From Gemmatimonadaceae bacterium (GTDB lineage: Bacteria; Gemmatimonadota; Gemmatimonadetes; Gemmatimonadales; Gemmatimonadaceae): DNA of 64,000 nt. This document shows positions 1-64,000 of this stretch, one piece after another. The notes below the pieces were generated by a model. That model was not told the origin of the DNA and searched no databases. It saw only the letters and a program-made list of their open reading frames with translations. The first letter of the stretch is position 1; each line of letters starts with the position of its first letter. Made by a program: the position numbers and the translations under genes. Where the stretch lies: assembly GCA_035606695.1 (NCBI GenBank), contig DATNEW010000012.1, positions 1-64,000 of the forward strand, in the 5' to 3' direction.

Positions 1-1
1 T

Positions 2-259
2 TGGAGCCGACTCCACGTGCATTTCACTCCGAAACACGGCAGCTGGCTGAACCAAGCCGAACTCGAATTGAGTCTGCTCAGTCGTGGTTGCCTCGGTCGC
101 CGTCGGCTCGACACGTTGCACCAACTCCGCGCCGAGACCAACGCATGGACGACGCGAGCGCATGAGGCCCGGACCAAAATCCAATGGCGCTTCACACGCA
201 AAGACGCCCGCCGCAAGTTTGGTTATCAAGCGAAACTCTCTAGCCGGTCAAAGACCTAG
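2..259 (+). CDS. IS630-family transposase, C-terminal part (cut by window edge)
   Basis: The open frame runs in from the window edge and ends at TAG 257-259. It carries the C-terminal signature of IS630-type DDE transposases: HFTPKHGSWLNQAE with the last catalytic Glu, then CLGRR, and a basic tail FTRKDARRKFGY. The family cuts and pastes DNA at TA dinucleotides. Only about 85 residues are visible, so it cannot be judged whether the upstream part is intact. The TAG stop interlocks with the reverse-strand stop of dinB (256-258), so the right end of the element must lie at or inside the dinB tail, and no separate terminal repeat could be delimited. The family call is firm; activity is unknown. 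Confidence 0.8.
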   Translation, partial: WSRLHVHFTPKHGSWLNQAELELSLLSRGCLGRRRLDTLHQLRAETNAWTTRAHEARTKIQWRFTRKDARRKFGYQAKLSSRSKT

Positions 260-1473
260 TCGATCAGGCGCGCCGGGACGATGCCCTTGTCACCGAATCG
301 TTCGCGCACTTTGTCGATGGTGCGCGCCAGCACGCGGTCGCGATCCGTCTCGTCCGTGCGCGAGTCGCGCGACTCGAACAGCGCGAGCTGATCGGCGGTC
401 GCATCGACCGTCAGCGACGACAGCTTCACGCCGAGCAAGCGCGCCGGGACGCGGCGTGCGTTGCGAAGTTTCGCGAACAATGCGCGCGCGACCTCGAGAA
501 TCACGCGATCGGAGATCACCGCGCGATCGAGCGTGCGATTGGCCTGGCGCGTCTTGAAGTCGTGGTCGCGAATGCGTACGGTGATCGTGCGCGCGGTGAG
601 TCCATCGCTTCGCAGGTCCGACGCGGCGCGCGTGATCAGCGCGAGCAGCTCGCGCATCAACTCGTCGTCATCGTTGATGTCGTGCGAAAACGTTTCGTCG
701 CGGCTGATGCTCTTCGCCTCGCCATGCGATTCTACTTCGCTGCCGTCGATGCCGCGTACGCGGTCATACAGCCACTCCGCCTCGCGCGCGCCGAGCCATT
801 GCGTGAGCGCCGGCACATCGTACTGGAGGACATCGGGCACGCGGCGCATGCCCAGCTTGGCCAAGCGCTCCTGAAATCGCGGTCCAACGAGTGGGATCTC
901 GGCGAGCTCGATCGTGTCCATGAACTGCGCTTCTTCGCCGGCGGGCACGACGTGCACGCCCGTCGCTCCGGTACCAGGCTTTGGCTTCGCGCGCTCGACC
1001 GCGAGCTTCGCGACGAGCTTGGATGTGCCGCCGCCGATCGAAACAGAGAGCTTTGTTTCAGCGGTCACCGCCTCTCGAATGCGCCGCGCTGTCTCGCCGA
1101 GCGGCTCGGAACCGTACAGTTCCTCGGTGCCGCCCAGGTCCATGTACCACTCGTCGATGCTCGCGCCCTCGACGATCGGGGCGAAGCGCTCGAGCACGGC
1201 GCGAATCTGCCGGCTCTTTTCACCGCAGGCACGACGCGGAACGGGAACGCACATGGCGCGGGGACACAGGCGTAGCGCGCGCGAGATCGGCATGGCCGAC
1301 TTGACTCCGAACTTCCGTGCTTCGTAGGACGCCGAACAAACCACGCCGCGGCTTTCCCGCGTGCCGCCGACGATGAGGAGCGGTTCCTTGCCGGCACCTT
1401 CGGGGTCGACCATGCGCGCCACGGCGACGAAGAATGCGTCGGCGTCGGCCAGGAGAATCCGTCGGGGATTCAC
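256..1473 (-). CDS. dinB: DNA polymerase IV (Y-family translesion polymerase)
   Basis: Error-prone polymerase that copies across damaged template. The protein has 405 residues, normal for DinB. The first catalytic motif is LLADADAFF (Asp10, Asp12) and the second is SIDEWYMDL near residue 108. The Trp in that motif is unusual, as many DinB proteins have SIDEAYLD. Helix-hairpin-helix and little-finger regions follow. A beta-clamp binding motif QLALF lies near residue 366, which ties it to the replication clamp. It starts at GTG 1473-1471, which overlaps the TGA of the small upstream gene (GTGA), so the two are probably translationally coupled. Its stop overlaps the stop of the IS630 transposase on the other strand. 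No SOS box was recognised upstream. Confidence 0.93.
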   Translation of the reverse strand: MNPRRILLADADAFFVAVARMVDPEGAGKEPLLIVGGTRESRGVVCSASYEARKFGVKSAMPISRALRLCPRAMCVPVPRRACGEKSRQIRAVLERFAPIVEGASIDEWYMDLGGTEELYGSEPLGETARRIREAVTAETKLSVSIGGGTSKLVAKLAVERAKPKPGTGATGVHVVPAGEEAQFMDTIELAEIPLVGPRFQERLAKLGMRRVPDVLQYDVPALTQWLGAREAEWLYDRVRGIDGSEVESHGEAKSISRDETFSHDINDDDELMRELLALITRAASDLRSDGLTARTITVRIRDHDFKTRQANRTLDRAVISDRVILEVARALFAKLRNARRVPARLLGVKLSSLTVDATADQLALFESRDSRTDETDRDRVLARTIDKVRERFGDKGIVPARLID

Positions 1474-1733
1474 CTGACGTGCAGGTCCTGAACGAAGCGC
1501 GAGCCCTCACTGTATCGAGTGATTCCGAGCGTTCGCGCCATGATCTCGCCGACCACGCCGGCGATGTGGTCGCGGTGCTCCTCGGCATCCATCCCGTCGG
1601 TCGGCTCGCTGTTGTCGACGATGAAGTCGATCACCGACCCGGGCGTCTCGAGGTAGGCATCGTTCGCCTCGCCAACGGGAACGCCAAACTCTTCTTCGAC
1701 GGCCGCGAAGAATTCGTCGAGCGCCCAGCTCAT
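1470..1733 (-). CDS. small acyl-carrier-protein-like protein of unknown function
   Basis: An 87-residue acidic protein starting at ATG 1733-1731. The segment AVEEEFGVPV followed by ETPGSVIDFIVDN resembles helices II-III of acyl carrier proteins, which read EEEFG(I/V)xI and TVGDLVDYI. The phosphopantetheine Ser motif (DSL) is not evident, so a carrier function is doubtful. The reading frame is open further upstream, but that part overlaps the divergent GntR gene and looks non-coding. The gene ends in a GTGA overlap with dinB, so the pair is co-translated. I do not know its role; a structural ACP-fold adaptor is only a guess. Confidence 0.6.
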   Translation of the reverse strand: MSWALDEFFAAVEEEFGVPVGEANDAYLETPGSVIDFIVDNSEPTDGMDAEEHRDHIAGVVGEIMARTLGITRYSEGSRFVQDLHVR

Positions 1734-1841
1734 GACGTGCGGCGGAAGGGAGTCGCTGGCATCCCTTGCAATGTGGGCCTGGCTCAGGGATGCGGCAACG
1801 GTACGAAAGTATGACGGTGGTTGCCGTGCGCCGCACGGCGC

Positions 1842-1865
1842 GTCATATATTGCGCATACAATGAC
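1842..1865. promoter_or_regulatory. 24-bp interrupted palindrome over the GntR gene start
   Basis: GTCAT (1842-1846) and ATGAC (1861-1865) form outer arms around a central TGCGCA (1851-1856). All are symmetric about 1853.5. The site covers a TATATT hexamer (1846-1851) and the start codon at 1861. FadR/FCD-type GntR proteins usually bind short palindromes in their own promoters, so this is the likely autoregulatory operator. If TATATT is the -10 box, the transcript would begin at or next to the ATG, making a leaderless mRNA. Confidence 0.5.
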
Positions 1866-2625
1866 TCCCGCTCGCAAACCGTTGACCCGCCCTTCGGCCG
1901 ATACGACCGAGCTACCGATGGGAAGCGCCGCCGACGCTCCGCACGGCTCTCGCCCGGAGCAGGTGTACGCGCGCTTGCGCGATCTGATCGTGCAAGGGTT
2001 GCTGGCGCCGGGGAGCCGCATCGTCGAGACGGAGATCGCGAGCCGCCTGGGTGTGAGTCGCACGCCGGTGCGCGAAGCGTTGCAGCGGTTGCAGCAGGAA
2101 GGCTACGTCATGGGTTCGCCGGGCGCGCAGCAGTCGCGCCTCACGGTGGCTCCGCTCACGCGCGACGACGTGTACGAGCTGCTGAACATTGTGGGAGCGC
2201 TCGAAGGGCTTGGCGCGCGCGGTGCAGCGGCGCTGCCGCAGACGGAGCGGCGCGACCTGGTTCGCCAGCTTCGGGCCCTGAACGCGGAGTTTCATCGCTC
2301 GGGCAAGGCGATGCCGGTGGATCACGGCGCGCTGTACGACGCCGACGAGCATTTTCATCGTCGCATCGTGGAAGCCTCGTCGGGGCCGCGGCTGCTCGCG
2401 CTGCACGAGGCGGTGAAACCGCAGGCGGAGCGTTACATCCGCATGTACATCAGCATGCTGACGAGCGACATTCGCGCGTCGGTGTACGAGCACGACATCA
2501 TCACGACGGCGATCGAGGAAGGGCGCGCGGACGACGCGGAGCTGGCGGTCGCCGTGAACTGGCGCCATGCCGCCGATCGCTTGAGCAAGGTGATCGCGAT
2601 GGCGGGCGAGCGGGGCGCCTGGTAA
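1861..2625 (+). CDS. GntR-family (FadR/FCD subfamily) transcriptional regulator
   Basis: 254 residues. The N-terminal winged helix-turn-helix (about 30-95) contains QVYARLRDLIVQG, GSRIVETEIASRLGVSRTPVREALQRL and EGYV, typical of GntR. The C-terminal FCD ligand domain (about 105-245) has the helix DADEHFHRRIVEAS and a late HDIITTAIEEGRADDAE, which carry the usual Asp/His metal-ligand positions. Such proteins sense small organic acids or acyl-CoAs, but the ligand here cannot be told. Start ATG 1861 lies inside the palindrome at 1842-1865. ATG 1918 is an alternative start that would remove a low-complexity leader. It is divergent from the small gene/dinB pair, so the target may be that operon, itself, or something distant. 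Confidence 0.88.
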   Translation: MTPARKPLTRPSADTTELPMGSAADAPHGSRPEQVYARLRDLIVQGLLAPGSRIVETEIASRLGVSRTPVREALQRLQQEGYVMGSPGAQQSRLTVAPLTRDDVYELLNIVGALEGLGARGAAALPQTERRDLVRQLRALNAEFHRSGKAMPVDHGALYDADEHFHRRIVEASSGPRLLALHEAVKPQAERYIRMYISMLTSDIRASVYEHDIITTAIEEGRADDAELAVAVNWRHAADRLSKVIAMAGERGAW

Positions 2626-2647
2626 CGAGCTCGTCGCGATCGCGCGA

Positions 2648-3637
2648 CTACTTCACGTTGTCGAGCGCTTTCTTCGCGTCGTTGTTGCCGGGATTGAACG
2701 TCAGCGACTGCTGATACTCCGCCTTGGCGACGTCGCGCTTTCCCTGTTTCTCGGCGACCTGGCCCAGGAAATAGTGCGCCGCGCTGAAATTGAGCTTTGA
2801 CGCGTCGGCGGGCGGCGCGGCGAGCCAGACGCGCGTCTCGCGCTCCATGCGCGCGGGATCCTGACCGGCGCTGTTCAGCACCGACGCCATCGCGAGATGC
2901 GCCGTGACGAGATCGGGCCGATGCTTTAACAAATTCTCATAGGTCGCGAGCGCGTCGTCCCATCGCTTCTGGCGGCGGAAGAACCCGGCGAGCGCATTGT
3001 AGGGGGCGCCGCTGTCCGGCGCGGCCGCGACGGATGCCTGGAATTCCTTCTCCGCGCCGGCGATGTCCTTGTCGTGCTCGAGGAGCGAGCCCATTTCGCG
3101 GTGGCCGCGCCAGAGGCTCGTCTTTTCGATCTCGCGCGCCTGTTCCTTGGCCTTGTCCATGCTGCCGCCCATGAATCCCGGGGCCATCGAGTAGAACTGA
3201 ATCAGGCCCGTGCGCGCGTCGACGGACGTCGGATCCAGCTCCACCGCGCGCTCGAATTCGCTCTTCACGCGCCGGGCCATGAATGGTTGTTTGAATTTGC
3301 TCGCGTGCTGCGCCTGATCGCCGATCGAGTTGCCGAGCCACAGGTGATGGGCCGAGCTCTTGTCGTTCGCCGCGACGGCTTTCTCGAACCAGTCTTCGGC
3401 GTGCTTGGAGTCGTCCTGCTCCATGTATGTGATTCCCATACAATGCAGCGCCGCATCGTCCTTGTCATTTTTCGCGAGCAGGGTCCGAACCTCCGCGCGC
3501 GCCTCATCGAACTTGTGATCGGTCACGAGCTTCTGAACGGCGGGGGAGCACTGGGCGTGCGCCGCCCCGGCGAGAGCTGTGGCGAGAGCTGTGGCGAGAG
3601 CTGTGGCGGCCATGCCGGCGAATAAGTGAACGCGCAT
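2648..3637 (-). CDS. secreted tetratricopeptide-repeat protein
   Basis: 329 residues, starting ATG 3637. A signal peptide with a long Ala/Thr/Leu core ends near AGAAHA-QC. About six TPR-like helical pairs follow, for example DEARAEVRTLLAKNDKDDAA, SAHHLWLGNSIGD, FERAVELDPTSVDARTGL, DDALATYENLLKHRPDLV and AKAEYQQSLTFNPGN. Part of the signal-peptide core is coded by three identical 12-bp repeats. No enzymatic domain is visible; it is probably a periplasmic or outer-membrane scaffold. It stands alone between the GntR gene (convergent) and the rsgA operon. The family is clear but the partner is unknown. Confidence 0.8.
   Translation of the reverse strand: MRVHLFAGMAATALATALATALAGAAHAQCSPAVQKLVTDHKFDEARAEVRTLLAKNDKDDAALHCMGITYMEQDDSKHAEDWFEKAVAANDKSSAHHLWLGNSIGDQAQHASKFKQPFMARRVKSEFERAVELDPTSVDARTGLIQFYSMAPGFMGGSMDKAKEQAREIEKTSLWRGHREMGSLLEHDKDIAGAEKEFQASVAAAPDSGAPYNALAGFFRRQKRWDDALATYENLLKHRPDLVTAHLAMASVLNSAGQDPARMERETRVWLAAPPADASKLNFSAAHYFLGQVAEKQGKRDVAKAEYQQSLTFNPGNNDAKKALDNVK
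3571..3606 (-). repeat. three tandem 12-bp repeats in a signal-peptide coding region
   Basis: CGAGAGCTGTGG occurs three times head to tail (3571-3582, 3583-3594, 3595-3606) with no mismatch. It codes (ALAT)n in the hydrophobic core of the TPR protein's signal peptide. The unit is a multiple of three, so copy changes would alter core length without a frameshift. Confidence 0.9.
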
Positions 3638-3765
3638 GGTAGTCTCGGTCAGAGAGGTGGCGGGCGACGGCGGCGAGTCCCCTCACATGCTGAGAGGATT
3701 GTTCTCGAATGTCAAGAGAAATGTGTGCGAGGGCGTGACGTCGACGCCGCGTTGTGTCGAATCGA

Positions 3766-4746
3766 CTACGCTTCGGCTTCGATTTCCTCGAGCAGCCGGC
3801 AATACGAGTCGTAGCGTGCGTCGTCGATCTCGCCGCGCGAGACGGCATCACGCACCGCGCAATCCGGCTCGGCGACGTGACGACAATCGGCAAAGCGGCA
3901 GCGATCCTTGAGGGCGCGGAGCTCGGGAAAACATTCATCGAGCCGCTCGGCGGGCAGCGACCAGAGTCCGACTTCGCGAAGTCCAGGCGTATCGATGACG
4001 TAGCCGTTGTCATTCGGCAGCGGGAGCATCACGGCGCCGACGGTCGTATGACGACCCTTGTTCACCGATTCGCTGATCGCGCCGACGCGCAGATTCGCGC
4101 CCGGAAAGAGTGCGTTGAGCAGCGACGATTTGCCGACGCCCGACGGTCCGGTGAGAACCGAGCGTCGTTCGCCGAGCATGGCGCGAATGGACTCGAGGCC
4201 AAGACCGCTCTTCGCGGCGGTGTAGTGCACCGGATATCCCACGCGCTCGTACGCCGCGAAGCGTTCGTGCGCGGCGGCCTCGCCAACGAGATCGACCTTG
4301 TTGATGATGATTCGCGCCGCGAGTCCGTTGCCCTCGGCGATGACGAGGAAACGATCGAGCATGCGCGGGTGCGGCTCGGGCTTGGCCGCGGCGAAGACGA
4401 TCACGACCTGATCGACGTTGGCCGCGACGATGCGTTCGCCCTGGCCGCCACCGGGTGCGCGTCGCGCCAACTGCGAGCGGCGCGGCAGAATCTCGGAGAT
4501 CGCCCAGGCGTCATCCCGCGTACCGCGCTCGAGATGCACGTCGTCGCCGACGGCGAGCTTGAGCGTTTCGGCCGCGGCGGCCACCGTGTCGCGCCGCAGC
4601 GAGCCGTCGGCGCGCTTTCCGGAATTAGATTTCTTTAAACGCCCGCGAAGCGCGGCATCCACCGTCTCTCCGTCGTCGGTGCGGATTTGCCACACGCCGC
4701 CGGTACCGCCGAGCACCACGCCGCGCACGAGCGTGTCGATGGTCAC
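3766..4746 (-). CDS. rsgA: ribosome small-subunit-dependent GTPase A
   Basis: Late-stage 30S ribosome assembly GTPase (YloQ/EngC). 326 residues. An OB-fold N-terminus (VRGVVLGGTGGVW) precedes the circularly permuted GTPase: G4 IIINKVDLV, then G1 LTGPSGVGKSSLLNALF, the GRHTT segment and G3 DTPGLREVGLW. The C-terminal zinc knuckle reads CRFADCRHVAEPDC. I placed the start at GTG 4746-4744, because the frame above it lacks homology-like content and this GTG overlaps the upstream stop as GTGA. It is the last gene of the coupled run M14 peptidase, proline dehydrogenase, 138-residue protein, rsgA. Confidence 0.93.
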   Translation of the reverse strand: MTIDTLVRGVVLGGTGGVWQIRTDDGETVDAALRGRLKKSNSGKRADGSLRRDTVAAAAETLKLAVGDDVHLERGTRDDAWAISEILPRRSQLARRAPGGGQGERIVAANVDQVVIVFAAAKPEPHPRMLDRFLVIAEGNGLAARIIINKVDLVGEAAAHERFAAYERVGYPVHYTAAKSGLGLESIRAMLGERRSVLTGPSGVGKSSLLNALFPGANLRVGAISESVNKGRHTTVGAVMLPLPNDNGYVIDTPGLREVGLWSLPAERLDECFPELRALKDRCRFADCRHVAEPDCAVRDAVSRGEIDDARYDSYCRLLEEIEAEA

Positions 4747-5159
4747 TCGTGCTCCGGTGTATCGCCGGTGTCGTCGCGCATCGCGTCCCACCATTTGCGC
4801 GTGGGAGCGCTGCCGGCGCGCGCGGCGATCAATCGATCGAGCAGCGCCTTCACTTCGGAGAGCGGCGTCTCGCCGAGCGCGGTGCGTGCGTCCTGCTCCG
4901 TCGCCGCGGTGAGAAGAAAGTCCGTCTCGAGATGGCCCTCGGGCGTCTGTGCGCCCTGGCGAGCCCATTTCACGAAGAGGAAGAACGCGCCCCACGGACC
5001 CGCGGCATCGCCTGTCTCTTCGGCCATCAGCTCGACGCTGTAGGAAAAGCCGTCGCTTCCCTCGAACGCGGCCGGGCGATCGTGGACCGCCGCATAGCCG
5101 CCGATCGTCGACGCGTCTCCCCTGGAGTGATCGGGCTCGCGAAACCGCGCGTGCGACAT
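4743..5159 (-). CDS. conserved small protein of unknown function
   Basis: 138 residues, starting ATG 5159-5157 in a TGATG overlap with proline dehydrogenase and ending in a GTGA overlap with rsgA. It is a soluble acidic protein. Features are a Gly/Asp-rich beginning, FSYSVELMAEE, an aromatic stretch PWGAFFLFVKWARQG, and a helical C-terminus with SEVKALLDRLIAARAG. There is no signal peptide, membrane span or recognisable catalytic motif. The tight coupling on both sides argues that it is a real gene, but I cannot assign a function. Confidence 0.75.
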   Translation of the reverse strand: MSHARFREPDHSRGDASTIGGYAAVHDRPAAFEGSDGFSYSVELMAEETGDAAGPWGAFFLFVKWARQGAQTPEGHLETDFLLTAATEQDARTALGETPLSEVKALLDRLIAARAGSAPTRKWWDAMRDDTGDTPEHE

Positions 5160-6097
5160 CAAGTCGACCGATGCCCGAGCATCTCGCGTACGACGTTGCC
5201 GGTGATGAACGCCAGGTTTGCGGGGCGCTCCGCCAGGCGGCGCATCAGATACGGATACCACTGCGTGCCGAACGGCACGTAGACGCGCATGCGGTATCCG
5301 TCTTTCACCAGCTGCTCCTGCAGATCGCGACGGATGCCATACAGCATCTGGAACTCGAAGCGCGAGCGATCGATCTGCTTGTCGGCGACGAACTTCTTCG
5401 CCGCGGCGATGATCGCGGGGTCGTGGGTCGCAATCCCCGGATAGTTCGCTTTCTCGAGCAGTGTGTGCATGCACTTCACGTAATTCGCGTCGACCTCGGT
5501 CTTCTCGGGGAACGCGACCGATGCCGGCTCCTTATAGGCACCCTTGCAGAGTCTGACGCGGCAGCGCGCCTGCACCGCTTGATCGACGTCGGCGGACGTG
5601 CGATAGAGATAACTCTGGAGGACGATGCCGACGTTCTCCTTATACGCGGGATACAAGCGGTCGTAGAACAAGCGCAGCGTTCGTTCGGTGTACGCGGTCG
5701 ATTCCATGTCGAGCCGAACGAACGTGTTGTACGCTTGTGCGCGGCTCAACACGTCGTGCATGACCGCGACGCACAACTCCTCGGAGATGTCCAAGCCCAT
5801 CGCGGTGAGCTTGACCGAGACGTTCGCATTCAGGCGCATTTGGTGAATGCGATCGAGAATGCCGAGATATTCATTGCCGGCCGCGCGCGCTTCGCGCTCG
5901 TTCGTGACGCTTTCGCCCAGCAGGTCGAGCGACGCGGTGATGCCGCTGGCATTCAGTTTCTTCACCGCGGCGACCGCGCTGTCGAGCGTCTCGCCGGCCA
6001 CGAAGCGAGACGCGAACTTCTTCGCGAGCTTGTTGTTGCGAACGAACCGGAAGATCCGCGGCTGGTTCGAGAGATACAGCATGGTGGAACGAAGCAT
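5159..6097 (-). CDS. proline dehydrogenase (monofunctional, FAD-dependent)
   Basis: Oxidises proline to pyrroline-5-carboxylate with FAD, the first step of proline catabolism. 312 residues, the size of stand-alone bacterial ProDH (the P5C dehydrogenase half of PutA is absent). It forms a TIM barrel. Visible motifs are ITASLDLLGESV, NVSVKLTAMG, FVRLDMESTAYTERTL, CRVRLCKGAYKEP and the substrate-binding end YLMRRLAERPANL with paired Arg. Start ATG 6097-6095 overlaps the M14 peptidase stop (TGATG). Proline release by the upstream peptidase could feed this enzyme; that link is inference from gene order. Confidence 0.9.
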   Translation of the reverse strand: MLRSTMLYLSNQPRIFRFVRNNKLAKKFASRFVAGETLDSAVAAVKKLNASGITASLDLLGESVTNEREARAAGNEYLGILDRIHQMRLNANVSVKLTAMGLDISEELCVAVMHDVLSRAQAYNTFVRLDMESTAYTERTLRLFYDRLYPAYKENVGIVLQSYLYRTSADVDQAVQARCRVRLCKGAYKEPASVAFPEKTEVDANYVKCMHTLLEKANYPGIATHDPAIIAAAKKFVADKQIDRSRFEFQMLYGIRRDLQEQLVKDGYRMRVYVPFGTQWYPYLMRRLAERPANLAFITGNVVREMLGHRST

Positions 6098-7950
6098 CAG
6101 TCGCGAACGGCCTTGGCGCGAAGGGTGGCTGGGCTGACGATGCGGAGCACCGGAAAATCCGTGTGCGGCGCAACGATGTTGTCGTAAAAGCTCCACTGCA
6201 TCAGTCCGTCTTCGCTCAGCGGCTCGAGCAGGTAGAAGGCGACGAGACCAAACGGCTGTCCCGCGCGGACGACATACGTGCCGGCCGGCAGCACGTGCCC
6301 CGCCGGCGCGTCCCAGGTGCCGGCGATGTCCTTCATCATTCGCGATGTTTCCGAGCGCCCGCGATCCATGACGCTGTCCACGTGAAACGCCTGCGCCGAT
6401 ACCGTCGCCGGTGCGGTCAGTCGTTCCACGGTCAGCCCATGCATGCGCAAGTATGGTGCGATCGCCTTTGCCGTCTTGTCGTCGAACGCATACGCGAACG
6501 GCAGCGTGCTCGTGAGCGTCGGCGTGAAGCTCGCCATCACCGGCATGCGAACGAGCTTGATGATGCCCGTACGCTGGCGGTTTCCCATGCCGGGTTCGCG
6601 CTTGGTGGAATCGGTGAGCGGAACGACTTCTTCCACGCGCACGTCCTCGATGCGCGTCGTATCCATGCGCGACCGGAGAGACAGCTTCGGCGCGCTCGCG
6701 GAATTCCGCGCCCACGCCGCCACCTTCGCGTCGCCCCGCGGCCCGAGCTTCATCACCTCGCTCTTGTGCTCGGCGATGTAGGAAAGAATCTCGCTGACGA
6801 AGTCGTATGTCGACGCAACGCGCCGCGCGAACGGGTCGTGCGAGAATGCTTCGCTCAGAATCGCGAGTCGATTTCGTAAACCGTAATAGTTCGTGCCGTA
6901 GCGAGCGAAGGGTTCATAGGTCGAGAACACCCAGCCGCTCGTGGGAATCGAGTCGGCGATGATCTGCTCGAGCGAAGGACCGCGCGCGAAGTTGCCGCCG
7001 CCACCGCCGCCGCGACGGCCACCACGTCCCGTCGAGTCCGCACCGCGGCCGAATCCACCGCCGCCGAGCGCGCCACCAGGTGCCGCACCGCGGCCGTTCG
7101 GTCGCGGACGACTGAAGTCGCCGTAGTCCTGCACGTAGAACCCTTCGCGATCGAGCATGCGCCGGCGAATGTCACCGAGCAGCTTCGTGGCGTATGGAAT
7201 CACGTTGACGGCGGTTGGCGTCAGCGGCGGCGAGTATGTGAGCGCGTATCCGTGAACGCTGCCGTCGGTCGTGTGGAGATCCATGAACAAGTCGGGATTC
7301 CACCGATTGAGCATCTCGAACGCGCCGCGTGTCTCCGGCGCGTCGAGATCGATGTAGTCGCGATTGAGATTCCACCCCGACGCGTTCTGCCGCGTGCCGA
7401 CGAGCTCCGGGCCGTTCTGCGCGCCGCGATTGCGCGACTGCGGCGCAAACTTCTCGTTCCCGTCCGCGTTGTAGATCGGCTGCACGATGAGCACGATCGA
7501 GTCGAGCACATTCTTTTTCTTGTCGAAGAGCAAGTCGCGCAGCAGCGACTGCATGGCTTCCTTGCCTTCGACTTCGCCGGCGTGGATGTTCGCCTGGATA
7601 TAGGCGATCGGGCGATTGAGCCGCCGCGCGTCGGCCGGCGTCGTCACGAGCGGCCGCGAGGCGATCACGTACGGCAGCTCGCGCCCCTCGATCGTTTTGC
7701 CAATCGAGCCGGTCGAGATCGTCGCGCCGAGCAGCTTGAGCGAATCGATGAACGCAACGACGTCGTCGTAGTGCGACGTCTCGGTGAATCCCGTGCGTTC
7801 GGCGCGCGTCAATGGACGTTTGCCGACGAAGCTTTGTAGCGTGTATTTGCTCTGGGCCGGAATCGAGTAGTTGTCGACTCGGTCCCCTCGCTGCTGCGCG
7901 CCGAGCGAGCTCGCGACGCCGAGAGCGAGCAGCAATGCGAAACTTCGCAT
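6097..7950 (-). CDS. secreted M14-family zinc carboxypeptidase
   Basis: 617 residues. The signal peptide ends at SLGAQ. The M14 catalytic domain (about 40-380) has zinc ligands HAGEVEGKE (HxxE) near residue 125 and the third His in DLHTTDGSVHG, with GWNLNRDY as the substrate carboxylate-binding segment. An unusual Gly/Arg-rich insertion (GGALGGGGFGRG ... GGRRGGGGGG) lies near residues 290-320, within or at the edge of the domain. It probably forms a disordered loop. The C-terminal 220 residues are beta-rich and of unclear role. It is first in the coupled four-gene run ending with rsgA. The specific peptide substrate is unknown. Confidence 0.87.
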   Translation of the reverse strand: MRSFALLLALGVASSLGAQQRGDRVDNYSIPAQSKYTLQSFVGKRPLTRAERTGFTETSHYDDVVAFIDSLKLLGATISTGSIGKTIEGRELPYVIASRPLVTTPADARRLNRPIAYIQANIHAGEVEGKEAMQSLLRDLLFDKKKNVLDSIVLIVQPIYNADGNEKFAPQSRNRGAQNGPELVGTRQNASGWNLNRDYIDLDAPETRGAFEMLNRWNPDLFMDLHTTDGSVHGYALTYSPPLTPTAVNVIPYATKLLGDIRRRMLDREGFYVQDYGDFSRPRPNGRGAAPGGALGGGGFGRGADSTGRGGRRGGGGGGNFARGPSLEQIIADSIPTSGWVFSTYEPFARYGTNYYGLRNRLAILSEAFSHDPFARRVASTYDFVSEILSYIAEHKSEVMKLGPRGDAKVAAWARNSASAPKLSLRSRMDTTRIEDVRVEEVVPLTDSTKREPGMGNRQRTGIIKLVRMPVMASFTPTLTSTLPFAYAFDDKTAKAIAPYLRMHGLTVERLTAPATVSAQAFHVDSVMDRGRSETSRMMKDIAGTWDAPAGHVLPAGTYVVRAGQPFGLVAFYLLEPLSEDGLMQWSFYDNIVAPHTDFPVLRIVSPATLRAKAVRD

Positions 7951-8034
7951 TCAGTTCCCCACGTGCAGTTGAAGGGGAATTGTACCCGGAAAGCGCCGCA
8001 TGACGCTACTCCGTGCGTGCCTGGCTACTAACCG

Positions 8035-8679
8035 CTATTCGGTGGGCTTGCTGCCGCCGGGTCCACGCAGCACGAGACCACGGGCGCGCGTCGTGGCCGC
8101 GGCCGCGGGATCGGCGCCATGATCGATGTCCGCGCGCACGTTGCGCTGGAACAGCGCGTACTCGGAATCCTTGAGGCCCGAGCGCGCGAGCTGCAGCACG
8201 AGATCGGTCGCGGTGGGAATGGGCACCTGCCTGCCGATCAGATCGGTAAGCACCGTGAGCGGCATCGTGAGGGCCCGCTTCCCGGACGCGTTGCGCAGGC
8301 GCGCGAGATCGCGCTCCGATACGCCGGCGTCGAGCGCGCTCGATGCCACCTTGATCTCGTCGGCGGTGGCGTTGGGCCCGAGCATTCGCTTGGCCAAGCC
8401 CATTCGGAGCATCGTTTGATGCACGGCGGACGTGATCTTGGTACCGTCGAATCCCTTCGCCGCGCCCTCGAGCGCCTTATCGACGAGCGGCGCGGTGGGG
8501 AGCTTGGCATGCCGCGCCGAATCAACGATCGCGTTCACGGCCGCGAAGGTCGGCTTGTCGAGGCGCGCGGCGAGGCGCGTATCCTGCGCGCCGGCGCGAT
8601 GACCAGCCACGAGAGCACCGAGAGCGACGATGAGCGCGAGGCGGCTTCGCGCCATGACGCTTCGCGCCATGGCGCTCAC
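8035..8679 (-). CDS. secreted alpha-helical protein of unknown function
   Basis: Up to 214 residues. A signal peptide (LALIVALGALVAGHRAGAQ) is followed by a helix-rich protein with repeated Ala/Asp segments (AIVDSARHAKLPTAPLVDKALEG, DEIKVASSALDAGVSERDLARL) and a C-terminal tail LVLRGPGGSKPTE. There are no catalytic motifs. GTG 8679 overlaps the upstream stop (GTGA). In-frame ATGs at 8670 and 8655 sit in a 12-bp duplication (ATGGCGCGAAGC twice), and 8655 gives the most normal signal peptide. It is third in an ECF sigma operon, so it is probably an envelope component of that stress response. Confidence 0.7.
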   Translation of the reverse strand: MSAMARSVMARSRLALIVALGALVAGHRAGAQDTRLAARLDKPTFAAVNAIVDSARHAKLPTAPLVDKALEGAAKGFDGTKITSAVHQTMLRMGLAKRMLGPNATADEIKVASSALDAGVSERDLARLRNASGKRALTMPLTVLTDLIGRQVPIPTATDLVLQLARSGLKDSEYALFQRNVRADIDHGADPAAAATTRARGLVLRGPGGSKPTE

Positions 8680-9239
8680 TTCTCTTCGACGACGATCGCC
8701 GAGTTCGCGACGCCGTAGTCGCTGTCGATGATCCGCGGCGCCATTGGATCAGCCACCCAAACGCTGTCGTCGACGATGAACGAATACCGATGATGCCCAA
8801 CGGGAACCGGGGCGGTCACTGACCACACGCCGCCGCCGCGATGCTGCGCCTGATACGCCGCGTGCTTCGGGTCCCAGCCGTTGAAGTCGCCAACCACGGC
8901 GACCTTCTTCGCATCCGGCGCCACGAGAACGAACTGGACGCGCTGTGACGGAGCGGCCTTCTTCGCCGGCATCAGCGCGTTCACGATGGGCCTGGCCACG
9001 CGATGCAAATCGACCGACGCGTGCGCGGCGCCGAGAATGGCGAACACCGCGATGGATGCCGCCAGGATGCCGTACGACAACGGCGTCATCGTGATCGTCT
9101 GGCGGCGCGGCGTCGTGAGCCGCGACCACAGGCCGAAGCGGCGATGTCGCGGCAGCCGGCGAACGGCCGCCATGACGCTCGCGTCGAACGACGCATCGAG
9201 ATGCACGTCGGCTTTCAGCTCGCGCGCAATCTCGTTCAT
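8676..9239 (-). CDS. membrane-anchored CBM48-type protein, probable partner of the ECF sigma factor
   Basis: 187 residues from ATG 9239. A GTG at 9275 is an alternative start overlapping the sigma gene. The cytoplasmic N-terminus (MNEIARELKADVHLDASFDASVMAAVRRL) is the kind of short helical head seen in anti-sigma proteins, but lacks the zinc motif. One membrane span follows (about 58-80, TPLSYGILAASIAVFAILG). The exported C-terminus is an isoamylase-N/AMPK-glycogen-binding-like beta sandwich (FVLVAPDAKKVAVVGDFNGWDP ... HHRYSFIVDDSVWVADP). The layout suggests that an external glycan or surface signal controls the sigma factor next to it. This is inference from architecture and position. Confidence 0.75.
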   Translation of the reverse strand: MNEIARELKADVHLDASFDASVMAAVRRLPRHRRFGLWSRLTTPRRQTITMTPLSYGILAASIAVFAILGAAHASVDLHRVARPIVNALMPAKKAAPSQRVQFVLVAPDAKKVAVVGDFNGWDPKHAAYQAQHRGGGVWSVTAPVPVGHHRYSFIVDDSVWVADPMAPRIIDSDYGVANSAIVVEEK

Positions 9240-9255
9240 TCTGAATTCGCCGTCG

Positions 9256-9804
9256 TCACGCACTATGCACCTCACTCAGCAGCTCTCGCAGGCGGTCGCA
9301 GGCGCGCATCACGCGCATCTTCAGCGCCGACACACCGACCCCCGTCAGCTGCGACATCTCGTCGTAGCCCATGTCTTCAACGTACTTCAACACGAACGCT
9401 TCACGCTGCTCGGGCCGCAATTGCTGCAACGCCCGATCGATCTCTTCTCGCCATGCCGACTGCTCGGCCGGATGGTCGTGCGCCGCCTCGAGCAACGCCA
9501 CTTCGTCGGCAACGAATGTCCGCGACCGACGACCCCGCCGGGCGCCGAGCGTCCGGCAGCGGTTGACCAGGATGCGGAACAGCCACGCGCCGAAACGCTC
9601 CGGATCCTCGCAGCGCGCCAGCGATCGGTAGGCCCGCATGAAGGCATCCTGCAAAGCCTCCTGCGCATCCTCCCGGTTCCCGAGCATGTGAACGGCGTAC
9701 CGCGCATACCGGTCGCGATACCGCTCGACCAGTACTCGGAATGCCTCCACATCGCCGCGTAAAACGCGGGCTACGACTGCTGCGTCTGCGCTAACGGCTT
9801 CCAC
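9256..9804 (-). CDS. ECF-type RNA polymerase sigma factor
   Basis: 182 residues. Region 2 is FRVLVERYRDRYARYAVHMLGNREDAQEALQDAFMRAYRSLARCEDPERFGAWLFRILVNRC. A charged linker follows, then region 4 LQQLRPEQREAFVLKYVEDMGYDEMSQLTGVGVSALKMRVMRACDRLRELL. The size and two-region make-up are those of RpoE-like ECF factors. It is the first gene of an operon with the CBM48-type membrane protein and a secreted helical protein, whose coding starts abut or overlap. No promoter consensus was identified for it. Confidence 0.93.
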   Translation of the reverse strand: MEAVSADAAVVARVLRGDVEAFRVLVERYRDRYARYAVHMLGNREDAQEALQDAFMRAYRSLARCEDPERFGAWLFRILVNRCRTLGARRGRRSRTFVADEVALLEAAHDHPAEQSAWREEIDRALQQLRPEQREAFVLKYVEDMGYDEMSQLTGVGVSALKMRVMRACDRLRELLSEVHSA

Positions 9805-9848
9805 GAGTGACAGACCTGGGGTATGTGGCTAGGGTCACAAGTCTTACC

Positions 9849-12053
9849 TCAACCGCCGTAAAACGTTCGTCTGCCCCTTGCCAAGTCCACCAAAAGCTCG
9901 GCCGGGGCGAATCGAGGCTGAAAACGGGCGTTCAAGTCCTCCAGTCTTTCTACGACGGTCGCCGCTCCAACGCTGTCCACATAGCGGAAGGGCCCGCCGC
10001 GGAACGGTGGAAAGCCGATCCCGAAGACGGCGCCGATGTCGCCGTCGCGCGCCGAACGAAGCACGTTCTCCTGCAAGCAGAGCGCGGCTTCGTTGACCAT
10101 CGCCAGGACGCAGCGCTCGACGATCTCCTCCGGCGGAACCTCGCGCCCGGGCGTCGCGGGAGCGGCGGCCGTCGTGCCGCGAATGATCTCGTAGATCGTT
10201 TCGTCGACGCCGCCTTTCTTGCCGTCCGGGCCGTAGCGATAGAAGCCCTTGCCGCCTTTGCGGCCCGTTCGTCCCGCGGCGACGACGCGACGCATCGCGT
10301 CGGCGGGCGCCATACGCGGACCGAACGCCTCGGCGAGCACCAACCCGACTTTGCCGCCGACGTCGATGCCGACTTCGTCGAGAAGCGTGATCGGTCCAAC
10401 GGGGAAACCGAAATCCTCGAGCGCGCGGTCGACGACGTCGATGGGGACGCCTTCGTCGAGGAGTCGGCCCGCCTCGTTCATGTATGCGGAGAGGGTGCGC
10501 GTCGTGTAGAAGCCTGGCCCGTCGTTCACGACGATCACCGTTTTGCCCAGGCGCTTGCCGTAGGCGACCGCCGTGACGATCGCCTCTGGCGCCGTCAGCG
10601 CGGTGGCGATGATCTCGAGCAGCGGCATGCGATGCACGGGCGAGAAGAAGTGCATGCCGAGCACGCGCTCCGGATGCGCGGCCGTCTCGGCGATTCGCGT
10701 GATGGGAATGGTGCTCGTGTTCGACGCGTAGATCGCGGATGGATCGATCGCCGGTTCCACTTCCTCGAGCACGCGATGCTTGAGCGCGAGATCCTCGAAG
10801 ACCGCCTCGATGACGAGATCGACGGACTCGAATCCCGAGTAGTCGATCGTGCCGCCGACGAGACTCATGTAGTCCTCGAGCTGCAGGCGCGTGATCTGCT
10901 TGCGCGTCAACCGCTCCTGCAGCACTGAGCGCACGGCGGCCAGGCCTTTGCCGATGCGCGCGTAGTCGGTGTCCTTGAGCCGCACGAGAGTGTTCTGCTG
11001 CACGGCGATCGACGCGATGCCGGCGCCCATGAATCCCGCACCGAGCACGCCGAGCTTCTCGACCGTGCGCGGCGGTGGGACGATCCGCGTCGTGTCGACG
11101 CCCGGATCCTTCTTGAGCGCATTGCTCGCGAAGAAGAGGAAGACGAGCTGCCGCGACACGTCGGTCATCGCCATCTCGCCGAAGAGGCGCGCTTCTTCGC
11201 GGAGGCCTTCGGCGAATCCGCGGGTGTATCCGACCTGCACGGCCTCGAGCGCGGCGAGCGGCGCGGGATAGTGGCCGTGCGTCTTGTCCATCACGCTCTC
11301 GCGCGCTTTGCGAAACACCACGCCGCGACCGAACGGATTGTGCTCGAGGAGAAGACTCGCGGCGCCGTGCGAGCCTCCACGCGGAGGCTTGAGCTCGCGC
11401 GATGCGAGCTTCCGCGCGCGATCGATGGCAATGTCGCGCAGGATGGCGGGATGCACCATCTCGTCCACGAGGCCCATCTGCAGCGCGCGCTTCGCGCGTA
11501 CGTTGCGGCCGGTGAGAATCATGTCGAGCGCGGCCTGGAGGCCGACGCGCCGCGGCAGTCGCTGCGTGCCGCCCATCCCTGGAATGACGCCGAGCTGCAC
11601 TTCCGGCAGCGCCAGCGTCGTTCGTGGATGGTCGGTCGCGATGCGGTAGCGGCAGGCCAGCGCCAGCTCGAGGCCGGCGCCCAGGCAGGCTCCATGGATC
11701 GCGGCGACGACGGGCGTGCGCAGCTGTTCCATTCGCTTCAGCAGATCTTGCCCGAGCCGGCTCACGCGCTCGGCGTCCGCGGCCGATTTGAATTCCTTGA
11801 ACTGCTCGATGTCGGCGCCCGCGATGAACGTATCGGGCTTGCCGGAGATCAATACTACTCCTTTAATGAGCGTATCCTCATCGACGCGCAGGACGATGCC
11901 TTCGAACTCGCCGACGAGGGCGGGGCTGAGCGTGTTCACGGCCTCGCCGGGTTTGTCGATGGTGACGACGAGGACGTCGTCTTCGAGCTGGGCGTTGAGC
12001 GCTGGGCGGGACTCGTCATGCGCGCTCCACCACCATCGCGTGCCCCATTCCAC
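9849..12053 (-). CDS. fadJ: fatty-acid oxidation complex alpha subunit (enoyl-CoA hydratase / 3-hydroxyacyl-CoA dehydrogenase)
   Basis: 734 residues. The N-terminal crotonase domain has GADIEQF, the oxyanion/catalytic segment HGACLGAGLELALACRYRIA and PEVQLGVIPGMGGTQRL with the second Glu. The middle Rossmann fold is LGVLGAGFMGAGIA. The catalytic His of the dehydrogenase is in GMHFFSPVHRMPLLEI, and the C-terminal helical domains follow (FPVGPITLLDEVGIDVGGKV). It hydrates and then oxidises acyl-CoA intermediates in beta-oxidation. The start is GTG 12053, the only usable start before the domain, and it overlaps the end of fadI by 38 nt. The two genes form the usual thiolase-hydratase operon. Assignment to fadJ rather than fadB rests on the fadI-like partner. 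Confidence 0.9.
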   Translation of the reverse strand: MEWGTRWWWSAHDESRPALNAQLEDDVLVVTIDKPGEAVNTLSPALVGEFEGIVLRVDEDTLIKGVVLISGKPDTFIAGADIEQFKEFKSAADAERVSRLGQDLLKRMEQLRTPVVAAIHGACLGAGLELALACRYRIATDHPRTTLALPEVQLGVIPGMGGTQRLPRRVGLQAALDMILTGRNVRAKRALQMGLVDEMVHPAILRDIAIDRARKLASRELKPPRGGSHGAASLLLEHNPFGRGVVFRKARESVMDKTHGHYPAPLAALEAVQVGYTRGFAEGLREEARLFGEMAMTDVSRQLVFLFFASNALKKDPGVDTTRIVPPPRTVEKLGVLGAGFMGAGIASIAVQQNTLVRLKDTDYARIGKGLAAVRSVLQERLTRKQITRLQLEDYMSLVGGTIDYSGFESVDLVIEAVFEDLALKHRVLEEVEPAIDPSAIYASNTSTIPITRIAETAAHPERVLGMHFFSPVHRMPLLEIIATALTAPEAIVTAVAYGKRLGKTVIVVNDGPGFYTTRTLSAYMNEAGRLLDEGVPIDVVDRALEDFGFPVGPITLLDEVGIDVGGKVGLVLAEAFGPRMAPADAMRRVVAAGRTGRKGGKGFYRYGPDGKKGGVDETIYEIIRGTTAAAPATPGREVPPEEIVERCVLAMVNEAALCLQENVLRSARDGDIGAVFGIGFPPFRGGPFRYVDSVGAATVVERLEDLNARFQPRFAPAELLVDLARGRRTFYGG

Positions 12054-13314
12054 CCGCGGCGCACACCGTCATGAGCCCGAACTGGCCGCCGCGACGATTC
12101 AGCTCGTTGCACAGCGTGGTGAGAATGCGTCCACCCGTCGCGCCGAACGGATGCCCGATCGCGATCGAACCACCCATCACGTTCAGCTTCGAGCGATCGA
12201 CCTCGCCCACCGGCTGCGTGAACCCCGCGCGCTCGGCCCACGCGCGCGACGTGAAGCCCTCGAGATTGCACAGCACCTGCGCCGCGAACGCTTCGTGCAT
12301 CTCGACGAGATCCATGTCGCCGAGTGAGAGGCCGGCGCGCCTGAGGGCGACCGGCGCCGCGAGCACGGGACCCATCAGCAACTGCTCGCCCGGATCGAGA
12401 GCGGCATAGGCGTACGAACGAACGTACGCCAAGGGCACATAGCCCAGCGCCTTCGCACGCGATTCGCTCATGAGCAGAACCGCGCTCGCGCCGTCCGTCA
12501 GCGGAGACGAATTACCGGCGGTCACACTACCGTAGCGTCGATCGAACACCGGCTTGAGCGATCGAAGCTGCTCGATCGACGTATCCGTGCGAATGCCGTT
12601 GTCGCTCGTCAACACATTGTCGTAGCGCGGCGGCGGATATACGGGCACGATCTCCGCCGTCAGCCGGCCGTCCTCGGTACCGACCGCCGCCATGCGATGC
12701 GATCGCAGCGCAAATTGATCCTGATCCTCACGCGCGATGTGATTGATCTTCGCCATCTTCTCGGCCGACTGTCCCATGGTTTCACCGGTCGACGGCTCGG
12801 CGATGGCGGGGGTGATCGGCACGAAATCCTTCGGGCGAATGGAGCCGACGATCTTGAGGCGCTGCGCGGCGCTCTTGGCGCGCGAGAGCGACACGAGCTT
12901 CTCCGACATGGATCGCGAGTGAAGGATCGGCACGTTGGAGAGCGATTCCGCCCCGCCGGCAATGATGATTTCATGATGGCCGAGCACGATCTGGTCGGCG
13001 GCGTCGGTGATGGCTTGATTCGCCGACGCGCACGCGCGACTGACCGAATATGCTTCGCAGCCCTTCGGCAGCATCGGCAGCAGCGAGACTTCGCGCGCGA
13101 TGTTCGGCGCGAGCACCGATGGCACGACCGTACCGTAGACGATCGCTTCCACGAGTTTTGCGTCGACGTTCGTTCGTTGAATCAGCTCGGCGACGGCGAG
13201 CTTCCCAAGCTCGATGGCACTCATGTGCTTGAGTGCGGAGCCGGCGCGCGCGAACGGCGTGCGCACGCCGGCGACGATCGCGACCCGTCCGCCGGGTCCG
13301 CCCAAGGATGGCAT
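12016..13314 (-). CDS. fadI: acetyl-CoA acyltransferase (3-ketoacyl-CoA thiolase)
   Basis: 432 residues from ATG 13314-13312. The thiolase fold begins with GRVAIVAGVRTPFARAGS. The nucleophile Cys is in VSRACASANQAI, the second active-site segment is GSIAIGHPFGATGGR, and the third ends TVCAAGGMGHAMVVER. EMHEAFAAQVLCN gives the conserved His/Asn region. It cleaves 3-ketoacyl-CoA to acetyl-CoA in the last step of beta-oxidation and forms a complex with FadJ, coded next. The longer open frame upstream (to 13947) is antisense to glpD and is not coding. Only about 36 bp separate it from the divergent glpD, so the two share a very compact promoter region. Confidence 0.9.
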   Translation of the reverse strand: MPSLGGPGGRVAIVAGVRTPFARAGSALKHMSAIELGKLAVAELIQRTNVDAKLVEAIVYGTVVPSVLAPNIAREVSLLPMLPKGCEAYSVSRACASANQAITDAADQIVLGHHEIIIAGGAESLSNVPILHSRSMSEKLVSLSRAKSAAQRLKIVGSIRPKDFVPITPAIAEPSTGETMGQSAEKMAKINHIAREDQDQFALRSHRMAAVGTEDGRLTAEIVPVYPPPRYDNVLTSDNGIRTDTSIEQLRSLKPVFDRRYGSVTAGNSSPLTDGASAVLLMSESRAKALGYVPLAYVRSYAYAALDPGEQLLMGPVLAAPVALRRAGLSLGDMDLVEMHEAFAAQVLCNLEGFTSRAWAERAGFTQPVGEVDRSKLNVMGGSIAIGHPFGATGGRILTTLCNELNRRGGQFGLMTVCAAGGMGHAMVVERA

Positions 13315-13350
13315 GTCTGGAAACTCGCTTAGCTTTGATCCAATGCAAGT

Positions 13351-14985
13351 GTGCGCGGGTTTTCGGTGAAGCGCGCCAAGTCGCTCGACGCGCTGCGCAG
13401 CCGGGCGTTCGACGTGCTCGTCGTCGGTGGCGGGATCACGGGATGCGGTATCGCCCGGGATGCCGCGCTGCGCGGGCTCTCGGTGGCGCTCGTCGAGAAG
13501 GATGACTTCGCGAGCGGCACCTCGAGCCGGTCGTCCCGGCTCGTGCACGGCGGCGTTCGCTATCTCGAGCATGGGCAGTTGCATCTGGTGTTCGAGTCGA
13601 GCGCGGAGCGGCGGCGGCTCCTGCGGCTCGCGCCGCATCTCGTGCGGGCGCTGGAGTTCACGTGGCCCGTGTACCGCGGCGCGCGCATTCCACGATGGAA
13701 GCTCGGCGCCGGGCTGATGCTGTACGACCTGCTGGCGTTGTTCCGCAACGTCGGGCGACACCGCCGGCTGAACGCCCGACAGGTGCTCGCGAACGAACCG
13801 ACGCTGCGTGCCGATGGGCTGCGCGGCGGGGCATCGTACTTCGACGCCGCGACGAACGATGCGCGCCTCACCCTGGCAAACGCCATCGCGGCGCAGGAAG
13901 CTGGCGCGGTCGTCGTCAATCACGCCGCGGTCACGGAGCTGCTGCACGAGGGCGATCGAATCGCGGGCGCCATTGTGCGTGACAAGCGGACCGGAAGCGT
14001 GTCGAGCGTGCGCGCGTCAGTCGTCGTCAATGCGACGGGACCCTGGAGCGATCGCGTTCGCGCGCTCGATGACGATACGGCGCACGCCGTCGTGCGCGGC
14101 AGCAAGGGCGTTCACATCGCGATCGCGCGCGATCGGATCGGCAATCGTCACGCGATCACGCTCCTGTCGCCGATCGACGGGCGCGTGTTTTTCGTCCTGC
14201 CCGCGGATTCGATGAGCATCGTCGGGACGACGGATACATTCACGTCCGCACCGCCGGACGAAGTGCGCGCGACGGCGGAAGACGTGAAGTATTTGATCGA
14301 TTCGGTCAACGCGTTCTTTCCCAACGCGCGACTCACATCGAACGACGTCTGTCGCGCCTGGGCGGGTATTCGTCCCCTGCTGCCGACGAACGGAAGCACA
14401 CCGGGATCGGTCTCGCGCGAGCACGCGATTACCTGGACGCCGCGCGGGCTCCTCAGCATCACCGGCGGCAAGTTGACGACCTACCGCGTGATGGCTTCCC
14501 AGGTCGTCGATGCGGTCGCCGAGCGATTGCGGCGGCCGTCGCGCCGGAATCTCACGCGTGATACGCCGCTTCCCGGCGGCGATTTCGCTTCATTCGACGT
14601 GCTGGCTGCGGACATCGCGCGCGCGACGAACGACGTCGATCTCGCGGCGCATCTCGCGACGGCCTATGGCAGCCGGTGGCGTGACGTATGGTCAGAGATC
14701 TCGAATGACGGCGCCGAACGGCTCGTTCCCGCCCTGCCCTATACGATCGGAGAAATGCGCTACTGCGTTCGGCGCGAGATGGCGATGACGATCGGCGATC
14801 TGCTCATGCGCCGCACGCATTTTGCCTTCGAGCTGTGCGGCTCGGACGCCGGTGACGTGCCCGCGCGCGTCGCGACCGCGATCGCGCCGCTGCTCGGTTG
14901 GAGCGCGGAAGACGAAGCGCGCGCGGTGCGCCAGTATCTCGAGACCGAAGTCCCACGCACGTTCACGATTGACGCGTCATCCTGA
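13351..14985 (+). CDS. glpD: aerobic glycerol-3-phosphate dehydrogenase
   Basis: 544 residues. The N-terminal FAD-binding motif is VLVVGGGITGCGIARDAALRGLSVALVEKDDFASGTSSRSSRLVHGGVRYLE, characteristic of GlpD. Further family segments are KGVHIAIARDRIG, FVLPADSMSIVGTTDT, and GIRPLLP followed by SITGGKLTTYRVMA. A C-terminal DAO_C domain (about 390-520) contains the MRYCVRREMAMTIGDLLMRRT segment. It oxidises glycerol-3-phosphate to dihydroxyacetone phosphate, passing electrons to quinone at the membrane. GTG 13351 is taken as start, with GTG 13366 possible. Its last three codons and stop (GCG TCA TCC TGA region) lie inside the repeat element that follows. Confidence 0.92.
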   Translation: MRGFSVKRAKSLDALRSRAFDVLVVGGGITGCGIARDAALRGLSVALVEKDDFASGTSSRSSRLVHGGVRYLEHGQLHLVFESSAERRRLLRLAPHLVRALEFTWPVYRGARIPRWKLGAGLMLYDLLALFRNVGRHRRLNARQVLANEPTLRADGLRGGASYFDAATNDARLTLANAIAAQEAGAVVVNHAAVTELLHEGDRIAGAIVRDKRTGSVSSVRASVVVNATGPWSDRVRALDDDTAHAVVRGSKGVHIAIARDRIGNRHAITLLSPIDGRVFFVLPADSMSIVGTTDTFTSAPPDEVRATAEDVKYLIDSVNAFFPNARLTSNDVCRAWAGIRPLLPTNGSTPGSVSREHAITWTPRGLLSITGGKLTTYRVMASQVVDAVAERLRRPSRRNLTRDTPLPGGDFASFDVLAADIARATNDVDLAAHLATAYGSRWRDVWSEISNDGAERLVPALPYTIGEMRYCVRREMAMTIGDLLMRRTHFAFELCGSDAGDVPARVATAIAPLLGWSAEDEARAVRQYLETEVPRTFTIDASS

Positions 14986-15054
14986 GGCGCGTAGCGCCGA
15001 AAGGATCTCATCCCCATCCATGCGGATGAGATCCTTCGCTTCGCTCAGGATGAC
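14976..15054. repeat. REP-like inverted repeat between convergent glpD and ADOP genes
   Basis: Left arm GTCATCCTGAGGCGCGTAGC ... AAGGATCTCATCC and right arm GGATGAGATCCTT ... CGCTCAGGATGAC pair over about 35 bp around a short loop near 15017. It matches the widespread bacterial intergenic motif GTCATCCTGAGCGAAGCGAAGGATCT. The left arm supplies the glpD stop codon. It probably ends transcription from both sides, although there is no U-tract. A truncated arm of the same motif occurs at 29915-29928. Confidence 0.8.
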
Positions 15055-15067
15055 AGCGTAGTCACCA

Positions 15068-17722
15068 CTAGTCGCCGCGCATCGCAACCAGCGGATCGAC
15101 ACGTGCGGCGCGGCGCGCCGGCAACCAGCTGGCGAGCGTGGACACGACGCCGAGTGCGACGACGACCGCGGTGAGGGTGAGTGGATCGCGAGCGCTGACG
15201 CCGAACAACAACGACGCCATCACGTGGCCGAATACCAACGCCGCCGCGATGCCGATGCCCACGCCCGTTACGGTGAGGGCCAGGCCCTCGCCGATCACCA
15301 TGCGAGCAATGCGATCGGTCGTCGCACCGAGTGCGACGCGCACCCCCAGCTCGTGCGTGCGCTGGCTCACGGCGTATGCGATCACGCCGTACAGCCCGAC
15401 CGCGGCAAGCACCAACGCGACGGCGGCGAAGATGGCGATGAGCGACGCATAGAATCGCTGCGCACCGACGGAGGCGTCGACGCGTTCACGCATCGTCATG
15501 ACCGAGTACACCGGCACGTCGCGATCGAGATCGCGCATGACGCCGCGCAGCGCGGCGGCGAGCGTTGCCGGCGCAGCCGAGCGCGCAACGATCGTCAGTC
15601 CGTTCGCGGGGTACTGCGCGAGTGAGGCGTACACCGTCGGTTCGGGCGCGTCCTCGAGGCCGAAGGAGTGCACGTCGCCGACCACACCGACGATCTGATT
15701 CGTGGCCCCTTTGGGATCGCGTCCCCAGTCCATGCGAATGGACTGACCGACCGCGTCGGCGTTCGGGAAGAACTTCTTCGCGAACGCTTCGTTGACGACG
15801 TAGACATGCGGCGCGGTTGGAATGTCCGTGGCGTCGATGCCGCGTCCACGCACGACGGGAATTCCCATCGCGCTGAAAAATTCCGGCGTGACCTGACGCA
15901 CCTCGCTGGCGGGTTCGTCACTTGGCCGCGGCACCGGCCGGCCGCGTATCTCGAACGTAAAGTCGTACGACGAATTGTCGAGCGGCACGTAGGTCGCGAC
16001 GCCGCTTCGGTCGACACCAGGCAGCGAGCGAACTCGTTGCTCGATCGTCGCGACCAGATTTCGCGCGGCCGTTGAATCGTACTTCACCGCGGGCAGCGCG
16101 ACTTTCATCGTCAGCACGCCGTCGGGTTTGAAGCCGGGGTCGACCGACATCAATCGCTCGAAGCTGCGCAGCAAGAGGCCCGCGCCGCTCAACAGCACAA
16201 CGGCCAGCGCCAGCTCGGCCACCACGATCGTTTGCTTCGTGCGATGCGCACCGGGGCGTGTGTTCTGGCCGCGCCCTCCCGCACGCAGCGTGGACGCGAG
16301 CTGTCGAGCATTTGCCTGAAGCGCGGGCAACACACCGAACAGGAGTCCCGTCGCGATCGCGACAAACGCGGTCAACGCGAGCGTGGTTGCATCGATCGAC
16401 GCATGCTGGGCCATCACCAGACTTGCCGGCGCGCTGCTCAGGAGCTTCGTCATGCCGATCTTTGCCACGAGCACGCCCACACCGCCGCCGACGATCGCCA
16501 GCAGCACACTCTCGGTCATCAATTGTCTAATGAGACGTCCGCGGCCGGCGCCCAGCGCGGCGCGGATGGCGAGCTCGCTCTCGCGCGCGTTGGCGCGAAC
16601 GAGCAACAGGTTCGCGACGTTCGCGCAGGCGATCAGCAGCACGAGTACGACGGCGCCGAGGATGAGATAGAGCGGCTTGCGAAGATCGCCGACCATGTAG
16701 TCGTGCAGCGGGACGGCGGTGGCGCGGCGCTCGCGGAAGTCCTCGGGGAAGCGCTTCTCCATCGCCTCGGAGATGCGCGTCACCTCCGCGCGCGCCGCGT
16801 CGACGTCGGCGTCGTCCTTCACGCGCGCGACGAGGCCGAGCCAGCGCGCGCCGCGCGCCGCGTCGCTCAACTCCTGCGCGTCGAACTGCTTCGGCATCCA
16901 CATCTCGACCGTGAGCGGGTAGTGCTTGTTCGCCGCGACGACACCGACCACGGTCACCGCCTTCGCGTTGACGCGGAGCGTTTTGCCGATGATCGCCGGA
17001 TCGGCGGAGAAGTCGCGGCGCCAGAGCTCCTCACTCATAACCGCGACGGCGGGCGCCCCTTGCTGATCCTCGCCAGGGAGAAAGAACCGACCGACGAGTG
17101 GCGTCACGCGCAGGAGCTCGAACCAGTTCGCGTTGACGCGAAGCGCTTGCACGCGCTCGGCGTCACCTTGATCGCGCGAGATGTTGGCGGTCGTCGGCTC
17201 CATCGTCGAGAAGCCGACGAAGCGCGTTGCCTGTGTGCGATAGTCGACGAGGTCCATCGGCGTGCTCGCGTCGCCGTGGCCCTGCTGCTTGAACTGAATG
17301 CGCATGATCCGATCGCTCTTCGGAAATGGAAGCGGCCGGAGAAGGACGGCGTTGACGACGGAGAAGATCGCCGTGTTCGCGCCGATTCCGAGCGCGAGGG
17401 TGGCGATGGCGGCGAGCGTGAACCCGGGTGACGCGCGCAGTTTGCGCGCGGCGTAGGCGATGTCGTGGAGGAGGTCGCTCATGAAATCACTCCGCCGCTG
17501 CGCGGCTTCGATGTCTCGGTCGACGGCGTCGATGTAGCGGCGGGCGTCGTCGATGTCGCCGAACTCGCGCAGCGCCTGCGCGCGAGCGGTGTCGGGTGCG
17601 GTGCCGAGTGCGATGAGTGCGTCAACGCGTTCGGCGATGTGGAACTGGAGCTCGTCGTCGATGTCGGCTCGGATTTGACGAGCGGTGCGCCAGGGGAGGC
17701 GGAAGAAGCGGCGCGGGCGCAT
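15068..17722 (-). CDS. ADOP-type ABC transporter permease (MacB/FtsX family)
   Basis: 884 residues from ATG 17722-17720. The N-terminal PadR-associated segment (RQIRADIDDELQFHIAERVDALIALG ... ALREFGDID) is typical of acidobacterial duplicated orphan permeases. It is followed by a first membrane span (FTLAAIATLALGIGANTAIFSVVNAVLLRPLPF), a MacB periplasmic core domain and an FtsX domain, then a second core plus FtsX set ending in LASWLPARRAARVDPLVAMRGD. No ATPase gene adjoins, as is usual for this group. Its start overlaps the PadR stop (TGATG), so the regulator and permease are co-translated. Transported substrates are unknown; drug or peptide export is the usual guess. Confidence 0.9.
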   Translation of the reverse strand: MRPRRFFRLPWRTARQIRADIDDELQFHIAERVDALIALGTAPDTARAQALREFGDIDDARRYIDAVDRDIEAAQRRSDFMSDLLHDIAYAARKLRASPGFTLAAIATLALGIGANTAIFSVVNAVLLRPLPFPKSDRIMRIQFKQQGHGDASTPMDLVDYRTQATRFVGFSTMEPTTANISRDQGDAERVQALRVNANWFELLRVTPLVGRFFLPGEDQQGAPAVAVMSEELWRRDFSADPAIIGKTLRVNAKAVTVVGVVAANKHYPLTVEMWMPKQFDAQELSDAARGARWLGLVARVKDDADVDAARAEVTRISEAMEKRFPEDFRERRATAVPLHDYMVGDLRKPLYLILGAVVLVLLIACANVANLLLVRANARESELAIRAALGAGRGRLIRQLMTESVLLAIVGGGVGVLVAKIGMTKLLSSAPASLVMAQHASIDATTLALTAFVAIATGLLFGVLPALQANARQLASTLRAGGRGQNTRPGAHRTKQTIVVAELALAVVLLSGAGLLLRSFERLMSVDPGFKPDGVLTMKVALPAVKYDSTAARNLVATIEQRVRSLPGVDRSGVATYVPLDNSSYDFTFEIRGRPVPRPSDEPASEVRQVTPEFFSAMGIPVVRGRGIDATDIPTAPHVYVVNEAFAKKFFPNADAVGQSIRMDWGRDPKGATNQIVGVVGDVHSFGLEDAPEPTVYASLAQYPANGLTIVARSAAPATLAAALRGVMRDLDRDVPVYSVMTMRERVDASVGAQRFYASLIAIFAAVALVLAAVGLYGVIAYAVSQRTHELGVRVALGATTDRIARMVIGEGLALTVTGVGIGIAAALVFGHVMASLLFGVSARDPLTLTAVVVALGVVSTLASWLPARRAARVDPLVAMRGD

Positions 17723-18054
17723 CACGCGGGCTCGAGGACCTTGAACACGGCGGCGGCGTACTGGCGCCACGTGGCCTCTTCGGCGTGGAAGTGCCGGCGG
17801 CCCGTGGGGGTGAGTGTGTAGTAGCGCGCGCGGCGGTTCTTTTCCGACAGGCCCCATTCCGCGGCGACGTAGCCGGCGCGTTCGAGTCGGTGGAGTGACT
17901 TGTAGAGCGGGGCGTCTTCGATGGTGAGGACGCCGTCGGTGCGCTCGTGGATCCAGCGGGAGACGGCGTAGCCGTGCATCGGTCCCCAGGCGAGGGCGCG
18001 GAGGACGAGAACGTCGAGGGTGCCTTGGAGGAGGTCGAGCGGCTGGGAGGACAT
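17722..18054 (-). CDS. PadR-family transcriptional regulator
   Basis: 110 residues. The winged helix contains LDLLQGTLDVLVLRALAWGPMHGYAVSRWIHE, then DAPLYKSLHRLERAGYVAAEWG and the wing YYTLTPTGRRHFHAEE, with a short C-terminal dimerisation helix. This is the compact type that almost always precedes ADOP permeases. It is co-translated with the permease (TGATG). A perfect CCCCTTAC/GTAAGGGG palindrome sits 10 bp upstream of its ATG, so autorepression of the padR-permease operon is likely. Confidence 0.92.
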   Translation of the reverse strand: MSSQPLDLLQGTLDVLVLRALAWGPMHGYAVSRWIHERTDGVLTIEDAPLYKSLHRLERAGYVAAEWGLSEKNRRARYYTLTPTGRRHFHAEEATWRQYAAAVFKVLEPA

Positions 18055-18064
18055 TTTGCTTTTA

Positions 18065-18083
18065 CCCCTTACTTGGTAAGGGG
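18065..18083. promoter_or_regulatory. probable PadR operator
   Basis: CCCCTTAC-ttg-GTAAGGGG is a perfect 8+8 bp inverted repeat with a 3-bp spacer, centred 20 bp upstream of the padR ATG (18054). PadR proteins bind such dyads over their own promoters. The same region faces the AT-rich segment upstream of the divergent lipoprotein gene. Confidence 0.65.
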
Positions 18084-18126
18084 AAATTGCAGCGATGGTC
18101 CTGGCTGGTCAAGAGACCGAGTGACA

Positions 18127-18176
18127 GTAAAAAATTTTTACATAGAGCAAAGTTCTGATGTAAAAAAACTTTACTC
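18127..18176. promoter_or_regulatory. AT-rich inverted repeats, candidate upstream activator sites
   Basis: Two dyads stand out in a 120-bp AT-rich patch within GC-rich DNA. The first is GTAAAAAATTTTTAC (18127-18141). The second is GAGCAAAGTT (18145-18154) with AACTTTACTC (18167-18176), one mismatch. They lie about 80-130 bp upstream of the start expected from the sigma-54-like promoter at 18228-18243, the usual place for enhancer sites. The sigma-54 activator coded at 20096 is the obvious candidate to bind; this is inference. Confidence 0.4.
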
Positions 18177-18227
18177 TCGATGATGTGTGAAAATCGTAAA
18201 TGATTGATTTATAATAGTTTAGTTAGC

Positions 18228-18243
18228 TGGCACAGCCAATGCT
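18228..18243 (+). promoter_or_regulatory. candidate sigma-54 (-24/-12) promoter
   Basis: TGGCAC (18228-18233), five bases, then ATGCT (18239-18243). The invariant GG and GC doublets are exactly 10 bp apart as sigma-54 requires, and the only departure from TGGCAC-N5-TTGCW is A for T. The expected start is near 18254, about 40 bp before the lipoprotein ATG (18295). A TATAAT hexamer at 18210-18215 offers an alternative sigma-70 reading, but without a good -35 box. Confidence 0.55.
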
Positions 18244-18294
18244 TTAGCAGCCGGCGTTGTGCGATGCCGTTCAACCCCTGTGGAGTCCCCCTTC

Positions 18295-18891
18295 ATGCGT
18301 GCTCGTTCCCTCCGTACGTTATTCGCCGCCGTCGCTGTATTCGCCGCGGCTGCTTGCTCGGGTTCCGACAACCCCGCGTCGCCGTCCGCGGGGGCGAGGC
18401 AGGTGCCGACCGAATCCGCAAATCATTCGCTGCTCTTCGCGAGTCCGATCAACGTCAAGCCGCTGCAGCGTACGACGGCGCTGGCGACGTCGATCACCGT
18501 CTCGAAGAACATCGGCATTCTTGGCGGAACGATCGCGATTCCGCAGGCTGGCTTGACCGTCGTCGTTCCGCCGTTGGCGATCGCGTCGACGAAGCTGATC
18601 AGCGTCACCGCGCTCGCGGGGTCGAACGTGTCGTACGAGTTCGCGCCGCACGGGATCAACTTCACGGTGCCGCTCGTCGCGACGCAGAGTCTGCGCAACA
18701 CACAGGCGGCCGCGGGTGGCTTGATCAATCCGCTGTCGCTCTCGCTTGGCTACTTCCCGGATTCGACGAAGCAGAATGCGGTGACGGAGCTGTTGACGCT
18801 TGGCGTCGACGTGTTGAACCAGACGTCGATCGCGACGATTTGGCATTTTTCGGGGTATATCTGGTCGACCGGCCGGTGCGACGATCAGTAA
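18295..18891 (+). CDS. ZU5-like lipoprotein
   Basis: 198 residues from ATG 18295, with GGAG 9 bp upstream. The lipobox is AAAAC-SGSD near residue 20, so it is lipid-anchored in the envelope. The core ILGGTIAIPQAGLTVVVPPLAI ... YEFAPHGINFTVPLVATQSL resembles ZU5-type beta domains, where a GG-x-hydrophobic-PP-A-L strand pair is followed by a Phe-x-Pro-x-Gly segment. No enzyme motif is visible. It stands behind a candidate sigma-54 promoter and heads the island that codes a sigma-54 activator, so it may be a surface output of that pathway. The function is unknown. Confidence 0.75.
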   Translation: MRARSLRTLFAAVAVFAAAACSGSDNPASPSAGARQVPTESANHSLLFASPINVKPLQRTTALATSITVSKNIGILGGTIAIPQAGLTVVVPPLAIASTKLISVTALAGSNVSYEFAPHGINFTVPLVATQSLRNTQAAAGGLINPLSLSLGYFPDSTKQNAVTELLTLGVDVLNQTSIATIWHFSGYIWSTGRCDDQ

Positions 18892-18980
18892 GCTGATCCG
18901 ATAGGAATGGCGGATCGCGGGCGACGTTGGGCCCGCGACGCGAAGCGCAAATGCCTGTACGGCGAGCCATCGCGAGCTGA

Positions 18981-20036
18981 ATGGACGCACAACCGTCGGA
19001 CAGAAAAGTTCAACAGACGCTGGAAGCCCGGCGGCTCGCCGAAATCGCGCGGGCCGCCGGGCTTGGCGACTCGCCTGACGTCGCTCTTGAAGGGCATCGG
19101 CAAGCCATCGCCCTATTGGGTGGCGACCAGCCCACCCCGCTCCTCGCTGACGTGCTTCGGTGGCAGGGGTCCGTGCTCCTCGAGCGCGGCCGTCTCTCGG
19201 ACGCGGAGCCGTTGTTCGAACGAAGCCTCGGACTCTCCGAGGAAATGGCGTACACCGCCGGCATCGCGCACGCGCTCAACTGTCTCGCCGGACTGTCGCA
19301 ACGTCGCGGCGACCTGCACCGTGCAGCAAGCCAACTGATTCGCGCGCTCGATCTCGCCGAGCGATCCGATGAAACTCGTCTCGTGGGGAGTATCGAGCAG
19401 AACCTCGGCATCCTTTCCGATGTGCGTGGCGATCCGGAGGGCGCAGCCAGACACTATCTCATTGCCCAGCGTGTCTTCGAATCCGCGAACGATGAACAAC
19501 GTCTCTGCTGGTTGTTGACGAACCTCGGCTATTTGCGGATGCGCCAGGAGCGCTACGACGAAGCGGAGGACATTTATTCTCGCGCACTTTCGATCGCCCG
19601 CGCCCGCGGCGATCTCATGTCTGAGGGAACGATCGAGGAAAATCGTGGCGAGGGGCGTTTGATTCGCGGCCAGATCGACGATGCCTACGATCCGATCCGC
19701 CGCGCCTTCGACATCGCCGAGCTGCGCCGCGACGACGGCCGCCTCGCCGCGGCGCTCAAACTTCGCGGCGCGTACGAGCGGTTGGTCGGCCGCGTGAACA
19801 GCGCGGTCGAGACGCTGCGACATGCGCTGACACTGAGCACGCTTGGTGAGGATGCCCTGCTCGGAGCCGAGGTCCTGTATCAATTTGGACTAGCGCTGTA
19901 CGACGCCGGCGACTCGAAAATGGCTCAGGAGGTTTGGCGAGCCGCTCTAGAGGCCTTCGAGCGCATCGCGGCCGTGGATTGGGTCGCGCGGGTCCGGGAG
20001 GTGTTGACCAAGGGGTCGTCGGGTCGATACTTCTAG
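18981..20036 (+). CDS. stand-alone TPR sensor-like protein
   Basis: 351 residues, cytoplasmic (no signal peptide), made of about seven TPR pairs. Segments such as AGIAHALNCLAGLSQRRGDLHRA and IEQNLGILSDVRGDPEGAARHY closely match the TPR arrays in the two HD-GYP proteins downstream (AHALNFLAVTSSQRGEFDQA; IDQNLGVSASMRGDFTLA). The three therefore seem to share one sensor module. It ends 59 bp before the sigma-54 activator gene on the same strand. The activator has no receiver domain of its own, so this protein may act in trans as its input partner. That role is inference. Confidence 0.75.
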   Translation: MDAQPSDRKVQQTLEARRLAEIARAAGLGDSPDVALEGHRQAIALLGGDQPTPLLADVLRWQGSVLLERGRLSDAEPLFERSLGLSEEMAYTAGIAHALNCLAGLSQRRGDLHRAASQLIRALDLAERSDETRLVGSIEQNLGILSDVRGDPEGAARHYLIAQRVFESANDEQRLCWLLTNLGYLRMRQERYDEAEDIYSRALSIARARGDLMSEGTIEENRGEGRLIRGQIDDAYDPIRRAFDIAELRRDDGRLAAALKLRGAYERLVGRVNSAVETLRHALTLSTLGEDALLGAEVLYQFGLALYDAGDSKMAQEVWRAALEAFERIAAVDWVARVREVLTKGSSGRYF

Positions 20037-20095
20037 CGCGGCGCGGCCCGGATGGGGGCGCGTCACCGCACGTACCCCCGCATCCTGAGGTCTGT

Positions 20096-21133
20096 TTGGC
20101 GATCGCCGACGTTGGCGTTTCCGCAGCTATTCTGGCCGACCCGTCGTTCGGATTCCAAAGCATCGTTGGCGAAAGCCCGCTGCTGCGCGAAGCGATCGCG
20201 CTCGCGGAGCGCGTCGCCGGTACCCGGCGAACGACGGTGCTGCTCATTGGCGAGACTGGAACCGGCAAAGAGCTGTTCGCGCGCGGGATTCACTACGCCG
20301 GTATCACGGCGAGTGAGCCGTTCGTGGCGATCAACTGCGCCGCGATACCCGACACACTGCTCGAGTCTGAATTGTTCGGTCACGAGCGCGGCGCGTTCAC
20401 CGGCGCGACGACGCGCAAGCAAGGGCTGCTGGAGCTCGCGGGATCGGGTACGCTCTTCCTGGACGAGGTACATCATCTGCCTCGTCTGCTGCAGCCAAAG
20501 CTGTTGCGCGCGCTCGAGTCGCGACAGATTCGGCGGCTGGGTGGGCTCGACGAGATGCCAATCGACTGCCGCATCATTGCGGCGGCCAGCCCGCTTCTCG
20601 AGCAAGTCGTCGGCACGGGCGAGTTTCGCGAAGACTTGTACTACCGGCTGAATGTCTTCTCCATCTCGCTTCCGGCGCTCCGTGATCGACTCGACGACAT
20701 CGAGATCATCGCCCGACATTTCCTGCATCAGGAAGCACGCGAGTATCAGCAGCCGAAGGAACTATCGGCCGAAGCGGTGGCCGCGTTGCGCGTGCATCGC
20801 TGGCCAGGCAATGTGCGTGAGCTCAAGAACGTCATCGAGCGCGCAGCGATTTTGAGCGCGGACGCGCGTGTCGTGCAAGCCGAGCATCTGATGATTCAGC
20901 GGCGGACGATGCGCGCGGTCAATCCGGAGCCGGGGATCGGCGACATTCACATCCCGCCGCAGGGGAAGCTTCTCGAGGACATCGAGCGAGAAGCCGTTGC
21001 GTTGACGCTTCGCCTGACCGGCGGGAATCAAGCGGCGGCGGCGCGGATGCTGGGCATCTCGCGACCGACGCTCGCCAAGAAGATGGCGCCTCGGGCACCG
21101 CAGCAACCGATATCGTCCGACCGCGCGCAATGA
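20096..21133 (+). CDS. sigma-54-dependent transcriptional activator without receiver domain
   Basis: 345 residues. The AAA+ domain has Walker A GETGTGKELFARGIH, the sigma-54 contact loop GAFTGA, Walker B GTLFLDEVHHL, FREDLYYRLNVFSISLPALRDR and WPGNVRELKNVIERA. The Fis-type helix-turn-helix is LTGGNQAAAARMLGISRPTLAKKM near residues 300-325. Only about 17 residues precede FQSIVGESPLL, so there is no response-regulator or GAF input. I chose TTG 20096 because GAGG lies 5 bp upstream; the longer frame (from 19934) would overlap the TPR gene by 100 bp. The stop overlaps the HD-GYP start (ATGA), so expression is coupled. It is presumed to bind the dyads at 18127-18176. Confidence 0.88.
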   Translation: MAIADVGVSAAILADPSFGFQSIVGESPLLREAIALAERVAGTRRTTVLLIGETGTGKELFARGIHYAGITASEPFVAINCAAIPDTLLESELFGHERGAFTGATTRKQGLLELAGSGTLFLDEVHHLPRLLQPKLLRALESRQIRRLGGLDEMPIDCRIIAAASPLLEQVVGTGEFREDLYYRLNVFSISLPALRDRLDDIEIIARHFLHQEAREYQQPKELSAEAVAALRVHRWPGNVRELKNVIERAAILSADARVVQAEHLMIQRRTMRAVNPEPGIGDIHIPPQGKLLEDIEREAVALTLRLTGGNQAAAARMLGISRPTLAKKMAPRAPQQPISSDRAQ

Positions 21134-22776
21134 GCCAGACGCTCGATCACGCATCCCTCGGTCCGGCGGTCGCGACGCTGCTCGACGAAGGGCAGAACGC
21201 CGACCGTGCCGGACGCCGCGAGATGGCGCGACGCCGGTATGAAGGCGCGCTCTATCTGCTGCGCGTTGAGCGTCCGGATGCCGCCGCGACGATCATGCGG
21301 CGCATCGCGCGAACCTACCTTGACGAAGGCGCGTTGGACGTGGCCGTCGACTGTCTCACGGCGGCGCTCGGAGTATCCGAAGCCGCGAACGACCTGTCTG
21401 GCGTCGCGCACGCGCTGAACTTTCTGGCTGTGACGTCGTCGCAGCGCGGAGAGTTCGACCAGGCCGAGTCCTATGCGGAGCGCGCGCTGCACTTCGCGCG
21501 CGAAGCGGCGGACCTGCCGCTCCAGGCGATCATCGATCAAAATCTGGGTGTGAGCGCGAGCATGCGCGGCGACTTCACGCTGGCGCTGATCCACTTCGAG
21601 GCGTGTCTCTCGTCGCTTCGCGCGGCGGACATGCGCGAGTACATGGGCGATGCGCTCAACAACATGGGCCTCGTGTACACCCAGCTTGGGCGGCTCGATG
21701 AGGCGCACTCTTCATATGATGAAGCGGTCACCTTCTACGCCGCTGCCGGCGAGACGCCTCGTCGTCTGCTGACCCTCATCAACTCGGCCGAGCTCTGGAT
21801 CGCACGGCGGGAGTACGATCGCGCCGTGGCGGTTTGCGTGAATGTTCTCGTCGAAGCGGACGCCACCGGCGACCAGCGCGCAAACGGAGAAGCGAACCGG
21901 CATCTGGGGGTGGTCGCGCGAGTGCGCGGTGAGCTCGAAGAGTCGGAGCGACGCCTGTACAGTGCGTACGACAATGCCATGCAACGCGAAGATTTGTTGC
22001 TCGCGGCCGAAACGGCGCGCGAACAAGCGTCACTGTATGAGCTGATGGGAAAGAACCGCGAGACTCTGCAGTCGCTGCTGCGGTCGCACAAGTTGTTCAC
22101 GAAGTTGCGTGCGCAGCACAATCTCGCGGATCTGCAGCGGCGCGTCGCACGGCTCGAGAACAGTTTCTACGAGCTCGTGGGCCGTTGGGCGCAGTCGATC
22201 GAATCCAAGGATGCGTACACGCTCGGCCATTGCGAGCGGGTGGCCGACTATGCGTGCGCGCTCGCGCGTGACGTGGGCTTCGATGACATCACCTTGTTCT
22301 GGTTCCGTATTGGCGCCCTGCTGCACGACGTCGGCAAGATCGCCGTGCCGTCAGAGATCTTGAACAAACCCGGCCGTTTGACGCCGGAAGAGCGCGAGGC
22401 AATGGAGCTGCACGCCGCGGCGGGCGCGAACATGCTCGGCGACATCGACTTCCCGTGGGACGTGATTCCGATGGTGCGCGGACATCACGAGCGTTGGGAC
22501 GGTACTGGATATCCGGACCGCCTGGCCGGTGAAGATATTCACCTGAGCGCCCGCATTACGTGCATCGCCGACGTGTTCGACGCGCTCACGACGGACCGGC
22601 CGTATCGCGCCGGGTTCACGCGCGAGCAGGCGCTGGCGATGATGGCGGCGGACAGCGGCAAGCTGTTCGATCCCGAGCTTTTTGCGCGGTTCGAGCGGGT
22701 GGTGCGGACGATGGATCGGCTGTACGTGATTCCGACGCCGAATCGGTCGCGCGCGGTGGCAGCCGTCGCGGGATGA
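21130..22776 (+). CDS. TPR-HD-GYP protein, probable cyclic-di-GMP phosphodiesterase (copy 1)
   Basis: 548 residues. An N-terminal TPR array (about 1-330) is followed by a short helix and an HD-GYP domain (about 345-530). Metal and catalytic motifs are GALLHDVGKIAVP, VRGHHERWDGTGYPDRL and ADVFDALTTDRPYR. The usual HPxxG motif reads LHAAAG: the His is kept, but the Pro is lost. HD-GYP enzymes hydrolyse cyclic-di-GMP, and the TPR array probably serves as a protein-binding input. ATG 21130 overlaps the activator stop (ATGA). It is closely similar along its whole length to the next gene, a tandem duplication. Confidence 0.87.
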   Translation: MSQTLDHASLGPAVATLLDEGQNADRAGRREMARRRYEGALYLLRVERPDAAATIMRRIARTYLDEGALDVAVDCLTAALGVSEAANDLSGVAHALNFLAVTSSQRGEFDQAESYAERALHFAREAADLPLQAIIDQNLGVSASMRGDFTLALIHFEACLSSLRAADMREYMGDALNNMGLVYTQLGRLDEAHSSYDEAVTFYAAAGETPRRLLTLINSAELWIARREYDRAVAVCVNVLVEADATGDQRANGEANRHLGVVARVRGELEESERRLYSAYDNAMQREDLLLAAETAREQASLYELMGKNRETLQSLLRSHKLFTKLRAQHNLADLQRRVARLENSFYELVGRWAQSIESKDAYTLGHCERVADYACALARDVGFDDITLFWFRIGALLHDVGKIAVPSEILNKPGRLTPEEREAMELHAAAGANMLGDIDFPWDVIPMVRGHHERWDGTGYPDRLAGEDIHLSARITCIADVFDALTTDRPYRAGFTREQALAMMAADSGKLFDPELFARFERVVRTMDRLYVIPTPNRSRAVAAVAG

Positions 22777-23085
22777 AGCCGCTGGCGATGCCGCTGTAGA
22801 GTTTGCATACAGCGCTACCGTACAAAATCGTGCACAACATGCCGATACTGAGCATGTGGAGTAGTCCTCGGCCGCTTAGACGGCGTCGCAACCGGCGGAC
22901 TTGGGCTACACCACGCCGATGACGGCACTCGGGAATTGGCGATTGACGCCAAGCCCCGGATTTAGGATTTCCTGAAGGTTCTCGACTGTTGGATGGTTGG
23001 GACAGCGGCGCACGACTGTTGTGGCGATCGAATCGACTTCCCGTTCCAGGAACGCTGCGAGTGCATCTCGGCAGCTTCGTGGCGT
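22777..23085. other. 309-bp gap between the two HD-GYP genes
   Basis: No convincing gene is seen. The first part (22800-22860) is less GC-rich and holds small dyads such as CATGC/GCATG near 22838-22856. On the reverse strand a short open frame ends at 22906 with no start of its own, and may be the relic of a lost gene. The segment separates the tandem paralogues, so the second copy may have its own promoter here. Confidence 0.5.
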
Positions 23086-24729
23086 ATGAGCACCGGCGCA
23101 ACCAAGGCGGAATTGTCGCCGGCGGTGGCGACGCTGCTCGAGCGCGCGCAGCAGTCGGAGCGGTCGGGGCGGCGGGAGTTGTCGCGCCAGTATTATGAGT
23201 CGGCGTTGTACCTGCTGCGGTTGGGCGATGGCGAGCACGCCGCGACCATCATGCGCCGGATCGCTCGGACGTATGCCGACGACGGCGTGTATGACGTGGC
23301 CCTTGACTGCTTCGAGGCCGCCCTCGCCTCGGCTGAAGCGCGGTCCGACAGTTCGGGCGCGGCGCATGCTATCAACGGCCTTGCAGTGGTGCACTTGATT
23401 CGCGGAGACTTGGACGAAGCCACTTCGCTTTACACGCGTGCGAAGACCTTTGTGACGCCCGCCGGCGAGCCCCAGCTCGATGCGATGATCACCCAGAACC
23501 TCGGTATCATCGCAAGTATGCGTGGTGAGCTTGAGGTTGCAATCGATCAGTTCACTTCCTGTCTGGCCACATATCGTACTGCAGGTCTCCGCGAACGCAT
23601 CGGACCAGTGCTTAACAATATTGGGTTGGTTTTCACCCGGCTCAACCGGTTCGCTGATGCCGAAGCGGCGTACGATGAAGCAATCGAACATTGCGCTGTC
23701 TCAGGCGACCGTCCGAATCGACTCCTTGCGATGGTCAATTCGACAACGCTTTTGCTCGCTCGAGGAGACGTAGATAGCGCCACTAGGCGCTGCGAGCTCG
23801 TGCATTCGGAGGCCACGGCGTTAGGAGATCAGCGGGCTCTCGCCGAAACTGCAAAGAATCAGGGAGTCATCGCTCTCTTGTCCGGAAGGTTGGACGAAGC
23901 CAAGCATTTTCTGTCAGCTGCTTATGACGGTGCCGTCGAGCGCGAGGATTTGTTGCTTGCTGCCGAGACGGCACGCGAACAAGCGAGGCTGTACGAGGCG
24001 ATGGAAGACAGCCGTGGTGTCTTGCGGGCGCTCTCGCGGTCGCACCGCCTATTTTCAAAACTCCGCGCCCAGCGTGACCTGGTGGATTTGCGACACCAAA
24101 TTTCACGGCTTGAGCAACAATTCTTCGATATCGTCACGCGATGGGCTGGATCGATCGAATCAAAAGACCCATATACGCTGGGTCACTGCGAACGAGTAGC
24201 CGACTACGCTTGCGCCCTGGCGCTTGACGCTGGCTTTGACGAGATCACTTTGTTTTGGTTCCGCATTGGCGCGCTGTTGCACGACGTCGGAAAGATCACG
24301 ACCCCAACGGAGATCTTGAACAAACCGGGACGTCTGACAGAGGAAGAGAGAGCGACAATGCAGCTGCATCCCGCAGTCGGTGCCGAGATGCTACGCGATA
24401 TCGAGTTTCCATGGGATATTATCCCGATTGTTCGAAACCATCACGAGCGATGGGATGGCGCGGGTTACCCGGACAGGCTCGCTGGCGATCAGATTCCGCT
24501 GACCGCGCGCATCACGTGTATCGCTGACGTCTTCGATGCCCTGACAAGCGATCGTCCGTACCGGCCAGGATTCAGCCGCGAGAAGGCACTGGAGATGATG
24601 GAAACCGACAGCGGTAAGATGTTTGATCCCGAGCTGCTTCCGCGATTTGTGCGTCTGGTTCGACAACAACCGGTGCATCATGGTTTGCCGTCGCCGATCC
24701 GGCCGATCGCCGCAGCGCCGATCCTTTAA
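23086..24729 (+). CDS. TPR-HD-GYP protein, probable cyclic-di-GMP phosphodiesterase (copy 2)
   Basis: 547 residues from ATG 23086. Starts further upstream give an unrelated leader. It has the same build as copy 1, with TPR array then HD-GYP. The motifs are complete: GALLHDVGKITTP, LHPAVGAEML (the HPxxG that copy 1 lacks), VRNHHERWDGAGYPDRL and ADVFDALTSDRPYR. From roughly 23,400 onward codon use is visibly less GC-rich than in copy 1 and the neighbours (for example AATATTGGGTTGGTTTTC), which points to a different recent history such as transfer or slower GC drift. Its stop shares the TTTAAA sequence with the greA stop on the other strand. Confidence 0.87.
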   Translation: MSTGATKAELSPAVATLLERAQQSERSGRRELSRQYYESALYLLRLGDGEHAATIMRRIARTYADDGVYDVALDCFEAALASAEARSDSSGAAHAINGLAVVHLIRGDLDEATSLYTRAKTFVTPAGEPQLDAMITQNLGIIASMRGELEVAIDQFTSCLATYRTAGLRERIGPVLNNIGLVFTRLNRFADAEAAYDEAIEHCAVSGDRPNRLLAMVNSTTLLLARGDVDSATRRCELVHSEATALGDQRALAETAKNQGVIALLSGRLDEAKHFLSAAYDGAVEREDLLLAAETAREQARLYEAMEDSRGVLRALSRSHRLFSKLRAQRDLVDLRHQISRLEQQFFDIVTRWAGSIESKDPYTLGHCERVADYACALALDAGFDEITLFWFRIGALLHDVGKITTPTEILNKPGRLTEEERATMQLHPAVGAEMLRDIEFPWDIIPIVRNHHERWDGAGYPDRLAGDQIPLTARITCIADVFDALTSDRPYRPGFSREKALEMMETDSGKMFDPELLPRFVRLVRQQPVHHGLPSPIRPIAAAPIL

Positions 24730-25208
24730 AGATCGGCCTCTTCGGTTGCGTGGATCGTTTTGAGTTCCACGACTTTGAGCTGACGCACTAATGTCGGCAG
24801 CCTGAGAAAGGCGATCTCTCCGACCGCCTTGCCAAGTAGCGCACGACCGATAGGAGACGCCATCGTGACGTGGCCCTCTTCGAATTCGAGAGCGTCGCCG
24901 AAGACGAGGTAATAGGTCTCTTTCGATCCCGTCTTTTCATCCTGAACGACGACCCTTGAACCCAAGCCGACACGGTCGGACGGGATCTGTGTCGGATCAA
25001 TCGATGACAACTTGCTTAGGCGCTGCCGAAGTTGACCGAGGCGTGCCTGAACGAACTGCTGGCGCTCGAGCGCAGCCTTATACTCGCTGTTTTCCCGGAG
25101 ATCGCCCAGCTCGACTGCTTTTCGAATTTCCTGCGGCAGAGTGACGTTGAGCTCGTACTGCAGCTTTTCGACTTCCTCTCCGAGTTTTGCCTTCAGCGCT
25201 TCGATCAT
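24726..25208 (-). CDS. greA: transcription elongation factor GreA
   Basis: 160 residues, the usual size. The N-terminal coiled-coil finger has EVEKLQYELNVTLPQEIRKAVELGDLRENSEYKAALERQQFVQARLGQL, with the acidic tip residues of the GDLREN segment that act in RNA cleavage. The C-terminal FKBP-like domain includes VVVQDEKTGSKETYYLV and SPIGRALLGKAVGE. It rescues backtracked RNA polymerase by stimulating transcript cleavage. The ATG is at 25208; an intrinsic terminator for the upstream small genes lies just before it, so greA needs its own promoter in the ~25 bp left or relies on read-through. Confidence 0.95.
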   Translation of the reverse strand: MIEALKAKLGEEVEKLQYELNVTLPQEIRKAVELGDLRENSEYKAALERQQFVQARLGQLRQRLSKLSSIDPTQIPSDRVGLGSRVVVQDEKTGSKETYYLVFGDALEFEEGHVTMASPIGRALLGKAVGEIAFLRLPTLVRQLKVVELKTIHATEEADL

Positions 25209-25230
25209 GTGCAGTCGCGATTTCGAGATA

Positions 25231-25268
25231 CAAAAAAAGTGCAGCGCCCGGGAGTAAGCCGGGCGCTG
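25231..25268 (-). terminator. intrinsic terminator of the small-gene transcript
   Basis: Read on the minus strand, a 10-bp GC-rich stem (CAGCGCCCGG 25242-25251 with CCGGGCGCTG 25259-25268, 7-nt loop) is followed four bases later by seven T residues (A-run 25232-25238 on the plus strand). It closes the transcript carrying the two small genes at 25323-25735 and separates them from greA. Confidence 0.8.
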
Positions 25269-25322
25269 TCTAACATTCTCAAGTTACGGGCCGGGTCGAC
25301 CTCAGCAAAGGGTCCGGACGGA

Positions 25323-25460
25323 CTACCGGCGCTGAGTCGCAGTCTCAGTGGGTCGCGGATGGTCGACGGTTCTGACCTCGTTCGAGTCGGGAGTATTGTT
25401 TAAGTGGCTCTCAATCGCCACAGCAAAACCGAGCAAGGTCACACAGGTATTCGGGCGCAT
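25323..25460 (-). CDS. putative 45-residue peptide
   Basis: It starts at ATG 25460-25458 with GGAG exactly 9 bp upstream (25470-25473), the same ribosome-site spacing as the lipopeptide gene before it. The peptide has a hydrophobic stretch CVTLLGFAVAIES near its N-terminus, then a polar, Pro/Thr/Arg-rich tail. It is followed by the intrinsic terminator at 25231-25268. There is no known family and too little sequence to judge coding bias, so confidence rests on the ribosome site and the operon position. It could be a processed signal peptide or a small membrane-associated protein; neither is shown. Confidence 0.42.
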   Translation of the reverse strand: MRPNTCVTLLGFAVAIESHLNNTPDSNEVRTVDHPRPTETATQRR

Positions 25461-25540
25461 GATAGAAAACTCCAGTACAGAAGAGTCCAGTTTGCAGGCA
25501 GGTTTAGGCACGCGAACTCGCCGACGCGGGCCGGGATCGG

Positions 25541-25735
25541 CTACGGATTGCCGGTGCACGTGGAGTCAGCTACCGATTGATCAGCCGAACACTTGTCGCC
25601 CGTGGCATAGATATACCCACTATGCGACGCCTTCGCCCCAGCCTGGCGCGCATGCGACGTCGGTTCAGTCATAGAAGCACAAGCGCCAAGCACAATGGCC
25701 GCGGCGATCAACGAAAGACGAAAGGCGGTACGCAT
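25541..25735 (-). CDS. small lipoprotein-like peptide
   Basis: 64 residues from ATG 25735-25733, with GGAG 9 bp upstream. The N-terminus RLSLIAAAIVLGAC-AS is a textbook lipoprotein signal with lipobox LGAC, leaving a mature part of about 46 residues. That part has two Cys eleven residues apart (KCSADQSVADSTC) that could form a disulfide. It is first of a two-gene transcript that ends at 25231. It faces the large SARP-like regulator gene across a 271-bp gap. The function is unknown. Confidence 0.6.
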   Translation of the reverse strand: MRTAFRLSLIAAAIVLGACASMTEPTSHARQAGAKASHSGYIYATGDKCSADQSVADSTCTGNP

Positions 25736-25757
25736 GATGTACTACTCCAGAGAATTC

Positions 25758-25797
25758 GATTGAGTGGTGGGGCGGCTTCAGCGCCACGCCACCAATC
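25758..25797 (-). promoter_or_regulatory. hairpin in the 5' leader of the small-gene operon
   Basis: GATTG...GGGCG (25758-25774) and CGCC...CAATC (25782-25797) can pair over about 14 bp with two mismatches and one bulge. The hairpin ends 10 bp before the Shine-Dalgarno of the lipopeptide gene. The rest of the gap (25798-26006) holds three GYTAGCG heptamers (25809-25835) and a C-rich run, and no clear promoter for the regulator gene was found. The hairpin may be a leader control element or chance. Confidence 0.35.
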
Positions 25798-26006
25798 AAA
25801 TCCCCACCGTTAGCGCAGCGTTAGCGACGCTAGCGCCACACAAATCGGAAACTCTGACGGTTTTCCACCCCGCGCCGCCGACCCGCGCCGCCGCCTTGTG
25901 ACGTTTCGTTCCTTGCCGCCCTCCCCTTATAGTCCTATCTATCCTGCGCGACGCCGCATGGATTTCCCGCCGTTTCCCGCCGTATTCAGCTGTATCTCCG
26001 CTCTTC

Positions 26007-29000
26007 ATGCAGTGTCGTCTGTACACGCTCGGCCGCGCCGCCGCTTCCGTCGGTGACCGCACCCTCGATCCAGCCGCCGAGCTCGTCTTCGCCGGAGTGC
26101 TCTACCTCGCACTCGAAGCCGGTCGCCCAATCCCGCGCGGCCAACTCCAAACGCTCCTCTGGCCCGACGCCCCGCACGAACGCCAGGGCGCCCGCCTTCG
26201 CTGGCTCCTCAACCGCCTGCGGACACTCCGCCTTCCGATCACCGCCACGGCGACGAGCGTCACCCTCGACGCCGCTTCTACCTCCGTAGACTACCTCGCG
26301 GCCGAGGACGTCGAGCTCGACGAGATCGGCGAAATCCTCGCCGGATACAACCCCACCTTCTCCGAACCCTTCACGCGCTGGCTCGACGAGAAGCGCGAGA
26401 CGATCGCGACCGAAACGGTCCGCCGCCTCCTGCCGCGTCTGACCAACGCCCAGCAAGCCGAGGATTGGTCGCTCGTCAACCGTGTCGCCGCGGCGATGCT
26501 GCGCGTCAGTCCGCTCAACGAAGAAGCGGTCCTCGCCATCGCTGAAGCACGCTGCCAGCTCGGCGCCAAAGCCCAGGCGCTCACCGGTCTCGAGACGTAC
26601 CTCGACGCGCTCGGCGAAGATCGAACGGAGCTCCGGCTGCCCGCCGAAGTCCTTCGGCGGCGCATCACAAAGAGTGAAAGCGGTATTTCGCGCGCGACCG
26701 AGCCGCCATTCGTAGGCCGCGCCGAACAGGTGCGCCGGATCTCGGCGCTGATCGGCGCCGCGCGCGCGGGCACCGGGGGCGCGCTCATGCTCAGCGGACC
26801 GGCCGGCATCGGGAAGACGCGCTTGCTCGACGAGGCGGTTTCGCGCAACGCCACCGCCAGCCTTCAGACGATTCGCGTTCGCTGCGACCCGGCGACCGCC
26901 GATCGTCCGCTCGCGGCACTCGCCGATCTCATCGCCAAGGCCTGCGAGCTGCGCGGCGCGATCGGTGCCGATCCCGCGAGTTTTTCGCGACTGTCCCAGT
27001 TCGCCCAGGCCGCCAAGGACGACGACGACGCCCCACAAGCGAGCCCGGAGTTTCTGCGGTCGCAACTGTGCGCGTCGCTCATCGACGTCCTCGAAGCGTC
27101 GAGCGCGGAAGCACCGGTGGTGATCATCGTCGACGACGTGCAGTGGGCGGGACGCTCGCTCGATGCGCTGTGGACGCAACTCGCCGCGTGGAGTGAAACG
27201 CATCGGGTCGCGATGTTGTTCGGCTGCCGCACGCCGGCCGCCGAGGAACCGTCGTTCAAACCGGCGACGATCGCACTGCCCATGCTCGACAGCGCGGCCG
27301 CGGAGTCGCTGCTCGATCAATTGCTCACGCAGCTCGAGCGCGCGGCCACGCCGGACGTGCGGCGAGCACTGCTCGTGCGCTGCGGTGGAAGCCCGCTCTT
27401 CATGCGCGAGATGACGCGGCAGTGGGCCCTCACCGGCTCGATCGACCAGTTGCCGACGTCGCTCGCGGGATTGTTCGACGCCGGCATCGCGTCGCTCAGC
27501 GCACCGGCCCTCCGCGCGCTCGAAGTCGCATCGATCCTCGGCACGCAGGCGACGCTCGAGCGCATGGAGCGGCTCATGCAGCTCCCGCGCGGCATGTTCA
27601 TCGACGCGATCGTCGAGCTCGAGAACGAAGGCATCCTGAGCGCCGACGCGAAAGGCAACGTGTACGGCCACGTGTTCTGGTCCGACGTTGCGATGCGCCG
27701 TGTTTCGGATGCGGTCGCGCGCGTGTTGCATCGGCACGCGGCGGAGTGTCTCGACGACGAGCTCGCGAGCGAGCCGTCGCCGCAGCTCTTGTGGGAATCC
27801 GCGCGACACTGGCACGGTGCGTCGCGTCCGGATCGCGCGCGCGTTGCGATCTCGCGCGGCGCCGATCATCTCGTGCAGCACGGGTTCCCCGAGGAAGCCG
27901 CGAACGTGCTGCACGTTGCCGCCGAAGCAGCGGAAGATCCGATCGAGCAGCTTTCGCTATTGCGCCGGCGCATCGATTTGCTCGTGATGGCGGGCCGCAT
28001 GAACGATCTGCCCAACGAGATCGATCGCCACGAGTCGCTCGCGATGCAGCTCAATCCCGCATACGACGCGCACAACGACCTCGAGATGACGCGCCTGTTC
28101 GTGAGTCACGTGCAACGCGGCGAGATCGAAGTCGTGCAGCGTTCGGCGCTCGCGTGCGCGCGAAACGCCGGTGCCACGACGGGGCATCGCTTGCGCGCGG
28201 CGAAGGAATCGGCGCGGATGTCGGCGCTCATCGCGCCCGAAACGCTCGACGAGCTGCGCGACATCGTCACAGCGCTTCAACCGACGACGCGCGACGATCG
28301 CTGGAATCGCGACTACACGCTCTACGAATATTCGGTCGCGCGCGGAGACCTGGATGAAGCGGTTCGCGTGAGCGAAGGGATGGTCGCCGACGCACGCGAC
28401 GTGGGGCCGCGGCTCCTCGCGTCGGCGCTGTCGCTCCGCGGCCAGGCGTATCTGCTCGTCGGCCGCTTCGGCGACGCGCGAGCCACGTTCCGCGAGTCAA
28501 CCGATCTCTCGCGCAAGAAAGGTCTGATCGATTGCGCGACGACCGCGTACGACGCGTGGGTGGGCTTCAGCCTCGACCTCGATGCACCCGTCGTGACGCG
28601 CGCGCTCATCAAGGAAGCGGAACAGCCGGTGTTTGCATTCGGTTCGCTCGGCGGCACGGCGAGCTCGCGTTTGTTCGCGAATCACGAAGCGCAGCTCGCC
28701 GCGATGGAAGGCCGCGCGCGCGACGCGCTCGACGTCGTGCACGGACTGGGTGATTCACTCGAGTGCGCTGTGCCGCGCTGGCGTGCGCGCTTTCTTGCGA
28801 TCCATCTTGCCGCGCGGGTGGCGCTGGGCGAGCGTGCACATCTCGACGACATCGTCGGTCGCCTGGCGACGTGCTTCGATCGCGCGGGCCACTGGCTCGA
28901 TTGGCCGGCGACCATCTACGCGCGCTACCTGCACACCGAGCGCGGCGTGGACGTCGCCGCCGAGTTCGCGACGCGGTACATCAACGAGGTGCGGCGCGAA

Positions 29001-29120
29001 CGGTATGCGCCGCCGCAGATACTGCTCGACATCGCGTCGCGCGTAGATGGAATCATCACGACCGCCGCCAAACCCGCCGCGCCCGCGAGCCCGACGACCA
29101 GAATCGCACTCGGCGGCTGA
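26007..29120 (+). CDS. SARP-like regulator: winged helix + BTAD + AAA ATPase + TPR-like C-terminus
   Basis: 1037 residues. An OmpR-like winged helix (1-95; GRPIPRGQLQTLLWPDAP ... LRWLLNRLRTL) is followed by a bacterial transcriptional activation (BTAD) helical domain (about 100-220). A STAND-type AAA domain (about 230-560) has Walker A LSGPAGIGKTRLLDEAV and Walker B VVIIVDDVQWAG. A long alpha-helical TPR-like region (about 600-1030) follows. Proteins of this build are ATP-dependent transcription activators that wait for an effector bound by the C-terminal repeats. The effector is unknown; the adjacent small peptides are candidates only by position. The reverse-strand open frame of similar extent is a GC shadow. 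Confidence 0.87.
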   Translation: MQCRLYTLGRAAASVGDRTLDPAAELVFAGVLYLALEAGRPIPRGQLQTLLWPDAPHERQGARLRWLLNRLRTLRLPITATATSVTLDAASTSVDYLAAEDVELDEIGEILAGYNPTFSEPFTRWLDEKRETIATETVRRLLPRLTNAQQAEDWSLVNRVAAAMLRVSPLNEEAVLAIAEARCQLGAKAQALTGLETYLDALGEDRTELRLPAEVLRRRITKSESGISRATEPPFVGRAEQVRRISALIGAARAGTGGALMLSGPAGIGKTRLLDEAVSRNATASLQTIRVRCDPATADRPLAALADLIAKACELRGAIGADPASFSRLSQFAQAAKDDDDAPQASPEFLRSQLCASLIDVLEASSAEAPVVIIVDDVQWAGRSLDALWTQLAAWSETHRVAMLFGCRTPAAEEPSFKPATIALPMLDSAAAESLLDQLLTQLERAATPDVRRALLVRCGGSPLFMREMTRQWALTGSIDQLPTSLAGLFDAGIASLSAPALRALEVASILGTQATLERMERLMQLPRGMFIDAIVELENEGILSADAKGNVYGHVFWSDVAMRRVSDAVARVLHRHAAECLDDELASEPSPQLLWESARHWHGASRPDRARVAISRGADHLVQHGFPEEAANVLHVAAEAAEDPIEQLSLLRRRIDLLVMAGRMNDLPNEIDRHESLAMQLNPAYDAHNDLEMTRLFVSHVQRGEIEVVQRSALACARNAGATTGHRLRAAKESARMSALIAPETLDELRDIVTALQPTTRDDRWNRDYTLYEYSVARGDLDEAVRVSEGMVADARDVGPRLLASALSLRGQAYLLVGRFGDARATFRESTDLSRKKGLIDCATTAYDAWVGFSLDLDAPVVTRALIKEAEQPVFAFGSLGGTASSRLFANHEAQLAAMEGRARDALDVVHGLGDSLECAVPRWRARFLAIHLAARVALGERAHLDDIVGRLATCFDRAGHWLDWPATIYARYLHTERGVDVAAEFATRYINEVRRERYAPPQILLDIASRVDGIITTAAKPAAPASPTTRIALGG

Positions 29121-29132
29121 TAGCTTTCCGAC

Positions 29133-29924
29133 ATGACGCTCGACATCGAACGCCACGGAGACGTGACGAGGCTGCGCATGTCCAGCTGGGCCACGCGCGC
29201 CGTGCGGCTCGATGTCAGCGCGTACGTGATTCGCGGCGTCATGATCGATACGGGCTTCCGCCGGCTGCGGCATGAATTGTTGCGCGCCGTACGCGAACTG
29301 AATATTCGCGGAGCGATCGTCACGCACTGGCACGAAGACCACGCCGGCAACGCGGCCGAGCTCAGCGCGCTCGGTGTGCCGATCGCAATGCGTGAGGATA
29401 CGCGCGCAATTCTTCGCCGGCCGCCCGACATTCAGGTCTACCGGCGCGTCGTGTGGGGACGGCCGCCGGCGTTAGTGTCGGAAAGTCCAGGACTCGACGC
29501 CGAAGGCCTCGAGACGATCCACACGCCCGGCCACTCGACCGACCATCAGGTGGCGTGGGACCAGGCGACGCGTACACTCTTCTCCGGCGATCTCTGGCTC
29601 GGCGTTCGCGCGCGGGTGCTCCACGCATCCGAAGATCCGTATCGGATCATCGACAGTCTGCGCCTGGTCGCCGCGCTCGAACCTGCGCGAATGTTCGACG
29701 CGCATCGCGGTGTGGTCGAGCGTCCGGCGGACGCGTTGCGCGCGAAGATCGACTGGCTCGGAGCAACACTCGCCGACATCGAGCGCCGCATCCACCGCGG
29801 CGAGCGCGATCGCCAGATCGTCCGCGAAGCACTCGGCGGCGAAGAAATGGCCGCCGTGGTGTCACACGGCGACTATTCGCGGCGCAATCTGGTGAAGGCG
29901 GTCAGGCGGCGGCTGTCATCCTGA
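29133..29924 (+). CDS. MBL-fold metallo-hydrolase
   Basis: 263 residues. The dinuclear zinc motif is [10 protein letters not shown] (HxHxDH) near residue 70. The third His is in [10 protein letters not shown], the bridging Asp in LFSGDLWLG, and the last His is probably in FDAHRG. It is cytoplasmic, with no signal peptide. It lies 12 bp after the SARP-like regulator and is probably co-transcribed with it. A glyoxalase-II, lactonase or nucleotide-ester substrate cannot be told apart. Its stop codon falls in the motif GTCATCCTGAGG, which also holds the stop of the converging deoxyhypusine-synthase-like gene, so the two tails overlap by 9 bp. Confidence 0.88.
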
Positions 29925-31121
29925 GGCGCCCGCCCGCTCGAACTCGCGCCGTAAGAGATTCATCATCTTCTCTCGCTGCTCGTACAACCGCCTGAGCGGC
30001 CGCTTCGCGTGTCGCGCGTGCGCATACGCCGTCAACAGCGGCAGCGCGACCGTCGAATCGAGGTAACAGACGACCGCATCCGGCAGGCGATCGGGATCGA
30101 TCTTGCCCCAGCTCACCGCTTCAGCCGGCGTTGCACCCGATAGCCCGCCGGTGTCCGGGCGCGCATCGGTGATCTGCAGAAAGAAGTCGTGCCCCTTCTC
30201 GTCGATCCCGAGTACTTCCTGAATTTGCGGCTCCGTCTGGAGCATGAAGTTCTTTGGGGAGCCGCCGCCACAGATCAACACGCCCGACTTACCGCCGCCG
30301 CGCTTCGCCGTCAGCACGATGGACGCCGTCTCGTTCACGTCGAGGTTCGGATCGATCACGCATTTGTTCCCCTCGAGCGCCAGCGCGGCGATGTTCATGC
30401 CGATCGACGAGTCGCCGGGCGACGAGGTGTAGATCGGCACGCCCGCGGCATAGGCGGCCGAGAGCAGCGACTTCTGCCCGAGACCCAGCATCTTCTCGCG
30501 CTCACGCACGTACTTGCCGCACAGATAGTGAAACTCCGCGCTGGACATCGAGCGCTGGAATTCCTTGCCCTGTATGATTTTTCTAAAGAACGCGTCCGTC
30601 GACAGCAAAACGTCGTAGTCGAAGAAAATGTCGTAGATGCGGACGACACCCTCTTCGCGCAGCACGACGTCGGACTCCTGCGGGTTGCCGCGATGCATCG
30701 CGAGCCCCAAGCCGAAATGCGTGTCGTGATACAGATTCGCGCCCGTCGAAATGATCCAGTCGACGTACCCACTTTCGATCAGCGGAATCAGCGCCGCCAT
30801 CCCGAGCCCCGCCGGCGTCAACGCACCAGTCAACGTCATGCCGATCGTCACATCGGGCTCGAGCATCTTCTTCGTGAAGAGCTGACAGGCTTCGCGCAGC
30901 CGCGCCGCGTTGTACGCTAGAAACGCGTTGTCGATCAGATCCGCGGCTGATTCACTCCCATCGATACGCCGCGGATCGATGCGATCGCCGCGCAAGAATT
31001 TGCTCTTTTCGTGGGCGGTATGCTTTTGCCCGGCGCGCTCGCGCTCCTCAGCGGCGCGCTTCTGCTCGGCCTTGGGGCCGGCCGCCGATGCCTTTCCGCT
31101 CGCACTCTTCTTCTTCGCCAT
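29916..31121 (-). CDS. deoxyhypusine-synthase-like protein
   Basis: 401 residues. The NAD-binding DHS fold is evident from [69 protein letters not shown] and the catalytic-lysine motif EAVSWGKI. In eukaryotes and archaea this enzyme transfers the butylamine group of spermidine to eIF5A. Bacteria have no eIF5A, and bacterial members are thought to act in polyamine metabolism, for example making homospermidine. The first ~40 residues are a Lys/Ala/Glu-rich extension not needed for the fold. It begins 3 bp after the LOG-family gene, with which it must be co-transcribed. Confidence 0.88.
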
Positions 31122-31124
31122 TGA

Positions 31125-32084
31125 TCAAACTTTGCTGTTGTTCGGTGATTTCCACGCCTGGATCACGGCGTCGGCCGCTTCGCGCGGATCGTCGGTGAGC
31201 AGCATCAGATCCAGATCGCCCGGTGAGATCTTGCCTTCTCCCAGCACGCGCGACTGGAACCAGCGCACCAGCCCGGCCCAGTAGTGCCGGCCGAACATGA
31301 TGACCGGGAACTGATAGATCTTGCCGGTTTGAATGAGCGTCAACGCCTCGAACGCTTCGTCGAGCGTGCCGTAGCCGCCCGGGAAAATGATGAAGGCATT
31401 TGAGTATTTGATGAACATCGTCTTCCGCACGAAGAAGTAGCGGAAGTTCACCAGCGTATCGACGTACGGATTCGAGCCCTGCTCGAACGGCAGCTCGATG
31501 TTGCAGCCGATCGAGATGCCGCCGCCAAGCTTGGCGCCTTTGTTCGCGGCTTCCATGATCCCAGGACCCGCGCCGGTGATGATCGCGAACCCGGCCTCGG
31601 CCAACAGGCGAGCGGTTTCCTGCGCCGCTTGATATTGCGGATCATCGGGATGCGTCCGCGCGGAGCCGAAGATCGACACGCCGCGCTCGACGTGCGCGAG
31701 ATTGTCGAAGCCCTCGATGAACTCGCCCATGATGCGCATCACACGCCACGGGTCGCTTCGCGTGAAGTCGGTCTGATCGGCGCCGGCTTGCAGCAGCTTC
31801 TCGTCTTCGGTGACGGGATAATCGCGAATCGCTTCGTCGACCTTGCGCGCCGCTCCCGCTGACCTCGGTGCACCCTTTTCAGACGGTGGTGTGCGCCCGG
31901 CGGCGCGATGACCGACTTCGGTTCGCTCGCGAAAGCCTTCCTGCGCTGTGAGGGCGGCTTCCGCCATGACCTCCGGCGTCGCCCGTTTGCCGCCCGCGGT
32001 GCGCGCGTGCTTGCGTTGGGATTTTTTCGGCGCGCGCGATGCCTTGGGTGCGTCGGCGTCGGCGCGTGTACGTTTTTTCGCCAT
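31125..32084 (-). CDS. LOG-family (TIGR00730-type) Rossmann protein with Lys-rich N-terminus
   Basis: 319 residues. The C-terminal two thirds carry the LOG/YgdH nucleotide-binding fold: GVSIFGSARTHPDDPQY, TGAGPGIMEAANKGA and the signature PGGYGTLDEAFEALTLIQ. LOG enzymes release cytokinin bases or, in bacteria, cleave nucleoside monophosphates to base plus ribose-5-phosphate. The first ~90 residues are a basic, Lys/Arg/Ala-rich tail that looks disordered, similar in style to the N-terminus of the next gene product. ATG 32084. It forms a two-gene operon with the deoxyhypusine-synthase-like gene (3-bp gap). Confidence 0.87.
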   Translation of the reverse strand: MAKKRTRADADAPKASRAPKKSQRKHARTAGGKRATPEVMAEAALTAQEGFRERTEVGHRAAGRTPPSEKGAPRSAGAARKVDEAIRDYPVTEDEKLLQAGADQTDFTRSDPWRVMRIMGEFIEGFDNLAHVERGVSIFGSARTHPDDPQYQAAQETARLLAEAGFAIITGAGPGIMEAANKGAKLGGGISIGCNIELPFEQGSNPYVDTLVNFRYFFVRKTMFIKYSNAFIIFPGGYGTLDEAFEALTLIQTGKIYQFPVIMFGRHYWAGLVRWFQSRVLGEGKISPGDLDLMLLTDDPREAADAVIQAWKSPNNSKV

Positions 32085-32196
32085 GCGTGGAGTTTACGGG
32101 GTTGAGGCTGGCGAACACAGAGGCTTCCCGGATCGGGTTCAACCCGCCATTTATTGTTCCTCGCTTCGGCGCTTCGCACCTCCGCTCGGAATTCTC

Positions 32197-33597
32197 GTGA
32201 CTGTTGTGATATTACTCGCGGACGGCGCCCGCCCCGACACGCTCGAGGCCGCGCTGGCGAACGGCTCGCTTCCCGCGCTCGAGCGATTGCGCGCCGAGGG
32301 CGGGTTGTACACGGTGACGTCGTGCTTTCCGTCGGTGACGGGGCCGGCATATGCGCCGTTCTTGATGGGGCGTTTCCCCGGCCCGATCGGCCTGCCCGGA
32401 CTCCGTTGGTTCGACCGCGCGCGCAGTGCCACATCATTTCCCGACTACACGCGCAGCTACGTGGGCTACCAGATGGGCGCGATCGATCGCGACATCGATC
32501 CTCAGGCGCCAACGGTGTTCGAGTTGGCGACGGCGAGCGTCGGCGCGCTGAACGTCATCGGTCGAGGGCTGGCGGCGCGCGATCGCGTCGGGTCGATCTC
32601 TGCCGCGTCGGCGTTCCGCGCCGCGCGCACACACTTCGCCGGCAACGTCGCGGGCTGGCTGCAGATCGATCGTGACGTCGCGAGCGAAGTCGTGCGCCGC
32701 ATTCGCGACGACAAGCCCGAGTTCGTGTTCGCGGCGCTGACGGGCGTGGATAAGGTGTCACACTCGCGCGGCCAGCCGTCGGCGATGATCGCCGACGCAC
32801 TCGCCATCGTCGACGATACCGCGGCGCAGATTCGCGCCGATGCCGAGCGCGAAGGCCGGTGGGATGACATGAGTCTGTGGATCGTGAGCGACCACGGGCA
32901 CTCCCGCGTGACGTCGCATGAGGATCTTGTAAAAATCGTGCAGCAGGCCGGCTATCGCACCATGTCGCATCCGTGGCTCTTCTCGCGCGCGCCCGACGTG
33001 GCCGTGATGGTCAGCGGCAACGCCATGGCGCATCTGTATCTCGATGTGCGCTCCCGCGAGCGACCGGCGAACGGTGTACCACATCGATATGAACATCTTT
33101 ATTCAACATTGCTCTCTCGGCCGTCGGTGGACGTGATGATGGTCCCGCACGGCAAGCTGGTGTCGGTGGTGAGCGCGACCCGCGGGGCGGCCACGATATG
33201 GCTCGACGAGCATGGGTATCACTATCGTCGCGACACGGGCGATCCGCTTCGCGTCGGCGCGAACGTCTCGAACGCCTCGATGGACGCGGCCTACGACGCG
33301 ACGATCGCGACGGACTATCCGGACGGCATCGTGCAGATCGTCCATCTGGCGACGTCCTCACGGTCCGGCGACATCGTTCTCTCCGCCGCGCGCGATTGGG
33401 ATTTCCGCGCGCGCTACGAGCCGATTCCGCACGTGAGCTCACACGGGGCGCTGCATCGCGAACACATGCTCGTTCCCTTGTTGGTCAATCGTCCGCCCCA
33501 CGGTCAGCCGCGACGAACGGTCGACGTGATGCCGAGCGCGCTGGCCGCGCTGGGGAAAGCGATTCCCGGCGGCCTGGACGGGCGATCATTCTTTTGA
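32197..33597 (+). CDS. type I phosphodiesterase / alkaline-phosphatase-superfamily hydrolase
   Basis: 466 residues from GTG 32197. The upstream extension of the frame is shadow sequence opposite the LOG gene. The fold is recognised from the metal motif VTVVILLADGARPDTLEAAL, the nucleophile region CFPSVTGPAYAPFLMG (Ser/Thr), LTGVDKVSHSRG (Asp/His) and WIVSDHGHS (DHG with two metal ligands), plus a late HVSSHGALHREHMLVPL. Such enzymes cleave phosphodiesters, nucleotides or phosphonates on two zinc ions. There is no obvious signal peptide, so it is probably cytoplasmic or non-classically located. The substrate is unknown. Confidence 0.85.
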   Translation: MTVVILLADGARPDTLEAALANGSLPALERLRAEGGLYTVTSCFPSVTGPAYAPFLMGRFPGPIGLPGLRWFDRARSATSFPDYTRSYVGYQMGAIDRDIDPQAPTVFELATASVGALNVIGRGLAARDRVGSISAASAFRAARTHFAGNVAGWLQIDRDVASEVVRRIRDDKPEFVFAALTGVDKVSHSRGQPSAMIADALAIVDDTAAQIRADAEREGRWDDMSLWIVSDHGHSRVTSHEDLVKIVQQAGYRTMSHPWLFSRAPDVAVMVSGNAMAHLYLDVRSRERPANGVPHRYEHLYSTLLSRPSVDVMMVPHGKLVSVVSATRGAATIWLDEHGYHYRRDTGDPLRVGANVSNASMDAAYDATIATDYPDGIVQIVHLATSSRSGDIVLSAARDWDFRARYEPIPHVSSHGALHREHMLVPLLVNRPPHGQPRRTVDVMPSALAALGKAIPGGLDGRSFF

Positions 33598-33611
33598 GCC
33601 GAAAACTCACA

Positions 33612-33848
33612 TCAATTCGACGAAGGTTTTCGGAGGAGCGGCGGGATCGACAACAGCGCCCACGCACTCTCGAGAAAGATGAATCCCATGCGGCGATCGA
33701 CGATCGCGACCCAGGCCAGCAGGCCCGACCCGACGAGATTCAGCAGATTATAGCGAACGTCAGCCCGGTCCATCCATCCGCGCTGACTGCCGGCGTACGC
33801 GATGAGAATCATGATCGCGCCCGCAACCGATATTATTTGATAGAGCAT
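33612..33848 (-). CDS. CBU_0592-type small membrane protein
   Basis: 78 residues with two to three membrane spans: IISVAGAIMILIAYAGS, NLLNLVGSGLLAWVAIVDRRMGFIFLESAWALLSI. The pattern Gly-Trp then YxxLNLxGSxLL, with a late FIxLExxW, is that of the CBU_0592-like domain, a small membrane family of unknown role. ATG 33848. It stands alone between the converging phosphodiesterase gene and a divergent small gene. Confidence 0.75.
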   Translation of the reverse strand: MLYQIISVAGAIMILIAYAGSQRGWMDRADVRYNLLNLVGSGLLAWVAIVDRRMGFIFLESAWALLSIPPLLRKPSSN

Positions 33849-33882
33849 CTCTCTTCATCCTGGTGATCTGGTAGTTCTCGTC

Positions 33883-34143
33883 ATGGCTTCCTGGCTCCGG
33901 CTCGGCGCGTCGCTCGCGTGGCGCGGTTTGCGAAATCCGCGGACCGCGTCGGCGCTCGTGCGCGTCGGCTGGCGCTTTCGGCGCCGAGACTGGTATCGCC
34001 GCTTCCCGTTCCTGCCCGTTCCCGCGACCGACTATGTGCGCTGGCGAATGTACACGGCTTACGGTAACGCCGAGATCGTGCCGCCGGCGGAGGATGTCGT
34101 CCGCTACGCGCGCTGGGCGGTGAGCACGGGAAAGCGGTCGTGA
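33883..34143 (+). CDS. small basic protein of unknown function upstream of queG
   Basis: 86 residues, Arg/Trp/Tyr-rich (RVGWRFRRRDWYRRFPFLPVP, YVRWRMYTAYGN), with a C-terminal acidic helix PAEDVVRYARWAV. There is no signal peptide and no known domain. Its stop overlaps the queG start (GTGA), so it is a real, coupled gene. It may bind RNA or membrane surfaces, but nothing in the sequence proves this. Confidence 0.7.
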   Translation: MASWLRLGASLAWRGLRNPRTASALVRVGWRFRRRDWYRRFPFLPVPATDYVRWRMYTAYGNAEIVPPAEDVVRYARWAVSTGKRS

Positions 34144-35111
34144 TTCAAGCAGCGAACGCGCGGAATCTGGAAACGCTCATCAAGGCTCAGTGCTACGGGC
34201 TCGGCTTCGATCTCGTGGGGATCACCGACCTCGGGCCCGCCAGCACGGCCGCAGAGTACGATGCGTGGCTGTCGCGCGGGTACGAGGGTGAGATGGGTTA
34301 CATGGCGCGCAACGTCGACACGCGGCACGATTCGCGACTGCCGTACGACGGCGTCACGCATGCGATCGTGGTCGCGATGAGTTACGGCGGCGATCAACCG
34401 TCGGGGCCAGTGGCGCGCTACGCTCGCGGCGACGACTACCACGACGTGATGATCGATCGATTGAACGCGTTGCATCGCTGGATTGAATCGCAGACGAGCC
34501 GCGAGATTCGCGGCCGCGCATACGTCGACACCGGTCCAATTCTCGAGAGAGATCTGGCGCGCCGCGCGGGGCTCGGCTGGTTCGGCAAGAATACGACGCT
34601 CATCAACCCGCGCGCGGGGTCGTTCTTCTTTATTGGCGCGCTGGTGTTGGATCTCGCCCTCGAGATCGATCCGCCGTTCGAGACCGATCACTGCGGCACG
34701 TGTCATCGCTGCATCGCCGCCTGCCCGACGAATGCGCTCGTCGAGCCGCACGTGCTGGACGCGAACCGGTGCATCGCGTATCTGACGATCGAGCTCAAGG
34801 GCGACATGCCCGAGGAGCTGAAGCCGCTCGTCGGCGACTTGATTTATGGGTGCGACATCTGCCAGGAAGTCTGTCCCTGGAATGAGAAGTTCGCGTTACC
34901 GTTGCGGGAAGAGGCGTTTCGGCCGCGGCCCACGGTCGCGGGCAAGGACGCTGCCGCCCTGGCGCGGGACATCCTGGCGATGAGCGATGACGATTTTCGA
35001 ATCGCGTTCAAGGACTCGCCGATGAAGCGCGCCAAACTCCGCGGCCTCAAGCGAAACGCGGAAGTCGTGCTGGCGAATATCGAGGCACTCCGGGCGCGGA
35101 CGACGGATTAG
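34140..35111 (+). CDS. queG: epoxyqueuosine reductase
   Basis: Last step of queuosine synthesis in tRNA: reduces epoxyqueuosine to queuosine using a cobalamin and two [4Fe-4S] clusters. 323 residues, normally about 350. An N-terminal cobalamin-binding domain (GYEGEMGYMARN, VDTGPILERDLARRAGLGWFGKNTTLINP) is followed by the cluster motifs CGTCHRCIAACPTNAL and CDICQEVCPWN. GTG 34140 overlaps the upstream stop. The HEAT-repeat C-terminus is short (ends near SPMKRAKLRGLKRNAEVVLAN), as in compact QueG forms. Confidence 0.93.
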   Translation: MIQAANARNLETLIKAQCYGLGFDLVGITDLGPASTAAEYDAWLSRGYEGEMGYMARNVDTRHDSRLPYDGVTHAIVVAMSYGGDQPSGPVARYARGDDYHDVMIDRLNALHRWIESQTSREIRGRAYVDTGPILERDLARRAGLGWFGKNTTLINPRAGSFFFIGALVLDLALEIDPPFETDHCGTCHRCIAACPTNALVEPHVLDANRCIAYLTIELKGDMPEELKPLVGDLIYGCDICQEVCPWNEKFALPLREEAFRPRPTVAGKDAAALARDILAMSDDDFRIAFKDSPMKRAKLRGLKRNAEVVLANIEALRARTTD

Positions 35112-35136
35112 CGCCGGCGAATGACGGTGCGACGAT

Positions 35137-35171
35137 CGTTTCGAGACATCATCGCCCCGTTTCGAGACATC
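35137..35171. repeat. two direct repeats spaced by 21 bp downstream of queG
   Basis: CGTTTCGAGACATC occurs at 35137-35150 and 35158-35171, exactly two helical turns apart; a partial third copy (CTCGTTTCGGGA) follows near 35209. The rest of the 216-bp gap is an AT-rich stretch (35300-35327) before the next gene. Same-face spacing is typical of a protein-binding array, but no protein is implied by the context. Confidence 0.5.
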
Positions 35172-35327
35172 GCCAACAAGGAAATTCATGATGGTGACAT
35201 GCGCATTCTCGTTTCGGGAACCGCGCGCGTGTCACGGGCCTTTCTGCACGGCAACCGGTGATCGGCGGCCGCCGCTGGGCGCTGATGCCCACCATGTTAT
35301 CATGAAACTATTATTAGAGATATCTAA

Positions 35328-36257
35328 GTGCCCCATCCATCCAGATTGTTTGCAGCGTTTGTCTTGTGCGCCGCGGCCGGCTGTGGAGACCAGCAGAGCC
35401 TCCTCACGCCACGCGCGTCTAGCTCCGCCGCCAAGGGAGTCCCAGGCGGCGGCGGTGGCGCTACCTTGCCGCCCCCGTCGACCGCGGCCGCACCGGCGCC
35501 AACCGGTGGCACGCAGCTGCCGCCACCAATGCTCGTTGACGGACCCGCGTGGTACTTCTCGGAAGTGGGCGGCCTCGCCGGTCCGCTGACGGCAGACATC
35601 GACTTCGACAGACTCCAGAACCTGTCGCCGGGTGGCATCTCCGTCGGCACGACCCGCACCTCATCAGAGTTCATTTACAACACGAGCAAGAAGACGGCGC
35701 TCACCATCACGGCCATCTCCATGACCGGCGCGAACCCGGGCGATTTCGCGGTCGATCCGGCGGACCTCGCGTCGGCGCTGGCGACCACGCTTCCGGCGAA
35801 CAAGGACGCGGTCGAAGTGCTGCACGTCAGCTTTACGCCGACGGCCTCCGGTCCTCGCTCGGCCACGCTCCTCGTGACCTCGGCTAGCGGCATCGCCGAA
35901 GTCTTTCTCACCGGTACCGGCCTGCCCGGCAGCCCGGTGGTCAGCCTGATTGCTCCGCTCAACTTCGTCACCGGCGCCGCTCCATTCAATCTCAGCATCG
36001 CGAACGCCGGCGGTCAGACGCTGTCGCTGGATTCGCTCACGATTGGTGGGGCGAATCCGGAAGCATTTACCTTCGCCGTGACCAACCACGGGCTGAGCAA
36101 CTGCTTCACACCCGAACTGATCGCCCCTAAATCCGAGTGCCTGTTCGCGGTGGCGCTTGCTCCAGGTGTGACGACAGCGGCGAGTGCGACGCTCGTGATC
36201 GTCACGAACGATCCGCTGCATCCGCGGCAAGAGGTGCCGATCACGTTCACACCGTAG
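35328..36257 (+). CDS. choice-of-anchor-D-type lipoprotein
   Basis: 309 residues. The lipobox is CAAAGC-GDQQ near residue 19, then a Pro/Ala/Gly-rich linker to about residue 65. Two Ig-like ASH/MSP-type beta domains follow (EFIYNTSKKTALTITAISMTGANPGDFAV ... LHVSFTPTASGPRSATLLVTS; then FNLSIANAGGQTLSLDSLTIGGANPEAFTF ... ASATLVIVTNDPLHPRQEVPITFTP). This pattern is that of choice-of-anchor-D repeats on exported proteins. It starts at GTG 35328. The ribosome site is weak, but the AT-rich region just upstream fits a promoter. It is probably a surface-exposed adhesion or scaffold protein. Confidence 0.78.
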   Translation: MPHPSRLFAAFVLCAAAGCGDQQSLLTPRASSSAAKGVPGGGGGATLPPPSTAAAPAPTGGTQLPPPMLVDGPAWYFSEVGGLAGPLTADIDFDRLQNLSPGGISVGTTRTSSEFIYNTSKKTALTITAISMTGANPGDFAVDPADLASALATTLPANKDAVEVLHVSFTPTASGPRSATLLVTSASGIAEVFLTGTGLPGSPVVSLIAPLNFVTGAAPFNLSIANAGGQTLSLDSLTIGGANPEAFTFAVTNHGLSNCFTPELIAPKSECLFAVALAPGVTTAASATLVIVTNDPLHPRQEVPITFTP

Positions 36258-36292
36258 CCGTCCGACTGTAACGAGGTCAGCATTAGGTAGGA

Positions 36293-36328
36293 GCGGCGCG
36301 CGACTGGAAGGTCACAGTCGCGCGCCGC
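36293..36328 (+). terminator. perfect 14-bp GC hairpin after the lipoprotein gene
   Basis: GCGGCGCGCGACTG (36293-36306) pairs perfectly with CAGTCGCGCGCCGC (36315-36328) around an 8-nt loop, 36 bp after the stop codon. No U-tract follows, so it is a terminator-like or RNA-stabilising hairpin rather than a classical intrinsic terminator. Confidence 0.55.
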
Positions 36329-36381
36329 GTGTCTTCCGAGCCCGCCGCGAAACGTCTGGGTGCATCAGTCGTAGTACCCGC

Positions 36382-38340
36382 ATGACGCAGCACTCCAGCG
36401 AATTTCTCGAGCTCCAGGCCGCCCTCGCCGGCGAATACTCCCTCCAGCGAGAGCTCGGCCGCGGCGGCATGGGCATCGTCTACCTCGCCCGCGATGTCCA
36501 GCTCGACCGCGACGTCGCCATCAAGGTGCTGCCGCCCGACCTCGCCCGTACGCCCGAGTCGCGCGAACGCTTCATTCGGGAAGCGCGCACTGCCGCCGGG
36601 CTTTCGCATCCTCACATCGTTCCGATCCACCGCGTCGGCGAAGCGACCGCACCGGCCAACCAGGGCGCCGCGGGCACTCGCTTCGTGTTCTTCGTCATGA
36701 GCTACGTAGAAGGCGAAACGCTCGGCGATCGCCTGCGCACGAATGGAGCGCTTCCGCCCGCCGAGGCAGCGCGTGTGTTGCGCGAGGTCGCGTGGGCGCT
36801 CGCGTACGCCCATGGCCGTGGCATCGTTCATCGCGACGTGAAACCCGACAACATTCTGCTCGAGGCGGGCACGGGTCGCGCGCTCGTCACGGACTTCGGC
36901 ATTGCGCAACGCCAGGATGTCGCCTCACCCGACGCGATTCCAGGGAAGATCATGGGCACCGCGCACTTCATGAGTCCCGAGCAGGCCGCCGGCAACTCGA
37001 TCGATGGCCGCAGCGACTTGTACTCGCTGGGCGTCGTCGGTTATCTCGCGCTGAGCGGCCGGTTGCCGTTCGAAAGCACCGCGCTTCCCGCGCTGCTCGT
37101 TCGTCAAGCGACGGAGGCGCCGCAGAGCGTGCTGCACGTCGCGCCGGGCATTGCGCGCGAGCTCGGCGCCGCGATCGATCGTTGTCTCGCGCTCGATCCC
37201 GCTGACCGCTTCACCGACGGCGAAGCATTGGCCGCCGCGCTGGTACCCGGTCCCGATACGCGGCCCGCGCTTCCACCAACATTGCGCGCGTGGCTCGGCG
37301 CGCGAAATCCGCTGCTCGTGCCATTCAGTGCCTGGTCCGCGGGCTTTAGCGTTCTCACAATTGGGAACGCGGTCGCGTTGGCGACTGGGAATCGGGGCAG
37401 TCATATCCGGGACGTCGCGATCCTCGGTTCGCTCGCGTTGGCGCCGCTCGTGCCAATCATCGGGTTCCATCTCAACCAGGCGCGGCGACAGTTTCGCGCC
37501 GGGCATACGCTCGCCGATCTGCGAACGGCGATTGAGCTCGCGCGCCGCGACCGCGTCGAGAGTGAGGCGCTTGCTCGCGACGAGGAAGAATCCGCCCCGA
37601 TCCGCCTGTTGCGATTGAGCACGGTTGCTTCCGCGACCTGGCTCGCCGTCACGTTCGGACTCGTCATGTCGCGCGTCCTCAACGAACACACAACAGGCAT
37701 CGCGTGGATCCTCGCGCCGATCGGATCGACGATGCTGCTCGGCGCCGCGAGCAACGCCTTCGACGTGCAGTTTCTTCCCACGAAGCTGCGCCAATGGTGG
37801 CAGACGGGAATTCGCGATCGTCTCTGGAACAGTCGCGCCGGCGAATGGTTCGCACGGCGACTCGGTGCTCCGGATCGCTCACGCGCGGTTGGAGGCGGTG
37901 TATTCCGTCCAACCGAAGCCGCGCTCGGCGTCGCCGCATCAGAGCTCTTCGCCGCCCTGCCGAAGGCGTATCGCGAACAACTCAGCGATTTGCCCGCGAT
38001 CGTCGCCGCGCTCGAGGCCCGCGCCGCGGAGGCGAGGGCCGGGATCGACATCGTTGCCGCGCTTGCGCCGAACGGTTCGAGTGATGCTGAAGTCCTGGCG
38101 GCTCGTCGTACCGCCGCGTCGACGCATCTGGCGCAGACCGTCGCGGCATTGGAAGGCATTCGCCTCGACCTGCTGCGTCTCCACGCCGGCGCGAGCGATC
38201 TGGCGCCGCTCACGACGCTCATCGACGCGGCACGCGCGCTCGATGAAGACGTGAATCGCCTCGCCGACGCGCAGCGTGAGGTGAACGCGGCGACATCGCG
38301 CAAGCCGCTCGGGACAGCGCGCACTCCGACCCCGGCCTGA
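36382..38340 (+). CDS. membrane-bound Ser/Thr protein kinase (Hanks type)
   Basis: 652 residues. The N-terminal kinase domain (about 15-275) has the P-loop GRGGMGIVYLA, catalytic Lys in VAIKVLPP, HRDVKPDNILL, DFG in LVTDFGIAQ and GTAHFMSPEQAAG, so all catalytic residues are present. Four membrane spans follow (around 310-335, 345-365, 415-435, 440-460). The C-terminal helical region (about 500-640) has Ala/Glu-rich coiled-coil character (LFAALPKAYREQLSDLPAIVAALEARAAEARAG; QTVAALEGIRLDLLRLHAG). The C-terminal domain is probably cytoplasmic and may recruit substrates. No phosphatase gene adjoins. Confidence 0.92.
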   Translation: MTQHSSEFLELQAALAGEYSLQRELGRGGMGIVYLARDVQLDRDVAIKVLPPDLARTPESRERFIREARTAAGLSHPHIVPIHRVGEATAPANQGAAGTRFVFFVMSYVEGETLGDRLRTNGALPPAEAARVLREVAWALAYAHGRGIVHRDVKPDNILLEAGTGRALVTDFGIAQRQDVASPDAIPGKIMGTAHFMSPEQAAGNSIDGRSDLYSLGVVGYLALSGRLPFESTALPALLVRQATEAPQSVLHVAPGIARELGAAIDRCLALDPADRFTDGEALAAALVPGPDTRPALPPTLRAWLGARNPLLVPFSAWSAGFSVLTIGNAVALATGNRGSHIRDVAILGSLALAPLVPIIGFHLNQARRQFRAGHTLADLRTAIELARRDRVESEALARDEEESAPIRLLRLSTVASATWLAVTFGLVMSRVLNEHTTGIAWILAPIGSTMLLGAASNAFDVQFLPTKLRQWWQTGIRDRLWNSRAGEWFARRLGAPDRSRAVGGGVFRPTEAALGVAASELFAALPKAYREQLSDLPAIVAALEARAAEARAGIDIVAALAPNGSSDAEVLAARRTAASTHLAQTVAALEGIRLDLLRLHAGASDLAPLTTLIDAARALDEDVNRLADAQREVNAATSRKPLGTARTPTPA

Positions 38341-38385
38341 TCGCCGGATATTGACCGCGCACCTCGAGGCGCGCCAATTCAACCG

Positions 38386-39969
38386 ATGTCGCCCACTCGT
38401 CGCGAAGCGCTCGTGCAACTCGCCGCGCTCACCACGCTGCCGTTCGCGCGCTGGAGCGTCACCGCCGTCGATCCACTCGACGGCACGATCGCCGAATTCC
38501 AGGCCGGGCTTCGGCGCGGCGAATGGACGTCGGCCGACGTCACCGCTCGCGCGCTCGAGCGCTGCCGCGCCGAGGGCACGCGTTGGCGCGCGATCGATGC
38601 GCTCGCCGCTACGGCACTCGACGAAGCGCGATCCGCCGACGCGCGCCGTCGCAGCGGAAAATCGCGCGGGCCGCTCGACGGGGTTCCCGTGTTCGCGAAG
38701 GCGATCTACGACGTGAATGGATTGCCGACAACGGCGTCGAACGCCGAGTGGGCACGGCTCTTTCCAGAAGTCGTACGACGAGACTCGATCGAAGTCGCGC
38801 GTCTTCGTGCGGCCGGCGCCGTCATTCTCGGCAAAACGGCCGCTGACGATTTTGCGTATCACGGCAACGGAACCAGCAGTCATACCGGACAGGTGCTGAA
38901 TCCGCACGATCCAACCGGCACGAAGACGCCGGGTGGTTCCAGCGCCGGATCGGCCGTCGCCGTCTCGGACGGAATGGCGTTCGCCGCGCTCGGCACCGAC
39001 GACGGTGGATCGAATCGCATTCCCGCGCAATTCACCGGTGTGGTCGGAATGAAGCCAACGTTCGGCCTCGTGCCGCGCACCGGAGTGATTCCGACGTGGC
39101 CATATCTCGACACGCATGGCCCGCTCGCGCGTCACGTCGCCGATGCGGCGTTGTTGCTCGCCGCGATCGCAGGCGCGGACGGCTCCGATCCGCTCTCGCG
39201 CGCTGATGGGTGGAACGCCGCACCACTCATGGCGCTGCGCGACGACGCATTATCCGGCATCCGACTTGGCATTATTGATGTGCACGTCCCACGCGCGCAA
39301 ATGACTTCTGAGGCCGTCGCGGTGTGGGATCGCGCCGTCGGTGATCTGCGCGCGGCGGGCGCAATGGTCGACACCTTCGCCGCGCAGGTCACGCGCGTGA
39401 ACTATCGCGATCTGTTCGCGGCGGCCGCACACGATCGCGGCGACGTTGCCGTCGACGCCGATTCACCAGCACCGACTGCCAACTCACTCTATCGCTACTT
39501 CCAGGGACGAACGAACGATCCACGCGGCGCCGTTCGGCTCGGCTACAGCGCATATCAGAAGTTTTATAACGTGCTCCCGGCCACCTTCGACGAGTGCGCG
39601 CCGCTCCTCGAGCGGCCGATGACCGACGATCCAGCCGGACGCTCATTCGCTCGCTCGCGTGCAACCGTCGTCGCCGCGCTCACCGAGTCGATGCGCGCGG
39701 CGAAGATCGACGCGATGGTTTATCCGACCATGCCGTTCAACGCGCCGCGCGCCAGTGACCCGTGGCCGGACGTTCGCACCGCACTCGGCTACGGCAACTG
39801 GCTCGGTCTGCCCGAAGTGTCGGTGCCGGCGGGGCTCGGCACCGACGGAATGCCGGCGCTCAACGTCTCGATCGTCGGATTACCCGGCAGCGATGCGCGT
39901 GTGTTGTCATTCGCGCACGCGTACGAACGACAGTCGCGACGCTTCGTGGCGCCGCCGCGCGGTGCGTAG
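38386..39969 (+). CDS. amidase-signature hydrolase with Tat-like signal
   Basis: 527 residues. A twin-arginine start (PTRREALVQLAALTTLPFA) suggests folded export. The amidase-signature domain has the catalytic Lys in GVPVFAKAIYDVNG, the Gly/Ser loop GGSSAGSAVAVSDG with the bridging Ser, and the nucleophile Ser in GTDDGGSNRIPA. The Asp-Asp in place of the common GTDTGGS is a small departure. Other segments are GMKPTFGLVPRTGV and ATVVAALTESMRAAKIDAMVYPTMP. It hydrolyses amides; the substrate is unknown, and it is not part of a gatCAB set here. It follows the kinase gene by 45 bp on the same strand. Confidence 0.9.
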   Translation: MSPTRREALVQLAALTTLPFARWSVTAVDPLDGTIAEFQAGLRRGEWTSADVTARALERCRAEGTRWRAIDALAATALDEARSADARRRSGKSRGPLDGVPVFAKAIYDVNGLPTTASNAEWARLFPEVVRRDSIEVARLRAAGAVILGKTAADDFAYHGNGTSSHTGQVLNPHDPTGTKTPGGSSAGSAVAVSDGMAFAALGTDDGGSNRIPAQFTGVVGMKPTFGLVPRTGVIPTWPYLDTHGPLARHVADAALLLAAIAGADGSDPLSRADGWNAAPLMALRDDALSGIRLGIIDVHVPRAQMTSEAVAVWDRAVGDLRAAGAMVDTFAAQVTRVNYRDLFAAAAHDRGDVAVDADSPAPTANSLYRYFQGRTNDPRGAVRLGYSAYQKFYNVLPATFDECAPLLERPMTDDPAGRSFARSRATVVAALTESMRAAKIDAMVYPTMPFNAPRASDPWPDVRTALGYGNWLGLPEVSVPAGLGTDGMPALNVSIVGLPGSDARVLSFAHAYERQSRRFVAPPRGA

Positions 39970-39982
39970 TCGCGTGCGAGCC

Positions 39983-40552
39983 TTACGCTGCCGTCGCGCG
40001 CTCGGCGGCGGCGGCTGGACGGCGCATACCGCTCGCCGCACCGAGCGCGATACCGACCGCGACGATGGCCAGCGCGACGGGCACGCTCGCCGGCTTCGTC
40101 ACCATGTCGAAGACCACGGCGAGCGCGATCCCGGTGTTGATCGCTGGCAACGCGGCGATCAGCGGCGGCGGCACGAGCTTCGGCGCCGGCTTGTCCATGC
40201 CGCCCTTCGCCATCTCATCGAGCACGTGCTTGAGCGCGCGGCCCTTGATGCCGAGGAAGACGCCGCTGGCAAGGAGCAGAGTCGCGCCGACGAGTCCGGC
40301 GACGATGAATCCGCTCGACCACGCATGCGAGTCGGTGAGACTGAGCATGTACGAACCGGTGATGACGAACAGGGCGAGGCAGATCGGGAAGAGCTTCGAC
40401 GCCGACATCAATACGTCATGCCAGTCGATCACGTCGGCGATCGTGCGCGCACGCGCGCGGCGGCCGACGGCGATCTTCGTCACCGCGGTCGCGGCAGATG
40501 CCACGACGAGCGTGACGAGGTGAATGAAGAGCGCGATATGATAGCGGTCCAT
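39983..40552 (-). CDS. four-span integral membrane protein
   Basis: 189 residues with spans near 5-28 (IALFIHLVTLVVASAATAVTK), 50-72 (SKLFPICLALFVITGSYML), 80-103 (GFIVAGLVGATLLLASGVFLGI) and 130-180 (two hydrophobic stretches). The early His and the HDVLMSASKLFP segment resemble small haem- or copper-related membrane families (DUF2269-like), but that is weak. ATG 40552. It converges on the amidase gene and is divergent from rsmD. The function is unknown. Confidence 0.7.
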   Translation of the reverse strand: MDRYHIALFIHLVTLVVASAATAVTKIAVGRRARARTIADVIDWHDVLMSASKLFPICLALFVITGSYMLSLTDSHAWSSGFIVAGLVGATLLLASGVFLGIKGRALKHVLDEMAKGGMDKPAPKLVPPPLIAALPAINTGIALAVVFDMVTKPASVPVALAIVAVGIALGAASGMRRPAAAAERATAA

Positions 40553-40712
40553 GGGAGTCGAGGGCAGAAGTGAGAGTATAAGTATTATTTCATGTACACG
40601 CCTATCGCCATGCCCGAATGCGCGCGCCGACGCGGCAATACAATATCCAATTCTTTCGAACCCTCGGTTACGGGTGCGTTGCGTGCCGAGTGAGCGCGGC
40701 CGAGGTTACGGC

Positions 40713-41255
40713 ATGCGAATCGTTGCGGGAAAATTCGCCGGCCGCGATCTGACATCGCCAAACGACACGCGTGTACGGCCGACGGCCGAACACGTGCGCG
40801 TCGCCTTGCTGGACGCGCTCGCCGACGAGCTCCGCGATGCGCGCGTACTCGATCTCTTTGCCGGCACAGGCGCGCTCGGTCTCGAAGCGATTTCCCGCGG
40901 TGCTCGCTCGGCCGACTTCGTCGAGTTTCGCCCGTCGAGCCTGCATGCGCTGCGCGCGAACGTGGCCGTGTTACGACTGCGCGATCGCACGCGCATCTTC
41001 AAGCGCGATGCACTGCCGTTCGCCGCGCAGCTCGGTGAAGGCAGCTACGATGTCGCGTTCGCCGATCCGCCGTACGAGTCACGCATGCTCGATCGGTTGA
41101 TCGAGACCTGGGTTGCCACGCGATTCGCGCCGGTGCTCGCCGTCGAGCATGCCCGCGCGCACGAGTTGCCACCGGCCGCGTGGCGCCGCACGATCGACGA
41201 CACCGCCCTTTCCATATATAGGGCGCCGCTCGCGGCACCGGCGCCGGTGAGATAG
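40713..41255 (+). CDS. rsmD: 16S rRNA (guanine966-N2)-methyltransferase
   Basis: 180 residues from ATG 40713; the frame above it is leader. The N-terminal segment MRIVAGKFAGRDLTSPNDTRVRPTAEHVRVALLDAL is the typical RsmD start. The AdoMet motif is ARVLDLFAGTGALGLEAISRGA, and the catalytic motif is FADPPYESRML (DPPY). It methylates G966 of 16S rRNA during ribosome assembly. It lies before a secreted LVIVD protein with which it need not be related; a 43-bp gap separates them. Confidence 0.92.
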   Translation: MRIVAGKFAGRDLTSPNDTRVRPTAEHVRVALLDALADELRDARVLDLFAGTGALGLEAISRGARSADFVEFRPSSLHALRANVAVLRLRDRTRIFKRDALPFAAQLGEGSYDVAFADPPYESRMLDRLIETWVATRFAPVLAVEHARAHELPPAAWRRTIDDTALSIYRAPLAAPAPVR

Positions 41256-41298
41256 CTTCCGGCGTCGTTGAACTTCCACGTCTCTCACCACGCCTTTT

Positions 41299-43047
41299 AT
41301 GTCGATGGTTCGCTCTCTCACGCTCGCAGCCGCCGCGGCAGCGATCTCCAATATGTCGCTCGCGGCGCAGGGCACCGATCCGCGCGTAGGTCTCCGCGCC
41401 GGCTGGGAAAACGCCGGAGAGGCCGCGTTCAACATGAAGCTCGTCGCGCACGTCAATCGGCCGGCGAACTTCGTCGATACCACCAACATCGGAAATTTCG
41501 GATTCGTCAATTCCGATCTGATGTTTCGTGGCAATGAGGTTTTCCAGGGCAGCTTCCACGGCTTCCAGGTTTGGGACGTGTCGAACGCGGCACACCCGAG
41601 GCTGCGCACCTCGTACGTTTGCCCGGGCGGACAAGGCGACCTGTCCGTGTATCACAACCTGCTCTTCATGTCGGTCGAGGAAACCCTCGGCCGTCTCGAC
41701 TGCGGCGCGCAAGGCGTGAAGGACACGGTGAGCAAGGAACGCTTCCGCGGCGTTCGCATCTTCGACATCAGCGATCTCGATCATCCGAAGCAGATCGCCG
41801 ACGTGCAAACGTGCCGCGGCTCGCACACGCATACGCTCGTCGTCGACCCCAAGGACACGAAGAACGTCTACATCTACGTGTCGGGTACGAGCCCGGCGCG
41901 TTCGCCGAACGAGCTTGCGGGTTGCTCGAACAAGCGCCCGGAAGAAGATCCGAACACGTCGCTCTTTCGCATCGACGTCATTCAGGTGCCGCTCGCCGCG
42001 CCGCAGCGGGCGCACGTGATTTCGTCGCCGCGCATCTTCGCGGATAGCGCGGGCCACATCGCCGGCCTCTGGAACGGCGGTGCGCATGGCGAAGGTACGC
42101 AGACGACGACCGAAACGAACATGTGCCACGACATCACGGTCTACTCGCAAATCGGTCTCGCGGCCGGCGCGTGCTCGGGTAACGGAATTCTGCTCGACAT
42201 TCGGAACCCCGCCAAACCGAAGCGTGTCGCCGAGGTGACCGATCCGAACTTCGCCTATTGGCACTCGGCGACGTTCAACAACGACGGCAGCAAGGTGATC
42301 TTCACCGACGAGTGGGGCGGCGGTGTCGCGCCGCGCTGCCGCTCGACGGACAAGCCGACATGGGGCGCCGACGCGCTGTTCTCGATCTCGCGCGATCACG
42401 GCGTGCACCTGACGCCGGGCGGCTACTACAAGCTGCCCGCGCCGCAGACCGCGTATGAGAACTGTGTCGCGCACAACGGCTCGCTCGTTCCGGTGCCGGG
42501 CCGCGACATCATGGTGCAGGCATGGTATCAGGGCGGCGTCTCGGTGTTCGACTTCTCTGATGTGAACAAGCCGAAGGAGATCGCGTTCTTCGATCGCGGC
42601 CCGCTCGATTCCACGAAGCTGATCCTCGGCGGACAGTGGTCGGCTTACTGGTACAACGGCCACATCTACGGCTCGGAGATCGCGCGGGGTCTGGACGTGC
42701 TCGACCTCACGCCGAGCGAGTTTCTCACGCAGAACGAGATCGACGCGGCGAAGTCCGTGCACGTGGACGTCGACAATCCGCAGAACCAGCAGCGGATCGT
42801 GTGGCCGGCGTCGTTCTCGCTCTCGAGAGCGTACCTCGATCAGCTCGTCCGCGACCACGGAATCTCGGCGGATCGGACGACCGCGATCGGCCGTGATCTG
42901 GATGCGGCGGAACAGCTCAAGGGTGGAGCAAGGAGCGCGGTGCTACGCAAGCTCGGCGCGTCGGTGGATGCGGACGCGAAGTCGGCGTCTGACGCGGCGA
43001 AGGTCAGGCTCCTGGCCAAATCGATTCGTGATTTGGCGAGCAAATAA
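41299..43047 (+). CDS. secreted LVIVD-repeat beta-propeller protein
   Basis: 582 residues. The signal peptide ends near SLAAQ. Repeating segments such as GFQVWDVSNAAHPRLRTSY, GVRIFDISDLDHPKQIADV, ILLDIRNPAKPKRVAEV and GVSVFDFSDVNKPKEIAFF are LVIVD repeats forming a beta-propeller. A helical C-terminal tail (about 480-582) follows. Several conserved Cys (YVCPGG, RLDCG, TCRGS, GCSNK, MCHD, ACSG, RCRS, ENCVAH) suggest disulfides, and HTHTLVVD and HSATF His may bind metal. No catalytic function is established for the family. Its stop lies 13 bp before the nested palindrome at 43061. Confidence 0.85.
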   Translation: MSMVRSLTLAAAAAAISNMSLAAQGTDPRVGLRAGWENAGEAAFNMKLVAHVNRPANFVDTTNIGNFGFVNSDLMFRGNEVFQGSFHGFQVWDVSNAAHPRLRTSYVCPGGQGDLSVYHNLLFMSVEETLGRLDCGAQGVKDTVSKERFRGVRIFDISDLDHPKQIADVQTCRGSHTHTLVVDPKDTKNVYIYVSGTSPARSPNELAGCSNKRPEEDPNTSLFRIDVIQVPLAAPQRAHVISSPRIFADSAGHIAGLWNGGAHGEGTQTTTETNMCHDITVYSQIGLAAGACSGNGILLDIRNPAKPKRVAEVTDPNFAYWHSATFNNDGSKVIFTDEWGGGVAPRCRSTDKPTWGADALFSISRDHGVHLTPGGYYKLPAPQTAYENCVAHNGSLVPVPGRDIMVQAWYQGGVSVFDFSDVNKPKEIAFFDRGPLDSTKLILGGQWSAYWYNGHIYGSEIARGLDVLDLTPSEFLTQNEIDAAKSVHVDVDNPQNQQRIVWPASFSLSRAYLDQLVRDHGISADRTTAIGRDLDAAEQLKGGARSAVLRKLGASVDADAKSASDAAKVRLLAKSIRDLASK

Positions 43048-43060
43048 GACGAACAAACCG

Positions 43061-43281
43061 TACCACGGACGGACGTCGGACGGCCACGGATCGGCACGGA
43101 GACCGCGTCTGAACGGCGTTGTGACTGCGTTTGACGTTGAATGCCTCTTAAGACACCCTCGGGACGCTTCGATCGCCGAAGCGTCCCGAGGGTGTTCTAA
43201 AAAGAATCATTCAACACCAGTTGACCGCGGTTCACGCCGTCTCCGTGCCTGTCCGCGGTTGTCCGACGTTCGTCCGTGGTA
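43061..43281. repeat. 221-bp nested inverted-repeat element, copy A
   Basis: Outer arms of about 52 bp (43061-43113 and 43230-43281, beginning TACCACGGACG and ending CGTCCGTGGTA) pair with roughly 85 percent identity by eye. A perfect inner hairpin ACACCCTCGGGACGCTTCG (43153-43171) / its complement (43177-43195) has a 5-bp loop, and the linkers (GTTGAATG / CATTCAAC) also pair. The whole is nearly one palindrome. It fills the space between two converging genes, 13 bp from one stop and 9 bp from the other. A second copy is at 56011-56228. No protein is coded; it is MITE- or BIME-like. Confidence 0.85.
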
Positions 43282-43290
43282 TGCTGTCGT

Positions 43291-43923
43291 CTATCGAGCG
43301 ATCTCGAAACAGCACTGCGGTCTATCTCCTCGGCTACAGTGCTCTCGGACTTCACTCCCGATCACATCGCTCAGCATCACCTGAACGGCGCCGCAGACTT
43401 CCTTCCGCTCCGCGACCGCGACCGATAACGGACAACCGCAGCCTCGGATCATGATCGTCCGCCCATCCGGAGAGCGCTCGATCGTGGTGAGCCCGCCAAG
43501 ATCGTTCAGGATCCGCGACGCCACCTCGACGCGCGCTTCGATGTCACGCTCCGTGCTCGGCGAATCGCCGGCGAGGCGGTGGCCGACGTCCCGCATCAAC
43601 GCGCGAAAGGCCTGTGGCGTCAGCCGCTCGCCAAGCGCGCGCAGCAGCGTCGAGAGAAACGGCAAATACGCGTTCGACAGCGACGCCTCGGCTGACGGTA
43701 CGATCTCATAGAAGGTCGCGGGCTTTCCCACCCCGCCGTCACGGCGCACGCCGCTCGACCGCACCATGCCGTCGCGCTCGAGCAGCTGCAGCTGCAGCCG
43801 CACCGCGTTATCGGTGACGCCGAGCTCCGCGGCAAGCTCGTCCACCGTACGGTTGCGCCGCCGCAGCAAATCGACGATGCGGCCTCGCGTCGAATCGGCG
43901 AATCGGGGGTTCAGGATCGGCAT
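43291..43923 (-). CDS. helix-turn-helix regulator with C-terminal Cys cluster (SufR-like)
   Basis: 210 residues from ATG 43923, chosen because TTGGAGGCGAAG gives a strong ribosome site; GTG 43959 is the alternative. The N-terminal winged helix is RGRIVDLLRRRNRTVDELAAELGVTDNAVRLQLQLLERDGMVRSSG (DeoR/ArsR-like). The C-terminal sensor has a cysteine pattern C-x12-C-x18-C-x7-C-C (CPLSVAVAERKEVC ... HCSRGDRPQCCFEI), of the kind that holds an iron-sulfur cluster or other metal in SufR-related regulators. It is divergent from folE, and a palindrome in the shared promoter is its likely operator. The sensed signal is unknown; redox or iron is likely. Confidence 0.82.
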   Translation of the reverse strand: MPILNPRFADSTRGRIVDLLRRRNRTVDELAAELGVTDNAVRLQLQLLERDGMVRSSGVRRDGGVGKPATFYEIVPSAEASLSNAYLPFLSTLLRALGERLTPQAFRALMRDVGHRLAGDSPSTERDIEARVEVASRILNDLGGLTTIERSPDGRTIMIRGCGCPLSVAVAERKEVCGAVQVMLSDVIGSEVREHCSRGDRPQCCFEIAR

Positions 43924-43979
43924 CTTCGCCTCCAAGGAGTCTGTGGAACCATACAGCACGACGCAGGATTGTGCAATTA

Positions 43980-44022
43980 GTCAAGCATTTACTTGACAAA
44001 TTATCGGTCCCCTCTGTATTCT
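43980..44022 (+). promoter_or_regulatory. folE promoter with overlapping operator palindrome
   Basis: TTGACA (43993-43998) and TATTCT (44017-44022) are separated by 18 bp, and the ATG of folE is at 44029, so transcription should start at or within a base or two of the start codon. The -35 box lies inside the perfect dyad GTCAAG-cattta-CTTGAC (43980-43997). A protein bound there would block folE and, being in the shared gap, could also control the divergent Cys-cluster regulator. Confidence 0.6.
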
Positions 44023-44028
44023 CGACCC

Positions 44029-44631
44029 ATGACGACGACGCTACCCTGGCGCTCCGCGCCCCAAATTCAGTCCACGAACGACGAATACGCTGAACTGGTC
44101 GCTCGACAGCTCGCGCTGCTCGGAGAGGATCCCGACCGCGAAGGCTTGATGAAAACGCCCGAGCGCGTCGCCACGGCGATGAGCTGGTTGACCTCGGGCT
44201 ATCGGATGTCGCCAGCCGACGTCGTCGGCGACGCGCTGTTCGAGGAGTCGCATCAGAGCATGGTGCTCGTGCGCGACATCGAGATGTACAGCATGTGCGA
44301 GCACCACATGCTGCCGTTCTTCGGCAAGTGTCACATCGCGTACATCCCGAACGGCAAGATCGTGGGCCTCTCCAAGCTGCCGCGCATCGTCGAAGTGTTC
44401 GCGCGCCGGCTGCAGGTGCAGGAACGTCTCACGGAGGAGATCGCCCAAGCAATCGACGACGTGCTCAAGCCAGCCGGCGTCGGTGTCGTCATCGAAGCCG
44501 TGCATCTCTGCATGATGATGCGCGGCGTCGAAAAGCAGAACTCGAAGACGCTGACCAGCGCGCTGCGCGGAAGTTTCCGCGACGATGCGCGCACCCGCGA
44601 CGAGTTTCTCCGGCTCGCGTACCGCACCTGA
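44029..44631 (+). CDS. folE: GTP cyclohydrolase I
   Basis: 200 residues. Zinc and catalytic motifs are [57 protein letters not shown] and [21 protein letters not shown]. It converts GTP to dihydroneopterin triphosphate, the entry to folate or, through QueD, to queuosine; queG is coded 9 kb away in this window. ATG 44029 directly follows a good -35/-10 pair, so the mRNA seems leaderless, and no Shine-Dalgarno is present. The next gene (DUF4142) has its own strong ribosome site. Confidence 0.95.
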
Positions 44632-44716
44632 TCCCTACCTGATCCCTCAGCGTGCGCGAAGCGAACGGCCTTTCAGCAGCAGCTCTGTCCCATCCCCACT
44701 CAGGAGAAATTGCACC

Positions 44717-45271
44717 ATGAACAAGTTTATGCATCGCGCGTCCATCACCGCCTTTGCGGCCTCAGCGCTGCTCGTCCTTCCGTCGCTCGCCTCGGCCCAG
44801 AAGCAGCAGGGCAATGCCGCCGCGAAGCTCGACGATCCGACCATCGTCGCGATCTTCGACGCCGCGAACACCTGGGACGTCGAGACCGGCACGCTGGCCG
44901 AGAAAAAGGCGAGCTCCAAGGAAGTGCGTGACTTCGGCCACATGATCGCGCGCGACCACCGCGCCGTTCGCCAGCAGGGTCGCGATCTCGCGAAGAAGCT
45001 CGGCGTCACGCCGACGCCGCCGAAGGATTTTGCGATGGTCAAGGATCACGAAGCCGCGATGAAGAAGCTCGAGAGCCTCAAGGGCAAGGAATTCGACAAG
45101 GCGTTCCTCGAGCATGAAGTCGCGTATCACAAGGCAGTCATCGACGCGATCAACACGACGCTGATGCCGGCGCTGCAGAACCAGGAAGTGAAGGACCTCG
45201 TGACGAAGGTCGCGCCCGCGTTCAAGGCGCACGAGGATGCCGCGCAGAATCTGCTCGACAAGCAGAAGTAG
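44717..45271 (+). CDS. DUF4142 secreted helical protein
   Basis: 184 residues from ATG 44717 (AGGAGA upstream). The signal peptide ends SLASA-QKQQ. The ferritin-like four-helix DUF4142 domain has FDAANTWDVETGTLAEKKASSKEVRDFGHMIARDHRAVRQQGRDLAKKLG ... FDKAFLEHEVAYHKAVIDAINTTLMPALQNQEVKDLVTKVAPAFKAHEDAAQNLL. The spaced His/Asp/Glu residues (MIARDH, EHEVAYH, AHEDA) are the family pattern. The role is unproven, probably stress-linked in the periplasm. It is followed by a strong intrinsic terminator. Confidence 0.9.
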   Translation: MNKFMHRASITAFAASALLVLPSLASAQKQQGNAAAKLDDPTIVAIFDAANTWDVETGTLAEKKASSKEVRDFGHMIARDHRAVRQQGRDLAKKLGVTPTPPKDFAMVKDHEAAMKKLESLKGKEFDKAFLEHEVAYHKAVIDAINTTLMPALQNQEVKDLVTKVAPAFKAHEDAAQNLLDKQK

Positions 45272-45310
45272 CGCGAAGTAGTGCAGCAGTAGCTCCCAGG
45301 GGAGCAAGAA

Positions 45311-45347
45311 AAGCGCGGCGGCCACTTCTGGCCGCCGCGCTTTTTTT
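45311..45347. terminator. intrinsic terminator after the DUF4142 gene
   Basis: AAGCGCGGCGGCC (45311-45323) pairs with GGCCGCCGCGCTT (45330-45342), 6-nt loop, and the right arm runs into seven T residues (45341-45347). The AA start of the left arm gives a short U-run on the other strand as well, so it may also stop the converging lipoprotein transcript. Confidence 0.9.
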
Positions 45348-45366
45348 CATGACGTCGTTCTGCCTG

Positions 45367-45714
45367 TTACATGAACACGCTTTGTTGCGCCGTGGCGAGC
45401 ACCTGTCCGGTTCTCGGATCGATCAGCGTCAGATTGAACGTGTGCATCGTTCCCTGACAATTCACGAGCGTCGAGTTCACCTGCCAGATCAGGACTCCAT
45501 TCGGCGCCGTGTTCTTGGCCGCCACGAAGTGTGGCATGTTGACCGCGCATACGGGATCGGTATTCACGTCGGTCGCCGAATCAGCGGCTCGCGCGGCGGA
45601 AATGCGAAGCGGTTGTTTCGAGTTGGCGATGAGAGACGACGGTGCATCGCTGCACGCGGCGAGAATGCCGGCGACGACCAACAGCCCGGCGGCGCTCGAG
45701 ACACGAGCGAACAC
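45367..45714 (-). CDS. small lipoprotein of unknown function
   Basis: 115 residues. The lipobox is ILAAC-SDAP near residue 21. The mature part has a single compact domain with two further Cys (DPVCAVNMPHFVAAKNTAPNG ... LVNCQGTMHTFNLTLIDPRTGQVLATAQQ), possibly a disulfide. No known family was recognised. It ends next to the terminator of the converging DUF4142 gene and is divergent from a small cytoplasmic gene. Confidence 0.68.
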   Translation of the reverse strand: MFARVSSAAGLLVVAGILAACSDAPSSLIANSKQPLRISAARAADSATDVNTDPVCAVNMPHFVAAKNTAPNGVLIWQVNSTLVNCQGTMHTFNLTLIDPRTGQVLATAQQSVFM

Positions 45715-45786
45715 GATGGGCTCCGGAGAGTGGGAAGAACGCCGCGAATCGGTGCGGCCGACTTCACACCACCGTTATTTTCAAGC

Positions 45787-46203
45787 ATGGCCGCCGACTC
45801 GAATAAATCGTCCGCTCCCGACGCGGACATCGCGAAGCTGCGTGAGTTGCGTCACGCATTGCTCGCGCTTCACAAAGCCTTGCTCGACGACGAACAGTTG
45901 CGCTACGAGCGGGAGCACGGACGTCTGGAGAGTGGCGGCAAGTTGCTGCAGCTCCTCGTATCGGATCCCTCGTTCGCGTGGCTTCGCGTGTTGTCCGCGC
46001 TCATCGTTCAGATCGACGAACGCCTCGACGCGAAGGAGCCGCTCACCCTCGCCGAGGTGAAGCAGATCCGCGACGAAGTGCGCACCGCGATCGCGCCGAG
46101 TGACCTTGGTGACGAATTCCAGCGCAACTATGCGCGCGCGCTACAGTCGTCTCCGCAGGTCGTCATGCTGCAAGGACGCGTCGCGCAGTTCCTCGCGCGC
46201 TGA
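45787..46203 (+). CDS. conserved cytoplasmic helical protein of unknown function
   Basis: 138 residues from ATG 45787. It is mostly helical: DIAKLRELRHALLALHKALLDDEQLRYEREHGRLESGGKLLQLLVSDPSFAWLRVLSALIVQIDERLDAKEPLTLAEVKQIRDEVRTAI. The FAWLRxLSxLIxxID segment is found in a family of small bacterial proteins without assigned function. There is no signal peptide. The large open frame upstream (from 45349) is antisense to the lipoprotein gene and is not used. Confidence 0.72.
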   Translation: MAADSNKSSAPDADIAKLRELRHALLALHKALLDDEQLRYEREHGRLESGGKLLQLLVSDPSFAWLRVLSALIVQIDERLDAKEPLTLAEVKQIRDEVRTAIAPSDLGDEFQRNYARALQSSPQVVMLQGRVAQFLAR

Positions 46204-46263
46204 GCGATCGGCCGCGCTTCACCTCGATCTCCGTTCGACGCGGCTCGAGAAATGGCGGCAGCA

Positions 46264-46881
46264 TCACGGCGAGATCCATTGCTGCGCCGCCGCGAGCTCG
46301 TCGTTGGTGATCGTGTGGCCGCCGTCCTGCCAATGAAGCGTGACATCGGCGCCCGACTGCACCAGCAATTCGCGCAGCCGTTCGACTTGCGGCAACGGAA
46401 CGATTGGATCGCGCCGTCCCGCGCCGATGAACACGCGCGTGCTCGCAAGTGAAACGGGTGCCGTCGGCTCGAACGGAACCATGGGACTGAACAGCGCGGC
46501 GCCTCGCAACACCGCGCCTTTGCGAAGCAGCATGCTCGCGGCGATGTTCGCACCGTTCGAGAATCCAGCCGCGATGACGCGCGCGCGATCGAAGGCGTAC
46601 GCGTCCGCAGCCTGATCGACGAACTCCGCCAGCTCGTCCGTGCGCACCGCGAGGTCTTCCTGATCGAACACGCCTTCCGCGAGCCGCCGAAAAAAGCGCG
46701 GCATTCCGTTCTCGAGCACCTTGCCGCGCGGGCTCAACATGCCGGCGCCGGGAAGCAGCGCACGCCCGAGCGGCAACAGATCGTGTTCATCGCCGCCGGT
46801 GCCGTGCAGAAGCAGCAGCGTCGTGTGCGACGACGGGTCGACCGGACGCACGTATTGATGGGTGAGGCTGAGGATGGCCAT
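46264..46881 (-). CDS. carboxylesterase/phospholipase-type hydrolase (MhqD-like)
   Basis: 205 residues, alpha/beta hydrolase fold. Features are LLLLHGTGGDEHDLLPLGRAL (oxyanion region), nucleophile Ser in IAAGFSNGANIAASML, Asp in GAGRRDPIVPLPQ, and His in WQDGGHTITNDE. It follows the ring-cleaving dioxygenase gene by 2 bp. In Bacillus the same pair (mhqE-mhqD) is controlled by the MarR repressor MhqR and protects against hydroquinones. The same three families occur together here. The substrate is unproven. Confidence 0.87.
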   Translation of the reverse strand: MAILSLTHQYVRPVDPSSHTTLLLLHGTGGDEHDLLPLGRALLPGAGMLSPRGKVLENGMPRFFRRLAEGVFDQEDLAVRTDELAEFVDQAADAYAFDRARVIAAGFSNGANIAASMLLRKGAVLRGAALFSPMVPFEPTAPVSLASTRVFIGAGRRDPIVPLPQVERLRELLVQSGADVTLHWQDGGHTITNDELAAAQQWISP

Positions 46882-46883
46882 CG

Positions 46884-47831
46884 TCAGTCGATCGGTTTGA
46901 GGTTCGCGACGATCTCGTCGCGATGCGCCTCGAGAAATGGCGGCAGAACGACTTTTTCACCGAGCGTGTTGGGATCTTCGTCGACGGCGAAGCCCGGTCC
47001 GTCGGACGCGATCTCGAACAGAATGCCGTTCGGTTCGCGGAAGTAGAGACTGCGAAACCAGAAGCGATCGACCTTTCCGCTGTTCGGCACACGCATGCTC
47101 ACGAGTCGATCGGCCCACGCGTCGTAATCCGCGTCGGGTGTGCGAAACGCAACGTGGTGTACGCCGCCCGCGCCCGGATGGGTCGGCGGCAAGTCCGGCT
47201 GCACGGCGATGTGCAGCTCCGCGGCGGGCCCACCGCTGCCCATCTCGTACACGTGAACCGTGTGCGCGGCGTTCTCCGGATGCGCGTACGTGCGCACCGG
47301 TCGCATGTTGAGAACCTTCTGAAGAATGACGTCCGTTGGCTCGAGCCGCGGCACGCTGAGCACGATCGGGCCAAGCCCGCGCACCTGATGCTCCGGCGCA
47401 ACCGGACTCCTGTCCCACGGATTGCCATTGCCCGCTCCGCCGTCGTCGACCAGCGACAGGCGCTGGCCTTCCGGATCCTCGAAGTCGAGCGTGAGGCGTC
47501 CGTCGCGCTCGATTACCTCGCCGGAACGCAACTTCTGCCCGCGCAGATGCGCCGCCCACCACTCGAGCGCGCCCAGGCCGTTCACGCGCAAGCTCGTCCG
47601 AATGATCGAACGCGTGCCGCGGCGCTCGGGTTGCACGGGCCAGTCGAAGAACGTGAGATCGCTGCCGGGCGAACCTTTCGCGTCGGCGTAGAAGAGATGA
47701 TATGCGCTGACGTCGTCCTGATTCACCGAGCGCTTCACGAGCCGCATCCCAAGCGTCTTCGTGTAGAACTGGTGATTGTCGCGAATCTTCGCCGACACGG
47801 CGGTGAGATGATGAATGCCGAGGAGTTCCAT
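46884..47831 (-). CDS. VOC-family ring-cleaving dioxygenase (MhqO/MhqE-like)
   Basis: 315 residues with two vicinal-oxygen-chelate modules: [40 protein letters not shown] and [24 protein letters not shown], with the metal-binding His of each half and a Glu near the C-terminus ([18 protein letters not shown]). The double-HH start and [12 protein letters not shown] are typical of the hydroquinone-specific group. It opens the aromatic ring of (hydro)quinones using a metal and O2. It lies in a MarR-dioxygenase-esterase operon, 12 bp downstream of the repressor gene. The exact substrate is inference. Confidence 0.9.
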
Positions 47832-47843
47832 GATTCCCTCTTT

Positions 47844-48281
47844 TTATTTCTGAAGTTCCGCGCCCTTGCCGAGCTTGCGGAGCAGATTGACGAGTGTAGT
47901 GCGTTCGCGCGGCGTCAGTGCCGACACGGCCTGTTCGAGATCCTTCTCGTGCCGCGCGAACGCCGGGACGATCAGCTTTCGCCCCTCGCGCGTGAGCTCG
48001 ACCACCCGCACTCGGCGATCGTTTGGATCGTCGGCGCGCGAGACGAGGCCCTTGTCCTCGAGGCGATCGACCGCGGTGGTGATCGACCCGCTGGTCAGCA
48101 GCAGCTTTCGTCCGAGCGTGTTCACCGGCAGCGGCCCTTTGTGCAGCAGTGCCTCGAGCACGGCGAAATCGGTAGCGCCGAGTCCCGTGTGGCCGATGGA
48201 CTCGTGGGCACGAGTCTCGACGGCGCGGGCAGCTTTCCAGAGAACGAGCCAGGTGTGAATGCCGGTCGGGGTGCGCGTCAT
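47844..48281 (-). CDS. MarR-family repressor (MhqR-like)
   Basis: 145 residues from ATG 48281. The winged helix is GLGATDFAVLEALLHKGPLPVNTLGRKLLLTSGSITTAVDRLEDKGLVSRADDPNDRRVRVVELTREGRKLI. Helix 5-6 dimer segments sit at both ends. No Cys is present, so any quinone sensing would have to work by ligand binding. It precedes the ring-cleaving dioxygenase and esterase genes. An 18-bp perfect palindrome 22 bp upstream is very like the operator described for Bacillus MhqR. It is divergent from a secreted protein gene that may share control. Confidence 0.88.
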   Translation of the reverse strand: MTRTPTGIHTWLVLWKAARAVETRAHESIGHTGLGATDFAVLEALLHKGPLPVNTLGRKLLLTSGSITTAVDRLEDKGLVSRADDPNDRRVRVVELTREGRKLIVPAFARHEKDLEQAVSALTPRERTTLVNLLRKLGKGAELQK

Positions 48282-48298
48282 GGCAAGTAACTTAACGT

Positions 48299-48325
48299 CA
48301 AGTATCTTGATATCAAGATATCTTG
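48299..48325. promoter_or_regulatory. operator palindrome of the quinone-stress repressor
   Basis: TATCTTGATATCAAGATA (48303-48320) is a perfect 18-bp palindrome, and a second perfect dyad CAAGATATCTTG (48314-48325) overlaps it. Together with CAAG at 48299 they form three phased half-sites. The published MhqR operator has the form tATCTcgaAtTCgAGATa, from recall of the Bacillus work. The site sits between the repressor gene (48281) and the divergent gene at 48377. Confidence 0.72.
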
Positions 48326-48376
48326 GATGACGTGCGGGGCGGTGCGACACCGAGCCCGCTTGATCGTCAATTACGG

Positions 48377-50062
48377 ATGAGAGCGCACATTCTGGCGGCG
48401 ATCGCTCCGGTCGCCGCTCCCCTTGTCGCGGCGGCAACGATCGCCGCCACGGCCTCGGCGCAGTCGCCCGCCGCGTCGAGCGCCGCGTGGAACGCCGTGT
48501 GGCCCGAACGCGTTGCCGTCGGCGCACGGCTCGGCGAATCCATGCCGCCGGTGACCGTCGAAGCCGACAAGACCGGGTGGGTCACGATCACGTTTCTCTC
48601 ACAGCAAGGCGTCGTCGGCCGCGACCCGGCGCCGATCCGCATGCTGACCGGAGCGCGCGATCTCGAGGCGTGGATCGCGCGCACGCGTCCCATCGTTCAG
48701 GCCGTCGACACTCTCGGCGGCGATTTCCCGCTGCATGTGGTGCTCGGACACGGAGGGTTTCAAGTCGAGGCGCGGCCGTCCGGGCCGACGCGCGGTTCCG
48801 TCAACCTGTACTGGCGGCATTGCCAACCGGGCTACGGTTCGGCCGTCGTGACAAAAAAGGCGGCGCTCGATTTCCTCGACCTGCTCGACAGCGCGGCGCG
48901 AGTCGCGGGTGGCCGGGATGGTCGTGCACCGACGCTGGCGCGTCCGTACTTCAGTGAAGATGTGAGTTGCCCGGCCCGGCCCGACACGACGAACGCGCGC
49001 GTCGAGATCGACTCCGCGCGCTTCACCGGTCCGGTCGAGATCGGCACGGCCTTCGTCGTCGACACGGCCGGAAATATCGAACGCGGCTCGATCGAGTTTC
49101 TGCCTGGTGCCGATACGTCGGTCGTTCGGGCCGCCCGGTCGGCCATGCAAAGCTGGCATTTTCATGCGGCGGAAATCGACGGCACGCCGGTCCGTCAGGT
49201 TGTTGAGCGATCTCTTATCGCGTGGCCGCGCAGAACGTTGCCGTTCGGCCAGGGGCGTCTCGACATCCACGCCACGCACGACGGTTGGGTGTACTACCAC
49301 AGCATTGGCGGACCGCGGCGCGGTGACGTGCAGGATTGGTTTCACCCGGATTCAATTGACGCCTACGCGCAGCGGCTCGACGCGTTGAACCTCGAGGCGG
49401 CCGCGATATCGCCGGACTCGAGCTATCGCCAGACCAGAATGACGTCGCTCGGCTGGAACAGCGGCGTGCGCCTGAGTGCGGGGTATCTGCGCCAGGAAAA
49501 GCGAACATTCGAGGTGTCGTCGCTGGCGTGGTGCGGCGACCCGCATCCCGAGAGCAGTGGGAAGGCCCAGGCCACGCCGATCTTTCGCAATGCCGCGCGC
49601 GAGGCGCGTGCGGATAGATCCCCGCCGGCTGATCCTGGTCGCGGGAATTACACCGGAGCCGACGTCGCCTGCCCCGCCTCGCTGCCGTGGGTTGCGGTGC
49701 CCGTCGGTGGTCTGAATCCGGTGAATAGCCCGAACAACATGAACGGCGTGTGGCGGCCGCCGGTTGGCGTGTATCCGGACTTCATGCGTTCGCGCAACGC
49801 GCGCGCGGACGTGCTCGCGTCATTCCTCGTGGACAGCATTGGCGTTGCGGACCCGCGCACGGTGGTCGTGCTGGCGTCGACGGATCGCCGGCTTGCCGCG
49901 GCGGTTCGCGCGAGCCTCGCCGCCTCTCGCTATCAGCCGGCGACGCGCGCGGGACGCCGTGTATCGCAACGCGTGATCGACGTCATTCGCTTCGAGCCGC
50001 CGCCGATCTGCGCGGCGCTCGATGCAAATCCCGCGTGTCCGCACCGCTATCGCGATCGCTAG
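48377..50062 (+). CDS. secreted protein with two TonB-C-like domains
   Basis: 561 residues from ATG 48377. The signal peptide ends TASAQ. Two regions look like TonB C-terminal domains without a membrane anchor: IGTAFVVDTAGNIERGSIEFLPGADTSVVRAARSAMQSWHFHAAEIDGTPVRQVVERS (about 225-285) and VLASFLVDSIGVADPRTVVVLASTDRRLAAAVRASLAASRYQPATRAGRRVSQRVIDVIRF (about 475-540). The remainder is beta-rich and unassigned, with paired Cys (CQPGYG, VSCPARP, WCGDP, VACPAS, PICAALDANPACP). It may be a periplasmic adaptor or binding protein. It is divergent from the MhqR-like gene. Confidence 0.75.
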   Translation: MRAHILAAIAPVAAPLVAAATIAATASAQSPAASSAAWNAVWPERVAVGARLGESMPPVTVEADKTGWVTITFLSQQGVVGRDPAPIRMLTGARDLEAWIARTRPIVQAVDTLGGDFPLHVVLGHGGFQVEARPSGPTRGSVNLYWRHCQPGYGSAVVTKKAALDFLDLLDSAARVAGGRDGRAPTLARPYFSEDVSCPARPDTTNARVEIDSARFTGPVEIGTAFVVDTAGNIERGSIEFLPGADTSVVRAARSAMQSWHFHAAEIDGTPVRQVVERSLIAWPRRTLPFGQGRLDIHATHDGWVYYHSIGGPRRGDVQDWFHPDSIDAYAQRLDALNLEAAAISPDSSYRQTRMTSLGWNSGVRLSAGYLRQEKRTFEVSSLAWCGDPHPESSGKAQATPIFRNAAREARADRSPPADPGRGNYTGADVACPASLPWVAVPVGGLNPVNSPNNMNGVWRPPVGVYPDFMRSRNARADVLASFLVDSIGVADPRTVVVLASTDRRLAAAVRASLAASRYQPATRAGRRVSQRVIDVIRFEPPPICAALDANPACPHRYRDR

Positions 50063-50094
50063 CGTTAGCGCGATCGTTAGCGCGCTCGCTAGTG
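50052..50094. repeat. short array of GCGATCGYTAGCG repeats
   Basis: Perfect or near copies at 50052-50064 and 50070-50082 (18-bp period), with a degenerate third at 50082-50094. The first copy includes the stop codon of the secreted protein gene. The array fills the gap to the converging oxidoreductase gene. The related heptamer GYTAGCG occurs three times at 25809-25835. Confidence 0.6.
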
Positions 50095-50111
50095 TGATTG
50101 CCGCGCGATCA

Positions 50112-51128
50112 TCAGCCGTCGATCTCTCGACGAACGACGGGCGCCACTCTGGTGCCGAGCAGCTCGATCGACTTCATCAGTGACGCGTGCGGTACGCACC
50201 CCACGTCCATCTGCGCGAGAAAGCGCTGATGATGAAAGAGCTGGTGCTCGTGCAGAATCTTGTCGATGACTTCCTGCACGCTGCCGACGAGCAGCGCGCC
50301 GGCGGGCGATCGCGATGTGTCGAACTGCCGGCGCGTGGTCGGCGGCCAGCCGCGTTCGCGCCCGATGCGCGTCATCGCCGCGGCGTACGACGGAAAAAAC
50401 GCGTCCGCGGCCGCCTGCGAATCTTCGCCGACGAACGCATGTGAGTTGATGCCCACGGCCAGGGCTGCGGGGTCGTGACCCGCGCGAGCCGCCGTGTCGC
50501 GGTAGAGCTCGACCATCGGGACGAAGTGTTCGGGCGATCCGCCGATGATCGCGATCGCGAGTGGAAGTCCGAGCGTCGCCGCGCGGATTACGGATTGCGG
50601 CGTTCCGCCGACGGCAATCCACACGGGCAGAGGCCGCTGCACCGGCCGGGGATACACACCGAGCTCGTCGAGCGGAGTCCGATGTTTGCCCGACCAGGAG
50701 ACCCTCTCGTTGTTACGAAGCTCGAGCAAGAGATCGAGCTTCGCGCTGAACAGCGCGTCGTAATCGTGGAGATCGTAGCCAAACAACGGAAACGACTCGA
50801 TGAAGGAACCGCGCCCCGCCATGATCTCCGCGCGGCCGCCGGAGAGCAGATCCACGGTCGCGAAGTCCTGAAAGACGCGAACGGGGTCGTCCGAGCTGAG
50901 GACCGTAACGGCGCTCGTCAGCCGAATTCGTTTGGTGCGCACGGCGGCGGCGCCGAGCACGACGGCAGGGGACGACACGGCATAGTCGGGGCGATGATGT
51001 TCGCCCACGCCGAATACATCCAGGCCTACTTCGTCCGCGAGTTGGATCTCTTCGATGAGATCGCGCAACCGCCGCTCCGGGCCGACGTCGGGCGTCGTGT
51101 CGGCAAAGCTGTATACGCCAATGTGCAT
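50112..51128 (-). CDS. LLM-class flavin-dependent oxidoreductase
   Basis: 338 residues from ATG 51128 (TTG 51134 possible). The luciferase-like barrel includes [80 protein letters not shown] and [19 protein letters not shown]. These carry the FMN/F420-binding and [11 protein letters not shown] signatures of the luciferase-monooxygenase group. It oxidises an unknown substrate with reduced flavin. It stands alone, converging on the secreted TonB-C-like gene. Confidence 0.88.
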
Positions 51129-51234
51129 AGCCAAAAGCTACGTGCCCGGCATACGCGGTGGCGCGACAGATGCCTATTCGGCAAGCGGCAGACTGGGTTC
51201 GGTGCGGAAAGGGTGAGGGGAAGGGGCGGGGAAC

Positions 51235-51990
51235 ATGTTGAGAACTCTCATTGGATCACAGCCCGTTCACGAGGGCTGGTTCGGTGGTACAGCGGTGAGC
51301 ACCGTCACACATGGTGCGCTCATCGCACTGGCGGTGGTCAGCACCACGCACAACGGCACGTCCGTTCAGGAACGGCGTGCGTACGCGCCGGTCGAGCACA
51401 TCACGTATGTCGACCCGACGCGTTTCATGACACCGCCGCCGGCGACGCGGGCCGCGACAGCCGCGCGTGCGAAACCGGCCAAGCCCGCACAGCCGGACTT
51501 GTGGGCGACGAACGCGTCGGTCGAGCTCGCGCTATCGAGCGTTCGCGTTCCCGAGGCGGCCGCGCCCGATTTGACTTCTGTCACGGATGCGTGGATCGGA
51601 GCGGCGGACTCACTCAGCACGCTGGGCAGCGACATTGCGTCGAAGCTGCTCGCGTCGGCGGTGGTGCATCCGCCGGAGAACGGCATCTATACGGAAGACA
51701 TGGTCGAGCGGGGCGTGAAACCGCTGCGCGGAAATCCGACGCCGCGGTATCCGTCGATGCTGCAGGACATGGGGATCGAAGGCGACTTCGTCGTGAAGTT
51801 CGTGGTGGATACGACGGGCGCCGTCGTCGCCGACAAGATCGAGTTTCCGTCGTCGATGCATCGGCTGTTCGCGGACGCCGTGCGGCGCGCGCTTCGCGCC
51901 TCGCGATATTTCCCGGCGACGTTCGGTGGACAGGTGGTACCGCAACTCGTCGTGCAGGAATTCCGCTTTACGATGGGCCGGCGGCGGTAG
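51235..51990 (+). CDS. energy transducer TonB-like protein
   Basis: 251 residues. The N-terminal hydrophobic helix (about 20-36, STVTHGALIALAVVS) follows a short cytoplasmic start. A Pro/Ala-rich spacer (TPPPATRAATAARAKPAKPAQP) and a C-terminal TonB domain (about 160-245) follow. The latter has NPTPRYPSMLQDMGIEGDFVVKFVVDTTGAVVADKIEFPSSMHRLFADAVRRALRASRYFPA. It transmits ion-gradient energy to outer-membrane receptors. No ExbB/ExbD genes adjoin, and the spacer is short compared with classical TonB. It may be a specialised paralogue. Confidence 0.85.
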   Translation: MLRTLIGSQPVHEGWFGGTAVSTVTHGALIALAVVSTTHNGTSVQERRAYAPVEHITYVDPTRFMTPPPATRAATAARAKPAKPAQPDLWATNASVELALSSVRVPEAAAPDLTSVTDAWIGAADSLSTLGSDIASKLLASAVVHPPENGIYTEDMVERGVKPLRGNPTPRYPSMLQDMGIEGDFVVKFVVDTTGAVVADKIEFPSSMHRLFADAVRRALRASRYFPATFGGQVVPQLVVQEFRFTMGRRR

Positions 51991-52011
51991 CCTGGCGGTA
52001 TCTTCGCTCGC

Positions 52012-54483
52012 TCAAATGGTCGCGCCGAGGTAGCCGGCCAATCGCAACACGTCGGCGAACACGCCGGCCGCGGTCACTTCGCGGCCGGCGCCCGGGCCTT
52101 GAACGACGAGCGGATTCTCGCTGTAGCGGCGCGTTCTGAACAACACGATGTTGTCGGTCAGCTGCAGGCGCGCGAATGGATGCGTCGTGCCGTATTCACG
52201 CAAACCGACACTCGCCGAGCCGTCGCGGGCGACGCGGCCGACGAAGCGAAGCACCTTGCCCGCTTCGTGGGCGCGGCGGCGGCGCATCTCGATCTCGTCA
52301 TCGTGCGCGGCCAGCGCGGCAAGGAATTCTTCGGGCGTGCCCGATTGCAGCGCCTCAGGCACGAGACTTTGAACGCTGACGTCGGCGAGCTCGAGGTCGC
52401 CGTCCATCTCGCGCGCGAGAATCACGACCTTGCGCGCGACGTCGGTGCCCGACAGATCGTCGCGCGGATCGGGCTCGGTGTATCCGAGCTCGCGCGCGCG
52501 GGCGACGAGCGAGGAAAACGGCTGTGATCCGTCGAACGCGTTGAAGAGATACGACAGCGTGCCGGAAAGAATGCCTTCGATCTCGATGATCTCGTCGCCG
52601 GTTTGCACGAGATCGCGCAGCGTTTGAATGATCGGCAGCGCGGCGCCGACGGTCGTTTCGTAGAGATAATGCGCGCCGACGGCGCGGTTCGCGGCGCGCA
52701 GCCGTCGATAGTACGCGATGCTCGACGCGTTCGCGCGCTTGTTGGGCGTGATCACGTGAATGCCGCTCGCGAGCCACGCCTCGTACCGCGCGGCGACGCG
52801 ATCGTTCGCCGTGCAGTCCACGATCGCCGCGTGCGGCAGGTGATCCGTGTGGACGTGCACCACGAATCGGTCGAGGTCGAGCGGCTCGCCATGCGCCTCG
52901 AGCAGCTCGCGCCAGCGCTCGAGATCGATGGCGCGATCGCTGAGCAGCATGTGCCGCGACGTCGAAATCGCGCGCACGCGGAGATCGACGCCGAACGTGC
53001 GCTCGAGGCGCGCCGACTCGCGCGCGAGCTGGCGCAGCAACTCGGATCCGACGTTTCCCGCGCCGACCAGGCCGATTGAGATCGTTTGCTCGGAGAGATA
53101 CAACCCAGCGTGCGCCGCACGGAGCGCCCGTTGGGTATCCGGCGCGTTCACCACCACCGAGATGTTGCGCTCGGACGAGCCCTGAGCGATCGCGCGAATG
53201 TTCACGCGCGCTTTCCCGAGCGCGCTGAAGACTTTCGCCGCGACGCCGGGAACGCCGGCCATGCCGTCGCCGACGACGGCGAGGATGCTGCACTCACGCG
53301 CGATCTCGACGCGTTGAATCTGCCCATGATGCTGCTCGGCGAAGAACGCGCGTTCGACAGCGTCGCGCGCACGATCGGCAACGGCCGCCGGCACCGCGAA
53401 ACAGATCGAGTGCTCCGAGCTGCCCTGCGAGATCATGATCACCGAGATGCCGTCATCGCGCAACGCGCCGAACAAGCGCTGCGCGGTCCCGGGCACGCCG
53501 ATCATTCCCGTGCCCTCGAGGTTGAGCAGCGCGACGGACTCGATCGCGGTGAGTCCCTTCACGACGTAGCCGGTCGACGGTCCCGCGTGGATGCGGGTGC
53601 CGGGCAGCTCGGGGCGGAAGGTGTTTCGGATGTAGATGGGCAACCCGCGCTCGACGGCGGGCGCCATCGTGCTCGGATGCACGACTTTCGCGCCGAAGTA
53701 TGCGAGCTCCATCGCTTCGTCGTACGACATGTTGTCGAGCGTGACGGCTTCGGGCACGAGGCGCGGATCGGCGCTCATGACGCCGTCGACGTCGGTCCAG
53801 ATGTGGATCTCGCGCGCGTCGAGCAGCGCGCCAAAGATCGATGCGCTGTAATCGCTGCCGTTTCGCCCGAGCGTCGTGGCCACGCCGCTCGGCGCCGATG
53901 CGACGAAGCCGGTGATGACGAGCGTCGGCGGAATTTCCCGTCGTTGCCCGAGCCATGCGGCGAGTCGCTCGCGTGATGCCGCCCAATCGATTTGCGGCAC
54001 GTCATCTCGCCACTCGGCCACCAGCACCTCGCGCGCGTTGAGCGCGGCGGCCTGTCCGCCGGTTCCGTTGATCTGCGCCGCAAGCAGCCGCGCCGACCAG
54101 ATCTCGCCGAAGCCGGCAACGAGGTCGAGTGTCTCTCGGGAATGACGGCGCAGCAGCGTCGTCGCGTGCAACACGTCGCGAATGTCGGCGAGATCGCGCT
54201 CGAGCCCGGCCAACAGGCTTCGAGCAGCGTCGTCGGCGATCAACGCGGCGATCGTCTCGACGTGTTTCTGCTCGACGTCATCGACGATCGTGGCGTATGA
54301 TGAATCTCTTAATCCGGCTAGCTCGACGGCGCGGATCAGCGCGTTCGTCACGCCGCTCATCGCCGAGACGACGACGGCGCGCCGCGACTCGGGCCGGGCC
54401 GCGACGATTGCCGCGACCTGGCGAAAGCGTTCCGGATCGGCGAGGCTCGTGCCGCCGAACTTGTGAACGATCTCGACCGTCAT
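52012..54483 (-). CDS. thrA: bifunctional aspartokinase / homoserine dehydrogenase
   Basis: 823 residues. The N-terminal aspartokinase begins VHKFGGTSLADPERF and includes ITGFVASAPSGVATTLGRNGSDYSASI. The central ACT pair is VALLNLEGTGMIGVPGTAQRLFGALRDDGISVIMISQGSSEHSICFAVP and VAKVFSALGKARVNIRAIAQGSSERNISVVV. The homoserine dehydrogenase begins SIGLVGAGNVGSELLRQL and has KRANASSIAYYRRL, GAALPIIQTLRDLVQTGDEIIEIEGILSGTLSYLFN and DPRDDLSGTDVARKVVILARE. It catalyses the first and third steps to threonine and methionine; the ACT domains imply threonine feedback. It is the full length expected for ThrA. No leader attenuator was seen. Confidence 0.95.
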   Translation of the reverse strand: MTVEIVHKFGGTSLADPERFRQVAAIVAARPESRRAVVVSAMSGVTNALIRAVELAGLRDSSYATIVDDVEQKHVETIAALIADDAARSLLAGLERDLADIRDVLHATTLLRRHSRETLDLVAGFGEIWSARLLAAQINGTGGQAAALNAREVLVAEWRDDVPQIDWAASRERLAAWLGQRREIPPTLVITGFVASAPSGVATTLGRNGSDYSASIFGALLDAREIHIWTDVDGVMSADPRLVPEAVTLDNMSYDEAMELAYFGAKVVHPSTMAPAVERGLPIYIRNTFRPELPGTRIHAGPSTGYVVKGLTAIESVALLNLEGTGMIGVPGTAQRLFGALRDDGISVIMISQGSSEHSICFAVPAAVADRARDAVERAFFAEQHHGQIQRVEIARECSILAVVGDGMAGVPGVAAKVFSALGKARVNIRAIAQGSSERNISVVVNAPDTQRALRAAHAGLYLSEQTISIGLVGAGNVGSELLRQLARESARLERTFGVDLRVRAISTSRHMLLSDRAIDLERWRELLEAHGEPLDLDRFVVHVHTDHLPHAAIVDCTANDRVAARYEAWLASGIHVITPNKRANASSIAYYRRLRAANRAVGAHYLYETTVGAALPIIQTLRDLVQTGDEIIEIEGILSGTLSYLFNAFDGSQPFSSLVARARELGYTEPDPRDDLSGTDVARKVVILAREMDGDLELADVSVQSLVPEALQSGTPEEFLAALAAHDDEIEMRRRRAHEAGKVLRFVGRVARDGSASVGLREYGTTHPFARLQLTDNIVLFRTRRYSENPLVVQGPGAGREVTAAGVFADVLRLAGYLGATI

Positions 54484-54504
54484 GGCGCCTCGAATCGCCG
54501 GAGA

Positions 54505-55983
54505 TCAGCGCGGGGCGCGCGGGATCTTCTCGTCGCGCATCGCCGCGTTGTACGCGAAGGCGGCGAACACGATCGCCGCTTCCTTGATGTCGTCCGGCTT
54601 CATGCGATCGATCGTGTCCATGTCGGTGTGATGGATGCGCACGTCGTAGTCCGCGAACTCCTGCACGGGATTGAAGCCCGGGATGCCCTGAGCGATGAAG
54701 CTCAAGTGGTCGGTGTTGCCGATGCCGGCGACGACGTTCTTGCGGGCGCCCAGGTCCTTGAAGGGCTCGAGCCACGCGTCGAAGATCTGTTTGGCGGCGG
54801 CGTTGCCCTCGGTGTAGAAGCCGTAGACCAGACCGTAGCCGGGATCGATGTTGAAGTAGACCGACATCTTGTCGCGCGCGCCCGCGTTGGCGTCGCCGGC
54901 GAGGTGTCGCTCGACCCACGCGCGCGACCCGAACAGGCCTTCCTCCTCTCCGCCCCACAGGGCGACGCGAATCGTGCGGCGCGGGCGCGCGCCGACCGCG
55001 GTGAGAATGCGCATGGCTTCCATCACGGTAGCCGCGCCGTCGGCGTTGTCCATGGCGCCCGTGGCGGCGTGCCAGGAATCGAGATGGCCGCCGATCATCA
55101 CGACTTCGTCTTTCAGGCGGGGATCGGTCCCGGGCAGCTCGGCGATGACGTTATAGCCGCTCGTGTCCCGCGTGAAGTACTGGCCGTGAACGTTGACGCG
55201 AAGCGTGGGCGCGACGTGGTTTGCCAATAATCTAATTATATTATTGTAATGCTCCGCCGCGACGACGACGGTCGGCACGCCGCTCGCGCCGGCGTCGCGC
55301 GTCTGTACGAACAGCGTGCCGTGAATGCCGCGGCTCGGCTTGAGCACCACGCCGACGCCCGCATCGTGCAGGATGGCCGCGATGCGTTGCGCTTCGGTCG
55401 GACCGCGCCCGCCGCCCCGCCCTCCGCGACCGCCACCGATCGGCGGGGCGGGGGTGTACACGTCGGCCGGCGCGTTCGGCGCCGTGGGATTGACGCGGTC
55501 CTCGCGGATGAAGTTCGTCATCAGCGGCTGCGCGAGGACGATCGCGCCCTTCAGGCGGCCGCGCATCTTCTCGAGCGAATCGGCCGAGATGCCGGCGATG
55601 AGCAGCGGCGTGCCGACGACGTCGCCGTTCGTGGAGGGCGACCACGCATCCGGGTAGCCGATGAGCGGCGTGTAGCGCGGGGCCGTCATCTCGAGCGTGA
55701 ACTTGTCGAGTTGCCACCCGCGGCCGAACGGCCAGCTCTCCATGTGGACGTCCGACAATCCAAAACTCTCGAGCCGTCCCTTCGCGTACTCGGCGGCGCG
55801 CATGAACGCGGGCGAACCGGTGAGCCGCGGCCCGATGACCGTCGCGATCGTGTCGAGCATCGCGTACGCGTGCGAGTGGTTGAGCCCTTCGTCACGGATC
55901 CTGGCGATCATCGCGCGATCGAAGCTTTCCTGGGCAGCGAGAAGGCTGGGAATCGCGAGCAGTGCGGGAATGAGTCGGCGCAT
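54505..55983 (-). CDS. secreted M28-family zinc aminopeptidase
   Basis: 492 residues from ATG 55983 (TTG 55989 possible). The signal peptide ends SLLAAQ. A protease-associated (PA) domain is inserted around residues 130-235 and contains a Gly/Arg-rich loop (GGGRGGRGGGRG). The M28 catalytic domain has VVMIGGHLDSWHAATGAMDNADGAATVMEAM (zinc ligands His, Asp), ALWGGEEEGLFGSRAW (catalytic Glu pair), FNIDPGYG and HHTDMDTIDRM (last His). It removes N-terminal residues from peptides outside the cell. Its start lies 27 bp from the nested palindrome copy B, so its promoter must lie in or beyond that element. Confidence 0.9.
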   Translation of the reverse strand: MRRLIPALLAIPSLLAAQESFDRAMIARIRDEGLNHSHAYAMLDTIATVIGPRLTGSPAFMRAAEYAKGRLESFGLSDVHMESWPFGRGWQLDKFTLEMTAPRYTPLIGYPDAWSPSTNGDVVGTPLLIAGISADSLEKMRGRLKGAIVLAQPLMTNFIREDRVNPTAPNAPADVYTPAPPIGGGRGGRGGGRGPTEAQRIAAILHDAGVGVVLKPSRGIHGTLFVQTRDAGASGVPTVVVAAEHYNNIIRLLANHVAPTLRVNVHGQYFTRDTSGYNVIAELPGTDPRLKDEVVMIGGHLDSWHAATGAMDNADGAATVMEAMRILTAVGARPRRTIRVALWGGEEEGLFGSRAWVERHLAGDANAGARDKMSVYFNIDPGYGLVYGFYTEGNAAAKQIFDAWLEPFKDLGARKNVVAGIGNTDHLSFIAQGIPGFNPVQEFADYDVRIHHTDMDTIDRMKPDDIKEAAIVFAAFAYNAAMRDEKIPRAPR

Positions 55984-56010
55984 GAGCAATTGTTGGGGTC
56001 ACGCTCAGTA

Positions 56011-56228
56011 TACCACGGACAACGGCGGACGAACACGGAACGGCACGGAGACGGCGTGAACTGCAGTCTACTGCCGTCCAGCGACTTCTTTTTGGAACAC
56101 CCTCGGGACGCCTCGCGAATCGAAGCATCCCGGGGATGTTCTAAGAAGCATTCCCTTGAAACGCGATTCAAACGGTTTAAACGCCGTCTCCGTGCCTGTC
56201 AGTATTCGTCCGGCAGTTTTCCGTGGTC
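56011..56228. repeat. ~218-bp nested inverted-repeat element, copy B
   Basis: It has the same design as copy A (43061-43281). The outer arms (56011-56058, starting TACCACGGAC and running to GGAGACGGCGT; 56180-56227, ACGCCGTCTCCGTGCC to CCGTGGT) pair imperfectly. The inner hairpin GAACACCCTCGGGACGC.. (from 56096) / ..GCATCCCGGGGATGTTC (to 56142) is looser than in copy A. Shared core words are ACACCCTCGGGACGC and GTTCTAA. It occupies a divergent promoter region between the M28 peptidase and an alpha/beta hydrolase, so unlike copy A it lies upstream of genes on both sides. Confidence 0.82.
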
Positions 56229-56254
56229 CAGTTTTTTTGAGCATATTTCTCTGA

Positions 56255-57148
56255 ATGTCGTACTCCGATTTCGTCGCCTTCAGAAAATCCCTCCCTCGTA
56301 CGCCGCGGCTCGAGCGACAGACCGTGCGCGCGCGAGGCATCTCGTTCGCCGTGTTCACCAGCCCGCATGTCGACGGCGCGCGACCGCTCGTCTGCATCAA
56401 CGGCGGCATGGTGTACGACCACTCGATGCTGTGGCCCGCGCTGTCGCCGCTCGCCGCAGGCCGACAACTCGTTCTTTACGATCTCCGCGGCCGGGGCGCA
56501 TCGTCCGCCCCGGCCAATCCTGCCGAGTCGACGATCGAGGACGATGCGGCGGATGTGGGTGCGTTGCGCCGCGCGCTGGGCATTCGTTCGTGGGACGTGC
56601 TTGGCCATTCGTGGGGAGGAGGCATCGCGATGCTCGCCACCGCGGGCGATCTCGCGGGCGTGCGCAAGCTCGTGCTGGTCGACGCCGTCGGGCCGACGAG
56701 CGAGTGGATGATCCCGTTGCGCGAAAACGTTTTGCGCCGGCTCGAAGGGCCGCAGCGCGATGCGGTCGCCGCCATCCCCGAAGCTGCGCTTGGCGACCCC
56801 GATCCCGAGTTGCACAGCACATACGCGCGCGCCGTGTATCCCGCCTGGTTCGCCGACGCCGAGATGGCCAGCCGATTCGCGCCTCCGTCCGCGACGAGCG
56901 AAACCGGCGCCGCGGTTCTTGCCCGTTTGCGGCGCGACGGATACGATTGGCGTCCGATAATTCGTGGGATCACAACGCCGACCCTGATCCTTCACGGCGA
57001 CGACGACGCACTGCCTCTAGCGGTTTCGCGGGCCAATTCGTATATCATCGAGAACGCCCGCCACGAGCTCGTTCCTACCTCCGGGCACATGCCTTTCTGG
57101 GAATCCCCTTCCCGCTTTTTCTCGCTGGTCGAATCATTTCTCTCGTAG
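56255..57148 (+). CDS. alpha/beta hydrolase (proline iminopeptidase-like)
   Basis: 297 residues. Visible features are the oxyanion turn region VCINGGMVYDHSMLWPAL, the nucleophile elbow VLGHSWGGGIAML, Asp in LILHGDDDALPLAVS, and His in ELVPTSGHMPFWESP. YDLRGRGASSAP fits the proline-iminopeptidase branch, in which GHSWGG is common. It is cytoplasmic (no signal). ATG 56255 lies 27 bp after the palindrome, following a T-rich stretch that may hold its promoter. The substrate is unproven. Confidence 0.86.
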   Translation: MSYSDFVAFRKSLPRTPRLERQTVRARGISFAVFTSPHVDGARPLVCINGGMVYDHSMLWPALSPLAAGRQLVLYDLRGRGASSAPANPAESTIEDDAADVGALRRALGIRSWDVLGHSWGGGIAMLATAGDLAGVRKLVLVDAVGPTSEWMIPLRENVLRRLEGPQRDAVAAIPEAALGDPDPELHSTYARAVYPAWFADAEMASRFAPPSATSETGAAVLARLRRDGYDWRPIIRGITTPTLILHGDDDALPLAVSRANSYIIENARHELVPTSGHMPFWESPSRFFSLVESFLS

Positions 57149-57236
57149 TTCCCGCCGATACTCCTCCGCAGTAACACGTAGTTCCCTCCCCCTGAACTCC
57201 GGGCCGCTGCCGGTCCCGGGGCGGTCAACGATCGGT

Positions 57237-57983
57237 ATGAAGCGAGCCGTCCTCCCCCTGCTCTCGCTTGCGCTGGGACTTTCCGTCCTCGGCGCCATTC
57301 ACGCGCCGGTCGCTGAACCGAAGCCCGTGCGCCATACCATTTCGTCGGGCGCCATCGCTCGCGTCCTCCGTGAAGTCGCCGCGCTGCCGTCGCGCGGCGC
57401 CGACCGATCGAGCGTGATGCAGCGATTGCGCGATGAAGAATCCGGCACCTACATCGGCGACATTCTTCGCGAACGCGACTCATCGCTCGCGCGCTGGTCC
57501 GGACGCGAGGACTCGCCGCTCAGCGTGTGGATTCAACCGCAGTCACCGCTCGACGACTTCTCCAACAGTTATGTGAATCGGGTGCGCGAAGCGTTCGAGG
57601 CGTGGAACGACGTCGACCTCCCCGTGCAATTCGCCTTCGTGCGTGATTCGGCGCAGGCCGAAGTGCACGTGAATTGGATCGATCACTTCGACGAGCCAAT
57701 CAGCGGACGCACGCGCTGGGCGCGCGACGACGACTGGGTGATCACCGACGCGAACATCATTCTGGCGTTGCATCACAACCAGGGCGATCTGCTCGATGAC
57801 GACTCCATGCGCGCCATGGCGATGCACGAGATCGGACATCTGCTCGGCCTCGATCACACGACGGACTCGCTGAGCATCATGGCGCCAAAGGTTCGCGTGC
57901 GGCAACTCTCGTCGGCGGATCGCGCAACGGCGCGCCTGCTCTATGCGTTGCCTACCGGTCCGCTGCCTGGTCTGCCGCACTAG
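57237..57983 (+). CDS. matrixin-like secreted metalloprotease, copy 1
   Basis: 248 residues. The N-terminal signal or anchor is LLSLALGLSVLGAIHA. A propeptide-like region (about 25-95) is followed by a catalytic domain with the full metzincin motif MAMHEIGHLLGLDHTTD (HExxHxxGxxH) near residue 198 and a Met-turn LSIMAP. The matrixin fold is supported by LSVWIQPQSPLDDFSNSYVNRVREAFEAWNDVDLPVQFAFV and ITDANIILAL. No cysteine switch is seen. It is followed after 9 bp by a paralogue, so the two are co-transcribed. The substrate is unknown, probably extracellular protein. Confidence 0.87.
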   Translation: MKRAVLPLLSLALGLSVLGAIHAPVAEPKPVRHTISSGAIARVLREVAALPSRGADRSSVMQRLRDEESGTYIGDILRERDSSLARWSGREDSPLSVWIQPQSPLDDFSNSYVNRVREAFEAWNDVDLPVQFAFVRDSAQAEVHVNWIDHFDEPISGRTRWARDDDWVITDANIILALHHNQGDLLDDDSMRAMAMHEIGHLLGLDHTTDSLSIMAPKVRVRQLSSADRATARLLYALPTGPLPGLPH

Positions 57984-57992
57984 ACTTCCGTC

Positions 57993-58742
57993 GTGCGCCG
58001 CATCGAAAACTGGTTGATGCTTCTCGTCGTGGCGCTGGCGGCATTCGTCGGCGTCTCGATCGCGCACGCGCCACGACTCTCGTCAGCCGCCGCGAGCGAC
58101 AATCCGATCGTGCGGGACATCGCGGCGCGAAAGATCGTTCGCAACACCGACGCGCCTGCGCCGTCACGCACCGTCGACGTCCGCGCGAAGATCGCCGAAG
58201 TCCCCGGCACGTATCTCGGCGAAATTCTCGGCGAGCAGGGCAATCAACTCGTGCGCTGGCCCGACAGCGATCGCCAGCCGTTGCGCGTGTGGGTCCAGAG
58301 TGCATCGACGCTGCGCGACTGGAATGACACCTACGTGCAGATGGCGCGCGATGCAATCGGCGATTGGCAAGAGGCCCAAGTGCCGTTGCGCTTCAAGTTC
58401 GTTCTCGACTCCGTAGGGGCCGAGATTCGTTTGGAGTGGGCCGATCAGTTTCCGGCGTCGCTGGGACTTCGCGTCGGCACGACAGCGCTGACCTACGATC
58501 AATTCGGATGGATTGCCGGCGCCACGATCACGATCACGCTTCACGACAGCTTGGGCGTCGTCATTCCCGGAAGCGCGCTCGCCGGCATCGTCCGGCACGA
58601 ATCGGGACATGCGATCGGGCTCGGACATTCGAGCGATCCCAAAACGAAGATGTATCCCGTCGAAACGACGACCGACATCCAGCCGGCGGACCGCGCGACG
58701 CTGGCGTTGTTGTACACGCTGCCTCCGGGCCCGGTGCGGTAA
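57993..58742 (+). CDS. matrixin-like metalloprotease, copy 2
   Basis: 249 residues from GTG 57993. The N-terminal membrane anchor or signal is WLMLLVVALAAFVGVSIAHA. It has the same plan as copy 1: GTYLGEILGEQGNQLVRWPDSDRQPLRVWVQSAS, then the zinc motif VRHESGHAIGLGHSSDPKTKMYP (HExxHxxGxxH, Met-turn KMYP) and the shared C-terminus RATLALLYTLPPGPV. The fold is conserved but the sequences are clearly diverged, so this is an old tandem duplication, possibly with different substrates. The thioredoxin-reductase-like gene starts 40 bp later. Confidence 0.86.
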   Translation: MRRIENWLMLLVVALAAFVGVSIAHAPRLSSAAASDNPIVRDIAARKIVRNTDAPAPSRTVDVRAKIAEVPGTYLGEILGEQGNQLVRWPDSDRQPLRVWVQSASTLRDWNDTYVQMARDAIGDWQEAQVPLRFKFVLDSVGAEIRLEWADQFPASLGLRVGTTALTYDQFGWIAGATITITLHDSLGVVIPGSALAGIVRHESGHAIGLGHSSDPKTKMYPVETTTDIQPADRATLALLYTLPPGPVR

Positions 58743-58782
58743 GGAAGTGCGGTAAGCACCCTTCTTGCCTCGCCGTAAGCGC

Positions 58783-59733
58783 ATGAAGCGCGAACGCGTG
58801 TACGACATCGGCATCGTGGGCGGCGGGCCCGCGGGACTTTCGGCGGCCATTTGGTCCGCGCGATATCTGCATTCGGTCGTGCTCGTCGACAGCGGCGACC
58901 CGCGCAACTGGCAAACGCGCGGCATCAACGGTTTCCTCGGCCTCGAGGGCATTTGTCCGCCCGAATTGCGCGCGCGCGGTCGTGACACCTGCCGCCAACT
59001 TGGGGTGGAGCTTGTCGATGGTATCGTGCTGCATGCCGAGCAGCCGCGAGACGAAGAGCTCGTGCTGTCGCTGGAAGGCGGAAGTCGCCTCGTGTGCCGC
59101 CGGCTTTTGCTGGCGATCGGCATTCGCGACGTGTGGCCCGACATTCCCGGACTCGATCACGCGTACGGTGCGAACGCGCACGTGTGTCCGGATTGCGACG
59201 GCTACGACGCGCGCGGCAAGAAGGTCGTCGTGATCGGCAACGGGCGCCGCGCGGTCGGCATGGCGCTCAATCTCACGACGTGGACGCACGACATCATCAT
59301 CTGCACGAACGGCCGCCCGCCGGAGATGGACGAGCCGGAATACTGCGGCAAGCTCGATGCGCTGAACATCCCGGTGCTCACCGACCGCATCACCCAAGTC
59401 TGTTGCGTGGATCGGCGGATTCACTGCCTGAAGCTGGAGAACGGCGCGCAGCTCGACACGGACAAGGTGTTTTTCTCGATCGCGCAATATCCGGCCGACG
59501 ATCTGGCCGTGCAGCTAGGCTGCGAGCGCGACGAAGAAGGCCACGCCGTGGTGGATGCGCATTGTCACACGTCAGTGTTCAACGTGTTCGCCGCGGGCGA
59601 TCTCACACCGGGATCGCAATTGGCGATCACGGCGGCCGCCGAAGGGGCGACCGCCGCGTTGTCGATGCACAAATCGTTGGTACCGGCCGAGCGGAAGCTC
59701 GAGCCGCGTGAGCGGGCTACCAGCTCAACGTGA
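58783..59733 (+). CDS. thioredoxin-reductase-like FAD/NAD(P) oxidoreductase
   Basis: 316 residues from ATG 58783. The FAD motif is IGIVGGGPAGLSAAIWSARYLHSVVLVDSGDPRNW, the redox pair CPDC lies in ANAHVCPDCDGYDARGKK near residue 140, the NAD(P) motif is VVVIGNGRRAVGMALNL, and FAAGDLTPGSQLAITAAAEGATAAL is at the end. The NAD(P) motif GNGRRA lacks the second glycine of GxGxxG/A (Arg instead). GRPPEMDEPEYC replaces the usual arginine patch, so NADPH preference is doubtful. It reduces a thioredoxin or another disulfide. Its last 17 bp overlap the converging PDZ gene. Confidence 0.87.
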   Translation: MKRERVYDIGIVGGGPAGLSAAIWSARYLHSVVLVDSGDPRNWQTRGINGFLGLEGICPPELRARGRDTCRQLGVELVDGIVLHAEQPRDEELVLSLEGGSRLVCRRLLLAIGIRDVWPDIPGLDHAYGANAHVCPDCDGYDARGKKVVVIGNGRRAVGMALNLTTWTHDIIICTNGRPPEMDEPEYCGKLDALNIPVLTDRITQVCCVDRRIHCLKLENGAQLDTDKVFFSIAQYPADDLAVQLGCERDEEGHAVVDAHCHTSVFNVFAAGDLTPGSQLAITAAAEGATAALSMHKSLVPAERKLEPRERATSST

Positions 59734-60790
59734 CGTCGTGCGTCTTGTGATCGCGCACGACCTTGAGCGTCAGCTCGCGCGCGCGCATGTGCGCGGAGAA
59801 GGCAGCGCGCAGCTCATCGAGCGTCGTGACGGGCTGCGAGCCTGCGTTCACGATCACGTCGCCAACGCGCAGGCCTGAAGTCCAGGCGGGCGAAGTCTCG
59901 GGCACCTGCTTCACGAGAATCCCGGTGCTGATCTTGAGCACCTTCGCGAGGTCAGGTCCGACGTCCACCATGCTCGCGCCAAGCACGCCGTCGCGAGAGA
60001 TGATGAACATGCCGCCGGGCAGCATGGGGCCGCGGATCATGGTTGCCCTCGGGACAGCCTCGAGAACACCACCACCCGCCACACTGGCACGAGCGGCGGC
60101 GACCGCCCGCTTCTCGTAGAACTCGTTCGGGAAGTTCGGTGCCGCGCCCAGATCGAGACGCCGGTACATCAATCGTGACGGCGCTTTCGCGATGACGAGC
60201 GAGTAATCCTTCGGTTCACCGTCGTGGCGCACGGTGACGTCGAGCTTGTGATCGGGAATGAGCAAGCGCGTCATGTTGAGCTCGTGGCCGATAACGTCGA
60301 CGCCGTTGTAGGCGAGCAGGACATCACCCGGTGCGATCCCCGCGTGGCCGGCCGGCGAGTCCGGCTCGACGGAAACGATCAGCGGGTATGCCAGATACGT
60401 CACCCGCTGACCGTTCGAGTCGGCGTAGGTCTCACTTGGTCCACTCGGGTTGAGCCCGATCCACCCTTTAGGCATGGCGAGCTCAGAGCCGCCATTGATC
60501 CGAAACGTGACCTTTCCCACCGTGGGCGCACCCATGAGCGTTTCCAGATGCTTGGACAGCACCAGCCACTGATCCGACCCGAATTCGGTCTGATCGAGCG
60601 AGCGAATGATCGTCATGAGCGAGTCCATCGTCACGCGCGACGCCGTCAGCTTGCGCACGGCGATGGTATCCCGGCGGACGGCGCCGGCCGACTGCGCCTG
60701 GACGCGCTCCGCGCCGACGGCCGACGCGAACGTGGCGAAGGCGACGACGGCCATGCGCGGATGAACGAATCGATGTATCAAACTTCTCAT
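59717..60790 (-). CDS. periplasmic two-PDZ protein in an ECF sigma operon
   Basis: 357 residues. The signal peptide ends ERVQAQ. A first PDZ-like domain (about 120-205) has LIVSVEPDSPAGHAGIAPGDVLLAYNGVDV, and a second (about 285-355) has GILVKQVPETSPAWTSGLRVGDVIVNAGSQPVTTLDELRAAFSAH. No protease domain is fused. Its start overlaps the anti-sigma stop (TAATG). A PDZ partner next to an anti-sigma gene suggests a regulatory-proteolysis or substrate-recognition role in the stress response, by analogy with RseP/DegS systems. This is inference. Confidence 0.83.
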   Translation of the reverse strand: MRSLIHRFVHPRMAVVAFATFASAVGAERVQAQSAGAVRRDTIAVRKLTASRVTMDSLMTIIRSLDQTEFGSDQWLVLSKHLETLMGAPTVGKVTFRINGGSELAMPKGWIGLNPSGPSETYADSNGQRVTYLAYPLIVSVEPDSPAGHAGIAPGDVLLAYNGVDVIGHELNMTRLLIPDHKLDVTVRHDGEPKDYSLVIAKAPSRLMYRRLDLGAAPNFPNEFYEKRAVAAARASVAGGGVLEAVPRATMIRGPMLPGGMFIISRDGVLGASMVDVGPDLAKVLKISTGILVKQVPETSPAWTSGLRVGDVIVNAGSQPVTTLDELRAAFSAHMRARELTLKVVRDHKTHDVTLSW

Positions 60791-61506
60791 TAGTAACTCA
60801 TAATCTGCATGCTGGCCGGCAGCACCGTGTTGAGCTGCCGCAAGGTCGCCTCACGCTGGCCCATCGTCGTGAGGTAGTAGCCGTTGATGACCGGATCGTA
60901 CGGCGACTTCTGCCGCGCCTGGCTGAGGACGCGGCCGGTTTCGTCGAGCGCGGCGAGGCGCGTGCGGATGGCCGCGGGCGACGCGGGCGCGTCGTTCGCC
61001 GTATCGTGCTGCGCGATGAACGCCACCGCGTTCTGATAGAGCAGCTGCGCGCGCGTCTGCGCGGCGACTGCATCTTCCACCGATTTGAACGTCTGCGCGG
61101 AGTCCGCCGAATGCGAAGACACCGGCGCCGACGCGACCGGCGAGTCGACCGCGGAGTTGGCGAGCGGTGATGCACCGGCGGAATAGCGGCCGCCCATCAC
61201 GCCGCCCGCGACCAACAGCACCGCTGCCGCGGCCTGGAGCCACGGACGGCGCACCTGCCGCGCACGAAATTGCAGCCCGCGGCCTGAGTCGATGATACCG
61301 TCGGCGACGAGCGCCGGCCGCAGCGATTCCCAACTCGTGATTGGCGTTCCCAGGCGCGCCGTTTCCGCGCCGGCCAGATCGGCGACGCTCGAATATGCGA
61401 CACGCTCGCGCGCGCACGCCGCACACGCGGACAAGTGCGCGAGCTCGGCCGCCGTGGGCGCTTCGTCGACCAATGCCGCCAGGCGTTCAGTAGGCAGGTG
61501 CGACAT
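60790..61506 (-). CDS. zinc-finger anti-sigma factor with membrane anchor
   Basis: 238 residues from ATG 61506, preceded by AAGGA at 7 bp; ATG 61536 and 61554 are further in-frame starts. The cytoplasmic ASD-type zinc finger is LAHLSACAACARERVAY (HxxxCxxC). One membrane span follows (about 100-120, AAAAVLLVAGGVMGGRYSAG), then a periplasmic Ala/Ser linker and a helical C-terminus (RAQLLYQNAVAFIAQHD ... TTMGQREATLRQLNTVLPASMQIM). It binds and silences the ECF sigma factor coded just before it; the frames overlap by 20 bp. The PDZ gene follows with overlapping stop and start. Confidence 0.85.
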   Translation of the reverse strand: MSHLPTERLAALVDEAPTAAELAHLSACAACARERVAYSSVADLAGAETARLGTPITSWESLRPALVADGIIDSGRGLQFRARQVRRPWLQAAAAVLLVAGGVMGGRYSAGASPLANSAVDSPVASAPVSSHSADSAQTFKSVEDAVAAQTRAQLLYQNAVAFIAQHDTANDAPASPAAIRTRLAALDETGRVLSQARQKSPYDPVINGYYLTTMGQREATLRQLNTVLPASMQIMSY

Positions 61507-62083
61507 GCTCGGATCCTTTGCTTGGTAATCGGACATCTGAGGATTCTTTGACATCGATGAGGTGCGCGAGCAGCCGTCTCAACTTGCCGCGCGCCTTGAA
61601 CAGTTGTGATTTCGACCCGCCGGGCGTGATGCCGAGCTGCTCGGCGATCTCCTCGTGGGTGTAGCCTTCGACGTCGTGCATCATGAACACTGTGCGCGCA
61701 CCCGGTGACAGTTGGGCGGCGGCTTCTTCGATCGATTGGGCAACGAACGAGCGCTCGGTATCCGGCTCGATCGAGGCCGACGATTCGTCCACCTCGGTTT
61801 CGATGCTCGCCAGGCGCCGCGTCTTCCGCAGCGCGTTGAGCGTCCGGTTGACGGCAATCCGGTGCGCCCAGGTGCTGAACTGCGAGTCGCCGCGGTAACT
61901 CGGCAACGCGCGGAAGATCTGAATCCAGACTTCCTGCGCGATGTCCGCCGCCAGGTCCGCATCTCCGCCCACCAGGCGACGTACGACCATGTCGATGTGA
62001 GGCGCGTGCCGGGTCCAGAGGGCCCGGAGCGCGCTCTCATCGCCATCGATCGCTCGGCGGATGAGGAGCGGTTCGTGATCCAT
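61487..62083 (-). CDS. ECF-type RNA polymerase sigma factor
   Basis: 198 residues from ATG 62083; the frame above it is leader. Region 2 is ALRALWTRHAPHIDMVVRRLVGGDADLAADIAQEVWIQIFRALPSYRGDSQFSTWAHRIAVNRTLNALRK. Region 4 is AAQLSPGARTVFMMHDVEGYTHEEIAEQLGITPGGSKSQLFKARGKLRRLL. It is first gene of the sigma/anti-sigma/PDZ operon. A perfect palindrome CCGAACGTTCGG (62099-62110) lies 16 bp upstream and may be a control site. Control should be post-translational through the anti-sigma factor. Confidence 0.93.
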   Translation of the reverse strand: MDHEPLLIRRAIDGDESALRALWTRHAPHIDMVVRRLVGGDADLAADIAQEVWIQIFRALPSYRGDSQFSTWAHRIAVNRTLNALRKTRRLASIETEVDESSASIEPDTERSFVAQSIEEAAAQLSPGARTVFMMHDVEGYTHEEIAEQLGITPGGSKSQLFKARGKLRRLLAHLIDVKESSDVRLPSKGSEHVAPAY

Positions 62084-62430
62084 GCGTCTGATTAGTCCCC
62101 GAACGTTCGGAAAGGGTTTACTCGCGCGCAGCCCCAGGCTGAACGATTCATCGCGGACCGTTACATCGCAAACCCTTGCTCGTCCCGCGATTAGAAGGCA
62201 GAATGGGACCGTCGTCCACCTTCCCATCAGGAACATTTGGTGCGAATGTGACGTATCGCACGTGGTGGCTTGGTGTGGTTTGGTGGCCCATCGGCCGTTT
62301 TTCTCCTCCCGGCCGATACTCACCTACAGAGACGCACGCGTTCTGCATATACCTAGCTCAGGTGTCAGGTAGCGGGTCTGGTCCATCCAGTCCCAGCTGC
62401 TGAGACCGCATTCCGTTCGTCGGAGTTCTG
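62084..62430. other. 347-bp divergent promoter region
   Basis: The gap between the sigma gene (minus strand) and the serine hydrolase gene (plus strand) holds no gene. It includes the perfect 12-bp palindrome CCGAACGTTCGG (62099-62110), a TTTTT run after a short GGCC-rich hairpin near 62290-62318, and a GGAG ribosome site (62422-62425) for the hydrolase. The promoters themselves could not be fixed. A 66-codon reverse frame here (62148-62348) looks spurious. Confidence 0.6.
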
Positions 62431-63774
62431 GTGCTGTCACTGCTCGTCTCACTCTCGCTCGCGACGGCTAACGGCGGCGGCGGCCTTCCCGTGAAGGCGC
62501 CGAAGGCCGTGGGCATGTCCAGCGAGCGGCTCGCCAAGATCGATCACGTCGTCGAATGCGGAATTTCGGCTGGGGGATACCCGGGCGCTTCCGTCGTGGT
62601 CGGCCGGCGCGGCGCAGCCGTGTGGGAAAAGGGCTTCGGGAAGCAGAGCTGGGAAAAAGGCAGCACGCCCGTCTCCGCCGATCGCACCATCTACGATCTC
62701 GCTTCGTTGACCAAAGTCGTCGGCACCACGTCGGCGCTCATGATCTTGTACGATCAGGGTAAGATCCACCTCGACGATCCGGTGTCGAAGTACATCCCCG
62801 AGTTCTCGGGCGGCGCAAAGGATCAGGTCACGATCCGGATGCTCCTCGAGCATCGCTCGGGGCTGCCGGCCGGGCGGGATCTGTGGCGCATCGCGCACAC
62901 GCCCGAGGAAGCACGGGCCGCGGTCATCTCGACGCCGCTCGTTTGCGAACCGGACCACTGCTACGAATACTCGGACCTTGGCGCCGACATGCTCGGCTTC
63001 GTGGTCGAGGCGGCGTCCGGCCAGCGGCTGGACCAATTCCTGGAACAGAACGTCTTTGGCCCGCTCGGCATGACGGATACGTTCTTCCGGCCCGCCGACT
63101 CGCTGAAGGCGCGGGTGGCGCCCACGGAAGTCGCTCCGCCGCGCGGCTACCCGCTCAAGGGCGAAGTACACGACGAGAACGCGTACGCGCTCGGCGGCAT
63201 TGCCGGACATGCCGGCTTGTTCAGCACCGCGTCAGACCTCGCGGTCTTCGCGCAGATGATGCTGAACGGCGGCGAGTACAACGGCCTTCGCATCTTCGCC
63301 GATTCGACCGTGGCGCTGTTCACCAAGCGCGCCGTGGGAACGCGCGCGCTCGGCTGGGACACGTGCAACGACAAGGGCAGCTGCGGCAAGTATCTCGGTG
63401 AGGATGCCTACGGACACACGGGCTTCACGGGAACGTCGCTTTGGGTCGACCCCGACCGCGACATGTTCGTGGTGTTGCTCACGAACCGCGTCCACGAAGC
63501 GCGGGCGAAGCGTCCGGCCAAGGTGATCGCCGACGTTCGCGCCGATCTCGCCGACGCGGCCGCGCTCGCGGTGACGGATTACGGCGACGGGCCGATGGTG
63601 ATGCCGGCGAAGTTCCGCGCCGACAAGGCTGTCGACTGGAACCGGCCGGAGCGGCACGCGCGGAAGCATTCGACGAAGAAGTCGAAGTCCGCAAAGGCGT
63701 CGACCTCGTCGAAGAAGAGAGTCGCTGCCAGCAAGGCGAGCAGTTCGAAGAAGTCGGCGAAGAAGAAGCATTAG
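62431..63774 (+). CDS. beta-lactamase-family serine hydrolase with Lys-rich tail
   Basis: 447 residues from GTG 62431, with GGAG 5 bp upstream. There is a short signal peptide (LSLLVSLSLATANG). The class-C/PBP fold has the nucleophile SxxK in YDLASLTKVVG, YSD in CYEYSDLGADMLG (the YxN-like motif), and HTG in YGHTGFTGTSLW in place of KTG. LGGIAGHAGLFSTASDLAVF and FVVLLTNRVH also match the family. Such proteins are esterases, D-aminopeptidases or cell-wall enzymes. The last ~60 residues are a Lys/Ser/Ala-rich tail (KKSKSAKASTSSKKRVAA ...), probably disordered and able to bind acidic polymers. It is followed by an intrinsic terminator. Confidence 0.88.
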   Translation: MLSLLVSLSLATANGGGGLPVKAPKAVGMSSERLAKIDHVVECGISAGGYPGASVVVGRRGAAVWEKGFGKQSWEKGSTPVSADRTIYDLASLTKVVGTTSALMILYDQGKIHLDDPVSKYIPEFSGGAKDQVTIRMLLEHRSGLPAGRDLWRIAHTPEEARAAVISTPLVCEPDHCYEYSDLGADMLGFVVEAASGQRLDQFLEQNVFGPLGMTDTFFRPADSLKARVAPTEVAPPRGYPLKGEVHDENAYALGGIAGHAGLFSTASDLAVFAQMMLNGGEYNGLRIFADSTVALFTKRAVGTRALGWDTCNDKGSCGKYLGEDAYGHTGFTGTSLWVDPDRDMFVVLLTNRVHEARAKRPAKVIADVRADLADAAALAVTDYGDGPMVMPAKFRADKAVDWNRPERHARKHSTKKSKSAKASTSSKKRVAASKASSSKKSAKKKH

Positions 63775-63795
63775 GCCGGGCGTTGCTCGAAATGG

Positions 63796-63823
63796 AAAGG
63801 CTCTCCTTGTGGAGAGCCTTTTT
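63796..63823. terminator. intrinsic terminator after the serine hydrolase gene
   Basis: AAAGGCTCTCC (63796-63806) pairs with GGAGAGCCTTT (63811-63821), 4-nt loop, and the arm runs into five T residues. The three A residues at the left give a short U-run on the other strand, so it may also end the converging outer-membrane gene. Confidence 0.88.
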
Positions 63824-63833
63824 GCTATCGGCG

Positions 63834-64000
63834 TCAAAACATGTATCCGAGTCCGATGTAGATCGGCGCCGCTGACTGCCCCGAGTGCCCAACATCCGCG
63901 GACACCACGAAGCTCGGCCCGAACGCTAATCGCGCGCCGCCGCCATACCCGGCGTGCAGCTCGTGCGTGATCGACGAGAGATCGACGCCATTGTCCCACA
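63834..64000 (-). CDS. C-terminal end of an outer-membrane beta-barrel protein (Omp85/surface-antigen-like)
   Basis: The open frame enters from the right edge and stops at TGA (63836-63834), giving 55 visible residues that start WDNGVDLSSITHELHAGYGGG. It ends in amphipathic strands ARLAFGPSFVVSADVGHSG and APIYIGLGYMF, with the terminal Phe that BAM-inserted barrels need. The segment resembles the last strands of Omp85/patatin-associated surface antigens, but too little is present to name the family with certainty. It is too short and start-less to appear as a normal gene call. It converges on the serine hydrolase gene across the shared terminator. Confidence 0.62.
   Translation of the reverse strand, partial: WDNGVDLSSITHELHAGYGGGARLAFGPSFVVSADVGHSGQSAAPIYIGLGYMF

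Follow-up and report, generated by a model that had tools for sequence, protein, structure and literature searches.

The two long palindromes in the window (the 64,000-nt stretch of Gemmatimonadaceae DNA analysed here) are best understood as non-autonomous, MITE-like and gene-less derivatives of elements that carry a GxxExxY gene, together making up a two-part system that resembles REPIN-RAYT but uses a different enzyme; a reading to which we assign a probability of roughly 0.7. Gene-bearing and gene-less copies share their arms in several species, the copies are dispersed, and the link to GxxExxY is seen again in other members of the phylum and outside it.

Two nested palindromes and their family

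Read from its ends inwards, copy A (positions 43,061–43,281, plus strand; 221 bp, starting TACCACGGACG and ending CGTCCGTGGTA) is a nested imperfect palindrome in which outer arms of ~50 bp give way to linkers and then to an exact inner hairpin; a gene-less, MITE-like element delineated by RNA folding, repeat search and an arm profile. The left arm (43,061–43,113, plus strand; 49.9 bits against the profile) is a terminal inverted repeat with short motifs of CGGA type, and the right arm (43,230–43,281, minus strand) scores 54.7 bits; as DNA the two match at 41 of 50 positions. The inner hairpin (43,153–43,195, plus strand) pairs ACACCCTCGGGACGCTTCG (43,153–43,171) with CGAAGCGTCCCGAGGGTGT (43,177–43,195) around a 5-nt loop. 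As RNA, the element folds end-to-end with an energy of -164 kcal/mol, where shuffled sequences average -87 (z -14.9; 0/200 shuffles as good). The preliminary description, which had nearly the whole element folding back on itself around a perfect 19-bp hairpin, thus holds when G-U pairs are counted, as does its placement of copy A between two stop codons: the first ends at 43,047, 13 bp from the element, and closes a plus-strand gene (41,299–43,047; 582 aa, with close homologues in Gemmatimonadota and no Pfam match), whilst the second begins at 43,291, 9 bp past the element, and belongs to a convergent gene on the minus strand (43,291–43,959; 222 aa, an ArsR/HTH_20-type regulator).

The second copy expected near 56 kb is present. 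Copy B (56,011–56,228, minus strand) is a diverged version with its polarity reversed relative to copy A and to the family; its arms lie at 56,011–56,063 (left in the window, plus strand; 48.7 bits) and 56,176–56,227 (right in the window, minus strand; 47.8 bits), and its RNA fold reaches z -9.0. When the window is searched for self-similarity, no long palindrome of the family turns up beyond these two. Filling a convergent gap, as had been proposed, is true of copy A but not of copy B, which sits in a gap between divergent genes, with 22 and 27 bp separating it from their two predicted start codons. In sister species that gap holds 154–179 unaligned bp instead, so that the usual spacer seems to have given way to the element.

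The genome as a whole (G000) is the MAG of a soil bacterium, placed in Gemmatimonadaceae by the names of the closest homologues. In it the arm profile, applied to fetched stretches of the contigs, recovers 54 paired-arm copies; a whole-genome DNA search likewise shows dozens of copies besides copy A, about 70–83% identical to it. Most are 187–284 bp long; nine copies of 110–128 bp have no inner hairpin, and one extends to 577 bp. The arms always point inward, plus then minus, in the 54 paired elements, the exceptions to this arrangement being one unpaired arm (on contig C15) and two short arm extensions. The family ends are conserved (ACCACGGAC...GTCCGTGGT): alignment gives conserved arms of ~50 nt bounded by ACC and GGT, with T or G as the base just outside at 77/82 ends, and two motifs within them, an end motif (ACCACGGA) and one of the inner arm (GGCACGGAGACGGCG), are near-invariant, the intervening blocks being variable. 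Run against 148 genomes of the taxonomic family, the profile finds strong matches only in G000; those in the genus and in a handful of further genera are weaker, and the rest lie near chance; the exact two-arm pattern has no match in 84,980 species genomes, a set that possibly does not include G000 itself.

The window also holds an 88-bp palindrome of a different repeat class (14,972–15,059; GTCATCCTGAGGCGCGTAGCGCC...). Similar sequence is nested inside one family copy (G000:C38:378-592), and a 206-bp palindrome of the same kind is found in the sister genome G005 (L215 11413-11618).

Dispersal, empty sites and relatives

The copies at C22:2327 and C26:282469 share 94% identity across ~244 bp, a 29-bp arm extension among them, and lie in unrelated surroundings, the two loci diverging right at the ACC...GGT ends. 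Within the same genus, the orthologous gap is empty for the copy at C9:58276 in G002, G003 and G005, and for that at C9:166910 in G002 and G005; copy B's gap is without the element in G001, G002 and G005 (G002 having a short, unrelated palindrome there). For copy A itself an empty site is not demonstrable, because its gene pair is not syntenic in the sister species. Dispersal and empty sites together therefore indicate mobility, and the suggestion of a mobile repeat family, or MITE, is upheld by the copy number, the conserved ends, the empty gaps that it was proposed to look for and the near-identical pair. The search for target-site duplications, proposed alongside, came back negative: none is seen in 41 elements, where no k-mer or offset exceeds shuffles by z 2, and no palindromic pairing is found between the flanks outside the element ends.

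The elements have the anatomy of a MITE in being short, gene-less, bounded by terminal inverted repeats, multicopy and dispersed, and in having ends in common with a gene-bearing parent (64 nt at the left end, ~95 nt at the right; see below). Bacterial MITEs such as ERIC/RU-1 and YPAL/RU-2 are intergenic, mostly gene-less units of 100–300 bp with terminal inverted repeats and long hairpins. The copy A family resembles these in architecture, but differs in that no target duplication is detected and that its gene-bearing relative encodes a GxxExxY protein rather than a known transposase.

The gap between radA and dnaB holds a 194-bp family copy in G000 (G000:C35:134944-135137) and is without the element in G003, whilst G001, G002 and G004 (L201, L202, L204) each have a long palindrome there that differs in sequence from the G000 copy; in all, four of six same-genus genomes have a species-specific palindrome in this gap. 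Within their respective genomes, the palindromes of G002 and G004 are members of families with tens of matches, and that of G001 is one of a smaller set; none of the three families occurs in G000. The core of the inner hairpin is partly common to the species. Other long palindromes with repeated short motifs, without a tie to a gene, are seen in G005 (L218 5136-5379 and L216 447-593; GCTGGAGGCTGGGGG... and CCGTCATCCGTTTTCCG...).

A GxxExxY gene between the arms

In the 577-bp copy, at G000:C29:82801-83377, the profile recognises both arms of the family (33.5 and 38.3 bits). They enclose an intact 155-aa ORF, with its ATG overlapping the left arm (cATGACCACGGAC). The ORF matches TIGR04256 with 100 bits (cut-off 35, E 9e-29) and PF13366 (PDDEXK_3, of the PD-(D/E)XK superfamily) with 100 bits (cut-off 22, E 1e-28); judged by these matches, its product is a clear member of the GxxExxY family, which is named for its motif only. 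This is the only gene found inside arms of the copy A family, where gene-bearing and gene-less copies stand at 1 to ~53. The description of a repeat ‘without a protein’ therefore fits the two copies in the window but not the family. Aligned with the gene-less consensus, the C29 copy shares 64 nt on its left and ~95 nt on its right, the latter including the A-tract that precedes the right arm; for this reason the gene-less copies would most simply be internal-deletion or rearranged derivatives of the gene-bearing element.

Across 28 homologues there is no variation in three PD-(D/E)XK residues (D102, E112 and K114) or in the residues of the GxxExxY motif. GxxExxY proteins fall in the same superfamily as Cas4-like nucleases, and Cas4 models give weak scores with some of the homologues; the similarity is remote (best E 1e-4) but fits a role as a DNA nuclease. 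A sequence search of the PDB returned no related solved structure, and an AlphaFold prediction from a single GxxExxY sequence, with a pLDDT of 38, was too poor to use. In the literature searched we found passing mentions of the family but no experimental work on any GxxExxY protein, nor any link between these proteins and inverted repeats or gene-less palindromes.

GxxExxY genes are present in 8/8 genomes tested. With an inverted repeat scoring at least 30 within 250 nt of the gene as the criterion, 15 of 27 GxxExxY genes are bracketed, against 1 of 284 control genes of the same genomes (Fisher p 2e-17), and a survey of the phylum adds a further 13/26; a bracket is not detectable at the three other GxxExxY genes of G000 or at about half of all those surveyed. 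Many of the bracketing arms contain repeats of short CGGA- or CAGAG-type motifs that differ from case to case, those of the phylum survey including CCACAGAGGCACCGAGGGCACAGAG, CACGGAGACACGGAG and CGCGGAGGTCGCGGGG.

Brackets that exceed the shuffled maximum are also seen in Gemmatirosa kalamazoonensis (113 versus 24), in Bacteroides finegoldii (TTCACCACAGAGGACGCAGAGGACACGGAG; 45 versus 26), in Bernardetia (36 versus 27) and on a viral contig (47 versus 25), where the arm extends into the beginning of the coding sequence; at six other plasmid loci (Treponema, Sphingomonas, Fusobacteria, Persicobacter, Prevotella and a second Gemmatirosa locus) no bracket rises above that maximum, and a scan of viral contigs with a single GxxExxY protein gave no match. 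On a Bacteroides finegoldii plasmid (L303) the GxxExxY gene directly follows radA; on one from Sphingomonas parapaucimobilis (L258) it lies between fabD and fabG, with short repeats of CGCGAAG type upstream only.

The arms around GxxExxY genes of the sister species are themselves multicopy and species-specific, with ~45 matches in G003 (from two related arm queries) and 15–20 each in G004 and G002; the examples fetched are palindromes, at places where a gene search finds no GxxExxY. They also coincide with palindromes found independently: the radA-dnaB family of G002, a palindrome of G004, and G001.

Alternatives and proposed mechanism

Could these palindromes instead be immobile structures, kept in place by selection as transcription terminators or stabilisers of mRNA 3′ ends? 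The preliminary description had allowed for a very strong bidirectional barrier to transcription. Their setting invites the idea, with 23 of 52 copies in convergent gaps, 26 in tandem gaps and 3 in divergent ones; 49/52 thus lie at gene 3′ ends (as called with a simple codon-usage script rather than a full gene finder), divergent gaps being depleted (binomial p 0.0006) and the nearest stop codon lying at a median of 13 nt and within 50 nt for 45/51 copies. The nine ~120-bp copies, moreover, have A-rich and T-rich flanks on their two sides in the manner of a bidirectional terminator, with a T-rich tract at 16/18 ends. Larger copies, however, have such a tract at only 25/90 ends, a simple terminator scan calls none at copies A and B, the stem of the consensus inner hairpin is preceded by T and followed by A (the reverse of an intrinsic terminator), and copy B and two others lie in divergent gaps; these points, with the mobility argued above, make selection for termination a very unlikely origin. 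It is nevertheless compatible with derivation from GxxExxY elements: to judge from the flanking tracts, a terminator role is plausible for the ~120-bp copies only, and termination may be a secondary role or the sign of a preferred landing site. Elsewhere in the window, a strong canonical bidirectional terminator-like hairpin is found at 45,306–45,347 (AAGAAAAGCGCGGCGGCC...TTTTTTT), which suggests that G000 uses ordinary intrinsic terminators.

Still further down the scale we place a structured non-coding RNA family under base-pair selection, which the very strong folding and some compensatory changes in the inner hairpin (permutation p <0.0002, and 0.03 for the outer arms) would favour. Against it, the RNAalifold covariation term is close to zero (-0.13), outer-arm mismatches show no significant strand bias (58 G-U versus 44 A-C) and Rfam has no matching family; an RNA gene was rejected on these grounds. 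The preliminary description had staked its reading on further copies and on covarying arms, of which the copies exist in number and the covariation is weak. Because the motifs are near-invariant and pairing covaries so weakly, the arms look to be conserved for their sequence, as would be expected of transposon ends or binding sites, and not for an RNA helix. No more credible is a reading as REP/BIME/REPIN repeats that a RAYT (Y1 transposase) would mobilise, although a REPIN-RAYT system likewise presents tens of intergenic palindromic copies and a single member with a gene. REP, BIME and REPIN units are 20–40-nt hairpins with a GTAG or CGTC tag (PMC3733652). The arms seen here are ~50 nt long with repeated motifs of CGGA and CAGAG type, short tagged hairpins are absent, and the 99%-complete G000 has no match to the Y1/RAYT transposase (PF01797); membership was thus rejected, and the proposed ‘BIME-like’ label falls with it. 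The alternative with most in its favour, though we consider it unlikely, is that a conventional DDE-type transposase moves these elements in trans as ordinary MITEs, GxxExxY being a passenger or domesticated gene caught between arms by chance. The MITE anatomy and gene-less state of the copies agree with this, and old copies would need no visible target duplication. Yet GxxExxY is the sole gene found within the family's arms, an arm-pattern search shows no arm pair 0.7–5 kb apart among the matches listed, and passenger status would not explain why GxxExxY lies inside differently sequenced arms in many species.

Derivation from GxxExxY elements would work as follows. The GxxExxY protein, a putative nuclease, would recognise the short arm motifs and cut the element or process its hairpins; it would then mobilise in trans both its own copy and the gene-less palindromes, by analogy with RAYT and REPINs. 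RAYTs are thought to mobilise REPINs in trans. Gene-less copies would persist mainly just past stop codons, where insertion may be least harmful or may aid in ending transcription. The parallel with REPIN-RAYT lies in one gene flanked by repeats and many gene-less intergenic palindromes of species-specific sequence; the difference lies in the enzyme, which belongs to the PD-(D/E)XK superfamily and not to Y1/HUH. Taken by itself the repeat is a MITE-like family; what is novel in the two-part system, relative to REPIN-RAYT, is its protein.

The recurrence of a gene within arms of differing sequence in many bacteria points to what is apparently an undescribed kind of mobile element. Whether this extends to a bacteria-wide transposable-element class is, in our estimation, evenly balanced: GxxExxY proteins would be the mobilising nucleases of ~0.5-kb units, each with a PD-(D/E)XK gene between inverted repeats, from which every host species would acquire gene-less palindromes of its own at the ends of genes; the arms of this class would consist of short, partly periodic motifs (CACGGAC, CACAGAG, CGCGGAGG and others), the CACAGAG-type repeats of Gemmatimonadota and Bacteroidota included. 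Proof that GxxExxY is the mobilising enzyme would make this a categorically new class. If the proposal is true, such palindromes should not be taken by default for RNA genes or regulatory elements. The apparently uncharacterised GxxExxY family then gains a likely role in mobile elements and is tied to the abundant, unexplained palindromic repeats of environmental genomes; and a two-component system like REPIN-RAYT would exist on another enzyme fold.
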